Assembly (NCBI GenBank): GCA_031261065.1
Contig: JAISKD010000005.1
Location: 1 to 51,350, forward strand
DNA: 51,350 nt
DNA from: Mycoplasmataceae bacterium
GTDB taxonomy: Bacteria > Bacillota_I > Bacilli_A > Mycoplasmatales > Mycoplasmoidaceae
Direction: 5' to 3'
Of the stretch, positions 1 through 51,350 are shown one piece after another. The position numbers were made by a program, and so were the translations under genes. The notes below the pieces were generated by a model that was not told where the DNA came from, searched no databases, and worked only from the letters and a program-made list of their open reading frames with translations. The number at the start of each line of letters is the position of its first letter. The stretch's first letter is position 1.

Positions 1-65
1 TATTTATTTAAATAATATTTGTATATGATTAGAATAGTTTGATGCCAAATTATTAGATGTGAAGA

Positions 66-92
66 AAGACCGGAATTAAACGGTCTTATAAT
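66..92 (+). promoter_or_regulatory. Hairpin plus -10 box upstream of small coiled-coil gene
   Basis: AAGACCG at 66-72 and CGGTCTT at 81-87 form a perfect 7-bp stem with an 8-base loop. The stem is followed directly by TATAAT (87-92). It may be a terminator of a gene left of the window or an operator overlapping the promoter. No T-run follows, so termination is uncertain. Confidence 0.35.
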
Positions 93-99
93 AAATGTG

Positions 100-309
100 A
101 TGAAAATTAATTCCGTAAATATAAAAGCTAAAGGAACTGGCGTAAAAGTTAAGCAACCATCTCTTAGAGAGTTGATTTTAGGTGTTAAGGCAGAATTAAG
201 TGCAAAAATTGATGGTGTTGAGACAAGACTAAGCAAAAGAATAGACATTATTGAATCAAGATTGGATGGAATTGATGCAAGACTTGATAAAAATAATCTT
301 ATTAAGTAG
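100..309 (+). CDS. Small coiled-coil protein, unknown function
   Basis: I do not recognise a family. The 69-residue product has a basic N-terminus, then heptad-like hydrophobic spacing (SLRELILGVKAELSAKI and IDIIESRLDGIDARLD), typical of a short coiled coil and loosely like the coil ends of mycoplasma DUF16-type proteins. I place the start at ATG 100, seven bases after a TATAAT at 87-92; an in-frame GTG at 97 is the alternative. It stands alone and converges on the transferase gene. It could be a remnant of a longer gene. That it is translated is moderately likely; function cannot be given. Confidence 0.45.
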   Translation: MKINSVNIKAKGTGVKVKQPSLRELILGVKAELSAKIDGVETRLSKRIDIIESRLDGIDARLDKNNLIK

Positions 310-352
310 ACTTACAAAAAGGAAAATCTATATCCAACATCAGAATGGTCGT

Positions 353-784
353 CTAGTCTATTTTGGCAACTGCTAAATAATGGTTATCAAAGTCAAATAC
401 TTTATAATTATATTTTTTGCCATTATATACAGCTATACTCCCAGAGGCAATATTAACTTTTAAGACACATTTAATGGATATAAGCTTAAATGTTTTAATT
501 ACAGCCTCTTTTATTGTTCATTCTTTAATATCTGTAATCATAATTTCTTTATTAACTGGACGATCACATGGTTCAATATCTACACCTACATACCCTTCAG
601 TAGAAAAAGCATAAACATCATACTTGTCTGTGTGAGATATAGAAATATACCCTTTATCTAAGTAGGGTTTACCCTGCTCATCTTTTTTAATGTGTTCTAA
701 CCTTTCACTAATTTCGTTCTTTTCACTATTTTTTTTATAGACAAATATTTCATTGCCTTCTCATGAAAAAGTCTTAAATAACAT
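353..784 (-). CDS. 4'-phosphopantetheinyl transferase, short Sfp type
   Basis: Likely moves the phosphopantetheine arm of CoA onto a serine of an acyl-carrier protein. Residues 47-53 (ISISHTD) match the Sfp 'LSHS' segment, 66-71 (VGVDIE) carry the Mg-binding Asp69 and Glu71, and 87-94 (KEWTIKEA, Trp by TGA) is the WxxKEA signature. With 143 residues it lacks much of the N-terminal half of Sfp (about 230 aa), so it is a minimal form. Start is ATG 784, six bases after TATATT (791-796 on the minus strand), back-to-back with fhs. No carrier-protein gene lies in the window. Family confidence is good; substrate is inferred. Confidence 0.78.
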
Positions 785-790
785 ATATTT

Positions 791-798
791 AATATACT
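791..798. promoter_or_regulatory. Overlapping divergent -10 boxes (PPTase / fhs)
   Basis: TATACT at 793-798 lies nine bases before the fhs ATG on the plus strand. The same stretch read on the minus strand gives TATATT at 796-791, six bases before the transferase ATG. The two genes start only 23 bases apart, so RNA polymerase could probably serve only one direction at a time. This is inferred from sequence only. Confidence 0.5.
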
Positions 799-807
799 AT
801 TAATAGG

Positions 808-2382
808 ATGCAAAAGATTACAAGTGTTGCAAAGAAATTTAAAATAATTCCTGATGATTTATTCCTTTATGGCGATTATATCGCCAAGATAAACCCTATT
901 GTTAAGAAACCAGCTAATGACAAAAAGCTTATTTTAGTTACAGCAACTTCTCCAACTCCAGCAGGTGAAGGGAAGACTACAACATCAATTGGTTTATGCG
1001 ATGCATTAAATAAAATTAAGGTTAAAACAATTGTTGCTTTACGTGAACCATCAATGGGTCCAGTATTTGGAGTTAAAGGTGGAGCTAACGGAGGAGGAAT
1101 GGCACAGATAGTTCCAAAGGATGAAATAAACTTCCATTTCACAGGAGATATCCACGCCATTACTTCTGCAAATAATTTAATTTCTGCATGTATCGACAAT
1201 AACATCTACTGAGGAAACTCATTAAAAATAGATCCAAATAAGATTGTTTGAAAACGTGTTTTAGATGTTAATGACCGTTCATTAAGAAAAGTTGAAATAA
1301 CTATTAATGATAAAACAGGAATTAAATATAAATCAGGTTTTGACATAACTGTGGCATCAGAGTTAATGGCTGTTTTCTGTTTAGCTATAAATGAAACAGA
1401 TTTAAAACAAAGAATCGAAAAGATGATTATTGCCTACACATCTGATGACACACCAATCTATGTTAAAGACTTAAACATTGTTAATGCTTTACTAAAAATT
1501 CTTAAAGATGCAATTAAACCTAACATTGTTCAGACACTTGAAGGAAACCTTGCAATTGTCCATGGAGGTCCATTTGCTAATATCGCCCATGGTTGTAACT
1601 CTTTACTTGCAACAAGAACAGCTCTTAACCTAGCTGACTGTGTTGTAACAGAAGCAGGATTTGCAAGTGACCTTGGAGCTGAAAAATTCTTTGACATAGT
1701 TTGTAGTGTTGGTCAACTTAAACCGGATTGCGCCGTAATTGTTACATCAACAAGATCACTTAAGATGCATGGTGGCGTTCTTAAAGATAATCTTAAAGAA
1801 CAAAACCTTGATGCACTTAAAGTAGGCATGACAAATTTACAACAACATATTAAAAATATAAGTGCATTTGAAATTCCATTTATAGTTTCTTTAACTCAAC
1901 TTGATATTTCTTTGCCTGAAGAAATAGAATATGTTGTAAGTTATCTTAAAAAGAACAAAATCAATTATGCTCTAAACTCATCATTTGAAGAAGGATCTAA
2001 GGGAGCAGTTGATTTAGCAAGAAAAGTTATGAAGATTTCTGCAAAAAAATCATCGCTTCTACCAGTTTATTCAAAGAATGAATCATTGGATAAAAAAATA
2101 GAATCTATTTGTCAAAGATGCTATGGAGCATCTGGCGTTGTGTATAGCGATGAAGCCAAGGCCAAACTAGCTAAGTATAAGAATACAAAAATGTATGTTT
2201 GTATGGCTAAAACACCAATTAGTTTAACAGATGATGAAAAGGTATTAACTATTAATAAACCTTTTAAAATACATGTAAAAGATTTACTAGTATCAAATGG
2301 AGCTGATTTCATTGTTGTTATAACTGGTAATATATTCAGAATGCCCGGTTTACCAAAAATACCAGAAGCTAGTAAAATGTAA
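808..2382 (+). CDS. fhs: Formate-tetrahydrofolate ligase
   Basis: Joins formate to tetrahydrofolate with ATP, giving 10-formyl-THF for purines and initiator-tRNA formylation. The 524-residue product (family about 555) has the P-loop [13 protein letters not shown] near 50-62, then the conserved [19 protein letters not shown] stretch and a C-terminal [10 protein letters not shown]. Several Trp codons are TGA. Start at ATG 808 has AGG just before it and a TATACT box nine bases upstream. tilS starts two bases after its stop, so they are co-transcribed. Formate can come from the pyruvate formate-lyase encoded at the right end of the window. Confidence 0.95.
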
Positions 2383-2383
2383 T

Positions 2384-3262
2384 ATGATTATCGCTGCTGT
2401 ATCAGGTGGTCCAGACTCAATGGCCATGCTAGATAAATATAAGAATGACATCAGCGCTGTTTGCCATATTAACTATAATAAAAGGCCAACAGCTCTAAGA
2501 GATGAAGAGATTGTTAATAACTATTGTAAATTAAATCACATCAAGTGTTTTACATTATTTTGTTCTAAGGAAGTATATGCATCATATAAATCTGAAATAA
2601 ATTTTCAATCAAAAGCTAGAAAAATACGTTATGATTTTTTCGTTAAAACTGCAAAAGAGCTAGGAGCTGATACTTTGTATATTGCTCATAATAAAGATGA
2701 TTTTGTTGAAACCGCTATTATGCAAATGAATAAGAAATCAAAATCATTATTTTATGGGATAGCAAAAGATGGAGCGTATCATGACCTTTTGATCAAAAGA
2801 CCATTAATAAACATTAGAAAACAATCACTTGAAAATTATTGTATTTCTAATCATATCCCCTATGGAATAGATGAATCTAATTTAACAGATTTATACACCC
2901 GTAATATAATCCGTAAAAAAATTAAGAAGATGTCTAATGATGAGTTTAAAAAAGTATTAAAAGAAATTGCTGATTATAACAAAGCTAACTCATCACTAAG
3001 ACTCCGTGTTAAAAAAGCATATAAGACATGAGAAAAAAATTCATTCAGTGTTTCTTGATATAAAAAACTTGATAAAGAAATAAAGACATTTGTCATTTAT
3101 GAATTTTTAGTTTCTCATGAACTATCAAATCCTAACTTCAACAAACAGAATGATATTGCGAATTTTGTTTGTTCGCCAAAAGGTAATGTCAAATATAGGT
3201 TAGGTAATGGTGATTTATTGCTAAAAACAAATGTTATAACAATTGAATATGGCAAAAAATAA
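2384..3262 (+). CDS. tilS: tRNA(Ile)-lysidine synthetase
   Basis: Modifies C34 of the CAU-anticodon tRNA-Ile to lysidine, so that AUA is read as isoleucine; essential where AUA is common, as here. The PP-loop SGGPDS is at residues 7-12, followed by HINYNKR and, near 105, the conserved IAHNKDDFVET. It has 292 residues, on the short side because the C-terminal substrate domains are reduced. Two TGA codons near 3029 and 3059 must be read as Trp to reach the true stop. It follows fhs by one base and overlaps the next small gene by 14 nt. Confidence 0.92.
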
Positions 3263-3398
3263 AACACTTGAAGACGCTGAAAAATTTTATGCTGGTGTTA
3301 AGACCAAGAAAAATATTCCATGAGCCTATATTTGAACCACTGTAATTGCTCTGATATTTTTAGCCTGCGTAATAATTCCAATTGTTATTTTTTGTTAA
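3249..3398 (+). CDS. 49-aa single-pass membrane protein
   Basis: Unrecognised. The product begins MAKNKTLEDAEKFYAGVKTK, a charged cytoplasmic-looking segment, then has a hydrophobic helix of about 21 residues ending VIIPIVIFC. Two Trp are encoded by TGA. The size and topology recall SecE, but a clear secE sits at 29.2 kb, so I do not call it that. It overlaps tilS by 14 nt and must use a site inside tilS for initiation. Its reality rests on an intact frame and a plausible helix. Confidence 0.55.
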
Positions 3399-3465
3399 GA
3401 GCAAAATGGATCACAAATATGGGCGGTTGAACCTTATCTTTTTCAGCCATATTTAATTTGTTATT

Positions 3466-3471
3466 TATAAT
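3466..3471 (+). promoter_or_regulatory. -10 box of hprK, leaderless spacing
   Basis: TATAAT ends six bases before the hprK ATG at 3478 with no ribosome-binding site between. A transcript starting seven bases after the box would begin on the ATG itself. Confidence 0.6.
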
Positions 3472-3477
3472 AACATT

Positions 3478-4398
3478 ATGAGCAAGTTCATCAATTCTGC
3501 AACCGCTGGAGAAGTTTGTCAATATCTAGGACTTAAAGTTCTTAATGAAGGAGATATGAATGCTGAAATTAGTTTTTCAAATATTTACCGTGCAGATTTT
3601 GAATTAGCTGGACATAAACACTTAGATTCACTAAAATCTTTAGTCTTATGAAGCGGTATTGAATCAAGTTTTTTAGACAGCTATACTTCACTTAAGAAAA
3701 TAATCGATATTATTTCTGTAATCGTTGAAATGCACCCACCAGGAATAGTTGTTACTGAAAAATTTAAATACACTAACAATCTATTAAAAATTGCTAAGAG
3801 AGAAAATGTAAATGTTTTCTACACAAATATGGCTTCTGCTGAATTTACATCAGCTGCAGAAACATACATTTCAAGAAAGATTGCTAAATACACTATCATC
3901 CATGGAGCAATAGTCCAAATATTTGGTGTAGGTGTTTTAATAAAAGGAGAATCCGGAGTTGGTAAATCAGAACTTGTAATGCAACTTGTTGATAAAGGTC
4001 ATATATTTATTGGCGATGATGCTGTTGACGTTGCTAGATTTGGTAATATTTTGTTTGGTAAAACCAATAAATATGCAGACCGTTTTGTAGAAGTTAAAGG
4101 TTTGGGAATGGTTGATATTGAAAAGGTGTGTGGTGTACAAAAAATGTTACCATCTTGCAACATTGAAATGGTTATTGAAATTGTTGACGGATCAAAACAA
4201 AAAAATGAATTTGACCGTTCAAGACAACAAGTTAAAACAACAAGAATATGCGGTATAAATTTACCATACTATACAGTATCTCGTGTTGCTGCAATTGCTG
4301 AAAATTGTGTAGTCGATTATAAACTACGAAATGCTGGTCATGAACCAATGATTAACTATAATGAACATATTACTAATACAGAAATGGAGGAGAAATAA
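3478..4398 (+). CDS. hprK: HPr kinase/phosphorylase
   Basis: Phosphorylates and dephosphorylates Ser46 of HPr, controlling the sugar phosphotransferase system. The 306-residue product matches the family (about 310). It has the N-terminal domain with MHPPGIVVT near 85, catalytic HGA at 142-144, Walker A GESGVGKS at 157-164, and the VKGLGMVDIE stretch that is the family signature. Start is ATG 3478, six bases after TATAAT; the upstream frame has no better start. The stop overlaps the lgt ATG by one base. The hprK-lgt-trxB-whiA order is common in Firmicutes and mollicutes. Confidence 0.95.
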
Positions 4399-5387
4399 TG
4401 AATTTTTTAAGTGTTGTTCCACCAGATCATCCATTTGGACCTAATACCCATATCGCCTTCACAATTGGCAGCACAGAAATTGCATGATATGGTATAACAA
4501 TGTTCCTTGGTATATTCTCTGCCGTCCTATTCATTTGTATAAAGATGTGAAAATGATATAAGATACCAGTTGACGTATTCTATTATTTTGCTATTATTGC
4601 TATACCTACAGCATTACTTGGGGCAAGATTTTGGTCTTGTGTAATTGGTGATGCATCATGAGGAGAATATTGAAACTTCAGAAGTGGTGGTCTAGCAATT
4701 GAAGGTGGAGTTATGGCTGTGGTGCTTATAGCACTAATTTATTTCCCTTCAATTCTAAATAGACCAAAGTTTCAAATTAGAGATAATACATTAGATGGTG
4801 GTGGTCTTGTTAGACAAATATCAATTTGAGTATATGCTGATTGTATTGTACCAGCCATTCTAATTGGACAAGTTATTGGACGTTGAGGAAACTATGCTAA
4901 CCAAGAGTTATATGGACCAGTTGTTACAGGCGAAGGATTCCAACACTTCTTAGCAAAGTTTCTTCCAGGAATGTATATGCAAGATGTCGACCAACAATAT
5001 CACCAACCATTCTTTCTATGAGAAGGTATATGTAATTTATTTGGATTTATCATCATTTTCTTTTTACTTGATTTAATTAAGAACAGAAAAATAAGAAAAT
5101 GTGGAGACCTAGCAATTATTTATTTCTTATGATATGGAATAGTTAGAATATGTCTACAACCATTCAGAGCTGGAGATGGTGGACATGCAGCTAATATGAT
5201 CACAACTGAGCTTTGAATTGCGGCCGCTGTTGTTTTATTAGTATTGAACCACCTTGTATTTCCAAGACTAAGAAAATATAAGATGCTTGACTGACCAAAA
5301 GTATTTGTAAATAAATTCTTTGGTGTTAAGAAATATAAATACACAGAAAAGAAAGGGTCAGAAATTTTTTACTATAGGGGGTTATAA
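4398..5387 (+). CDS. lgt: Prolipoprotein diacylglyceryl transferase
   Basis: Transfers diacylglycerol from phosphatidylglycerol to the lipobox cysteine of prelipoproteins in the membrane. The 329-residue product has several hydrophobic spans and the Lgt signature around 4858-4900 (GQVIGRWGNYANQELYG, Trp by TGA). It is broken by many TGA-Trp codons, the reason short frames on the other strand look longer. A strong GGAGGAG (4386-4392) precedes the ATG, which overlaps the hprK stop. Its likely clients here are the LRR lipoproteins and the 772-aa lipoprotein. Confidence 0.93.
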
Positions 5388-6319
5388 TGGGATTAGAGTC
5401 AATAGTTGTAGGAGATTCAAATTTATATGATGCGCTTATCATTGGTGGTGGGCCAGCTGGATTAAGTGCCGCACTTTATTTAGCTCGTGCTAATAAACGT
5501 GTTGGATTTATTGAGAAGAATAATCCAGGTGGTAAATTAGTTTCTATTGCTGAAATAAAGAACTATCCAGGTTTTGCTAATGTTTCAGGTAATGACCTAG
5601 CTATGAGTTTCTTTAATCAAGCAACTGAAGCTGGAGCTGAATATATTTGAGGTGATGTTATCAAAATTGATCAGAAACAAGGTTATCAGATTGTTTATAC
5701 AAGAGAAGGAAACACAATGTATGCTAAGACATTAATCATTGCTTCTGGAACAACTGAAACTAAATTAGGAGTTCGGGGTGAGAATGAATACTTACAAAAA
5801 GGTATATCATATTGTGTTTTATGTGATGGTATATTAGCAAAGAATTGTAAAACAGCAGTTATCGGTTCAAATCAATCTGCTGTTGGTTCAGTAAAATACT
5901 TAGCCGGTATAGCATCAAAATTATACTTTGTTGTATTAGATGAATCAATCGATGTTTCTGATGTTCCTAATAATGTAGAAATTATTAAGGGGTCTAAAAT
6001 TTCATTGTTTAGTGGTAATGGTAGAGCGCTAACTTCAATGCTACTTTCCGGTGCAGTAAGTAAAGAGATAATGATTGACTATGCTTTTATAATTAATGGC
6101 ATATCTGCATCAACAGATTTCATCAATAATAAGGAATTACTTACAAACGATAATATAATTAAAGTAGATAACAGCAACAAGAACACTGCTATACCAGGAA
6201 TCTTCTCAGCGGGTGACGTAAGTAGAAGTTCCAATAAGCAAGTTGTAACAGCTGTATCAGATGGAGCGATTGCAGCAACAAGTGCAATAGCATACATCAA
6301 TAGCAAATTTAAGAAATAA
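5387..6319 (+). CDS. trxB: Thioredoxin reductase
   Basis: FAD enzyme that passes NADPH electrons to thioredoxin. The FAD-binding GGGPAG is at residues 20-25, the redox-active CVLC at 143-146 (usual form CATC), and the C-terminal FAD motif GIFSAGDV near 272. Length 310 is normal. The NADPH-binding region (IGSNQSAVGS) departs from the usual GGGxxA pattern, so cofactor preference may differ; this is an inference. AGGGGG (5376-5381) serves as ribosome site, and the ATG overlaps the lgt stop. Confidence 0.92.
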
Positions 6320-6320
6320 T

Positions 6321-6515
6321 ATGGCAGTTAATAAAGAATTTATAGAATGACTAGAAGCACAAGATAACGGAAAGGGTTGAGTTAAGACTCATTTCGTTGC
6401 TAAGAAATATAAGGAACTACACACCGAAGTAGTAAAACCTACAGTTGTTTACACACAACCTAAAACTGAAGGTACAAGGGCTAGCTGAAAAGATTTAATG
6501 AATGCTAAAAAATAA
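6321..6515 (+). CDS. 64-aa conserved-looking small protein
   Basis: Unrecognised. It is hydrophilic and Lys-rich, with three TGA-encoded Trp residues (for example EFIEWLEAQ and TRASWKDLM), no membrane segment and no cysteines. It starts one base after the trxB stop and runs 14 nt into whiA, so it is part of the hprK-whiA operon. Translational coupling to whiA is likely. Function cannot be given. Confidence 0.55.
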
Positions 6516-7440
6516 TTCAGATATAACTTTTAGCGAATCTGTAAAGGATGAGCTAAGCCGCATAAAATATTCTCCTGCAGAAATGGCAATAATATTAAGG
6601 AGTTTTCTATTAAACAACCTTGTTATATCAATGTCTAATACTCAGAAATGAGAAATTAACTCTAAACTACAAAGTACAATAAAATTGATTCACTCATTTT
6701 TTTCTAAATTGTTTAATGTTAAACAAGAAATTTCTTTTACTGAAGTTGGGAAGTTTGATAATAAAAGAAATTACAAACTAACAATTACTGGTGATTTAGA
6801 GAAGATAGAGAAACAAATTAAATTATTTAATGAATGGCCTAAATCTTCTACACCGTCTGAAAATAAATGTTTTTTAATTGGTGCATTTCTTTCTGGTGGA
6901 TCTATCTCTTCATTTGCAACAAAGAGTACATATAGTCTAAGCCTTCGTTCTAAAAATAAAAACTACCTAATAGCTGCACAAGATATTCTTAGTAAATTCA
7001 ATATTTCCGTTACCATTGCTGAACGTAGAAATGAACATATTCTCTATATTAAGAAAGCCTCAAGCTTAAGTGACTTTTTAAAAATTATTGGTACCAACAA
7101 TAAAATGCTTGAGTTTGAAGAAATAATTATAGCACGTGACTATATAAATCAAATGCATCGTCTTGTAAACCTCGATGTTTCAAATATGAGAAAGACAAGT
7201 TCTGCATCTGTTAAATATATCACCATGATAAATTCAATTATTAATACACCCGAATATAATAAACAGTCTGCCAAGTTTAAAACATACTGTTTATTAAGAA
7301 AACAAAATCCAGGTTATTCTTTAGACACATTATCTAAGAAAATGGGAGATCAAAAATTGCCTGTTACAAAGGGTGGTATTAATCACTTGAACATGAAGAT
7401 TAAAAAGATTTATATGTCTTTGAATTCAAAGAAATTATAA
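6502..7440 (+). CDS. whiA: WhiA-family DNA-binding protein
   Basis: Homologue of a LAGLIDADG-fold plus helix-turn-helix protein that in Gram-positives affects cell division and chromosome segregation; its role in mollicutes is unclear. FLIGAFLSGGSIS near 128-140 is the LAGLIDADG-like core, and the C-terminal part has LLRKQNPGYSLDTLSKKMG followed by GGINHLNMKIKKI, the helix-turn-helix of WhiA. Length 312 is normal. Starting at ATG 6502 makes it overlap the preceding gene; a TGA at about 6650 is Trp. Its end overlaps cmk by six bases, tail to tail. Confidence 0.88.
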
Positions 7441-8349
7441 AGATATTTTCTTAACTTTAATTTGTTTGTATTGTTTGTGACCCTTAGCAGTTACTGTTAC
7501 TTTTGATTCTTCATCTTTACCAGATATAGTGATTCCTTTAGATTCAGAAGATGACTTAATAGACTTAGCAGTTTTGTATGCTGGTTCTTGTTTTTGTTCT
7601 TTTGATTCAATTTCTACATCTTGTACAACTGCTTTTTCGTCATATGGTACAGGAGATGTTGGTTGATAATTCTTAGTAGCAATGTTTAATTCATCAAGTT
7701 TTGGTAAAACTACGTTTTGAAGTAATAATTTAGCAGCACTATCTTTTGAAATATAGCTGTTATTAAAGATAATTGCTCCTTCTGGTTTAACGAATGGGTC
7801 AATTTCACGTTCTGAATCAACTTTGTCTCTTCAAACAAGCATTGAATATAAGCTTTCACGTTTAGTGTGAGTAGAACAATTCTTTACACGTGATTCATAA
7901 TCGTGTTCAATATATATTTTTAATTGAGCATTAGGAAGAATTTTTGAACCAGTATCACGACCTTCAATAATGATTTGTCTGTGTTTACGAATAATCTTAG
8001 CAATCTTATCCTTAACGATTTTTCTAAATCTTGGATTTTTTGCTAAACCACATGTTACAGAAGACATTTCAAGTGTGTCAATATCGTCTGTAATATTTTT
8101 TTGTTTGTAGAAATATTCGTGGTTACCACCAACGTATATGTAAGCATTCTTTAATTCTTTAAAACGTTCTTCAACAGCGGTGATTGGTAATTCTGTATTC
8201 ATTCAGATATATGCATGACATCTAAATAAATCTCCAGTTGATAAAGAATAAATACCAAGGTGTTCCCCAATATTTTTCATAATTGTTGTCTTTCCTGATT
8301 TTGCTCCACCAGTAATTGTTATTTGCAATTGTTTGTATTTTGATGCCAT
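7435..8349 (-). CDS. cmk: Cytidylate kinase with C-terminal extension
   Basis: Phosphorylates CMP/dCMP with ATP. The P-loop GGAKSGKTT is at residues 14-22, STGDLFR follows the usual YLDTGAMYR position, and IIEGRDTGSKILPNAQLKIY near 127-146 is the CMP-kinase signature. The kinase core ends near residue 220. About 85 further residues, rich in Lys, Glu and Ser, have no family counterpart I know. Start ATG 8349 follows TATAAT (8364-8369) by 14 bases. der often follows cmk, but here whiA converges instead. Confidence 0.85.
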
Positions 8350-8498
8350 ATGTTTATATGTATATTATAAATATTATTCAATATGTAAATCAAAAATGTT
8401 ATTTTTTTATTTTTAATTTATTAATGTGTAAATACAAACGGTATTTTTATATAATTTTTGTGTTGTTAAATTGCTAATAATGTAAAAAATATCAGTAT

Positions 8499-8777
8499 AT
8501 GCAAACAACAAATATAAATTTCAAAACTTCCGTTGAAACAAAAAGACAGTTTAAAGCTTTTTGTGAAAAATTTGGGATAAATATTTCAGCAGCCTTGAAT
8601 ATGGTTATGCGCTCATCTATTGAAAATGAGGAATTGCCCATTAAATCAAAGCAGAATAATGCAAATTCATCCGTAAAAGCATTATTCGATTATTACGCTA
8701 AACATCCCAAACCTTTGGTGAATTGTACTGAAGAAGAATGCGATGCTATGGTGAAAGCATTTAGGTCTGGAAAATAA
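8499..8777 (+). CDS. RelB/DinJ-family antitoxin
   Basis: N-terminal ribbon-helix-helix: the strand TNINFKTSVETK, then helices around FKAFCEKFGINISAALNMVM, a close match to RelB/DinJ. The C-terminal half (ALFDYYAKHPK and later) would wrap a toxin. No RelE/YafQ toxin follows; the next gene is a serine dehydratase, and the only toxin-like gene nearby is the PemK type 1.4 kb on. It could be an orphan antitoxin, half of a split module, or a simple repressor. The family call is fairly sure and the role is inferred. Confidence 0.75.
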   Translation: MQTTNINFKTSVETKRQFKAFCEKFGINISAALNMVMRSSIENEELPIKSKQNNANSSVKALFDYYAKHPKPLVNCTEEECDAMVKAFRSGK

Positions 8778-8814
8778 ATAGTATGAATGTGTAAGTTAAT
8801 CATTAACTATAACA

Positions 8815-8820
8815 CATAAT
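8815..8820 (+). promoter_or_regulatory. -10 box of serine dehydratase gene
   Basis: CATAAT (one change from TATAAT) ends six bases before the ATG at 8827, with no ribosome-binding site, following the same leaderless spacing seen elsewhere in the window. Confidence 0.5.
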
Positions 8821-8826
8821 ATTAAT

Positions 8827-10074
8827 ATGAATTCAATAAGACACACATATAAAATAGGACGTGGTCCTAGTTCTTCACATACAATGGGACCAGCTCGTGC
8901 AGCAACAGAGTTTAGAAAAAGATATGAGGATAAGATCGACAGAATTGAAGTTACTTTATTTGGTTCATTAGCACTTACTGGTAAAGGACACTTAACAGAT
9001 AAGGCTATTGAACTTTCTTTAAAGGGAATTAAAACAAAAATAATCTGAGATGTTAAAACAACTAAATTACCACACCCTAATACTATGTTGTTTGTTGGTT
9101 ATTTAAAAGACAAAGAAGTTGCTAGACTTCAAATTCTTTCTCTCGGCGGTGGAAGTATTAAAATAGTTGGTGAAAACACAAGTGAAAATGAAGCACCAAA
9201 TGTTTATCCGCACCAACATTGTGATGAAATCTTAAAATATTGTAAAACTAAAAAGATCTCTTTATTTCAATATGTTAAGAAATTTGAACCAGCAACAACT
9301 TGACCATTTCTTGAAGAGTGTTGAAAAACAATGAATCATGCAATTGATGTTGGTTTAACTAAGACTGAGAATTTACCAGGAAAAATCAATTTCCCAAGAA
9401 ATGCTAAAAAAGTATATGGAGATGCAGTTAAACAAAAAGATATTGAACTTAAACTAGCAGCATATGCTTATGCTGGTGGTGAATCAAATGCAAGTGGTGA
9501 AATTATTTGTATATGTCCTACAGCTGGTTCTTTTGCTACATTACCTGCTGTACTTAGATATTCTAAAGAAAAATATAAACTTACTGATAAAAAAATAATT
9601 GAAATGCTAGCTGTTGCTGGAATAATAGGAGAGATAGTTAAAACTAATGGTTCAGTTGCTGGAGCAGAAGCTGGGTGTTGTGCTGAAGTTGGTACTGGAT
9701 GTTCAATGGCTGCTGCTGCATTCGCTTATATGCTAGGACTTAGCAATGAACAAATCGCTAATGCTGCTTCATTTGCAATGACTCACCACATTGGATTAAC
9801 TTGTGACCCAGTTCTAGGTTTAGTTCAGTTTCCATGTATAGAAAGAAACGTTGCTGCTGCTAACCGTGCTATAACTGCCGGTAGGTTAGCTAAGAACATT
9901 GGTCAAAACTTATTCTCTTTTGACGAAGTGGTAGAAACAATGACAGTTGCTGGTAGAGCATTACAGTCAGGTTATAGAGAAACATCTACAGCTGGTTTTG
10001 CTAAAACGTATTTAGAGAAGAATAAGAAGAATAAAGGATTTGGTCTTAGCCCTAAAGAAGGTGCCGGAACTTAA
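8827..10074 (+). CDS. sdaA: L-serine dehydratase, iron-sulfur, single chain
   Basis: Deaminates L-serine to pyruvate and ammonia with an oxygen-sensitive [4Fe-4S] cluster. The beta domain comes first ([17 protein letters not shown] near 10-26) and the alpha domain second (near 220 onward) in one 415-residue chain. Candidate cluster ligands are Cys285/292 in [13 protein letters not shown] and Cys326/337 in [17 protein letters not shown] at 9049, 9301 and 9322 are Trp. It starts its own transcript after CATAAT. Pyruvate made here could feed pyruvate formate-lyase, a second sign of anaerobic metabolism. Confidence 0.93.
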
Positions 10075-10183
10075 TCTTACTAAAACTGAACGGTTATCGG
10101 TATGACTATAACCAAGTCTTATTGTTTCTAATTAAAAATAACACAATTATTAGAATCATAGCGGTAATTATAATATATAAAAC

Positions 10184-10555
10184 ATGAGTAAAACTTGGAA
10201 TACCCACAAATGAGAAATGTATATAATTCCGGAAAGAATTATTAAGAATCATCCGGGAATGGATGTTAATAAAACAAGACCAGTTGTAGTTCTGAGCAAT
10301 AGCCAAAAATTAAATTATAAAGCTCTGATTGTTGAATGCACAACCAAATACCACCCTGGTTACATTAAACTGTTTGCCTATTTTTCCAAATTTCATAATT
10401 GTGAAAAAACTTCATATATTGCTATTGATAAAATTCATACAATAGATACTAAATATTTACAATACAAAAATAAGATAGGACATATAGTTAAGATTCCTTT
10501 GGAAACTAGAAAACTACTTTTAGATTTTATTAGTGAGATAATTTATAGCGACTAA
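10184..10555 (+). CDS. PemK/MazF-type endoribonuclease toxin-like protein
   Basis: Family members cut mRNA at short sequences. The 123-residue product keeps the core strand NKTRPVVVLSN with the conserved Arg-Pro, a middle strand ALIVECTT, and SYIAIDKIHTIDTKYL, matching the S.I..DQIRTIDK.RL block of the family. The usual N-terminal GDI segment is weak. I extend the start to ATG 10184 through a TGA-Trp. No antitoxin adjoins; the RelB-like gene is 1.4 kb upstream beyond the serine dehydratase. It ends in a strong terminator. Confidence 0.72.
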
Positions 10556-10587
10556 AAAAGCACAGAATTTTACACCTGTGCTTTTTT
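10554..10587. terminator. Strong intrinsic terminator
   Basis: AAAAAAGCACAG (10554-10565) and CTGTGCTTTTTT (10576-10587) form a perfect 12-bp stem with a 10-base loop. It overlaps the toxin stop codon. A-run and T-run make it symmetrical, so it could stop transcripts from both strands. Confidence 0.85.
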
Positions 10588-10589
10588 AC

Positions 10590-10750
10590 TTGACGCGGGA
10601 AGCAAGCCCCCCTATGATGGAACCCATCAATAATATTATATGACTTACACAACGGGAAAGAAGAAAACTGCGGCATCTATATCTTTATATTAGTCGTATA
10701 TTCGTTTAATAAGTGTTCAGTTTTTAAAAGACTGCTTACTTTTCTTTTCC
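10590..10750 (+). ncRNA. Candidate small RNA with its own promoter
   Basis: TTGACG (10590-10595), exactly 17 bases, then TATGAT (10613-10618) is the best two-box promoter I see in the window. No open frame follows. About 120 nt on, an imperfect hairpin (AAGTGTTCAGT / ACTGCTTACTT, 10700-10730) is followed by TTCTTTTC. The product would overlap the uvrB 3' end as antisense. I cannot match it to SRP, 6S, tmRNA or RNase P RNA by eye. It might instead be a non-functional spacer between converging genes. Confidence 0.35.
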
Positions 10751-12703
10751 ACCTTCAAGCTCAATAATTACATCTCGTAAATAGATTGCACGCTCATACT
10801 CTTGATTTTCAGCAGCTTGTAGCATTTCTTTACGTAGTATGCCAATTGCTTTTGTTTTATTTCTAATTTTATTTTTATCTTGAAAGTAAGCTTCAATACT
10901 TTTTGCATCTTCTTTATTTCTGATATCATCAAAAATAGGTTTAACAATTGTAGACGGAGTTATTCCATGTTCTTCATTAAATTTAATCTGAATGTTTCTT
11001 CTACGTGTTGTTTCATCAATTGCAACTTTCATGGCACTTGTCATATTGTCCGCATATAGAATAACACGACCATTTACGTTTCTTGCGGCTCGCCCGAATG
11101 TTTGGATCAATGCTTTGTCACTTCTAAAGAAACCAGGCTTATCTGCATCAAGAATAGCCACTAAAGAAACTTCAGGAACGTCTAAACCTTCACGTAATAG
11201 ATTTATTCCCACAATAACATCATACTTTCCTCTACGTAAATCATTTAATATAACGCTCCTATCAAGTGTATGAAGTTCATTATGCATGTAAGCCACCTTT
11301 ACTTTACGTTGTAATAAATACTCCGTAAGTTCTTCAGCCATTTTAATTGTTAAAACAGTAACAAATGTTCTTTCATTCTTTTTAACTTGTTTTTGAATCT
11401 CAATTAATAGATCATCAATCTGAAATTCAATCTTATGAATTTCAATGGTTGGATCTAATAGACCAGTAGGTCTAATAATTTGTTCAGTAATTAAGTTATT
11501 TGATTTAGTTATTTCTCACTCATTAGGTGTGGCAGAGACATAAATAGCATTAGATATCTTTTTTTCAAATTCATCAAAGTTTAATGGACGGTTATCTAAT
11601 GCTGATGGAAGACGGAAACCATATTCTACAAGGTTTTCTTTTCTTGACCTATCGGTGTTGTACATTCCTCTAATCTGAGGAATAGTCATATGGGATTCAT
11701 CAACTACTAATAATCAATCTTTGCCAAAGAAGTCAAAGATTGTATATGGAGTTTCACCAGCTTTTCTAAAATCTAAACTCCTTGAGTAGTTTTCAATACC
11801 ACTACAGTAACCAAGTTCTTTCATTGATTCTATATCATGGTTTGTTCTCTCTTCAATTCTTTGAGCTTCAAGTAACTTACAGTTATCTTTAAAGTATTTA
11901 ACCCTTTCTTTTAATTCTTCTTCTATAAGTTCGATAGCTTTATTGATATTTTCTTTATCAGTTACATACTCATCAGCGGGAACAATAACATAAGTTGATC
12001 ATCTCTTCTTAAGTGCATGAGTTAAGCTATCGACCACAACTATATCTTCTATTACTTCATCAAAGAAAGAAATTCTAATGATGTACTCATCAGTATGTCC
12101 TGGTACAATTTCTAAAACATCTCCTTTTATTCGATAACTACCAGGAACTAATTCAACGTTATTTCTTTCATAATGCATTCTTACAAGATCATATTGGAAT
12201 TGCTTAAGGTTATATTTCTCTCCTTTATTAATAACCTTTCTGAATGAATTAAATTCAGTTGGTGAAACTGAAGCATAGATAGCCGCAACCGAGGCTACAA
12301 CAATAACATCGTCATTACTTAATAAAGAATTTATTGTTGATAGCCTAAGCATTTCTATTTCCTTATTAGATTGAGCATTCTTCTCAATATACATATCATT
12401 ACGTGGAATATATGCTTCTGGTTGGTAGAAGTCGAAATAAGAAACAAAGTATTCAACCTTATTATTTTTAAATAATTCTTTGAACTCAGCATATAGTTGA
12501 GCTGCTAGTGTCTTGTTATGAACCATAACAAGAGTTTTCTTTTGGGTATTAGCGATTACATTCGCAATTGTAAATGTTTTACCTGTACCAGTAGCACCTA
12601 AGAGTACTTGGTTTGTTTTATGTTGCGAAATATTTTTAGTTAGTTCCGCAATTGTTTTTTCTTGATCGCCTTTAGGTGTTTTGTCTGTAGTTAGTTCAAA
12701 CAT
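10736..12703 (-). CDS. uvrB: UvrABC system protein B
   Basis: Damage-verifying helicase of nucleotide excision repair. The 655-residue product fits the family. The Walker [12 protein letters not shown] starts near residue 34, the beta-hairpin region [13 protein letters not shown] follows near 90, helicase motif VI lies in [12 protein letters not shown], and the C-terminal UVR domain is near 620. The middle is split by TGA-Trp codons, for example near 11517, 11713 and 11998. It begins two bases after the stop of the lipoprotein gene upstream and is probably transcribed with it. Confidence 0.95.
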
Positions 12704-12705
12704 TA

Positions 12706-15024
12706 TTAAGCTTGTTCAAATTTGACATTAACAAACAATGTCTTAGATGCTCCTGCAAGATAGTTACTGAATTGTTGGGCGATGATTTTATATCCTACTT
12801 TAAAGGTATTAGAGTAATCAGATACTGAACCAGGAATAAGTTCAATTGTGTAGTCGTCTTCCGTTGCTTGTACAGCAAAAGGTGGTGTACCACCATGGAC
12901 TCCTTGAACTAGTACTTCTTCTCTGAAAACATAACCAGTTGTTTCGTCTTGTCAAGTTCCGTCAAGAAGTCTACTTTGTACTATATCTCAGTTTACGGCA
13001 TTTATATCATTTGTTGTATAAGTGAATGTGTGTATTTTATTTTCAGATGAAGATTGAACAAAGACAGAAAAATCTTGGTTCTGTGGTATTTCCGTCGAAT
13101 TACTACCCATATAACCATAGGATAGTTTTAAATCTCATTCCCCGTCTTCTTTATCAACCGGTGTATTTATAAAACTTAGTGTGAAATATAAATCGTGTGT
13201 TGATACAGGGTCTGGTGTTGCGTTTCAACTAAGTGCAAATGGCTGAGGAATAGTAGGACTATCATCTCCGCTGTGCGTAGCACTAGTAACGCCATAATAT
13301 GTAGGGTTGTCTTTTGGACTAAGTAAATTATCACCGCTCAAGTGTAAGGTAGCACTAGCATATAGATTTCCATCTATTAAATTATTAATAACATTACCAT
13401 GATCTGTGTCGAATTCTCATACTCCTAGAGTATCATTAGGATCAATACCACTCCCACCTCGAACAATAACGTATACATCTTGTCAGTCATTAAATGCAGA
13501 GTACTCATCAGTGTGGTCTGCATATGATACTTCAAATTTATAGGTACCACCGTGGACTGGTGCAACTGAACTTAAAAATGGAACGCCAGCTTCAATTGTC
13601 GCATTTCCATCACCTTCATAAGTAATTACTCAATTGTCTTCTTGACCAGCTGGTGCTTGAATTACGATATCTCCTTGTTCTGCTCCTCCTCACACTCTAA
13701 ATTGAATTTTAGCTGCGCCATCAATTTCATAAGTACTTGGGTTATATATTAACGTGTTGTCCACAATTGAAGCATCAAATGACCTATTGTCTATGTTGTA
13801 GCTTAGCTCATTAAGTTTTCTCTTAGTCTGAACTGTTGACAATTTAATGGCAGCTTCGTCACCCGGATCATAATCGTCATCAAGTATGAAAAAACCAGCT
13901 ATGTGTTCGCTCACTTGCTTAGCTTGTATTTTAATATTGAATGGTTGTGGGTTGGCACTAAGATTTCCAAAAATAGGGGAGGTGTGATGACCTAGAGGAT
14001 CGAAGACAATATCGAAATCACTTGCTGTGACATTAATAGCCGATGTTTTTTCTTTAATAAGTTTAACAACTGCTACTCTGATTTCATTTGATGTTTCAAT
14101 TCTTTCTACGACTTTAGCACGTTCAACAGAAGAAGGAGAATCAACCACTAAAGAAATATTGACGTCTCCACATACTTTCTTTAGGTCTACATTGTTTATA
14201 GCGCTTATATCTTGCTTTGCTTGAGTTATTTTAATTTTTGCAGAGAATGTAAAAGATCCTGTATAAACACTTGAGTTTGGAAGTGCTTTAACTGTAAAGA
14301 TAACTACAGTGTTTTGATTAATATAACTTCCTGCATTACCATTATTTGTGATAGATACTTCATTCTCTACATATTGTGTTTGAGATAAACTAACTAATGC
14401 TCTTTCTACAGCAGTTGTGATAATACTCATAGTATTTAGTTTTTTGAAATCTTCAACAGAAACACTTGTGATATTGTTGACATACAATAAAACTGGGTTA
14501 GCAACTGTTTGTCCTGTTGCAGTGTCAACATAATCATCACCAATACCGATTATTGAGTCAGCAGCTTGGGCTAGGTTTATCAAACCAGAATTAAGATTTA
14601 TCTTAATGTTAATGTCAAAGTATCCTCATATTTTGGTATTGTCAAGATTAGCCATAACACGTACTTCAGTGTATAGAGGTTTACCTGTATAGTCGCCAGT
14701 AATATCTTCTGAGTTAAAGCCCAAAGAGAAATCATTTTGTGTTGCATTAGGGTTAACTGTTGCTATTAACTCTTGGGCTTTTGTTATCAAATCAGGCATA
14801 GCAAGAATTGGTTGTATATCGTTAAGAACGACGTTTGTTATATCAGAAACTGTTAATGTACATTCAAATGGGTCGCTTGGTTTATTTACATTACTTATAC
14901 ATAGGGCAGAACCATTACGTGCTTTCCAGAATGTACATGATGCAGCAGATAGAGAAACAGCAGCCACTCCAGTAGTTACAGCTGCGCCAAGTGATAATGT
15001 TTTGATTACATTACGTCTCTTCAT
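12706..15024 (-). CDS. Large predicted surface lipoprotein, unknown fold
   Basis: Unrecognised 772-residue protein. The N-terminus is a lipoprotein signal (MKRRNVIKTL, a hydrophobic stretch, then AASC as likely lipobox), so Lgt would anchor it outside the membrane. The rest is beta-rich and Thr/Ser/Asn-rich, without LRR repeats and without a second membrane span. TGA at 14626 and 13690 and many beyond are Trp; one frame runs throughout. Promoter TATAAT (15048-15053) and AGAGAAG before the ATG give it a normal short leader, unlike the leaderless genes. uvrB follows by two bases, an odd partner for a surface protein. Confidence 0.75.
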
Positions 15025-15047
15025 CTTCTCTATTATTTCTTAAATAT

Positions 15048-15053
15048 ATTATA
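15048..15053 (-). promoter_or_regulatory. -10 box of the 772-aa lipoprotein gene
   Basis: TATAAT on the minus strand, 23 bases before the ATG. The leader contains AGAGAAG (15025-15031) as ribosome-binding site. Confidence 0.5.
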
Positions 15054-15494
15054 AGCACATTACTCACAGGTAAGTGGACTTCTAAAAAATGGGCTATTTT
15101 GGAAAGATTGTTTAATATGAAAAATCTTACCTACTTTAAAATGGAAAATGATAAAGTGGTTTTCTTACGCTTTAAAAAGTGTATTCGATATTTAATAATG
15201 CATTGTCATTATAGAATTTAGTTTAGGAAAGTTTGATGAATAATCCTTCTAATAAGGCTGGTGAAGTAGAATAAGAAAAGTTGCGCCAATTTTTATAGCA
15301 AAGTATTTCTCAACCATTGTGAGTTAAATTAGAACCTCTCTGCTTTTTTTGTTTTCACTATCTTAATATTTCTATCTGGCTAATATATAGTCAATATTCG
15401 AACAAAAATGTTAAAAAATTGTCGTAAAAATAGGGGGGTGGTGGAACTGGACTGTTTTATGTCCTTTACCATGATACTTTAAATATATCATTTT
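15054..15494. other. Non-coding gap, possibly decayed DNA
   Basis: No frame longer than about 35 residues and no RNA I recognise. One short plus-strand frame (ATG near 15118) has no recognisable similarity. A G-rich patch, GGGGGGTGGTGG near 15432, stands out from the AT-rich surroundings. A dead mobile-element remnant is possible, but no terminal repeats are visible. Confidence 0.3.
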
Positions 15495-16784
15495 CTATTT
15501 CCCTTTTAGAGAACACAATGGAATAACATTAATTCCATCTTCTTTTCTCTTATAGGCAAAACCATCGCATGTAATAATGTTTAATGATAAAGGTTTTTTG
15601 ACTTTATTAAAGTCTATCCTATCAATTAATGAATTAAGTTGTTCAGCAGCTTTCTTTATAGAATCTTCATGAAAAGCAAATTTAATTTCAAATGCTGCTC
15701 AATTACCATCTGAAAATTCCATTATCAAATCAATATCTTCATCTTTCCTAATGCTCTTTCCATTTTCGTGAGTTGAGTATAGGTTTCCAAAATAATATAA
15801 TCTTGCTTTAACAGATTCTGCATATATTCTGAGATTCTTAATTACCTCATTTTCAAATAAGAAACCGACATATTTTAAATCATTTTTCATTTTATCTATA
15901 GACAGTTCTAATGAAGCAACGGCTAACGAAGGATCTACAAAATATCTTTTAGCGCCTTTCCTTAATGTTGAAGCACTTCTTATGTGTGTGGATCAGGCTG
16001 GTAGCTCTTCTATTACATGTATATTTTTAAGGGCATTATAGTATGAATCAAAGGTTGGTTTTGACATAGAATTATCAAATAATTTAATATCCTCAATAAT
16101 TGTTGTATCAGCAACATTTGTTCCTATATTTCTTGATAAGCTCATCAATAGTGCTCTAGCTAATTCTTCATTTCTAGATTTACCATCTACTTTTCTTAGA
16201 TCTTTTTTACAAATAGTTTTAATATTTCCAGCAAGCAAGTCTTCGATATCATTGTCATTTAAATCAATAAAAGCGGGTCAACCACCTGTTTTTAGCCTTT
16301 TAAGTTTTTCCTCTAAAGATAATGTCACTTTTTTTGTTGTTGTAACTTTATCCTTTAGAATATTTTCTAAAGTTATTTCTCCAGTAGACCATTCTCTTTC
16401 ATATCAACTCATAGGCCTCATATGTAAGAAGATGAATCTATTGGCACCTGTGTGCATAGTATCATCTTCAACTGGAGTTGCGGACCCTGTCAAAATAAAA
16501 CAGCCCTCTTTATTGTCGACAGCATGTCTAACTTTATTCCATATCCATTTTTCTAGTTGCCATTCATCAATTAGTCTTGGTTTTTCTCCTTCTAATACTA
16601 CATTAGGGTTAATTTCTAAGGCTAATTTGGTTTCTTCTTTATCATCGACAATGAATTCAGATTTAATAAATTGCTTAGACGTCTCTGTCTTTCCACATCC
16701 ACGAACTCCAGTAATAACAATACCTATACTTAAATTTTCTCTATTTGCTAGTTTTTCATCAATGAGTCTTTTCTTATATCCCAC
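15495..16784 (-). CDS. AAA ATPase with DUF4143 domain (copy A)
   Basis: Member of the AAA_14/DUF4143 family, whose cellular role is not settled. P-loop TGVRGCGKT at residues 25-33, Walker B-like LIDEWQL near 85, sensor ILTGSATP, and in the C-terminal domain the nuclease-like DIDLIMEF...AAFEIKF. I choose GTG 16784 because it lies six bases after TATAAT (16791-16796), exactly as the ATG does in copy B; TTG 16802 and GTG 16799 lie upstream of the -10. The product has 429 residues. TGA codons near 15700, 15993 and 16408 are Trp. Direct repeats lie upstream. Confidence 0.82.
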
Positions 16785-16790
16785 ACGGAT

Positions 16791-16796
16791 ATTATA
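16791..16796 (-). promoter_or_regulatory. -10 box of DUF4143 copy A
   Basis: TATAAT on the minus strand, six bases from the GTG start and 11 bases from the proximal direct repeat. The place of a -35 box 17 bases upstream falls inside that repeat. Confidence 0.55.
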
Positions 16797-16807
16797 CACC
16801 AACTTTT

Positions 16808-16844
16808 ACAAAATGTAGCAGTAAAGTTTAACAAAATGTAGCAG
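16808..16844 (-). repeat. Paired 14-nt direct repeats, 23-nt period
   Basis: ACAAAATGTAGCAG occurs at 16808-16821 and 16831-16844, a period of 23 nt. In the direction of the ATPase gene they read CTGCTACATTTTGT. The arrangement, two repeats with the near copy over the -35 position, recurs before the second DUF4143 gene with a different sequence but the same period, so I infer a gene-specific operator. Confidence 0.65.
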
Positions 16845-16885
16845 GTACACAACCAAGCATTAGCAATTATATGCCCTATATCAAA

Positions 16886-19402
16886 TTACAAATCGTCAAG
16901 ATTAATTTGTTTTGTTACGGCTTCTTGAGCATCTTCTTCAGCGTCTCCTAATGAACCATTAGAGAACATTGTAACTGACTGGATTCTTTCAGAATCATCT
17001 ACATTCATTAGTTTAACTCCAGATGTTGAACGACCAATAGTATTAACAGTTGATAATCTGAATCGGATAACTTTACCTGTTGTGGTAATCATTAATGCGT
17101 CTTCATTACCACTAACTGCTCCGATGTAAACTAGTTTACCAGTCTTAGGAGAAACTTTTAATGTTTTAACACCCTTAGCATTACGTTTAGTCATTCTGTA
17201 TTCTTCAACATCGGATAATTTTCCAGCTCCCCGTGCACCGATTGAAAGAATCTTATTACCAAGTGCTGATGTTGATAAACCAACAACTGTATCACTACTA
17301 GTTAGTTGTATACCACGAACTCCAGCAGCTGTTCGTCCCATGTTTCTAACTTGGTTCTCATTAAATCTAACCATGTTACCATTAGAAGCTCCGATGTATA
17401 TTTCATCATTTTCCTTAACTTCAACAACATTAAATAATTTATCATTTTCTTTAAGGGTAATAGCTTTCTTTCCACCCTTGTTGATGTTTAGGAATTCTTT
17501 AAGATCTGTTTTCTTAGTAATACCATGAGTTGTACAGAAGAAAAGTGTTGAGTTTTCATATGAATCAATAGGTAAAATAGTTAAAACTTTCTCTCCTTTG
17601 TCAATACCAATTATATTAATTGCTGGTATACCTTTTGAAGTTCTGCTTCCAACTGGAATATTATGTCCTCGAACACGATATACTTTTCCTAAATCAGAGA
17701 ATAATAACAGGTCAGTATGAGTGTGAGCAACAATAATCTTTTCAACATCATCATCTGTATGTGTTTCAAGACCGATAACACCAACTCCGCCTCTTTTTTG
17801 TACACGGTAAGTGTCAACTGGTAGACGTTTTAAGTATCCACGTGAAGACATTGTTACTAAAATATCTTCTTTTGGTATTAAATCTTCATCTTGGATACTT
17901 CCAGTAATATCATTTCTAATAACTGTTCTACGTGCATCTCCAAACTTCTTAGATAAGTTATCTAATTGGTCTTCAATAATCTTAACTTTTCTTTCTCTCT
18001 TTTCAAGAATGTCTGTAAGATCAACAATTGTTGCATGAACTTGAGTAAGTTCATCTTCAATTTTCTTACGTTCAAGACCTGATAATGATCTTAATTTCAT
18101 TTCCATGATCGCTTTAGCTTGGATTTCAGTTAAGTTATATTTTTCAATTAACTGTCTAGATGCAGCATCATTGTCCGAAGCTTTCTTAATAAGTTCAATG
18201 ATGGCATCAATGTTACTTGTAGCAATGTGGAGACCAGCTAAGATATGTTCACGTTCTTTAGCTTTCTTAAGTTCAAACTGTGTTTTATTAGTTAAAACAA
18301 TTATTTGGTGGTCTAAATAGATATTAAGAGCATCAATTACGCCTAATACTTTTGGTTCGCCGCCAACTAGGGCTAACATATTAACTGCAAAAGTTGTTTG
18401 AAGTTGAGTTTGTTTGAATAGTTGATTTAGAATAACTTCAGGAATATAATCTTTCTTAACATAGATTTCAATTCTTGTTCCTTCACGGTTAGAGAAATCA
18501 TCAATTCCTGTAATACCTTCAATCAACTTATCTTTAACTAGGTCTTCAATACGTTTAGCTAAAGCTACACGTGAAGTCATGTAAGGGAGTTCACTAACAA
18601 CGATGGCACTTCTTCCACCATCACGTTCAACGATTTCTACTTTAGATCTAACAGTAACACTACCGCGTCCAGTTCTAAAGTAAGAATCGATACCGTCAAT
18701 ACCAATTAATTCAGCACCTGTAGGGAAGTCTGGACCTTTAAGAACTGTTTTAATATCATCAACAGTGGTTTGTGGGTTCTCAGCAATCATCTTGATTGCA
18801 GCAATAAGCTCATTAAGGTTATGAGGTGGAATGTTTGTAGCCATACCAACAGCGATTCCTGATGAACCATTAGCTAACATGTTAGGCATAATTGCTGTTA
18901 ATACTTCTGGTTCAATTTCACTACCATCATAGTTATCAACAAATTTAACAGTATTTTTTTCAATATCTTCAAGGATTATATCTCCCACTTTTGATAATCT
19001 AGCTTCTGTATAACGCATAGCGGCTGCACTATCGTCTGTAGATCCAAAGTTTCCGTGACCATCAATAAGTGGGTATCTCATTGAGAAATCTTGAGCCATA
19101 CGAACCATTGTGTCATATGCAGCAGTATCTCCATGTGGGTGGTACTTACCAATAACTTCTCCGACAATACGGGCAGATTTCTTATGTGGTTTATCACTAG
19201 ATAAACCTAATCCATATGCGGCATATAAAACACGACGGTGAACTGGTTTTAATCCATCACGGGCATCAGGAATGGCACGAGCAACGATAACACTCATGGC
19301 ATATTCCAAAAATGAACTATCTAATTCCTTGTTTATTGATTGAGTAGTTATTTTTGTTTTTGCTATATCTTCTCTTATTTGTTCTAATGTCTTTTTACTC
19401 AT
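16886..19402 (-). CDS. gyrA: DNA gyrase subunit A
   Basis: Cuts and rejoins DNA in the A2B2 gyrase. The 838-residue frame has no TGA-Trp. Catalytic Tyr131 is in AAMRYTEAR, the quinolone region reads [10 protein letters not shown] with Thr93 at the place of E. coli Ser83 and Asp97 at Asp87, and a C-terminal wheel carries [10 protein letters not shown], a variant of the GyrA box, favouring GyrA over ParC. AGGAGG (19408-19413) overlaps the stop of the preceding MazG-like gene, so it is translated from an operon message. Confidence 0.93.
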
Positions 19403-19411
19403 ATTTACCTC

Positions 19412-19783
19412 CTAGTATTTCTTCCCATTCAATCTTTCTCTAGCTTCATTGAATTTCATTTTAAGTTCGATTTGTCTTTCAATGTCGATTCCTTGTCCAC
19501 CACATAAATCGAATAGTCTGATGAATGTATCAGCTATTTCATCTGTGTAGGTATCTTTACCTCTAGCTTTGAACTCATGAATGAATTCTGGTTTATCTTT
19601 GATAGACCAAAGGTAATCCATATCATCTTGTGATATTTCTTTACCGTGTCTATCAGCTTCTAATGCTTCACCTAACTCAGAAACAATAAGCATAAGTAAT
19701 TCACCTTTGTTTCGAGGTTTGTCTCAAAAACCATGCTCTTTAGCTGTTTTGTGTGATTCTTCTATTAACTTCTTTAATTCCAT
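19412..19783 (-). CDS. MazG-like nucleotide pyrophosphohydrolase
   Basis: All-alpha NTP pyrophosphatase fold: the ExxE helix in LLMLIVSELGEALEADR near residues 29-45 and the DExxD helix in YTDEIADTFIRLFDL near 82-96 give the Mg-binding acidic residues. Members hydrolyse non-canonical or excess (d)NTPs to monophosphates. Product 123 residues from ATG 19783; one TGA-Trp near 19719. It sits between gyrB and gyrA with gaps of seven and nine bases, so it is transcribed with gyrase. Substrate unknown. Confidence 0.8.
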
Positions 19784-19790
19784 AATTCCC

Positions 19791-21770
19791 CTATATATCC
19801 AAATTCTTAACGAACTTAGCGTTCTTAGCTATGAAATCTTTACGTGGAGCAACATCATCACCCATTAGGAATGAGAATTGTTGGTCCGCCATAACTGCAT
19901 CTTCAATTGTTATTCTCTTTAACATTCTTGTGGCTGGACTCATAGTTGTTTCTCATAGTTGTTCAGGATCCATTTCTCCAAGTCCCTTGTAACGTTGAAT
20001 AACATACTTTTGGTTTGCAAATTCTGCTTTGTGTTCTTCTAGTTCAGCATCACTGTAAGAGTATCTACATTGTTTACCACAGAATAATTTATAAAGTGGT
20101 GGAACTGCAGCATATACATGTCCGTGTTCAATAAGAGGCTTCATGTATCTGAAGAAGAATGTTAATAATAAGATACGGATGTGGGCACCATCAACATCGG
20201 CATCGGTCATGATGATAACTTTGTCATATCTAATTTTTGTTACATCAAACTCAAGAGACACATTAGCACCAATTGCAGTTATCATCGCCATGATTTCCTC
20301 ATTAGCAAATATTCTTTCAGTCTTTGCTTTTTCAACGTTAATGATTTTTCCACGAAGTGGTAGAATAGCTTGGAAAACTGAATCACGTCCCATCTTAGCA
20401 GAACCTCCGGCTGAGTCTCCCTCAACTAAATACATTTCACAAATAGATGGGTCTTTACAAGAACAGTCAGTAAGTTTTCCAGGCATTGAAGCAGAATCAA
20501 ATGGAGATTTTCTTCTAGTAGCTTCACGAACTTCTTGTGATTTGATACGAGCTTCTTTAGCATAAACAACTTTTTTAATAACGATGATTGCTTCATCTGG
20601 GTTTTCAAGTAAGAACTTTTCAAATATTTCACTAGTAACATCATTTGTAAATGGTCTTACTTCTGAATTTCCTAACTCACCTTTTGTTTGCCCTTTATAC
20701 TGAGGGTTAGGGTGCTTAATTGAGATGATAGCAGTTAATCCTTCAAGAATATCATCTTTAGTTATCTTATCATCAACTTCTTTCATGATCTTCTTGTCAA
20801 GAGCGAACTTGTTGATTAATCTAACTAGAGCAAGTTTAAATCCTTCTTCATGTGTTCCGCCTTCAGTTGTGTTAATGTTATTACAGAATGAATAAACTGA
20901 TGGTGTATAACCCTTGTTGTATTGGAAAGCTATTTCAGCTTTAACACCATATTTCTTATTAGATTCATTTGGAGCTTTAAGTTCCGCTTCGTGTTCTCCA
21001 TAAACGATAGTTGGGATTAAAACTTCTTTATCTTTATTGATGTCTTGTACATATTGTTTTAATCCACCTTCAAAGAATCATTCTTCTTTAGTGTCTGCTA
21101 TTTGATTGATTAGAACGATTCTAATGCCTTTATTCAAGTATGCTAGTTGTTTTAGACGGGCAGCAATTGTATCAGCTTCTCAATCACCCTTTTCCATGAT
21201 TGAAAAGTCTGGCATGAATTCAATTGTTGTACCGTGTTCTTTTTCAGCTAATTTAGTAGCATCATCTAGTTCACTAAGTGCTTGAATAGGATGACCAACA
21301 TGAGGAAGGTGGTAAATATCTTTGTTATCAAAAGCAATATAGAAAAGTTTACCTTCTCTTCATACTCATGCTTTCATTCATTCAGATAAGGCATTAACTA
21401 CAGATGCACCAACTCCGTGTAGTCCTCCAGATACTTTGTATGCTCCATCTCCGAACTTACCACCAGCATGTAGCTTACAAAGTGCCATTTCTACACCGGT
21501 TACACCTGATGCTTGTACTTTTGTTGGTATACCACGTCCATCATCATCAACAACAATACTACCTTGCTTAGTAATTGTAACAATAATTCTTGTGGCAAAT
21601 CCTGCCATAGCTTCATCGATTGAGTTATCTACGATTTCTCAAACCATGTGGTGTAAACCCTTGGTATTGGTATCACCAATATACATACCCGGTCTTACAC
21701 GGACTGGTTCCAATCCTTCTAGTTCACGTATCTCGTTATAATCTGTATCTTGCTTCTTATCTTCAGCCAT
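19791..21770 (-). CDS. gyrB: DNA gyrase subunit B
   Basis: ATPase subunit of gyrase. The 659-residue product has [12 protein letters not shown] near 20, the ATP-site VDDDGRGIP, the lid [14 protein letters not shown], then the TOPRIM segment [11 protein letters not shown] and DADVDGAHI, and near the C-terminus QRYKGLGEM. Many TGA-Trp codons split the middle. ATG 21770 lies six bases after TATAAT, so the message looks leaderless. It heads gyrB-mazG-gyrA; dnaN is next upstream, an arrangement common near oriC. Confidence 0.93.
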
Positions 21771-21776
21771 ATAGAT

Positions 21777-21782
21777 ATTATA
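21777..21782 (-). promoter_or_regulatory. -10 box of gyrB
   Basis: TATAAT on the minus strand followed by six bases and the gyrB ATG, with no ribosome-binding site. The 146-nt gyrB-dnaN spacer holds nothing else I recognise. Confidence 0.6.
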
Positions 21783-21916
21783 TATCTATACTCTAAAAAG
21801 TGGTATTTTTGAGATGATTTTTATCATAGATAATATGCTAAATATCATGGTCTGAAGATATAGGGTAATTATATTAAAATAGACAGAGTAAATTTCTTAT
21901 AAAAACTACGTGTTTA

Positions 21917-23038
21917 TTAGTAATTTCTAAGAGGCATGATTAGAGCTTTGTAGCTATCATCATTGCTTTGTTTAAAAGTGAATGGTTTAGATTCAGATGA
22001 GAATTGAAGACATACGTTATCTCCTTCAATACACTTAAGGACATTAGCTACGTATCTTGCATTGAGTGTTACGGTAATGTTTTGTCCAGAGTAACCTGAA
22101 AGTGGAACTTCTTCATAAGATGTACCAACATCTATTGACCGAGATGCAATTCTTAATGAATCACTAGAGATAGTTAATCTTAATGGTGTCTTATTCTCAG
22201 AAGATGCTACAACAAAGCCTCTTTCTACAGCGTCTAAGAAAGCAGCTTTGTTAATAATAGCACTGTAGTCACATTGCGCTTCTATTGCTTTAACAGCACT
22301 TGGGTATGGAGATTCAACTAAACGGCAAGAGAAAGTAAAGTCTCCTAGCACAATGATGGCTGATGAGTTTTTAACACTGATTGATACGTGTTGACCTTTT
22401 AGAACGGTTTTGATATATTTGAAGATAGAGGCACTAATAACAATCTTGGTTTTAGTTCCACCAGTGTAAGGGTGCTTCAAATAAGCTAATTGGATGTTAT
22501 CAGAGGCAATTGCTTCGATAAAGCCATCAAGACGTTCAGAATCGATAAGAACTGAGCTATAAACAGTATATCTTTCAGAATTAACGTCAGCTGCAGGAAT
22601 TATCTTATTGGAAAGATTAGTTAAGAAGTCAGATTCTACTTCAACCTTTTGGTATGTGTCATCTGCTTCTAAAGTAACTTCAGGGAATAGATCAGCATCA
22701 AGAATGTTGATATCAGCAGAGAATGTACCACTTGATACTCTAAGTACTGAATTATCAACAACTTCACAGTCGATATCACCATCTTTAATTTTAGCGATCA
22801 TTTCTGATATCATTTTTCCTTTAACTAGAACAGATCCACTAGTTTCTACTTTAACATCGTGGATAACACATTTACATGAAATGTTTTCATTGATAGCTAT
22901 AAGTTCTAATTTAGAATCACTAGCTACAAATAAAATACCAGTTAATGTTTGATTAAGATTAGCATTGTTAATAACACTATATGCTACTCTTAATGGTTCG
23001 ATTATTGATTTTTTAGAAATTTTGAATTTAGTGCTCAT
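21917..23038 (-). CDS. dnaN: DNA polymerase III beta clamp
   Basis: Ring-shaped clamp that tethers the polymerase. The 373 residues match the family and read through without TGA. The N-terminus has IIEPLRVAYSVINN, and the C-terminus ends in YKALIMPLRNY, the usual clamp ending (MPMRL type) of the third domain. dnaA is not adjacent. The 130-nt space upstream is extremely AT-rich (runs of T and A) but I see no clear DnaA boxes. The gene is followed by gyrB. Confidence 0.92.
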   Translation of the reverse strand: MSTKFKISKKSIIEPLRVAYSVINNANLNQTLTGILFVASDSKLELIAINENISCKCVIHDVKVETSGSVLVKGKMISEMIAKIKDGDIDCEVVDNSVLRVSSGTFSADINILDADLFPEVTLEADDTYQKVEVESDFLTNLSNKIIPAADVNSERYTVYSSVLIDSERLDGFIEAIASDNIQLAYLKHPYTGGTKTKIVISASIFKYIKTVLKGQHVSISVKNSSAIIVLGDFTFSCRLVESPYPSAVKAIEAQCDYSAIINKAAFLDAVERGFVVASSENKTPLRLTISSDSLRIASRSIDVGTSYEEVPLSGYSGQNITVTLNARYVANVLKCIEGDNVCLQFSSESKPFTFKQSNDDSYKALIMPLRNY

Positions 23039-23168
23039 AGTTTTAATTTTAAGTTAATTTTATTTTTATTTATTTTTATTATTAGGTCTGTCGGTTTGTT
23101 TTATTTGTTAATTTTTTAACCCTTATATATATTATATATACTTACCAACAATGGTTAAAACAATTAAC

Positions 23169-23495
23169 CTATTTTTTAATCTCTTCTTCAAGTGATTCTA
23201 AATTGACTTTACTTGTCTTTCAGTTTTTAGGAATAGTAGCATTTTCAGTTACTAGTCCTGTTACTCATTCACCATCAAATTTAGTTTCAATAATTTTGAT
23301 TAAACCATGAGTACTTGTAATAGCATCTGGTAGTTCAGAAACGGAAGAGATGTTAATCTCATTACCTTCTGAAGGAATAATAGCTGTAGTAGTGTTGTCA
23401 AAAACAATAATATCTCCAACACCTACAGCATGAGTGGTATTATCTTTATAAGAGAAAGGTTGTAGTGCTTCTACTTTTACCGCTTCAAACCCCAT
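23169..23495 (-). CDS. 108-aa hypothetical protein
   Basis: Unrecognised. It is soluble and beta-rich in the first 75 residues (KVEALQPFSYKD, GVGDIIVFDNTT), with a charged C-terminal helix ending ESLEEEIKK. TGA near 23265 and 23220 are Trp. It begins 11 bases after the rpsB stop, so both share a message. The position between rpsB and dnaN suggests a housekeeping neighbour but does not show function. Confidence 0.6.
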
Positions 23496-23506
23496 AAAAG
23501 TATATT

Positions 23507-24523
23507 TTATTTACTGCTAGGAGTTTCTCTATTAAACCTACCGAATGTTTTGTGGTTTAATACACTCTTTGTTTGATTAGCCTTAGCTGGTTCTGGTAGA
23601 ACGATATCACTTGCTTTCTTACCAAGAAGTGTTGCAGGTTCTCCTTTTGCTAATGCAATTGAATCAGCAAGTGCAGAAATAATTAATCAAACAGTTCTCA
23701 TTGAGTGATTATTCGCTGGGATAATGTGTTCTATTAAATCTGGGTTAGCATCTGTGTTAGCGATAGCTATAACTGGAATGTTAAGCTTTCTAGCTTCAGC
23801 TACAGCGTTATGTTCAACGATAGGGTTAGTAACGATTACTAGTTGAGGTAATCCTCTAAGAGTTCTGATTCCACCAAGAAATCTTTCAAACTTAACGATT
23901 TCTTTTCCAATCTGAACTTGTTCTTTCTTATCATACTTAGATATTTCTCCCGTTTGTTGAAGAGTAAGAAGGTCGTTGAATTTATTAACAGACTTAGAAA
24001 CAGTCTTGTAGTTTGTTAAAGTTCCACCTAGTCATCTTTGGTTAACATAAAATGATTGTGTTCTTGCACATTCATCTTTGATGTGGTTTTTAATAACATC
24101 ATTTTGTGTACCAACAAATAAAACACGACCACCACGTTTAACTATATCTTGAACAACACTACATGCTTGATCTAAGAATGCAATTGTCTTGATAAGGTTA
24201 ATGATTTGAGCTTTGCTTCCTTTGTTTTCAGCAATGTAAGGAGACATCTTTGGATTTCTTGCTTTAGCAGGAAGTCCCATGTATGCTCCTGATTCCATTA
24301 ATGTTTTTACAGGGATAAGAACTTTAATTCCTAGTTTTGCTCCATTTGTGTCAAAAAACTCTGTTGTAGCTTTTTCTATGTTAGAAGCGTTGGCAACAGA
24401 GAGACCCTGTGAAGTCTTGTTATGATTGTGTTTTTCACCGCCGGCAACTGAACTGTGTCCAGTTTCTGCTGCACTATGCGCAGACTTATGAACCGAGGTT
24501 TTTGATTTTAATTCTTTTTCCAT
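23507..24523 (-). CDS. rpsB: 30S ribosomal protein S2, extended
   Basis: Binds the 30S neck region near S1/S8. The core has KMSPYIAENKG (family form KM.PYIFGERNG), GGRVLFVGTQ, NQRWLGGTLTN and TNPIVEHNAVAEA. Total 338 residues against about 250 in most bacteria: roughly 60 extra residues at the N-terminus, rich in Ser, His, Lys and Gly, and about 30 at the C-terminus. ATG 24523 follows AAAAAGA and TATAAT at 24546-24551. tsf, the usual partner, is not next to it. Confidence 0.92.
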
Positions 24524-24650
24524 TCTTTTTAAGTTGGTTATGCTTATTATACTTAAAAATATTTAATATATAAATAGTATTTAATATGTTGATCAAATTA
24601 TAAATTGTATAAGAGTTGTTTTATATATACAATTTATTTAGTTTGAGAGA

Positions 24651-27600
24651 TTAAGGTCATGTCGTAACTCAGTGTATTTTACGTACTCAACCTTGGTCAT
24701 CAGGGCTAAGTATATTCTCAAATTTTGCACTGTAGTCGGATAAATCATCAGGAGAAACTTTTATCATAAGTCCGTCACCCGTGTAAGGCACGTCTTGCTG
24801 ATGTGACATGAACATTTGTCTAATACTATAGTCTGCAATGTGTGAAGGGGATACACCAGTTAAGTCGATGACTCCGGTCATGTTTACCATTGCGCTGAAT
24901 GCATATCCTCCAAGCCCTCCATTGTGATCAACTACTTGTAAATTACTACAATTTGTAAGGTATACGTTATGTGTGAAGGCTGAACAACCCATCATGAAGT
25001 AGCCTCCTATTTCTGTGATTGCCTCCGGAAGTGTTATATTTACATTAAGAGATTTGCATCCGCTGAATGCACCATCACCAAGTTTTGTCAGAGAAGCTGG
25101 GAATGAAAAACTCTGTTCTCCGTTGTTAAACGTAGCAATGTTAGTGTCATCAGCTAAAAAATAGTCACCTATTTCCTCTATTGTATCAGGAAGATGAAGC
25201 TCAAAATTGGAACCCGGTTTCAAGTCCTTCATAAAATCGGAACCTATTTTTCTAACACTAGTTGGAAGTGTGAGGGCTTGTGTAATGTGAGATAAATCAA
25301 GGAAATCATTTGGAACATTTACCAATGTGTTATCATTAGCAAATATGACTTCTGAGATAGATACAAATTCAATTTCAATTGCCTCACCACCCGCAATATG
25401 GAATGTACATGGATCATCTCCACTCTTATTGCTCAATTGATTTGCTACATAGTAATCATTATCAACGATTGTGTATGTTGATGACGATCCGCCGACTAAC
25501 TTTCCTGTTATTCTTCCACAATCCTCAAATACAATTTTTCTATAAGCTGGGCCCACATTTTTATTTGGAAAGTATTCCACAAATGCTTCTCTGTTGTTTT
25601 GAAAAGCAAATTTAACGCGTATTCCATTTGTGTAACATGGCACAGAATCATTATTTACACAAAAACTATCAAGAGCTTCGTCCGAAGCATCGGCGGCAAA
25701 TATGCCTGATATGTTAGCGCCACTGGCAAACCCTGTCATATCAATCAGTGATGCAAAGTTGTTACATCCAACGAAGAAAGAAGCACCAACACTAGTTAAA
25801 CTTCCTGGTAGTAATAATGGTTGATTAAATAACGAGCAACCAAACATAAAGTGGTTACCTATGGTTAGCAGTGCAATAGGCAGCGTTAAAGTATTATTAA
25901 ACGATGTGCATCCTTGCATAAAACTAGTTCCAATGCTAGCGATGCCTTCTGGCAAAGCAAGTGATCTGTTATATGATGAGCAATTCATCATGAACTGTAC
26001 ACCAATTGATGTTACCGTAGAAGGAAGAGTAATTTGGTTTGTAAGGTTGCTGAGATTTTGGCAAAAGCCATCACCAATTGTTGTTAGTGTATCATCACCT
26101 GCCAAAAATTTTACACCTGCAATTGTGTCCTTTCTGATATTTATGTTCCCTTGTGGTGTTACTAGACCGTTAATTTTTTCCGAAGGGTCCGAAAGGTTGC
26201 ATAGTTTACTGGCAAGCTGTTGGTTTGTCATATCTATTATCTCTACTAGAGTGTTGTCAGTAAGCATGATTACTGCCGTTTCCAAAGGTTGTAAATCACG
26301 GTACGGAGAAGTTTGTCTGTTTGGATTGTTAGCCCTAATATCTGCTTGATTAACACCATCGATAATAATTGCTTTTTGATAACAGTCGGCCCCTGCATTT
26401 ACAGTTGAAAAATTTGTAAACTTATCTTCTACTTCAATTTCCGCAGTACTCTCTTCATCAGCTAACCATTCTGCATCTAATGAACCAAAATCTACGATGT
26501 TTGTCATAGAATCACAATTATGTAGGAAACCATACCCAATTCCGCTCATTTCCCCCCCTATATCATCAATGGTTTCAGGGAGGTATAGCGGTTTGTTGAA
26601 AGATGTGCAACCATTAAGAAAGTAATTACCAATAAATGCGAAGGCTTGGTAGTGGCCACCACCCATGTCCACTTCAGTAGTAGGAAAAACGATTTCCTGG
26701 TTAAACGACGTACACCCTTCAAGGAAACTGTGCCCAACACCTAAAAGTGGCATTGTTACCGGCTGGTTAAACGACGTACACCCCTTAAGAAAACCGTTTG
26801 TACACACCCAAAGAGCATCACATAATTTTAGTTCAGAGTTAAATGCTGTACACCCTTCTAAAAAATCGCAATCATCAAATGTTTCAGCGGGGTTACCAAT
26901 AAATTTATACTCTCCAGGAATATCCAAAGTATGGTTGAATGACGTACATCCCTTAAGAAAATTATCACCTATTTGTTGAGTAGGGTATTCATTCTCCTTT
27001 GTTGTATCAGCTACTGGAAAATCTAACGCTTTATTAAACGATGTACAACCCATAAGAAAATCATCTCCAATACTATACAGAGAATGAGGAAATATAAGTT
27101 GGTGATTAAAATTTGTACAATTCTTAAGGAAATAGTCTGGTATTTCATATAAATCATCCTTGCCCGTAGCATCCAATTCACCAGCAAATGCCACACCCAC
27201 TAAATCTTCTCTAGCGACATTTATCGTAGTATAAGCATCGTTGTAAAATACAGGGATTCCTTCAAAACCATCTGTGCCATCTGCAGACAACATGCCCGCA
27301 AGTGTTTGATCAGTTATATCATCTTGTTCATTTCCAATTTCATATGTAATATATGAAGCACCATTTCTAACTACTATTTCTTGGGGATTGGCAAATGGTT
27401 CTACAAAAGCTTCCATAATTATAGTTTCAGTAACATTGATAGTTACACCATTATTTATTATTTGAATTCCACTAATAGCAAAGTCGTCACCCTGACTACC
27501 CGGTGCATATCAATTCTTATTCTCTATTTCAATGTATGCATTCCCTGGGTCATGATATACACCGATTTTGGGGTCGAATTCATTTGGTATATATCAAGTA

Positions 27601-28145
27601 ATAATATCATGCTTATGACTAATATGAGGAGTAATTCTAATCTTATGCCCGTAACCAACATAAGTAGATGAGTTACCTTGGTCATATTGTTCATTTCAGA
27701 TGCTGTATGTAATTTCAGTTGGTTGTTCTAGGAATGTTAAGACTTCTGAAATAGTCTTTTCAGCATCTTTATATTTAAGTGTAATTTTATTAACTTGTTC
27801 TTGACCTAAGTGTATGTCTTCTTCTTCATCACTATCATTAGTGATACTTAATTGTTTATTGTTTTCTCCACCAATAGTAAAAGTCAAGCCTAAATCTTCA
27901 TATACTGATTGATTAGGAATAACTCATTCATATTCTCCATCATCATAATTAGTAGCACTAGCAGTAATAGTTAATGTCTCACCAACAGCGATAGGTTGTG
28001 TTTTAGATAAAGTATATGAAAGTTCATCAGTAGGAGATGAAGGATTACTGCATCCTTTAGACAAAACAATAGGGAGTACTGTTGCTGCTGCAACTGCTCC
28101 TACTGTGATTGGTATAAATATTCCTAGTTTTGTTTTCTTCTTCAT
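24651..28145 (-). CDS. BspA-like LRR lipoprotein, 1164 aa
   Basis: Signal peptide MKKKTKLGIFIPITVGAV with LSKGC lipobox near residue 32, then a beta-rich N-terminal domain to about 240, then LRR_5/BspA repeats to the end. Two styles are seen: the first block, roughly residues 330-540, repeats FL.GCTSFN units, close to DUF285-type repeats; later ones are VTSIG.xFM.GCS.FN types. Such proteins act as adhesins in other host-associated bacteria; the role here is inferred. TGA near 24687, 27540-27700 and 27920 are Trp. It follows rpsO by 18 bases, so it may be partly co-transcribed with it. Confidence 0.88.
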
Positions 28146-28163
28146 CTTAATGTGTTAATGTAA

Positions 28164-28445
28164 TTATATTGTTTCGCTTAATCTGATTCCTAGTTTCTTA
28201 ACTAGTGCTCTGTATTCATCTAAATCATTCTTCTTAAGATAAGTTAATAGAGAACGACGTCTAGAAACCTTTCTGTAAAGACTTCTCTTAGTAGCGTAAT
28301 CTTTTTTGTTTACTTTAACGTGATTAGTTAAATCAGTTATTTCAGCAGTAAGCAAAGCTACTTGTGAGTTTACAGAACCAGTATCTTTTGCTGAACTTCC
28401 GTTTTGTTTAATTATTTCTTCTTTTTCTTTTTTGCTAATCGCCAT
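28164..28445 (-). CDS. rpsO: 30S ribosomal protein S15
   Basis: Binds 16S rRNA helices 20-22 early in 30S assembly. The 93-residue product has DTGSVNSQVALLTAEI and LTNHVKVNKKDYATKRSL, the S15 signature, and SRRRSLLTYLKK. Length is normal. The ATG lies six bases after TATAAT (28452-28457), which itself lies only three bases from the nusG stop, so it probably has its own leaderless start as well as read-through from nusG. Confidence 0.95.
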   Translation of the reverse strand: MAISKKEKEEIIKQNGSSAKDTGSVNSQVALLTAEITDLTNHVKVNKKDYATKRSLYRKVSRRRSLLTYLKKNDLDEYRALVKKLGIRLSETI

Positions 28446-28451
28446 ATTTAA

Positions 28452-28457
28452 ATTATA
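28452..28457 (-). promoter_or_regulatory. -10 box of rpsO
   Basis: TATAAT on the minus strand ends six bases before the rpsO ATG; no ribosome-binding site between them. Confidence 0.55.
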
Positions 28458-28459
28458 TA

Positions 28460-29188
28460 TTAATCTTCTATTTTAATTTCGTTTAAGCTAAATTCAACTT
28501 CAGTAACACGTCCAAACATGTCAAGTTCAACTTTAGCTTTACCTTCTTTTAGGTTTATAGATCTAACAATTCCTATATCTCCAGCAAATTGGCTAGCAAG
28601 TATTTCTACATTGTATCCAACTTTGATGTTAGTTGTATATACTGGTGATTCATTAGTTGCTTCTTCAATGTGTTCTCCAGCTTCTAATACAGCTGTAGAT
28701 TCAGATGCTTCAACTTTATCACCTTCACCACTAGCATATAGATATTCATCAATGCTTATTGGAATAGGAGATGCTCCTTTTCCAGATGATCCTACAAATC
28801 CTAGAACACCCGGAGTGTTACGTATAGCATATCATACATCACGGTCCATTATCATATTAATAAATACGTAACCAGGATATTTGTTAACTATAGATGTTCT
28901 AATTCTTTTGTATGAACCGTTAGGTTGAACTTCTCATTTAACACTAGCAGTATCTTTAAGATTTTTAGGAAAGTCTTCATCGTCTTTCTTAAAAGTCTTT
29001 TCCACTAGTTGCTTTGTTTTAAAGATTCTTATTTCTCCTACATATTTGTCATAACCAAAGTTATGTACTTTTTCTTTAAGAGCTTCAATGATTGATTCTT
29101 CCTTACCACCAATGGCAGTAAGAATAAATCATTGTGCTTGTGATGATAGTTCTATTAGTTCGTTTGTGTTTTCAATTGTGTTTGTCAT
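28460..29188 (-). CDS. nusG: Transcription termination/antitermination protein NusG
   Basis: Clamps on RNA polymerase and links it to termination factors or ribosomes. The NGN core reads AQWFILTAIGGKE near 18-30 and YPGYVFINM, IRNTPGVLGFVGSSGK; the KOW domain reads GDIGIVRSINLKEGKAKV. At 242 residues it is longer than most (about 180) because of an insert before YPGYVF and another, acidic, between NGN and KOW. Three TGA-Trp codons. AAGGAG precedes the ATG, fitting translation from the rpmG-secE-nusG message. Confidence 0.93.
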
Positions 29189-29205
29189 ATATTTTTCTCC
29201 TTATT

Positions 29206-29682
29206 TTATTTTAATTTCATTCATAGTGTATCTAATCCTAGGAACAATAATGATAGTACTATGATAATTATCATTATTGTTATAAAGTCCATAGCCATCT
29301 TTTTTCTTGTTGATCAGTGGACTCTTTTGAATTCCTTACCTATTCCGAAGATTAGTGCTTTGAATCTAAATCCTGCTGTTGCTTTAAACTCGTATTTAGT
29401 TTCTAATCCAGTTTTAACTTTAAGGAATTCAATCTTGGCATCAACCTTACTCATCTTGCCGCTCTTAATGTTGTCCTTGCAATCTAGTTTAGCTTGCTTT
29501 ACGAGTTTTAAGAATTGTTCTCTCTTATCTTCTTTCTCTTTAAGTAAATTTTTTACTTTAAGTTTTCTTTCGTTAATTTCCCTTTGTTTACTTATCTTAT
29601 CAGTTTTCTTTCGATCCTTATAAGATAAGTTACTATCTATAGGGTCATTAACTTTAGTGCTTAGTTTTCTAGTGTTTGCCAT
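29206..29682 (-). CDS. secE: Preprotein translocase subunit SecE, long N-terminal tail
   Basis: Clamps SecY in the translocon. The family part is at the C-terminus: EFKRVHWSTRKKM (family ELKKVxWPTRKE) followed by one hydrophobic helix of about 20 residues ending FLGLDTLW. Ahead of it lie about 115 residues, very rich in Lys/Glu and probably coiled; typical SecE has about 60 residues in all. TGA near 29312 and 29223 are Trp. The place between rpmG and nusG is the classic one, which secures the call. Confidence 0.9.
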
Positions 29683-29685
29683 AAT

Positions 29686-29832
29686 TTAACGATTTTCTTT
29701 ATGAACAGTAACCTTATTACAAGTTTTACAGAATTTATTTAATTCAAGACGTTTTTCTGAAAACTTGTTTCGCTGCACATGATAATTGCGGGAATTACAT
29801 TCTTCACATACTAATGTGGCTTTTACTTTCAT
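29686..29832 (-). CDS. rpmG: 50S ribosomal protein L33
   Basis: 48-residue large-subunit protein with four zinc-binding cysteines (CEEC near 9-12 and CKTC near 36-39), so the zinc-containing paralogue. The NYHVQRNKF and RLELNKFC segments match L33. It heads rpmG-secE-nusG, with three bases to secE. Unlike many first genes here it has a leader of about 54 nt containing hairpins. Confidence 0.92.
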
Positions 29833-29857
29833 ATTGTTTTTTGCAGGAGTTTAACAT

Positions 29858-29898
29858 AAAAAAAAGAAGCTTTTACGCTCCTGCTTATATACATTATA
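29858..29898 (-). promoter_or_regulatory. Promoter and attenuator-like leader of rpmG
   Basis: TATAAT at 29898-29893 should start RNA near 29886. The RNA then has GGAGC (29881-29877), a six-base loop, GCTTC (29870-29866) and eight U, a terminator-like hairpin. GCAGGAG at 29884-29878 can instead pair with CTCCTGC at 29849-29843 just before the rpmG start; the two folds exclude each other. It may be attenuation, or simply the terminator of the LRR gene upstream. Confidence 0.4.
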
Positions 29899-29908
29899 AC
29901 AAAATATA

Positions 29909-29955
29909 TTTAAAAGTTTAATTTGTGGTTTGATTTGGGATGTTAAACTTTTAAA
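29909..29955. repeat. 13-bp inverted repeat
   Basis: TTTAAAAGTTTAA (29909-29921) and TTAAACTTTTAAA (29943-29955) are perfect reverse complements around a 21-base loop, between the broken LRR gene and the rpmG promoter. It could be an AT-rich terminator or an operator. Confidence 0.5.
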
Positions 29956-29998
29956 ACAAACTGTTCCTAATTGCGACAAGTCTGAAATTAGTCGTTTA

Positions 29999-32345
29999 TT
30001 AACCTATGTTTCAAACGACGTTAGGCATGCTACCAACAAGGGAATTTCCCAATATTATATCTAGTATTAGAAAAAAGGTTTGCTCAGAACCAGCTGGAAT
30101 ATTTACGGTTAATGTAGCAGTCGAGGCTGGGTTATAAAATAGGCCAAGTCCTGCTTCCGTAAATAATAGCGGACTCGTAGCAGTCAATGCATTAAACACA
30201 CACCCACTAAAAGCGGCGCTTCCTATAAAAGCAACACTGCTTCCAAATGTTAATGTACCCGATAAGTTGGAACACCCTGAAAAAGCATACTCTCCTATTG
30301 AGACAACACTATTAGGGATTGCAAGACTTCCTGTAAGGCCTAAGCAATTCTCAAATGCGTGCTCTCCTATTGAGATAATGCCACTAGGAAGTTCGAGATC
30401 TGCTGATAACAACCCACTACAATCCTTAAAAGCTTTGTTTCCAATTGATGTAACATTGTTTCCAATTGTTAGTTGCCCCACTAAGTTGTTACAACCCTCG
30501 AAGGCACTATCACCTATTGAGGCAACACCACTGGAAATTGTGAGATTTCCCGTGAGTCCAGAGCAATTCTTAAATGCATCTGTGCCTATTGAGGCAACAC
30601 CTTCTGGAATTTCAAGATTTGCCGTTAATCCGCTACGGCCACTAAAAGCTTCATCACAAATAATTTTCGTTCCTGACACAAATGTGAGTGATGCAGCGAC
30701 GGGGTCCTCACCATCAGCAGTAACGCTTCAATATTTTCCGAAGCAATAATACACTCCACCATTGTTAAGATAATACACATTATTACTATCTTTGCATATT
30801 TTCCCATTCGTTAATGTACCGCCACCACTAGTATCTACGAAATTAGTATCATAGAATGCTTGATAACCTATAGAAGTAATGCCAGAACCTAACGTTAGTG
30901 TCCCAGTTAATCCAGTACATGAGTAAAACGCATGACCTCCTATAGACGTAACGCTATCGGGGATTGTGAGGTTTCCTTCTGTTGTTGTGAAGCCAGAACA
31001 ACTTGCAAATGCGTACTCTCCTATTGAGATAACACCATCGGGGATTGATAAAACTCCCCCCCACCGCAGAACAACCATCAAAGGCTTTATCACAAATAAA
31101 TTTGGTGCCCTGTTCAATAGCAATCGTTCCTGATGGAAAGTCACCACTATTGGTAACATTTGCTGCTTTTCCAAAACAATAATATGTGCTGCCATTTTTG
31201 AGATAATAAACACCACGTTCATCTTTGCATATTTTTCCATCTTGTAAAGACGTAGGAGCAGTTTTTACGAACCCAGTTCCAAAGAATGCTTGATAGCCTA
31301 GAGATGTAACACCACTTCCAATCGTCAGTGATTTTTCTTCTGTTGAACCTAAATTTATACAGTTGTAGAATGCCTGTACGCCTATTGAGACAACGCTATT
31401 AGGAATCACGAGATTTCCTGTCAATCCATAGCAGCTTTTAAATGCGTTCTCTCCTATAGATGTAACACTATTCCCAATTGTTAATGTTCCATTAAAACTT
31501 CCACAATCTTCAAATGTACTATCATGGATTTCGGTAACACCGTTAGGGATTTCAATATCTCCTATCAAGCTGTCGCATCCTTTGAAGGCATTATCTCCTA
31601 TAGATGTAACACTATTCCCAATTGTTAATGTCCCACCAAAATCTTCACAATCTTCAAAAGCACTTTCACCTATTTCAGTAACACTATCAGGGATTTCAAT
31701 ATCTCCTGTTAAATTACTACATTTCATGAAAGCAGACCCTCCTATAAAAGTGACACTGCTTCCAATCGTTAATAATCCTGTCAATCCAGCTTGCCCAATA
31801 AAAGCAGCCTCCCCTATATAACTAACACCATCAGAAATAGTTAAAGAACCAGTTAAATAATTGTTTTGATAAGTTGGGTTCCCAAATGCCATTGGACCAA
31901 TCCTAACTGAATAAGTTTTTCCTCCATCGGTGACTGTCGCAGGTATTACTAAATTAGCGGCTTCGTAATTGCTGGTGAAATCTACATAATATGTAACAGT
32001 GTTTGTTGCCTCATCTTTATAATAGTTTTTTAATTCACCATCTACGTCATCGCCTCAATCACTTCCATTAATTGCACCACTTGTTGCTGCAACACAAGAA
32101 ATCGAATCAGTAACAATTACTGAATCGCCTTCTTGGTCTGTAGCGCTAATTATATTACCTTCAATAGGAACAGCAGCACCAGAAGTATTTATATTGTGGA
32201 TAGTAAGAACTTTATTGTACTCTCCACCTTGAGATACTGTGTAATCAGCAGTTGTCACAATTCCAGCTCATACTATATTAGATGTAGCATTAGTAATCGT
32301 TATTGTTAATGTTCCACTATAACCAATTGTTGGGCTACCACTGCT
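29999..32345 (-). pseudogene. BspA-like LRR gene, frameshifted and without own start
   Basis: A long LRR_5 coding stretch that lacks a signal peptide and start. From about 32345 one frame gives an N-terminal domain like that of its upstream neighbour (GTLTITITN, later AINGSDW) and then repeats of the LTG.L.IP..V.SIG..AF..C type. At the G7 run (31056-31062) the frame breaks: beyond it the repeats continue in another frame to a TAA at 29999, and the first frame dies at about 30954. Losing one G would join them. It could be a phase-off gene, a true pseudogene, or an assembly error. Confidence 0.75.
31056..31062 (-). repeat. G7 homopolymer at frameshift
   Basis: Seven G on the coding (minus) strand. 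With G7, codons run into a non-LRR frame; with G6 or G9 the reading continues into LSIPDGVISIGEYAF. Such runs are classic sites of slipped-strand mispairing and also of sequencing error. Confidence 0.65.
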
Positions 32346-34012
32346 AAACTGCCCACTATTTGTGAATTATCACCGCTGTAGTTATATGCCTGAGGCGTTG
32401 ACCCACTCATCAAAATTTTTGCTTCGCCTACACTTGCTGATGTTGCCAAACTGTAAGCGTTGTTTGAAGAGCCAATTTCTACATCTGTAAAACGTGTTGA
32501 CTTAAATGCATCAGCGCCTATAGAACTAACACTATCGGAAATTGATAAAGTATCATCGATTTCTCCGCACTCTGCGAAAGCCCTTGAACCAATTGTTTCT
32601 AAATTTGTGGGCAATGTTAAAGAAGTCATTCAATTGCAGCCATTGAAACATGAATCACCTATAGTAGTGATTTCTTCAGGAATGGTTACACCGCCAATTC
32701 CTAAATTACCCGCTATTTGTGAACTCTCACCATTATAGTCATATGGGATAGGTGTTGACCCATGCATCAAAATTTTTGCCTCACCAACACTTGCCGATGT
32801 TGCTAAACTAAAATGATTGCTCGCAGGGTTTTCGATAGTTATACCATCAAAATAAGTGCCATTAAATACATCAGCGCCAATTGTTGTTAGGGTAGATGGT
32901 ATTGTAATATTCCCGATCATTTCCCCACAACCCACGAATGACATGTCCCCAAGTTCCTCCACCTTCGTTAATGTTATGGATGTTAAACTAGTACAAGATG
33001 AAAAACACTGCTGTCCTATGCTGGTGACATTTTCTGGTACAGTTAAATCACCACAAGCAAAAATAAATCCCTGTCCCGGTGTAATTAGCGGCACTCCATA
33101 ATTCAAGCCAACATCTTTACTACCTAAACTTCTTATTACTATTTTTGCATCTCCAACATTATTAGCATAAGCAAAAGATGCGTTAAGTTCTGATAGTTCT
33201 ATATCATCGAAGGAACAAAGATGAAAAGGATATTCACCTACATCTTTTAATGAACTAGGTATGGTTAATGTTCCATCAAGATTTGTACAAAATGAAAATG
33301 CACTATTTCCGACAAATTCTACATTATTTCCAATTGTCAAATCCCCAAATAACTCAGTATATGAAAAGCAAGCATTTGCTATGCTAGTAACTTTATATAT
33401 GGTTTCTCCATCTTCTCCATATACTTCATCTGGAATGACTAAATCTTCGGCTACATATTCATCATTTCCTACATATGTTATTTCTTTAGAATCTTCGTCA
33501 ATGAAATAATATAAAGAACCACTATAATATCCTTCTCAGTCAGAACCATCAATAGCCTTAACATTTATAGTTGTGTAGTGCTTACATGTTATATTGCTTA
33601 TTTCTATATGGTTACCCTTTTGATCATAAGCCACAATATCATCAAGTACAATGTGGCTTTCTGTAACGTTCTTATTCTTAATGGTTAGTATTTGATTTGA
33701 AGAACCGTCTTCTTCAAATATAACATCTTCAGGGTCTTGAGGTGAATATGCTCAAATAATTGGACCAAAATCTTTTTCCTGAGTAATTGTGACAGTTAAC
33801 TCTTGGTTATGCTCTAATATTGGAGAATGATGATTAGAGTTATCAGCATTATATATTTCAAAACTTAGATCATTATTAGTATTAGGACTTGGCTTCTTAC
33901 TACATTGTGTAATTGGTAGTAGAATAGCCGCCGCAACTCCTCCACCAATAACAAGTGCTGCTAGGATAGATAAATATGTCTTTTTAGATTTAGTTACTTT
34001 TGTTTTGCTCAT
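32306..34012 (-). CDS. BspA-like LRR lipoprotein, apparently truncated
   Basis: 568 residues: signal peptide (SKKTYLSILAALVIGG then LPITQC as lipobox), a beta-rich N-terminal domain with IDGSDWEGYY, then LRR_5 repeats including two near-identical blocks with ASVGEAKILM.GSTP. The last block breaks off after SQIVGS; the final 13 residues are out-of-frame translation of the next gene's N-terminal domain, before TAA at 32306. The sequence therefore looks like a join between two tandem paralogues. The -10 may be TATACA at 34023-34028. Confidence 0.8.
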
Positions 34013-34020
34013 ATATTTTT

Positions 34021-34065
34021 AGTGTATATTTTTAAAAAAATAAAAATCTATTAAAAAAATACACT
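34021..34065. repeat. Imperfect inverted repeat between divergent LRR genes
   Basis: AGTGTATATTTTT (34021-34033) and AAAAAAATACACT (34053-34065) pair with one mismatch. They lie at the promoter side of the minus-strand LRR gene, between two divergent surface-protein genes. Regulatory meaning is inferred. Confidence 0.35.
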
Positions 34066-34190
34066 ATGTGTAAGATATTTTTTGTACACGCCGCTTCCAA
34101 TAAACTATATTTTCTAACACAAATTACTATTATTCCCAACTACCTAACATAGTTATAAAAATTCTACTTTCCCTATAGCATTAGCACTTA

Positions 34191-34196
34191 TATAAT
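34191..34196 (+). promoter_or_regulatory. -10 box of plus-strand LRR lipoprotein gene
   Basis: TATAAT followed by six bases and the ATG at 34203, no ribosome-binding site. It fits the leaderless rule. Confidence 0.6.
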
Positions 34197-34202
34197 TTTT
34201 AT

Positions 34203-36605
34203 ATGTTAAGTAAAAAGAAAAAGTATATTATTTCGCTAGCATCTCTTGTATTATTAGCAGGTGCTATCACTATTCCTCTAGTTCTTACTACACAATGTAA
34301 AGGGAATAGTGATACACAAATCGAAACAATACAAGGACCAAATGTAGTTGAATACGGAGCAGAAGCTACATATTATGTTAATATTAAGAATCATAAAGGT
34401 GAAGCAACTATTGAATGCTACCAATCTGATGAAATAGAATTTTACGAAGATGTTGAAATAATAACTGGTCCTCAAGTAAATGTTGCTAATGGTAAGGCAA
34501 CATTTAAAATAAAGAATGTTAATAGTTCACAAAGTGATGTTGCTATTAAGATTAAAGTAACTAATAATGGGAAAGTATCTGAATACAAACAAGTTGTATT
34601 TAAATCCGAAGCTACTGCTGTAGGATACAGTGCTGATGGTACTAATTGAGCATCATCGGGTACTATACAAGGTGCTTTACAAGAAGGTCTTGATTACTAT
34701 ATTGATTATGGCAACCATATAGTTACTTATTGCGATGTTGCAAGAGCACTTTTCTCATCAGGAGGTGCATTTGTCACACCACGCAAGATGGACTATGGTG
34801 CTGTAGACTTGGTTATACCTAGTTCTGTGGTGATAGATGGCGTAGAATTTGCAGTAGAACTAGGAGTTGGTGCATTTAGTTTACAAGGTTACCTAAGTGC
34901 GGGTGGTAATGCGGCGCCAGATTATTTTTTATCAGGGTCAGTCACAGTGTCAGAAGGAATAACAAGTATCCCCGAAGATTCATTTTATGGATATGATGTG
35001 CTTGGTTATAATTGGGTATTCAACACTGCATTTGCAAATTTCGATCCTGTTACTGAAATTATCTTCCCCACTACAATTACAAGTGCTGGAGCTGGATGCC
35101 TTACATACTCTACAAGTTTCTTAATAAATGAAGACAACATAAGTTACGTGGAACTATCTGACAATAGTTTATGAGCGCTTGGAGTTGTGCAAACATTAGA
35201 TAGTAGTTTGCCTATTGTTGGAGCTAGTGACCCAGTAGTATTCAAAGAAGGAGCAATTGGCGTAGGTGATAATTTTATAACTCACTATACCAATGTAATA
35301 GAGGTAGAAGGAGTTCAATTGCTTGACACAATCAAATACATAGGCGCTGGTAGCTTTAGTGGTATGGATGAACTTGACACAATTAACTTTCCTTCTTCAT
35401 TAAAAAGTATAGGTGACTCCGCATTTAAACAATGTGTCGCATTAGAAGATGTTGAACTTAATGAGGGACTTGCAAAAATTGGGATTTTTGCATTTCAAGA
35501 AACTAATATAGATGAAATAGTAATACCGAATACGGTTACAGAACTTGGCTATGGTGCATTTATGCAATGCTATAATCTGACGGTAGCAACAATTGGTTCT
35601 AACATAACTGAAATTCCATATATACTTTTCCACAGCTGCTCGTCATTGGCGACAATTCATCTTAATTCCGACATAACAAAAATTGGGGAAGATGCATTCT
35701 ATGACACACTCCTCTTAACTAATTTTAATGCCACAACCGGTATAGCGTGGCTTGATTGTATGAATTATTCATGAGTTTTAAAAGGCAATCCGGAGTATGA
35801 AAGCGGCCCTGCAATTAATTATGGAACAAAAACCGTAAAGGGTTTTTACAATGGGGCATTCTATGACTGCAATAGCTGATTAACACAAATCGAAATACCA
35901 AGCACAGTAACCGAAATACCCAAGGATTGTTTTAACGGTGCCAATGTCACTTCTGTGAGTTTGCCGGATAGCATTACATACATTACTAAAAATGGCTTTA
36001 ATAGTTTTTCATGGAATGTTCTAGTTAACAACGGTGTCACGCTCTATGAAGAAGGTTATTATTTAAAATCGGGTGACCGCTACTTTTTAATGGGACGCAC
36101 ATATTCTGCGACAAGCACAACGCTTATATTACATGATGATACATATGGTTTAGTTGATGCTCATGGTGCCAATCAAGGTGGTATGACGGGGGTTAAATTC
36201 AATGATTCATTGCATTACATAGCTAGAAGCTCATTCAGCGATTTTCTTCAGATTACAAGCATTTCTATACCAGCTAGTGTGGTTGATATTGAGGAAGACG
36301 TTTTTTCTGAATGCAGAGATTTGGTAGATGTCGATCTTTCTAATTGCGAAGCACTAATACATCAAAATGCATTTTTTAGATTGAACAGTGATGTTCATTT
36401 ATATTTATCGTCAGAGATAAAATTTTCCTATGAAACTTCATTGCAAAATCCAGCATTTTTGTCGATATTCGCAGTTACAGGCACAGTTGTATCGCCAAAT
36501 GGACAATCAGATCAACAATTCCAGTATTTTGTGAACCACCTTAACCTTGTAGCCGGCAATCCCGAGGCTTGAAGTTGAATATCAGGAACATACCCAAATT
36601 CTTAA
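34203..36605 (+). CDS. BspA-like LRR lipoprotein, 800 aa
   Basis: Signal peptide with a hydrophobic core and LTTQC lipobox near residue 37, an N-terminal beta domain (VEYGAEATYYVNIKNHKG), then LRR_5 repeats such as LPDSITYITKNGF and SIPASVVDIEEDVFSEC. One frame through about nine TGA-Trp codons (for example 34648, 35173, 35773, 36570). The repeats are more diverged than those of the minus-strand neighbours, so it is an older or differently selected paralogue. Likely surface-exposed; binding partner unknown. Confidence 0.87.
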
Positions 36606-36634
36606 CCATTTGCTTCTCATAATATTTAATGTGC

Positions 36635-36640
36635 TATAAT
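36635..36640 (+). promoter_or_regulatory. -10 box of nucleoside hydrolase gene
   Basis: TATAAT ten bases before ATG 36651; an A-rich spacer without ribosome-binding site leaves a leader of only about four bases. Confidence 0.5.
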
Positions 36641-36650
36641 AAAAAAACAA

Positions 36651-37541
36651 ATGAGCAAAATAAATATTATTATAGATAATGATTCAGGTATAGATGACAG
36701 CTTCGCAATAACATTAGCTGCTGCTTCTAGTAAGATTAACTATATATGTACTATTTCCAGTTGAGGAAATAGTAACATTGAACAAGATACATTTAATGAT
36801 AATTGTTTTCTTACTGCCAATAATCTAACTGACCACACTATTTATCGTGGTTCAGCAACAGATATATTGGGCAACCCTCCATTAACTGATGGTTACTTTG
36901 GCAAAGATAATAAATGCGATATTGATTTAAAAACATCTAAAGATATTAAGATTATAAATGATGAAAACTTATTTAAATCATGGGATGAAATACAAAAACA
37001 TAAAGATATTCAATATGTTGTATTAGGCCCATGTACTAATCTTTTTAAATTAATTAAGATTGCTGGTAAAAAACTATGAGACCACATAACTCAAGTTATC
37101 ATCATGGGAGGAAATCTACATTCCAAAGGTAATACTCCTGGAGGCGGAGAATATAACTTCGCCAGTGATATACCAGCTGTTGAACAAGTTTTAAATGCTT
37201 GCTCTCCAACATTAGTTACATGGGATATTGCAGAAAAACTAGCTATCACAAAGCAAGAAATACAAAAATGAAAGACAAAAAGTATTCATGGTAACTTCTT
37301 TATAAAAATTTGTAAAGGTTTCTACGACTATAAAAAACACGACCTTGTTCACTTATGTGATGGTTTATGTATTTTAGATCTTTTGTACGATTATAAAAAG
37401 ACTAAAATAAATAATCTAGGTCTGAACCTAGAAAATGGAAAGCTAATAGAGAATGGTGGTAACTACTCTATTACATATGTAGATAAATTTGACGTTTCTA
37501 AAATGTACAAAGACTTAAAAGAAGTTCTGAAAATTGACTAG
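36651..37541 (+). CDS. Inosine-uridine preferring nucleoside hydrolase
   Basis: Cleaves ribonucleosides to base plus ribose, useful for an organism that salvages nucleosides. The calcium-binding DNDSGIDDSFAI at residues 8-19 is the family signature; later come VVLGPCTNL, VIIMGG and GGEYNFASDIPA, matching the E.N...D motif. Length 296 is normal. No signal peptide, so cytoplasmic. TGA near 36763, 37078 and 37269 are Trp. Base specificity cannot be read from sequence. Confidence 0.9.
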
Positions 37542-37560
37542 AAACATCTTATTAAGTCTG

Positions 37561-37602
37561 GCTAATCTACCAAATCTTTAGGTGCTAATCTACCAAATCT
37601 TT
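37561..37602 (+). repeat. Paired 19-nt direct repeats, 23-nt period
   Basis: GCTAATCTACCAAATCTTT occurs identically at 37561-37579 and 37584-37602, period 23 nt. It lies 12 bases before the -10 box of DUF4143 copy B, with the near copy covering the -35 position. This is the counterpart of the pair before copy A. Confidence 0.7.
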
Positions 37603-37614
37603 TTTAATACTGAG

Positions 37615-37620
37615 TATAAT
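37615..37620 (+). promoter_or_regulatory. -10 box of DUF4143 copy B
   Basis: TATAAT, six bases, then ATG 37627. Upstream in-frame start codons lie before or inside the promoter and repeats and are unlikely. Confidence 0.6.
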
Positions 37621-37626
37621 ATAAAT

Positions 37627-38856
37627 ATGATAAAGAGATTCTTGACAGAAAAAGTGGATCAATTATTTAAAGAATATTCTGCAGTAATCATTACAGGTCC
37701 TAGGCAAATAGGAAAGTCAACATTAATTAAAAAACTATTAAAAATAGAGAATTTAACAAAGATAACTTTTGATGATACTGCCTTAAGAACAAACGCTCAA
37801 AATAATTCTAATATTTTTTTTGAAGCTTATAGCACCCCTATGTTTATAGATGAAGTTCAAAAAGCTCCTGATATATTTAATTCTATAAAAATTAAAATAG
37901 ATGAGATTGAAAAACCAAGTCTATACCTTTTAACTGGATCACAAAAATTTAAACTGATGAAAGGTGCAAATGAATCTCTTGGTGGAAGAGCCGCTATTCT
38001 TGAAATGCAATCTTTAAGTCAAGCAGAAATTAATGGTTTTGATAATTTAACCATAATTAACGATTACTCTAAAATGCACGATAGATTCCTTAAATATAGC
38101 AAATATAAAGACATAAAAATAATTGAAAGAATAATTAACGGTTCCATGCCTAAGATTATTAATGGAGACATTACCGATATTCAAAAATACTATGAAACTT
38201 ATATTGTTACAACACTATTTAAAGATATCGATGATGATATATTAAAAATATATAATGCCACTAAGTTTGAAAAGTTCCTAAAAGTAATTTCTAATTATGC
38301 AGGTAATTTAATCAACAAAGAAAGTATTGCAAGAGAAGTAGAAATCAAGAGCGCCACTGTCGATGTTTGATTAAATGTTCTAGAAACTGTTGGAGTTATA
38401 TTCTTCTTACAACCATACCATAGCAACAATTTATCAAAATTAATTAAAACTCCTAAGTTATACTTTAATGATACTGGCATGCTTTGTTATTTATTGAATA
38501 TAACAACAAGCATTGATTTTTTAAATTATGCAAAGTGTGGAAATTTATTCGAAAACTTTGTTGTTAGTGAGATAAATAAACAATTTATAAATGAAGGAAG
38601 AGATGAACAATTATATTTTTTAAGGGATAAAAATGATAATGACAAAGAAATCGACATTATTATTGAAAAAGGTAAAAACATCTATCCGATAGAAATAAAG
38701 ATGGCTGAAGTAATCGAACAAAAACATTTCAAAAATTACGCTATATTAAAAAACATTAAAAACAAAACAATCAAGCCAATGATAGTTGTAGCTAATACAA
38801 CTCTATTGAATAAGACAAGTGACGACACAATAGTATATCCAGCATGGATGCTATAA
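37627..38856 (+). CDS. AAA ATPase with DUF4143 domain (copy B)
   Basis: 409 residues. P-loop TGPRQIGKST at 23-32, Walker B MFIDEVQKAP near 77, LLTGSQKF as sensor, then the DUF4143 part with LYFNDTGMLCYLL and, at the end, the nuclease-like EIDIIIEKG...YPIEIKMAE. One TGA-Trp at 38368. It is only distantly similar to copy A (different subgroup) but shares promoter layout and paired repeats. The family is widespread in host-associated bacteria and archaea with unknown purpose; autoregulation by the ATPase is my inference. Confidence 0.85.
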
Positions 38857-38895
38857 TGCCTTCTCTATTTATTCCTATAAATTCAAAGAATAAAA

Positions 38896-40356
38896 TTAAC
38901 TCTTTTTAACTAAGTCAATAGAACAGAAACAAGTTATTTTCGCTATGTTTCATCTTACAAGATCTGCATCTGCATGTATATATATTTGTTCTAGACTAGG
39001 ACATTTTCTGAAAAGATCTGGTCATACTTGAAGACCTTCTTCATCATCAGAATAAGAAATGGTAACATTAGTAAATTCAACATAACTTAAGTTTTCATTA
39101 CATTCGAATGCACTAGACATAATTCTTCAAATATTGCTATTAACAATAATAGATTTTAAGTTATGGCAGCTAGCAAATGATAATCAACCAACTGTTTTAA
39201 TGCTATCTGGTAAAACTAATGCTTCAATACCAGAGTCTTTGAAAGCACCTTCTTCTATGCTTTGAACATTTGCTCCCCAATGAATTTCTTTTAGTAAAAG
39301 TGTTTCAGTGAAAGCTTGGTTACCGATTGAAATAACTGAATCTGGAATAGTTATTTCTTCAATTCCACTTCCTCAAAACATACCATATCTAATTTCTGTC
39401 ATAGATTCAGAAAGCTTAACATCTTTTAATGCACGGTTGTCAATGAATGTAGATGTTCCACCATTTTCAATTGAGTCAGGTAAGATAACTGAAGTTAATG
39501 AATATTGTTTTTGGAACACAGCATTAACAAGTCCATATGTATTTGGATCTATTTCAGGAGCAGCCCCAACAATTTCTTTAGGAACATTAACTAACCATTG
39601 GTTATATGATGGACCTGCAAAAGAATATTCATATTCACCAATCTTATTAAATATAAGATTAGGACATCCTCAAAAACAATCTACACCAATATTAGTTACA
39701 CTATCAGGAATGTTTACTTCTCCAATTAGTCCTGTTAGTTGAAAACATTCATATCCGATGTTTTGAAGGTGGTTTCCTAAATAAAGTTCTCCATTTAGTG
39801 AAGTACAACCATCAAATACTCCATTTCCTAGATAAGTAGTTCTGTTTGGAATTTTAATTCCACCAGTAATTTCATCACAACCTTTAAATGCATAAGTGTA
39901 TATTGTAACAACGCTCATAGGGAAAATAATCTCGTTGTTAAACTTACAGTTTCTAAATGATTCTTGGCCAATGTACACAAGGTTTGACCCAGTAAACAAA
40001 AGATTCTTTACTGAAGATGGTAAACCTCTTCCATTAAGGAAAGCTCTATCACTAATATGTGTGATTGGAGTTCCTTCTTCATCAGTTGCATAAATACCTA
40101 GTGTATTGTATGACTCATCAATAGTAACATCACTTTTAATTCCATACACTTTACCTTCTCTTATATCTAGATAAGATACAGGAATAGCTTTTACTTCATC
40201 GCTGCTAGTTGAAGTAAAAGTACTACTTACCTCAGACTCAGAAGAGTCATTTCTATTTGTAGTTTCATTTATAATCAGTGGGGTAGCACAAGAAACGGTT
40301 GCCGCAGATGAGATCAGGAATGTAAATGCTCCCTTATTCTTTTTATGTGCCTTCAT
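38896..40356 (-). CDS. BspA-like LRR secreted protein, 486 aa
   Basis: Basic start MKAHKKNKG, a hydrophobic stretch and a possible lipobox (TVSC near 23), then a Ser/Thr-rich spacer and LRR_5 repeats: AFKGCDEITGGIKIP, VFDGCTSLNGELYLG, SVISIGNQAF. TGA near 39670, 39372 and several toward the end are Trp. It uses a mostly different repeat dialect from the 30-34 kb genes. It converges on DUF4143 copy B with only 39 bases between. TATAAT (40364-40369) is seven bases from the ATG. Confidence 0.83.
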
Positions 40357-40363
40357 TACTTAC

Positions 40364-40369
40364 ATTATA
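40364..40369 (-). promoter_or_regulatory. -10 box of 486-aa LRR gene
   Basis: TATAAT on the minus strand, seven bases from the ATG at 40356, no ribosome-binding site. Confidence 0.45.
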
Positions 40370-40488
40370 TTATACAAACAGGCATTTTATATTATTTTGA
40401 ATTGAGAGTATCTGCTTGTTAGTAAATATGTATCTAAAATGTGAAGCAATGCAAAAAGCACATTTTCCCACAATAATAGTATTATGTA

Positions 40489-40494
40489 TATAAT
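40489..40494 (+). promoter_or_regulatory. -10 box of repeat-bearing secreted protein gene
   Basis: TATAAT, six bases, ATG 40501; leaderless spacing. Confidence 0.6.
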
Positions 40495-40500
40495 ACTATT

Positions 40501-41016
40501 ATGAAATTGATTAAAGCAAGCATAATAGCACTAACACTAACTGGAATCGCAGGAATTGCAACCGTTGCAATTATGAATTCAACTAATAATAACTTAACAA
40601 GCGTATCTGTTGTAAAAGACGTACAAAGATTCAGACCTGAAACTGATGTTCAACGATTTAGACCAGAAACAAATCTTGAAAGATTTAGTAGTTTAACAGA
40701 CGTTCAAAGATTTAGTAGCACATCAACTGACTATATACAAGATGAGTCATCATTTTGAAGTGACACTTTATTTTTCCAATTCTCTTGAACAACCGGTAAC
40801 CCAGGTGCAGGTGTAGCTGTATATTTAATTAGTGATGATGGTTCTTCGCATGATGGCGGATGAAGTCAAACTTCAGCTGTTCTTAAAGAAAATGACAGCT
40901 TATCAAGTAAAAATGGTAAAGCATATATTAAATTTGGTGCTCAATCTTCAGGTTCTGATTATTATTTAAGCTTACGTTCTGCGTACAGTGTTATTACATC
41001 AACATATTATTTTTAA
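40501..41016 (+). CDS. Secreted 171-aa protein with 9-residue repeats
   Basis: Unrecognised. Signal peptide or membrane anchor at residues 1-26 (IIALTLTGIAGIATVAIM). Residues 40-75 are four units of nine: DVQRFRPET twice, NLERFSSLT, DVQRFSSTS. The last 90 residues form a Gly/Ser/Tyr-rich beta-like domain with four TGA-Trp. No cysteine in the mature part, so probably released or anchored by the N-terminal helix. Function unknown; the repeat could vary in number between strains. Confidence 0.65.
40618..40725 (+). repeat. Tandem 27-nt repeats (four units)
   Basis: Four in-frame 27-nt units encode (D/N)(V/L)(Q/E)RF-centred nonapeptides. Units 1 and 2 have identical protein sequence but differ at synonymous sites; units 3 and 4 have drifted to RFSS. 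A coding minisatellite. Confidence 0.7.
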
Positions 41017-41042
41017 TTTCTCATTAAACTCACATAAATCTG

Positions 41043-41048
41043 TATAAT
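41043..41048 (+). promoter_or_regulatory. -10 box of NrdD-like small gene
   Basis: TATAAT, six bases, ATG 41055; leaderless spacing. Confidence 0.6.
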
Positions 41049-41054
41049 ATTTAT

Positions 41055-41276
41055 ATGGAAAACGTATCAAATCAAACAGCAACAAAAGTAACATATCTAA
41101 AAGCAACAGACACAGTGTGTCCTGTTTGCGGTTCTAGAAGAATACAAGGTATTTCTCGAGTAACTGGTTATATGAGTTTAGATGAAAGATTTGGTGACGG
41201 AAAAGTCGCTGAAAGAAAAGCTAGAATTGACCACAATGCAGGCCACAAATCTAACTATTGTATCGAAAGAAAATAG
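41055..41276 (+). CDS. Stand-alone NrdD C-terminal (glycyl-radical-like) domain
   Basis: The 73 residues match only the C-terminal end of class III anaerobic ribonucleotide reductase: a CPVCGS zinc half-site at 22-27, the loop RVTGYM at 35-40 in the place of the RVCGYL glycyl-radical loop (Gly38), then FGDGKVAERKARIDH in the place of F.AGK..E...R..H. The catalytic barrel is missing and no frame upstream encodes it, so this is a complete small gene with its own promoter, not a tail. It may act as a replaceable radical domain, as GrcA/YfiD does for PflB, or be a zinc protein of another use. The second zinc cysteine pair of NrdD is absent; Cys69 remains. Confidence 0.72.
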   Translation: MENVSNQTATKVTYLKATDTVCPVCGSRRIQGISRVTGYMSLDERFGDGKVAERKARIDHNAGHKSNYCIERK

Positions 41277-41400
41277 TCTAATTTTTGTCTATTTTCATTG
41301 TATTTAATATCTTAAATAACTATTCTTCACTGGCCTTAAACCTTTCATTTTTTGTCATTTTGTCAAAAAATTAAATGAATTATGGGATGAACCCAGAAAA
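41277..41400. other. Spacer with decayed copy of rnmV 3' end
   Basis: 41286-41325 resembles 41442-41481 inside rnmV (both begin TGTCTATTTTCAT and share the TTTAAT.TCTTAAATA stretch). It reads as a degenerate tandem copy of the rnmV C-terminal coding region just past its stop. No intact frame remains. Confidence 0.4.
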
Positions 41401-41940
41401 TTAGTTCTGAGAATTATCGAGAATTTTCTTTAGCTCATCAATGTCTATTTTCATCATATTTAATCTCTTAAATAGTTGTTTATTATTAACATAACTTACA
41501 TTAAAATGATCGCAAATTATGCGTCTTTTTTCCTTGGAATCTATGCCTAGTTCTAGGTAATCTTCTCATGAAAAAGATGGTTCATTTTTTGTACTATAAA
41601 CCATGCTGGATAGGGCTTTAATTATGCTTGAATCTGATGCTTCTGCAATACCTATTTTCTTGCTATTTTTTATGTCTTTTTTATTGATATGAACATTGTA
41701 AAAACCAGGCAAAATTTGTTCAATTTTTCGTCTAATTGATTCACCAGGACCATCGGGATCCAACAACAAAATTATTTTATTATTTTTGGCAGCATTTTTT
41801 ATTAATTCTATTGTCTTTTTACTTAATCTTGACCCGCCTGTTTCAATGGTTTGAACCTCAAATAATTTCTGTAATTTTGCAGTATCGGTTTTACCTTCAA
41901 CTACAACTATACCATCAATTATTCTCTTCTCACGGGTCAT
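41401..41940 (-). CDS. rnmV: Ribonuclease M5
   Basis: Trims precursor 5S rRNA in low-GC Gram-positives. TOPRIM domain: VVVEGKTDT at 12-20 with Glu15, TIETGGSRLS at 31-40, and LLLDPDGPGE at 58-67 with Asp61 and Asp63. C-terminal IGIAEASDSSIIKAL matches the GVEHAS segment. Start is ATG 41940; an upstream extension would add only AT-rich translation. Total 179 residues, one TGA-Trp at 41566. It diverges from the large membrane-protein operon and converges on the NrdD-like gene. Confidence 0.9.
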
Positions 41941-42023
41941 AATATAAATATTATGTATTAATATATATTTAATAAATAACACATACGTAATATTTTTATA
42001 ATAATATATATATATAAACATTT

Positions 42024-45000
42024 ATGAGCCGAAAGAACATCAAATCAACTTATAAATTACTTTCTATTCTTTCTACATCACTTGTTAGTGCAGGAATTGC
42101 CGCCCCACTTTCATTAGGACTTTCAAGTAGTGGAAGTACTGATGCAGTCATAAATCCAGAAACTGAACGTACTGTCATAAACGCAGCTAACACACAATAT
42201 CTTCACCACTTTACTGGTACTTATACGATGCAAGATGATGGTGCTACCGGTGCCCCTTATACATTGCAGCACGGTACTTTCAATAGTGACGGAGATAAAC
42301 CAGGATGAACTGGTTCTATTTCTGTTTCATTCAAACGCATGACAATCGAATGTGATATCGATGCCATCGCGTTAGATCAAAGATTCATTGAAGGAGATTC
42401 AAATGCTGGTGCTGGTGGTCAAACTTATTCTTTACAGCAGTTGGTGAAACTTGGATTGATTTCAAACTTGAAATGGTATATCTCAACAGCTAATTCCAAC
42501 GTCACTGTAGCCATCCAACAAGGTGGAACAGTACTAAAAACAATTACACAATTTAGCGAGAAATATTTAGCACATAGCTTCATGAATGAAACAGGAAGCA
42601 GTGATGCTAATGTTTTAATCACGCCAATTATCGTAGGTAACATAGCAACATCGCCAAACCCTGATTGTACATTAGACTTGGGCGGTGAAGTAACTGTCGG
42701 CGTCAATGTCGGAAGTTCCGACCAAGGAACTAATGGAATATTCAGCGGGCTTGAAGGCTACTGTACCACTGTTGGTTCTGGTACCGCCGCGACTAAAGAG
42801 TTCCATGTACGAGCAATAGTTGACAAGGAACCGTACATCTATGGTGTACTTGGAATACCAACCGGAGTAATTGGTTGAAATAATTACAATTTTGATACGA
42901 ATTATGGCTCTGTCACTACTAACAAATACTATGCAAACAATGAAAGCGCTACAACCACTGGTAATGCCATTGTTTCTGCATTAGCTACGCATGTTTTTGA
43001 TACAAGCTATATGATAGCAATCAACAAAAAGTATAGCTGACAAAACCCAGCTGGAATAGAAAGAGCTAAAGAACAATATGTTTTAGCTCAGCTAAATAAC
43101 GATTATTTTTGTGCATCGCTACTAGCTTGAGACACTATTGTTAACCAAAGAAAAGAAGTATGAATGAATGATACAACTTATTCAACATATCTATCAAATC
43201 TTACTAACGAACAAATGGATTTATTACAAACATCAATTGCCAGTGGTAAGTTATTAAGCTTTGGTTCAAGTAAAGTTCTTCCAAATGTTGATAATTCTAA
43301 TGGTTTTTCATTATCTTATCAAAATGGCACAGATCGAAATATTGTTCAGTTATTCAAAAATTACTCAATGACTCAACAACAATCTCTTTTAAACTTTTTA
43401 ATGTTACATTGCAATGATACAGACCAACAGTTTCGAGATGCTATTGTTGCATTACAAGAATTAGAGTGGTTTACCAATGCTAGAAAGTTTAATATTATTA
43501 AGCAAGCTGATGGCGAAAGATGAGTAGGTTTAGATGTATTATCAACAATAAACTTGCCATTGATTATTAGAAATGCATATGATTGCTATACATCTGATGG
43601 TTTGAGCCACAGAGATTTATCAAAACTAAACTTTAAGTTTGATGTTAGTACTAACTTACACTACCAATCATCAGCCTCTGTAGATCAACTTGTTTGTTCA
43701 TTAATGCCTACAACAATTGATGATTTTAATTTTATTTCATATACTGGTAAATCAACTTCTACTTCAATTGGAACTGGCTTATTCTTGTACGATTCCACAT
43801 GATCGGGAGGAATTGATAACCAATACTTACAATTTAATACGTTGGGCACAACTGATAGTGCTGGTGGCACCACCGGTGGTGGTATTGGCTCATTATATTC
43901 AGACCCAAGCGAAACATATTCTATTTGAGACAATTTCCGGACACAACAACAAAAATGAAATAGATCTATCTCTACCTTCGATGTTGGTGGTGCTGCTGGA
44001 GTTCCTACTTTAACACCAGCAAATGTATACACAGCATTGAAACCTGGACAAGAATTATTTAGAGTTAAAAAATATATCAAGGATTCTTCTTCAGGAGATT
44101 ATGTTGCGGCTGATATGACCGATACCGATTACTATGCATATTTAGATTTCTTTCACTCATTGACATTTGCTCAATTCCAAACTGTTTGAGCACAGTATTT
44201 CTATAGCAAAGGAACTCACGATGTTTACTATCCTTTGCCATCAAATAGTGATTTAATTGTACGTTTAGATTTATCTATGTTTTTCCAAATAGATGAATTC
44301 TTTGCTGAGTTTAGTGGAACACAATTTATTATTAGTCACCAGTTCAACATGACTGATAGCGGTTTATTTGGCAATGGCCCTGGTACAGCTGATGCAGGAA
44401 AGACAACGGCAATTATCGAGCAAGGAACTGGAGATGATGTCTATACCACTAACATCTATGCGCCAACATACATTCTAAATAGTAAATCATCAAGTGATGT
44501 AAGGGACCAGAGCGATGATTACCAAAATGATTGACCACATGCATACTTTAGCGGAAATGCCATGAGTGTTATAATTACACACGACATGCACCCAACAGTT
44601 GTTCCACAAGTTAATCCTAAGTTGTTCTACGGTAACTTCGAATATTTTGCTGATACATTCATTGCTTTTCAAGATGAAACTAATGTTGAAAAACCATCTG
44701 CTTTAATACATATAAATATTTCTAAAACACAACTTCTAGCTGTTGCTGACCACGGAGTTCAAAATCAAAGCTATATAGAACCTAATGGAACAAATGAAGG
44801 AAAGTTCTCTATTGTTTTCACTATTCCAAATACATTTGATTTATATAACCCTAGTCATACCTATAGCACAGATAAATCTCCAGGTTTTGCAAATATTTCG
44901 TTCAAGTGTGATGATGCTGGTGGTGATATACCTAGTTGTGTTACGTATAACTACGTTACACCAACTCCTCCAGTTCCACCCGCTCCTCCATCACCAACCG

Positions 45001-45206
45001 CAAGCGGCAGCTACGTTGTTTTAACTTTAGGAATTATTGGTGGTGTTGTTGTATTTGGAGTTCTAGTTTATATTGGTTATGCACAATATCGTAAACATAA
45101 GATTTGAAAAGATGATGACGATGTTGATGGAATTCCAAATATATCATCAAAGAAAGTTGATCCACTTGATACTCTAGTAAAAGACCAAGGAGGCGGAGTT
45201 CTATAA
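42024..45206 (+). CDS. Giant type-I membrane surface protein, copy 1
   Basis: Unrecognised 1060-residue protein. Signal peptide at 1-32 (ILSTSLVSAGIAAPLSL), a large ectodomain rich in Thr, Ser, Asn and aromatic residues with a few cysteines, a Pro-rich stalk (TPTPPVPPAPPSPT) just before one membrane helix (LTLGIIGGVVVFGVLVYIGY), a basic stop-transfer RKHKI, then an acidic cytoplasmic tail with VDPLDTLV. More than ten TGA-Trp codons in one frame. Its stop shares a base with the ATG of copy 2. -10-like TATAAA ends five bases before the ATG. Confidence 0.78.
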
Positions 45207-48085
45207 TGAAAAAACTTGATAAGTATTTAATTTTATTCTCATCATCTACCCTAGCTGTAGGTACTTCTATAGTCGCTACCGGTATTAGTAGTGTTGATGG
45301 TACATATGCTGCTCTTGATGATAATGCTCCTGATAATCAAGTTGAAGCAACTGATGAAAGTATTGTTACTACACAAACAGCTCTTGGTAATTCAATTGGT
45401 GATTCACAACACTACTCAATTACTTATAGTGTTGCAGATAATACAGGCTCTGCAGGTAGATATGTTTGACCGCTAGGTATCAATGGTACACAAGGATCAT
45501 TCATGATCTCTTCTGTTGTAATTGAGTGTGATGTAAATGACGTTTTCTTTAAACCATTAGCTACAGCAGGAGCAGATGTAGTGCCATTAGATAAATTAAT
45601 TGAAACAGGTGCAATTACAAATCTAAAAATATCTTCTCCAGATGCTGAATTTACATTCTCTCCAAAAGCTGGTTCACCAGATCCATTTGCATACCAAGTA
45701 CTTTTACCAGCATTTGGTACTACTTTCCCTAATGATATTTTCGTAGAAAGCTCAATGTATAACGAAAGCTATTATTTTAATGCATCTATGGCCATACGTA
45801 TTGGTGGTAATGGTCTAAATGGCTTTTGAAAGAATTTATATGCAACCGTTGATGCAGTAACATCAGCAGATGCTACAATGCAATTCCACCTAAAATTCGT
45901 TGACAACAACGTCGGCAAGTTTGCGGCAGACTTCACAACAACGTCAAGCGACCTACTTGGTCCTTCAGCTCATGACTCTCAAGGTTTTGGTCTAGATATT
46001 CTAAAATTCACATCTACTACACCAAAATGAACACCTACAAACACATTAGATCCAAATATATTTGATGCACAATATGTGTTTAAGATTGGAGATGACTCTT
46101 ATGTAGAACCAATCACTGGTACAGAAACATCAAGTACAGCCCACTTAAATCTTCAAATAAACACTGATTATATTTCTATTGCTTTAATGTCATGAGATTC
46201 TGCTGTTAACCAAGTTACAGCAAATTGAGGTTCTGCTCCTGATGCTGCTGTTAATGCTTTCTACAATAAATTCCAAAGTGATACTTCTGTAATGAAAGCG
46301 ATAGACAATGGAATTGTCACTGGACAATTAATGTACAGATCTCTTTCAAAAGTTTATAATTTCTCATTGCCTACATCTCCAGTAAGATTTAATACACAAT
46401 ATACAAATGCATATCTAGGCGATGCAGAGATGGTACAATTCACAACTAAATACATTAATAGTAGTTCTGATGAAATTATTGCAGCAATTAAAGCTATGCC
46501 TCTTCTTGACTGAGCATCAAAAATTAAAGTCCCTTCATCTTCTAGCCTTGGTGATACTTCATATCTTGGTAAGTACCCTTTAACTAATACATCATTGGTT
46601 AATGGCACAGACCCAGTTGATCTAATCAATGCAGTAAACAGATTGTTTGCTCCTAACCATGAATATGAAATAGCATTCCGTCCTAACATTAACTTACCTA
46701 CACAGGTAATGACTGTAAGAGTTACAATGGCTGATTTACTTTCAGAAGATGCTGAAATTAAATATACAGTTAATAAAATTACAGACACTGACATTGAAAA
46801 AAGTAAAGTTGCATTCTTACATTTCTATTCATTAGATACAACTTTTGGAACTATTGGTCACTTAAGAGGTGTTCCATTAATTGCGGGTGAACCTGGTAAA
46901 GATGAAACTGACCCACTTGCACTTTCTCAATATGCATTTAGTGATACAAGTCCAACTGTTTATGCATATAAAGTTTTATCTCCTAAACTAGCTCTTGATA
47001 GTATCGGAATAAATGGACAGTTGTTATCTGGAAAAACATTTAATAATTTCTATAACGATAACAACACATGAACTAAGTTCTTAAAATTCATTTATGGTAA
47101 GAAACCATCTGAACTATTGTATGGAACTGATGGAAACACTGGTTTAAATAATTACGATCTTGAACAAGAAACTACTACTATTGAATATATTTACCCATAT
47201 GGTGCAATACCATTTGGTGTAGATAACTTCTTCTCAATCAAACCAGGTTATTCATCACGTTATGATAGTCTTGATAATGGTACACTTATTCAGTCTGTTA
47301 CTTGAAGCGGAGATGATTCAACAGGAACATTAACAGCAAATGTTTTATTCGTTGGTGAAACAGTACCTACACCATTTGACTTTGCTTTCTTTGCAAGCAA
47401 TATTACAAATATTATTAGTATTCCTTCTTTCTCTGATAGTGATAAGATAAAGAATATTACACCATTAGACGTAGCTCTTCAAAAAGACTTGTTCTTAGAT
47501 AGGTATGTATCTTTCTCAAACCATTCTCCGTCTAATAAGTATTTATTCTCTATCCCAAATTACACTAAAGAACAATTCATTGCCAATGTTGTAATTGATG
47601 AATTCTGATCACTATATGGAAATAATGAGAATGGAACACTAACATTCTGATTTAAAGCATATGACCGTGTTGCTGCAGCTGGTCGTGATGCAGATATTGA
47701 TGGAACAAAGCAAACAAGTTCTTACTTTACTTCATATGCTTTCACATCATCATTGCCTCCTATTCCACCTATTCCTCCAGTTCCCCCTGGACCGATTCCA
47801 ACATCTCATACAGGATTAACAATCGGTTTAATAATCGGTGGTGTTGTCGTTTTCGGTATTCTTGTTTATGGTGCTAATAAATTACACAAAAAACGTAAAC
47901 TTTGAAGTGGAGGCGACGATGATACTGTTGCCGCTGGTGATGATTCTGGAGTATCTAATGCAAGCATGGATCCATTGGCTCGTTATGAAGAAAAAATTAA
48001 GAAGCAAGCTGAGAAACATGGACATGTTGCAAAAGTTGCTGCTGACCCTTTTGCTAAACCAGACGAAAATCCGGACAACTTCTAA
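45206..48085 (+). CDS. Giant type-I membrane surface protein, copy 2
   Basis: 959 residues with the same plan as copy 1: signal peptide (YLILFSSSTLAVGTSIVATG), ectodomain of about 830 residues, Pro stalk (PPIPPIPPVPPGPIP), helix GLTIGLIIGGVVVFGILVYG, basic KKRK, then an acidic tail with MDPLARYEEK and a Lys-rich end. Ectodomains share little obvious sequence apart from early segments (IECDV/IECDI), so they are old paralogues. GGAGGCGGAG before the ATG supports coupled translation. Its stop overlaps the pflA stop by two bases. Probably a two-part surface complex; function unknown. Confidence 0.78.
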
Positions 48086-48837
48086 GAAGCGCTTTTCTTT
48101 CCTAGTTTAATACCTTCACTTATTACCTTCTCAGCATCTAGTGCTTCTTCTTTAGAAGGAACACGATTATCCTTTAGAACATAATCAATTCCTAGGTTCT
48201 CATACTTTGCCATAGCTAATTGGTGAAATGGTAATACTTCAAAACGATCAACAAATTTCATTTTACCAATTAGCTTACCTACCTTAATAAGGTCTTCTTT
48301 CTTATCTGTATAGTCAGGAAGAAGAACTTGACGTATTCATGAGTGATTCTTATTTCAGTCAACGAACTCTAATAAGTTGACTTCTCTTAATTCGTCAGTT
48401 GTTCTTGTCACCTTCTTATGACCCTTAGGAGTTATTTGCTTAATATCTATAAGTCATAGTGGTTTATAAACAACAATTTTCTTATATCAAGCTAGGTTGG
48501 CGTCAATAAATGTTGCACCAGAAGTGTCTAAGGCTAAACTAATGTTTTGAGCATGACACTTCTTGGCTAACTCTAAGCAAAATTCTTGATGGACAGTTGG
48601 TTCTCCACCGCTTAGAGTTATGCCACCTTTTTTATAGAACTCTATGTTAGCTTTATATTTAGCTAATAATTCATCAACACTTATAGTGGCGTCTAAATCC
48701 TTTATTTGTCATGATTCAGGATTATGACAATAAACACAACGATATGGACATCCTTGTAGGAATAATATTAAACGGATTCCTGGACCATCTACTGCACCAA
48801 AAGATTCTAATTTAAAATAAGGAGCACGTGCTGACAT
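48082..48837 (-). CDS. pflA: Pyruvate formate-lyase activating enzyme
   Basis: Radical SAM enzyme that makes the glycyl radical on PflB. CxxxCxxC cluster motif at Cys30, 34 and 37 ([11 protein letters not shown]), the GGE motif in ITLSGGEPT, and the early [10 protein letters not shown] typical of PflA. 251 residues, normal. TGA codons near 48709, 48484, 48455, 48357 and 48341 are Trp. It starts two bases after the pflB stop with no clear ribosome-binding site, so translation is probably coupled. The order pflB-pflA is the usual one. Confidence 0.95.
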
Positions 48838-48839
48838 TT

Positions 48840-51146
48840 TTAAATGACTGTATGGAAAGTACGGCTAATAACGTCGTCTTGTTGTTCTTTTGTTAATTTA
48901 ATGAAATTAACTGCATAACCAGAAACTCTTATTGTTAATTGAGGATACTTATCAGGATTCTTTTGAGCATCCAATAATGTTTCTTTATCTAAAACATTAA
49001 CATTTAAATGGTAACCACCATTTTTAAAGTATGCATCAATTAAATCAATAAGGTTTGTTTCTTGTGAAGATTCACCAACTTCATCATGTAACTTAACAGA
49101 AAGTGATTTCTTACCTAGTGCAGATGGAATGATAGTTCATGTGTTAGATATTCCATCTCTTGCATATTCATATGGAAGTTTAGATACAGAAGTTAAAGAG
49201 TTTATTGCTCCTGTTTTATCTCTTCCATTAAATGGATTAGCTCCTGGAGCAAATGGTTGTCCTAGTTTTCTACCATCTGGAGTTGATCCTGTTGCTTTAC
49301 CATAAACAACGTTTGATGTAATAGTTAAGATTGATAAAGTTAATTCAGAATGTCTATATGTTTTGTTTTCAGCAAGAATCTTATAGAAATCTTTAACTAG
49401 GTTAACTGCGATTTCATCAGCTTTATCATCGTTGTTACCATATGTTGGGTAGTCACCATTAATATTGAAATCAACAGCTATCTTTCTATCGCTTCCTTCA
49501 ACTTGTTTTCAAACTGGAGTAACTTCAGCATATTTAATAGCACTTAATGAATCAGCAGCTACAGAAAGTCCAGCAATACCAGTTGCAAAGAAACGCTTAA
49601 CTTCAATGTCATGTAATGCCATTTCTGCTGCTTCATAATAATACTTATCATGCATATAATGGATTGTGTTTAATGCATTGATATAAACACGAGCCAATCA
49701 TTTAAGCATGTGTAGGAATCTTTTATAAACAACTTTATATTCAAGCTTTCCTTCAGGAAGTTGTTCAAGTTCTGGACCCATTTGGTATTCATTCTCTATT
49801 TCGTCTATACCACCATTAATTGCGTAAAGTAATGCTTTTGGTAAGTTACATCTTGCTCCAAAGAATTGCATTTCTTTACCAATTTTCATAGGTGATACAC
49901 AACATGCTATTCCATAGTCATCTCCATGTTCTTTACGAATTAATTCGTCAGACTCATATTGGATAGATGAATATTTAATAGATGTTTGAGCACAGAACTC
50001 TTTAAAACCAATAGGAAGGTGTTTAGACCATAGAACTGTAATGTTTGGTTCTGGTGCAGGACCCATATTACTTAATGTTTGTAATAATCTGAAAGAATTC
50101 TTAGTTACAAGAGTTCTTCCGTCCTTGCCCATTCCACCAATTGATTCAGTTGCTCAAATTGGGTCTCCAGAAAATATTTCATTATAGTCAGGAGTTCTAA
50201 TGAATCTAACCATACGTAGTTTCATAACGAAATGGTCCATTAACTCTTGTGCTTCTTTTTCAGTAAGTACTCCGTTCTTAATATCTCTTTCAATATAAAT
50301 ATCTAAGAATGTAGATGTTCTTCCAACAGACATAGCTGCACCATTTTGGTCCTTAACAGCTGCAAGATATCCAAAATAAACTCATTGCACAGCTTCCTTT
50401 GCATTCTTAGCAGGTTTCCTAATATCTAAACCATAAGCTTGTGCCATAGTAATCATAGCGTTCATAGCTTTTAGTTGATCTGCTGTTTCTTCACGCATTC
50501 TAATATCAGAACGTGTAATATGCTTATGAGTCATTGCATCTCTAGCTGCTTTCTTCTCATTGATTAAATAATCCATTCCATAAAGAGCTATTCTTCTATA
50601 GTCTCCGATTATTCTTCCACGAGCATAAGCATCAGGAAGACCAGTAATAATGTGAGTGTGTCTTGCAGCAGTTATTTCTGATGTATATGCATCAAACACA
50701 CCAGCATTATGAGTCTTTCTGTACTTAGTATATATTTCATCTAAAATAGGATCTGTTTTAAATCCATAAGTTTTAGCTGCTTGGTCAGCCATTCTGATAC
50801 CACCGATTGGCATAAATGCTCTTTTAAGAGGCGCATCAGTTTGCAGACCAACTATTTTTTCTAGATCCTTATTAATATAACCAGGACCATATGCATCAAC
50901 AAATGAAACTCTTTGGTCCATATCTAATACACCACCATTAGCTATTTCTTTCTTAACTAATTCAGAAACAGCAGTTCATAGTTTCTTTGTTGCTACTGTT
51001 GGTCCTGATACAAATGATGAATCACCTTCATATGGTGTATAGTTTTTATGAATAAAATCTCTGGTGTTTATATCATCACACCATTTACCTTTAGTGAACC
51101 CATTCCATTCTTCAAATCACGTATTTACTTCTTTATCTTTACTCAT
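48840..51146 (-). CDS. pflB: Formate acetyltransferase (pyruvate formate-lyase)
   Basis: Converts pyruvate and CoA to acetyl-CoA and formate without oxygen. 768 residues. Active-site Cys415-Cys416 in [10 protein letters not shown] and the radical Gly743 in RVSGYAVNF, 26 residues from the end, are intact. [12 protein letters not shown] and [13 protein letters not shown] are family blocks. TGA-Trp near 49509, 49698, 50154 and 50384. ATG 51146 is six bases after TATAAT, leaderless. Activated by the pflA product; its formate can feed Fhs. Confidence 0.96.
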
Positions 51147-51152
51147 ATCTCT

Positions 51153-51158
51153 ATTATA
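51153..51158 (-). promoter_or_regulatory. -10 box of pflB
   Basis: TATAAT on the minus strand, six bases, then the pflB ATG; no ribosome-binding site. Confidence 0.6.
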
Positions 51159-51215
51159 TAGTTTATACTAAGATACCCCAATAATCATTTATAGAAGGAA
51201 TGGGGATAAGACAAT

Positions 51216-51254
51216 AAAAAAAAGAAAAGATCGTATATCAACGATCTTTTCTTT
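51216..51254 (-). terminator. Terminator of the tRNA-Gly transcript
   Basis: AAAGAAAAGATCGT (51221-51234) pairs perfectly with ACGATCTTTTCTTT (51241-51254) around a six-base loop. On the minus strand the stem is followed by a T-run (51223-51216). It lies 17 bases past the tRNA 3' end and insulates pflB. Confidence 0.8.
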
Positions 51255-51271
51255 TTATTAACTCTATTTAA

Positions 51272-51345
51272 TGGAGCAGACGACGAGAATCGAACTCGCA
51301 TCTCGACCTTGGCAAGGTTGCGTTCTACCACTGAACTACGTCTGC
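51272..51345 (-). tRNA. tRNA-Gly (anticodon GCC)
   Basis: 74 nt with acceptor stem GCAGACG/CGTCTGC, D-arm GTTC...GAAC, anticodon loop TTGCCAA (GCC), T-loop TTCGATT and an encoded CCA end. One anticodon-stem pair is an A-C mismatch. It reads glycine GGC/GGU. Confidence 0.95.
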
Positions 51346-51350
51346 ATAGT

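What the first reader, a model, noticed from the sequence alone, without database searches (positions are those of the whole stretch)
41055..41276. A free-standing NrdD glycyl-radical loop domain
The gene has its own leaderless promoter and encodes only the C-terminal CPxCG...RVTGYM...GK.xE element of anaerobic ribonucleotide reductase. In PflB, a similar detached radical domain (GrcA/YfiD) replaces the damaged end of the enzyme after oxygen exposure. This could be the class III reductase equivalent, in an organism that also encodes PflB/PflA 7 kb away. I do not know a characterised example.
Basis: partly seen in the sequence, partly recalled or inferred. Interest (0 to 1): 0.6.

Follow-up and report, generated by a model that had tools for sequence, protein, structure and literature searches.

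The report
Ribonucleotide reductase with detached radical part
In this uncultured mycoplasma the anaerobic enzyme that makes DNA building blocks is cut into two genes on different contigs, so the 73-residue piece that should carry the essential protein radical must reach the rest of the enzyme as a separate protein; whole genera share this arrangement.

Summary
The 73-aa ORF at 41055-41276 is real, conserved and under purifying selection. It is the C-terminal half of the zinc site plus the glycyl-radical loop of an anaerobic (class III) ribonucleotide reductase (NrdD), and nothing else. The genome's only NrdD (another contig, 663 aa, followed 3 nt later by nrdG) stops just after the first zinc CxxC, so it has no radical loop of its own. 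No class I or II RNR was found. The two chains align to Prevotella copri NrdD (8p23) residues 8-690 and 697-743, so together they make one complete enzyme. The same split is found in 33 of 36 genomes of this genus and in two more genera. One of these keeps a likely original layout: nrdD, stop, Shine-Dalgarno, ATG, loop, nrdG. All 38 barrel rows keep the orphan CxxC 2-29 residues from their end, which points to a zinc site shared by two chains. So this is an obligate two-chain NrdD, not a GrcA-type spare part. In the same genus pyruvate formate-lyase is often split the same way. Bacilli of other families show at least one independent NrdD split, and also a probable true NrdD spare part. I found no published description in the library searched. 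No biochemistry exists.

The parts
41055..41276 (+). Gene for the free-standing NrdD glycyl-radical loop protein, 73 aa (second half of the Zn site, radical loop, normal NrdD C-terminus). Its partner barrel gene lies outside the window at G000:C2:40185-42176, nrdG at G000:C2:42179-42721
   Evidence: conserved in 31 same-genus genomes
41043..41048 (+). TATAAT -10 box, 6 nt before the ATG (probable leaderless transcript)
   Evidence: same spacing before dispersed loop genes of other genomes; common in this genome
41118..41129 (+). Codons 22-25, CPVC: second Cys pair of the NrdD zinc site (the first pair, CLDC, is at the end of the barrel protein on contig C2)
41166..41168 (+). Codon of Gly38, the predicted radical glycine (RVTGY)
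   Evidence: invariant; alignment with 8p23 NrdD
48840..51146 (-). Pyruvate formate-lyase, 768 aa, with its own fused glycyl-radical domain; probable source of the formate used by NrdD
48082..48837 (-). Apparent pyruvate formate-lyase activase (radical SAM CxxxCxxC), 251 aa
   Evidence: sequence motif

Best explanation
The gene encodes the radical-bearing subunit of an obligate two-chain class III ribonucleotide reductase. The large chain (G000:C2:40185-42176, 663 aa: ATP-cone plus catalytic barrel) ends with the first zinc Cys pair, CLDC. The small chain (this ORF) brings the second pair, CPVC, the loop RVTGY with radical Gly38, and the usual NrdD C-terminus. Proposed working: the two chains join around a zinc ion held by two cysteines from each. 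The loop enters the barrel. NrdG, encoded right after the barrel, removes a hydrogen from Gly38. The glycyl radical makes the thiyl radical on the barrel's MGC cysteine, and ribonucleoside triphosphates are reduced with formate, which the nearby pyruvate formate-lyase supplies. Because oxygen would cut the protein at the glycine, damage would destroy only the 73-aa chain, which can be made anew without remaking the barrel. Shown by sequence: both chains, their complementarity, their conservation and the gene orders. Inferred: complex, shared zinc site, activation, formate use and the repair benefit.
For: Only one NrdD in the genome, matching PF13597 1-516 of 562; its ORF ends ...FNFHIRYCLDCAERVANETRAKSAEKLGA and nrdG starts 3 nt later. 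NrdG is TIGR02491, 140.6 bits against a cut-off of 126.1. Barrel aligns to 8p23 8-690, loop to 697-743, so only about six linker residues are missing. No class I/II RNR. In the genus, 34 of 36 genomes have the loop and 33 a truncated barrel; the two without a loop also lack a barrel. The split recurs in genera g24 and g44. In g44 the junction is nrdD-TAA, AGGAG, ATG-loop, nrdG. All 38 barrel rows keep CxxC 2-29 aa from the end; CPxCG, RxTGY, ERF, K, E, R, H are invariant in the loop. Purifying selection. Closest fused relatives read ...IRYCKDCGTYLHGENECPSC...GISRVTGYLSLDERFG, placing the cut just after the first pair. Catalytic Cys (MGCR), first-strand Cys (NC) and Asn311 equivalent (GRGN) are kept in the alignment to T4 NrdD.
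Against: No experiment. No complex could be modelled, and single-chain AlphaFold models were poor because only 7 and 4 sequences could be used (mean pLDDT 45.7 and 57.4). The genome is 92% complete, so an unseen second RNR is not strictly excluded. In G001 only the loop was found. Expression of the loop in this organism is not known. Formate use rests on residue conservation only.
Confidence: 0.88

Rival explanations
1. GrcA/YfiD-like spare part: an optional extra radical domain that repairs an otherwise complete NrdD after oxygen damage.
For: Small free radical-domain protein with its own promoter, in an anaerobe. Such a protein probably exists in other Bacilli: about 100 aa, in 14 genomes, 12 of them also with a fused NrdD.
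Against: The genome's only NrdD has no loop to be replaced; the same holds in 33 of 36 genus members. The part also contains half of the zinc site, which oxygen cleavage at glycine would not remove.
Confidence: 0.03
2. Decay: NrdD is broken and both pieces are dying remnants in a parasite that takes up deoxynucleosides.
For: Mycoplasmas have reduced genomes; two genus members (G002, G026) show no NrdD at all; G219 carries a visibly broken copy.
Against: Both chains are conserved across three genera with invariant functional residues, dN/dS 0.04-0.21, a Shine-Dalgarno or a TATAAT box before most loop starts, intact nrdG, and no other RNR.
Confidence: 0.03
3. The two pieces are rejoined into one chain by trans-splicing of RNA or protein.
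For: Would restore a normal NrdD; phage nrdD genes with introns or inteins are described (PMC3653736).
Against: Barrel tails after CxxC are only 2-29 aa, unlike each other, with no room for a split intein; loop genes have their own ATG with Shine-Dalgarno or leaderless promoter.
Confidence: 0.02
4. The small protein is an unrelated zinc ribbon or acts on another enzyme such as PFL.
For: Weak Pfam hits to zinc ribbons (E 0.05-0.13).
Against: Best hits are NrdD C-termini by far; the only hit to the PFL-type Gly_radical family in this genome is the fused PFL itself; gene order nrdD-(loop)-nrdG in relatives.
Confidence: 0.02
5. Assembly or frameshift artefact.
For: Draft MAG in 12 contigs.
Against: Same split in more than 30 separate assemblies with nrdG between the halves or the halves far apart.
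Confidence: 0.01

Closest known systems
Class III anaerobic ribonucleoside-triphosphate reductase NrdD (Pfam PF13597; PDB 8p23 Prevotella copri, 1h78-1hk8 phage T4)
   Same: ATP-cone, barrel, catalytic residues, four zinc cysteines, RVxGY radical loop, NrdG activase
   Different: Here the chain is cut between the two zinc Cys pairs and the two parts are separate genes on different contigs
GrcA/YfiD and phage T4 Y06I, spare-part radical domains of pyruvate formate-lyase (PMC8683613)
   Same: Free-standing glycyl-radical domain meant to complete a large barrel enzyme in trans
   Different: Belongs to NrdD, not PFL; the large enzyme never has its own copy, so the part is obligatory, not a repair extra
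NCBIfam NF038360 autonomous glycyl radical cofactor GrcA3
   Same: The free PFL radical domains of this genus match it (145 bits, curated cut-off 158)
   Different: PFL type; in these genomes the PFL itself lacks its radical domain, so 'autonomous spare' is probably the wrong reading there
Split class II RNR NrdJa/NrdJb (PMC9669993) and intron/intein/endonuclease-split phage nrdD (PMC3653736)
   Same: RNR encoded in two genes
   Different: Other class, or other place and cause of the cut; none detaches the radical domain in the text that I read

Membership tests
Class III ribonucleotide reductase NrdD (both chains together) | Barrel with thiyl Cys, first-strand Cys and formate-type Asn | tested here: met
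   MGCR, NC and GRGN aligned with T4 NrdD (residue roles from general knowledge)
Class III ribonucleotide reductase NrdD (both chains together) | C-terminal glycyl-radical motif R[VI]xGY | tested here: met
   RVTGY at residues 35-39 of the 73-aa chain, invariant R, T, G, Y
Class III ribonucleotide reductase NrdD (both chains together) | Four-Cys zinc site next to the loop | tested here: met
   CLDC at the end of the barrel plus CPVC in the loop chain; 38 of 38 barrel rows keep CxxC. Cysteines only; zinc itself not testable here
Class III ribonucleotide reductase NrdD (both chains together) | Cognate radical SAM activase NrdG | tested here: met
   TIGR02491 above cut-off, 3 nt after the barrel gene
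Class III ribonucleotide reductase NrdD (both chains together) | Single polypeptide carrying its own radical loop | tested here: not met
   Barrel stops at PF13597 position 516 of 562
Class III ribonucleotide reductase NrdD (both chains together) | Ribonucleotide reduction with a glycyl radical | not testable with these tools
   Needs purified proteins
GrcA/YfiD spare part | Pfam Gly_radical (PF01228) / PFL-type domain | tested here: not met
   73-aa protein hits NRDD only
GrcA/YfiD spare part | A complete enzyme with its own radical domain in the same cell | tested here: not met
   Only NrdD in the genome lacks the loop
GrcA/YfiD spare part | Restores activity after oxygen cleavage | not testable with these tools
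   Needs an oxygen-exposure assay with purified proteins
Plain zinc ribbon | Best match to a zinc-ribbon family without NrdD loop | tested here: not met
   Zinc-ribbon hits only at E 0.05 and worse

The most novel reading that the evidence does not exclude
In these host-associated mycoplasmas the glycyl radical has become an exchangeable protein cofactor: both NrdD and, in many genomes, PFL run as barrels that never carry a radical glycine. They take up a small separately regulated radical cartridge, which the activase loads and which is swapped after oxygen damage. The same detachment has arisen independently in other Bacilli.
Probability: 0.4. Interest if true: 0.88.

Novelty: new variant of a known kind. 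Interest (0 to 1): 0.76.

Why it matters
Class III RNRs are described as single chains with the radical loop attached. A natural enzyme that must work with the radical part in trans would show that this attachment is dispensable. It would also give a 73-aa substrate for studying how NrdG activates a glycine, and would extend the spare-part idea, so far validated only for PFL (PMC8683613), to DNA-precursor synthesis. That paper says spare parts for other glycyl-radical enzymes are possible; the present data supply concrete candidates. It also suggests that 'autonomous glycyl radical cofactor' genes annotated in mycoplasmas such as Ca. Mycoplasma girerdii (PMC5476646, PMC9239101) may be obligatory subunits rather than repair parts.

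Tried and rejected
AlphaFold models of the loop alone and of a relative's barrel were too uncertain to use or to search; only window and the search for related loci sequences are allowed there, so the alignments were shallow. A complex could not be modelled. The loop/barrel distance correlation (Mantel r 0.74) only shows common descent. Single versus repeated fission within the family is unresolved: fused phage NrdDs L170, L171 and L173 fall near g44 without full support, and one clade of all split barrels is not rejected (p-AU 0.24). The rows listed from the phage collection were all annotated as NrdD (one as hypothetical), none as a separate loop; in IMG/VR, one contig (L172, 43 kb) holds a free loop and looks like mycoplasma DNA. 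A barrel search in viral contigs found nothing. Whether the girerdii gene B1217_0541 is of this kind could not be checked, since its sequence was not reached; G038 (648 kb, split PFL, no NrdD) might be a relative but is unnamed. Split intein and trans-splicing were considered and rejected.

Full report
WHAT IS THERE. The ORF at 41055-41276 (+) encodes MENVSNQTATKVTYLKATDTVCPVCGSRRIQGISRVTGYMSLDERFGDGKVAERKARIDHNAGHKSNYCIERK. It contains no TGA; neighbouring genes do, and read as single frames with TGA as Trp, as in Mollicutes. Pfam aligns it to the last 48 positions of NRDD (515-562 of 562, E 1.3e-8), and NCBIfam to the ends of PRK07111 and TIGR02487. In the PDB the convincing hit is the C-terminus of Prevotella copri NrdD, 8p23 residues 697-743. 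A TATAAT box ends 6 nt before the ATG. This leaderless layout is used by many genes of the window, pflB included, so it is real but ordinary.

THE OTHER HALF. The window's genome (G000, 705 kb, 12 contigs, 92% complete) has one NrdD, on another contig. Read with table 4 it is 663 aa (G000:C2:40185-42176): an ATP-cone plus NRDD positions 1-516. It ends ...NISYLGFNFHIRYCLDCAERVANETRAKSAEKLGA, and nrdG (TIGR02491, 140.6 bits) starts 3 nt later. Against 8p23 the barrel covers residues 8-690 and the small protein 697-743. The cut therefore lies in the short linker between the two cysteine pairs of the zinc site. The residues aligned with T4 C79, C290 and N311 (roles from general knowledge) are kept as NC, MGCR and GRGN. 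No class I or II RNR large subunit and no class I small subunit was found. If the cell reduces ribonucleotides at all, it must use this pair, as far as the assembly shows.

RELATIVES. In 36 genomes of the genus (own one included), 34 have the free loop: 31 of the window's type and 3 of a divergent type. 33 have a barrel without a loop, and the two genomes without a loop also lack a barrel (G002, G026). Only G001 has a loop without a found split barrel. A family-wide search added genera g24 and g44. All 38 barrel rows (one locus pair is the same gene fetched twice) end 2-29 residues after a CxxC, with unlike tails, some only 2-4 residues long. The Cys pair at the extreme end would be expected to decay if it had no partner, so its full conservation argues for a zinc site completed by the other chain. 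In the loops CPxCG, R.TGY, ERF, K, E, R and H are invariant. dN/dS of the core is 0.04-0.21 in the unsaturated pairs with amino-acid change.

HOW IT AROSE. In genus g44 the order is nrdD, loop, nrdG. The nrdD stop, a Shine-Dalgarno and the loop ATG read ...TTT TAA AGGAGATTAATT ATG..., and the loop is in frame with nrdD 12 nt on. In about fourteen g1 genomes the two lie close together, with nrdG between them where its ORF was recognised; g24 has the same spacing in some members. In the window's genome and many others the loop lies elsewhere, often with a TATAAT box 6-8 nt before the ATG. In G004 the loop precedes nrdD. The nearest fused relatives are NrdDs on viral contigs...FHIRYCKDCGTYLHGENECPSCDSHEIQGISRVTGYLSLDERFGPGKSAER.... 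Compared with these, the cut falls right after the first CxxC, and the TYL of the linker stays with the loop (VTYL). Trees place all split barrels of the family in one supported group when phage sequences are left out (99/93). With them the question of one or several cuts is open.

THE PATTERN IS WIDER. (1) In most genomes of this genus PFL is split too: barrels of 708-742 aa end after ...GISNTFSIIPGALGKD plus a mostly lysine-rich tail, and a separate 80-110 aa ORF carries the RVSGYA domain. The window's own PFL is fused. (2) In Bacilli of family code f18, NrdD is cut after the zinc site: the barrel keeps both Cys pairs and a 55-66 aa loop gene follows, before nrdG where the flank was read, often with a Shine-Dalgarno between. 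The cut is in another place and the tree position is another one, so this is an independent event. (3) A free protein of about 100 aa with an N-terminal extension plus an NrdD loop occurs in 14 sampled Bacilli, 12 of them also with a fused NrdD. That is the likely counterpart of GrcA. In G277 one of two NrdDs has lost its loop (ends ...GLERIPRINLESE) while such a free protein exists, suggesting how a spare part can become obligatory.

MECHANISM. Most likely (0.88): a two-chain class III RNR. The chains meet around zinc, NrdG makes the radical on Gly38, and the barrel reduces NTPs with formate, which PFL in the window can provide. Sequence shows the parts and their complementarity; complex, activation and chemistry are inferred. 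The advantage is inferred: oxygen cleaves radical enzymes at the glycine (PMC8683613), and here only a 73-aa chain would need replacing. Unlike the PFL case, where a cleaved stub remains on the damaged enzyme, the barrel here is made without the stub.

KNOWN OR NEW. In the library searched, spare parts are validated for PFL only and stated to be possible for other glycyl-radical enzymes (PMC8683613). Split RNRs are described for class II (PMC9669993) and for intron- or endonuclease-split phage genes (PMC3653736), not for a detached NrdD radical domain. Ca. M. girerdii papers read a free radical-domain gene as a PFL repair part, with high expression (PMC5476646; PMC9239101). The present PFL data make an obligatory subunit the alternative to test. 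Non-open literature could not be searched.

Noticed in passing
L111-L130 (genomes G003, G007, G010, G011, G014, G016, G018, G019, G022, G023, G025, G026, G027, G038): Pyruvate formate-lyase is split: barrel without RVSGYA plus a separate 80-110 aa radical-domain gene (close to NCBIfam GrcA3), adjacent in some genomes and far apart in others.
   Followed up: partly
L161, L162, L163, L184, L185, L187, L189, L192 (family code f18): Independent split of NrdD after the zinc site: barrel keeps both CxxC pairs, 55-66 aa loop gene directly downstream.
   Followed up: partly
L165-L169, L179-L182: About 100-aa free NrdD-type radical protein with its own N-terminal part (VDVEV.NGEM...DGE.VDL.Y), mostly beside a fused NrdD: candidate NrdD spare part.
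   Followed up: partly
L183 (G277), NrdD of 748 aa on the reverse strand: One of two NrdDs ends ...GRKENEHHGLERIPRINLESE, i.e. has lost its loop, in a genome with the free 100-aa radical protein: possible step from spare part to obligate subunit.
   Followed up: partly
window 32306-34012, 34203-36605, 38896-40356: Proteins with repeated leucine-rich motifs resembling BspA-like surface proteins, the kind reported in parabasalid-associated mycoplasmas.
   Followed up: no
window 42024-45206 and 45104-48085: Two large putative membrane-anchored surface proteins in tandem with overlapping frames; similar C-terminal anchors.
   Followed up: no
L073, L074, L075: Additional fused NrdDs of other subfamilies in G001, G034 and G029, related to other Bacilli; L075 reads without TGA and may be contamination or recent transfer.
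   Followed up: no
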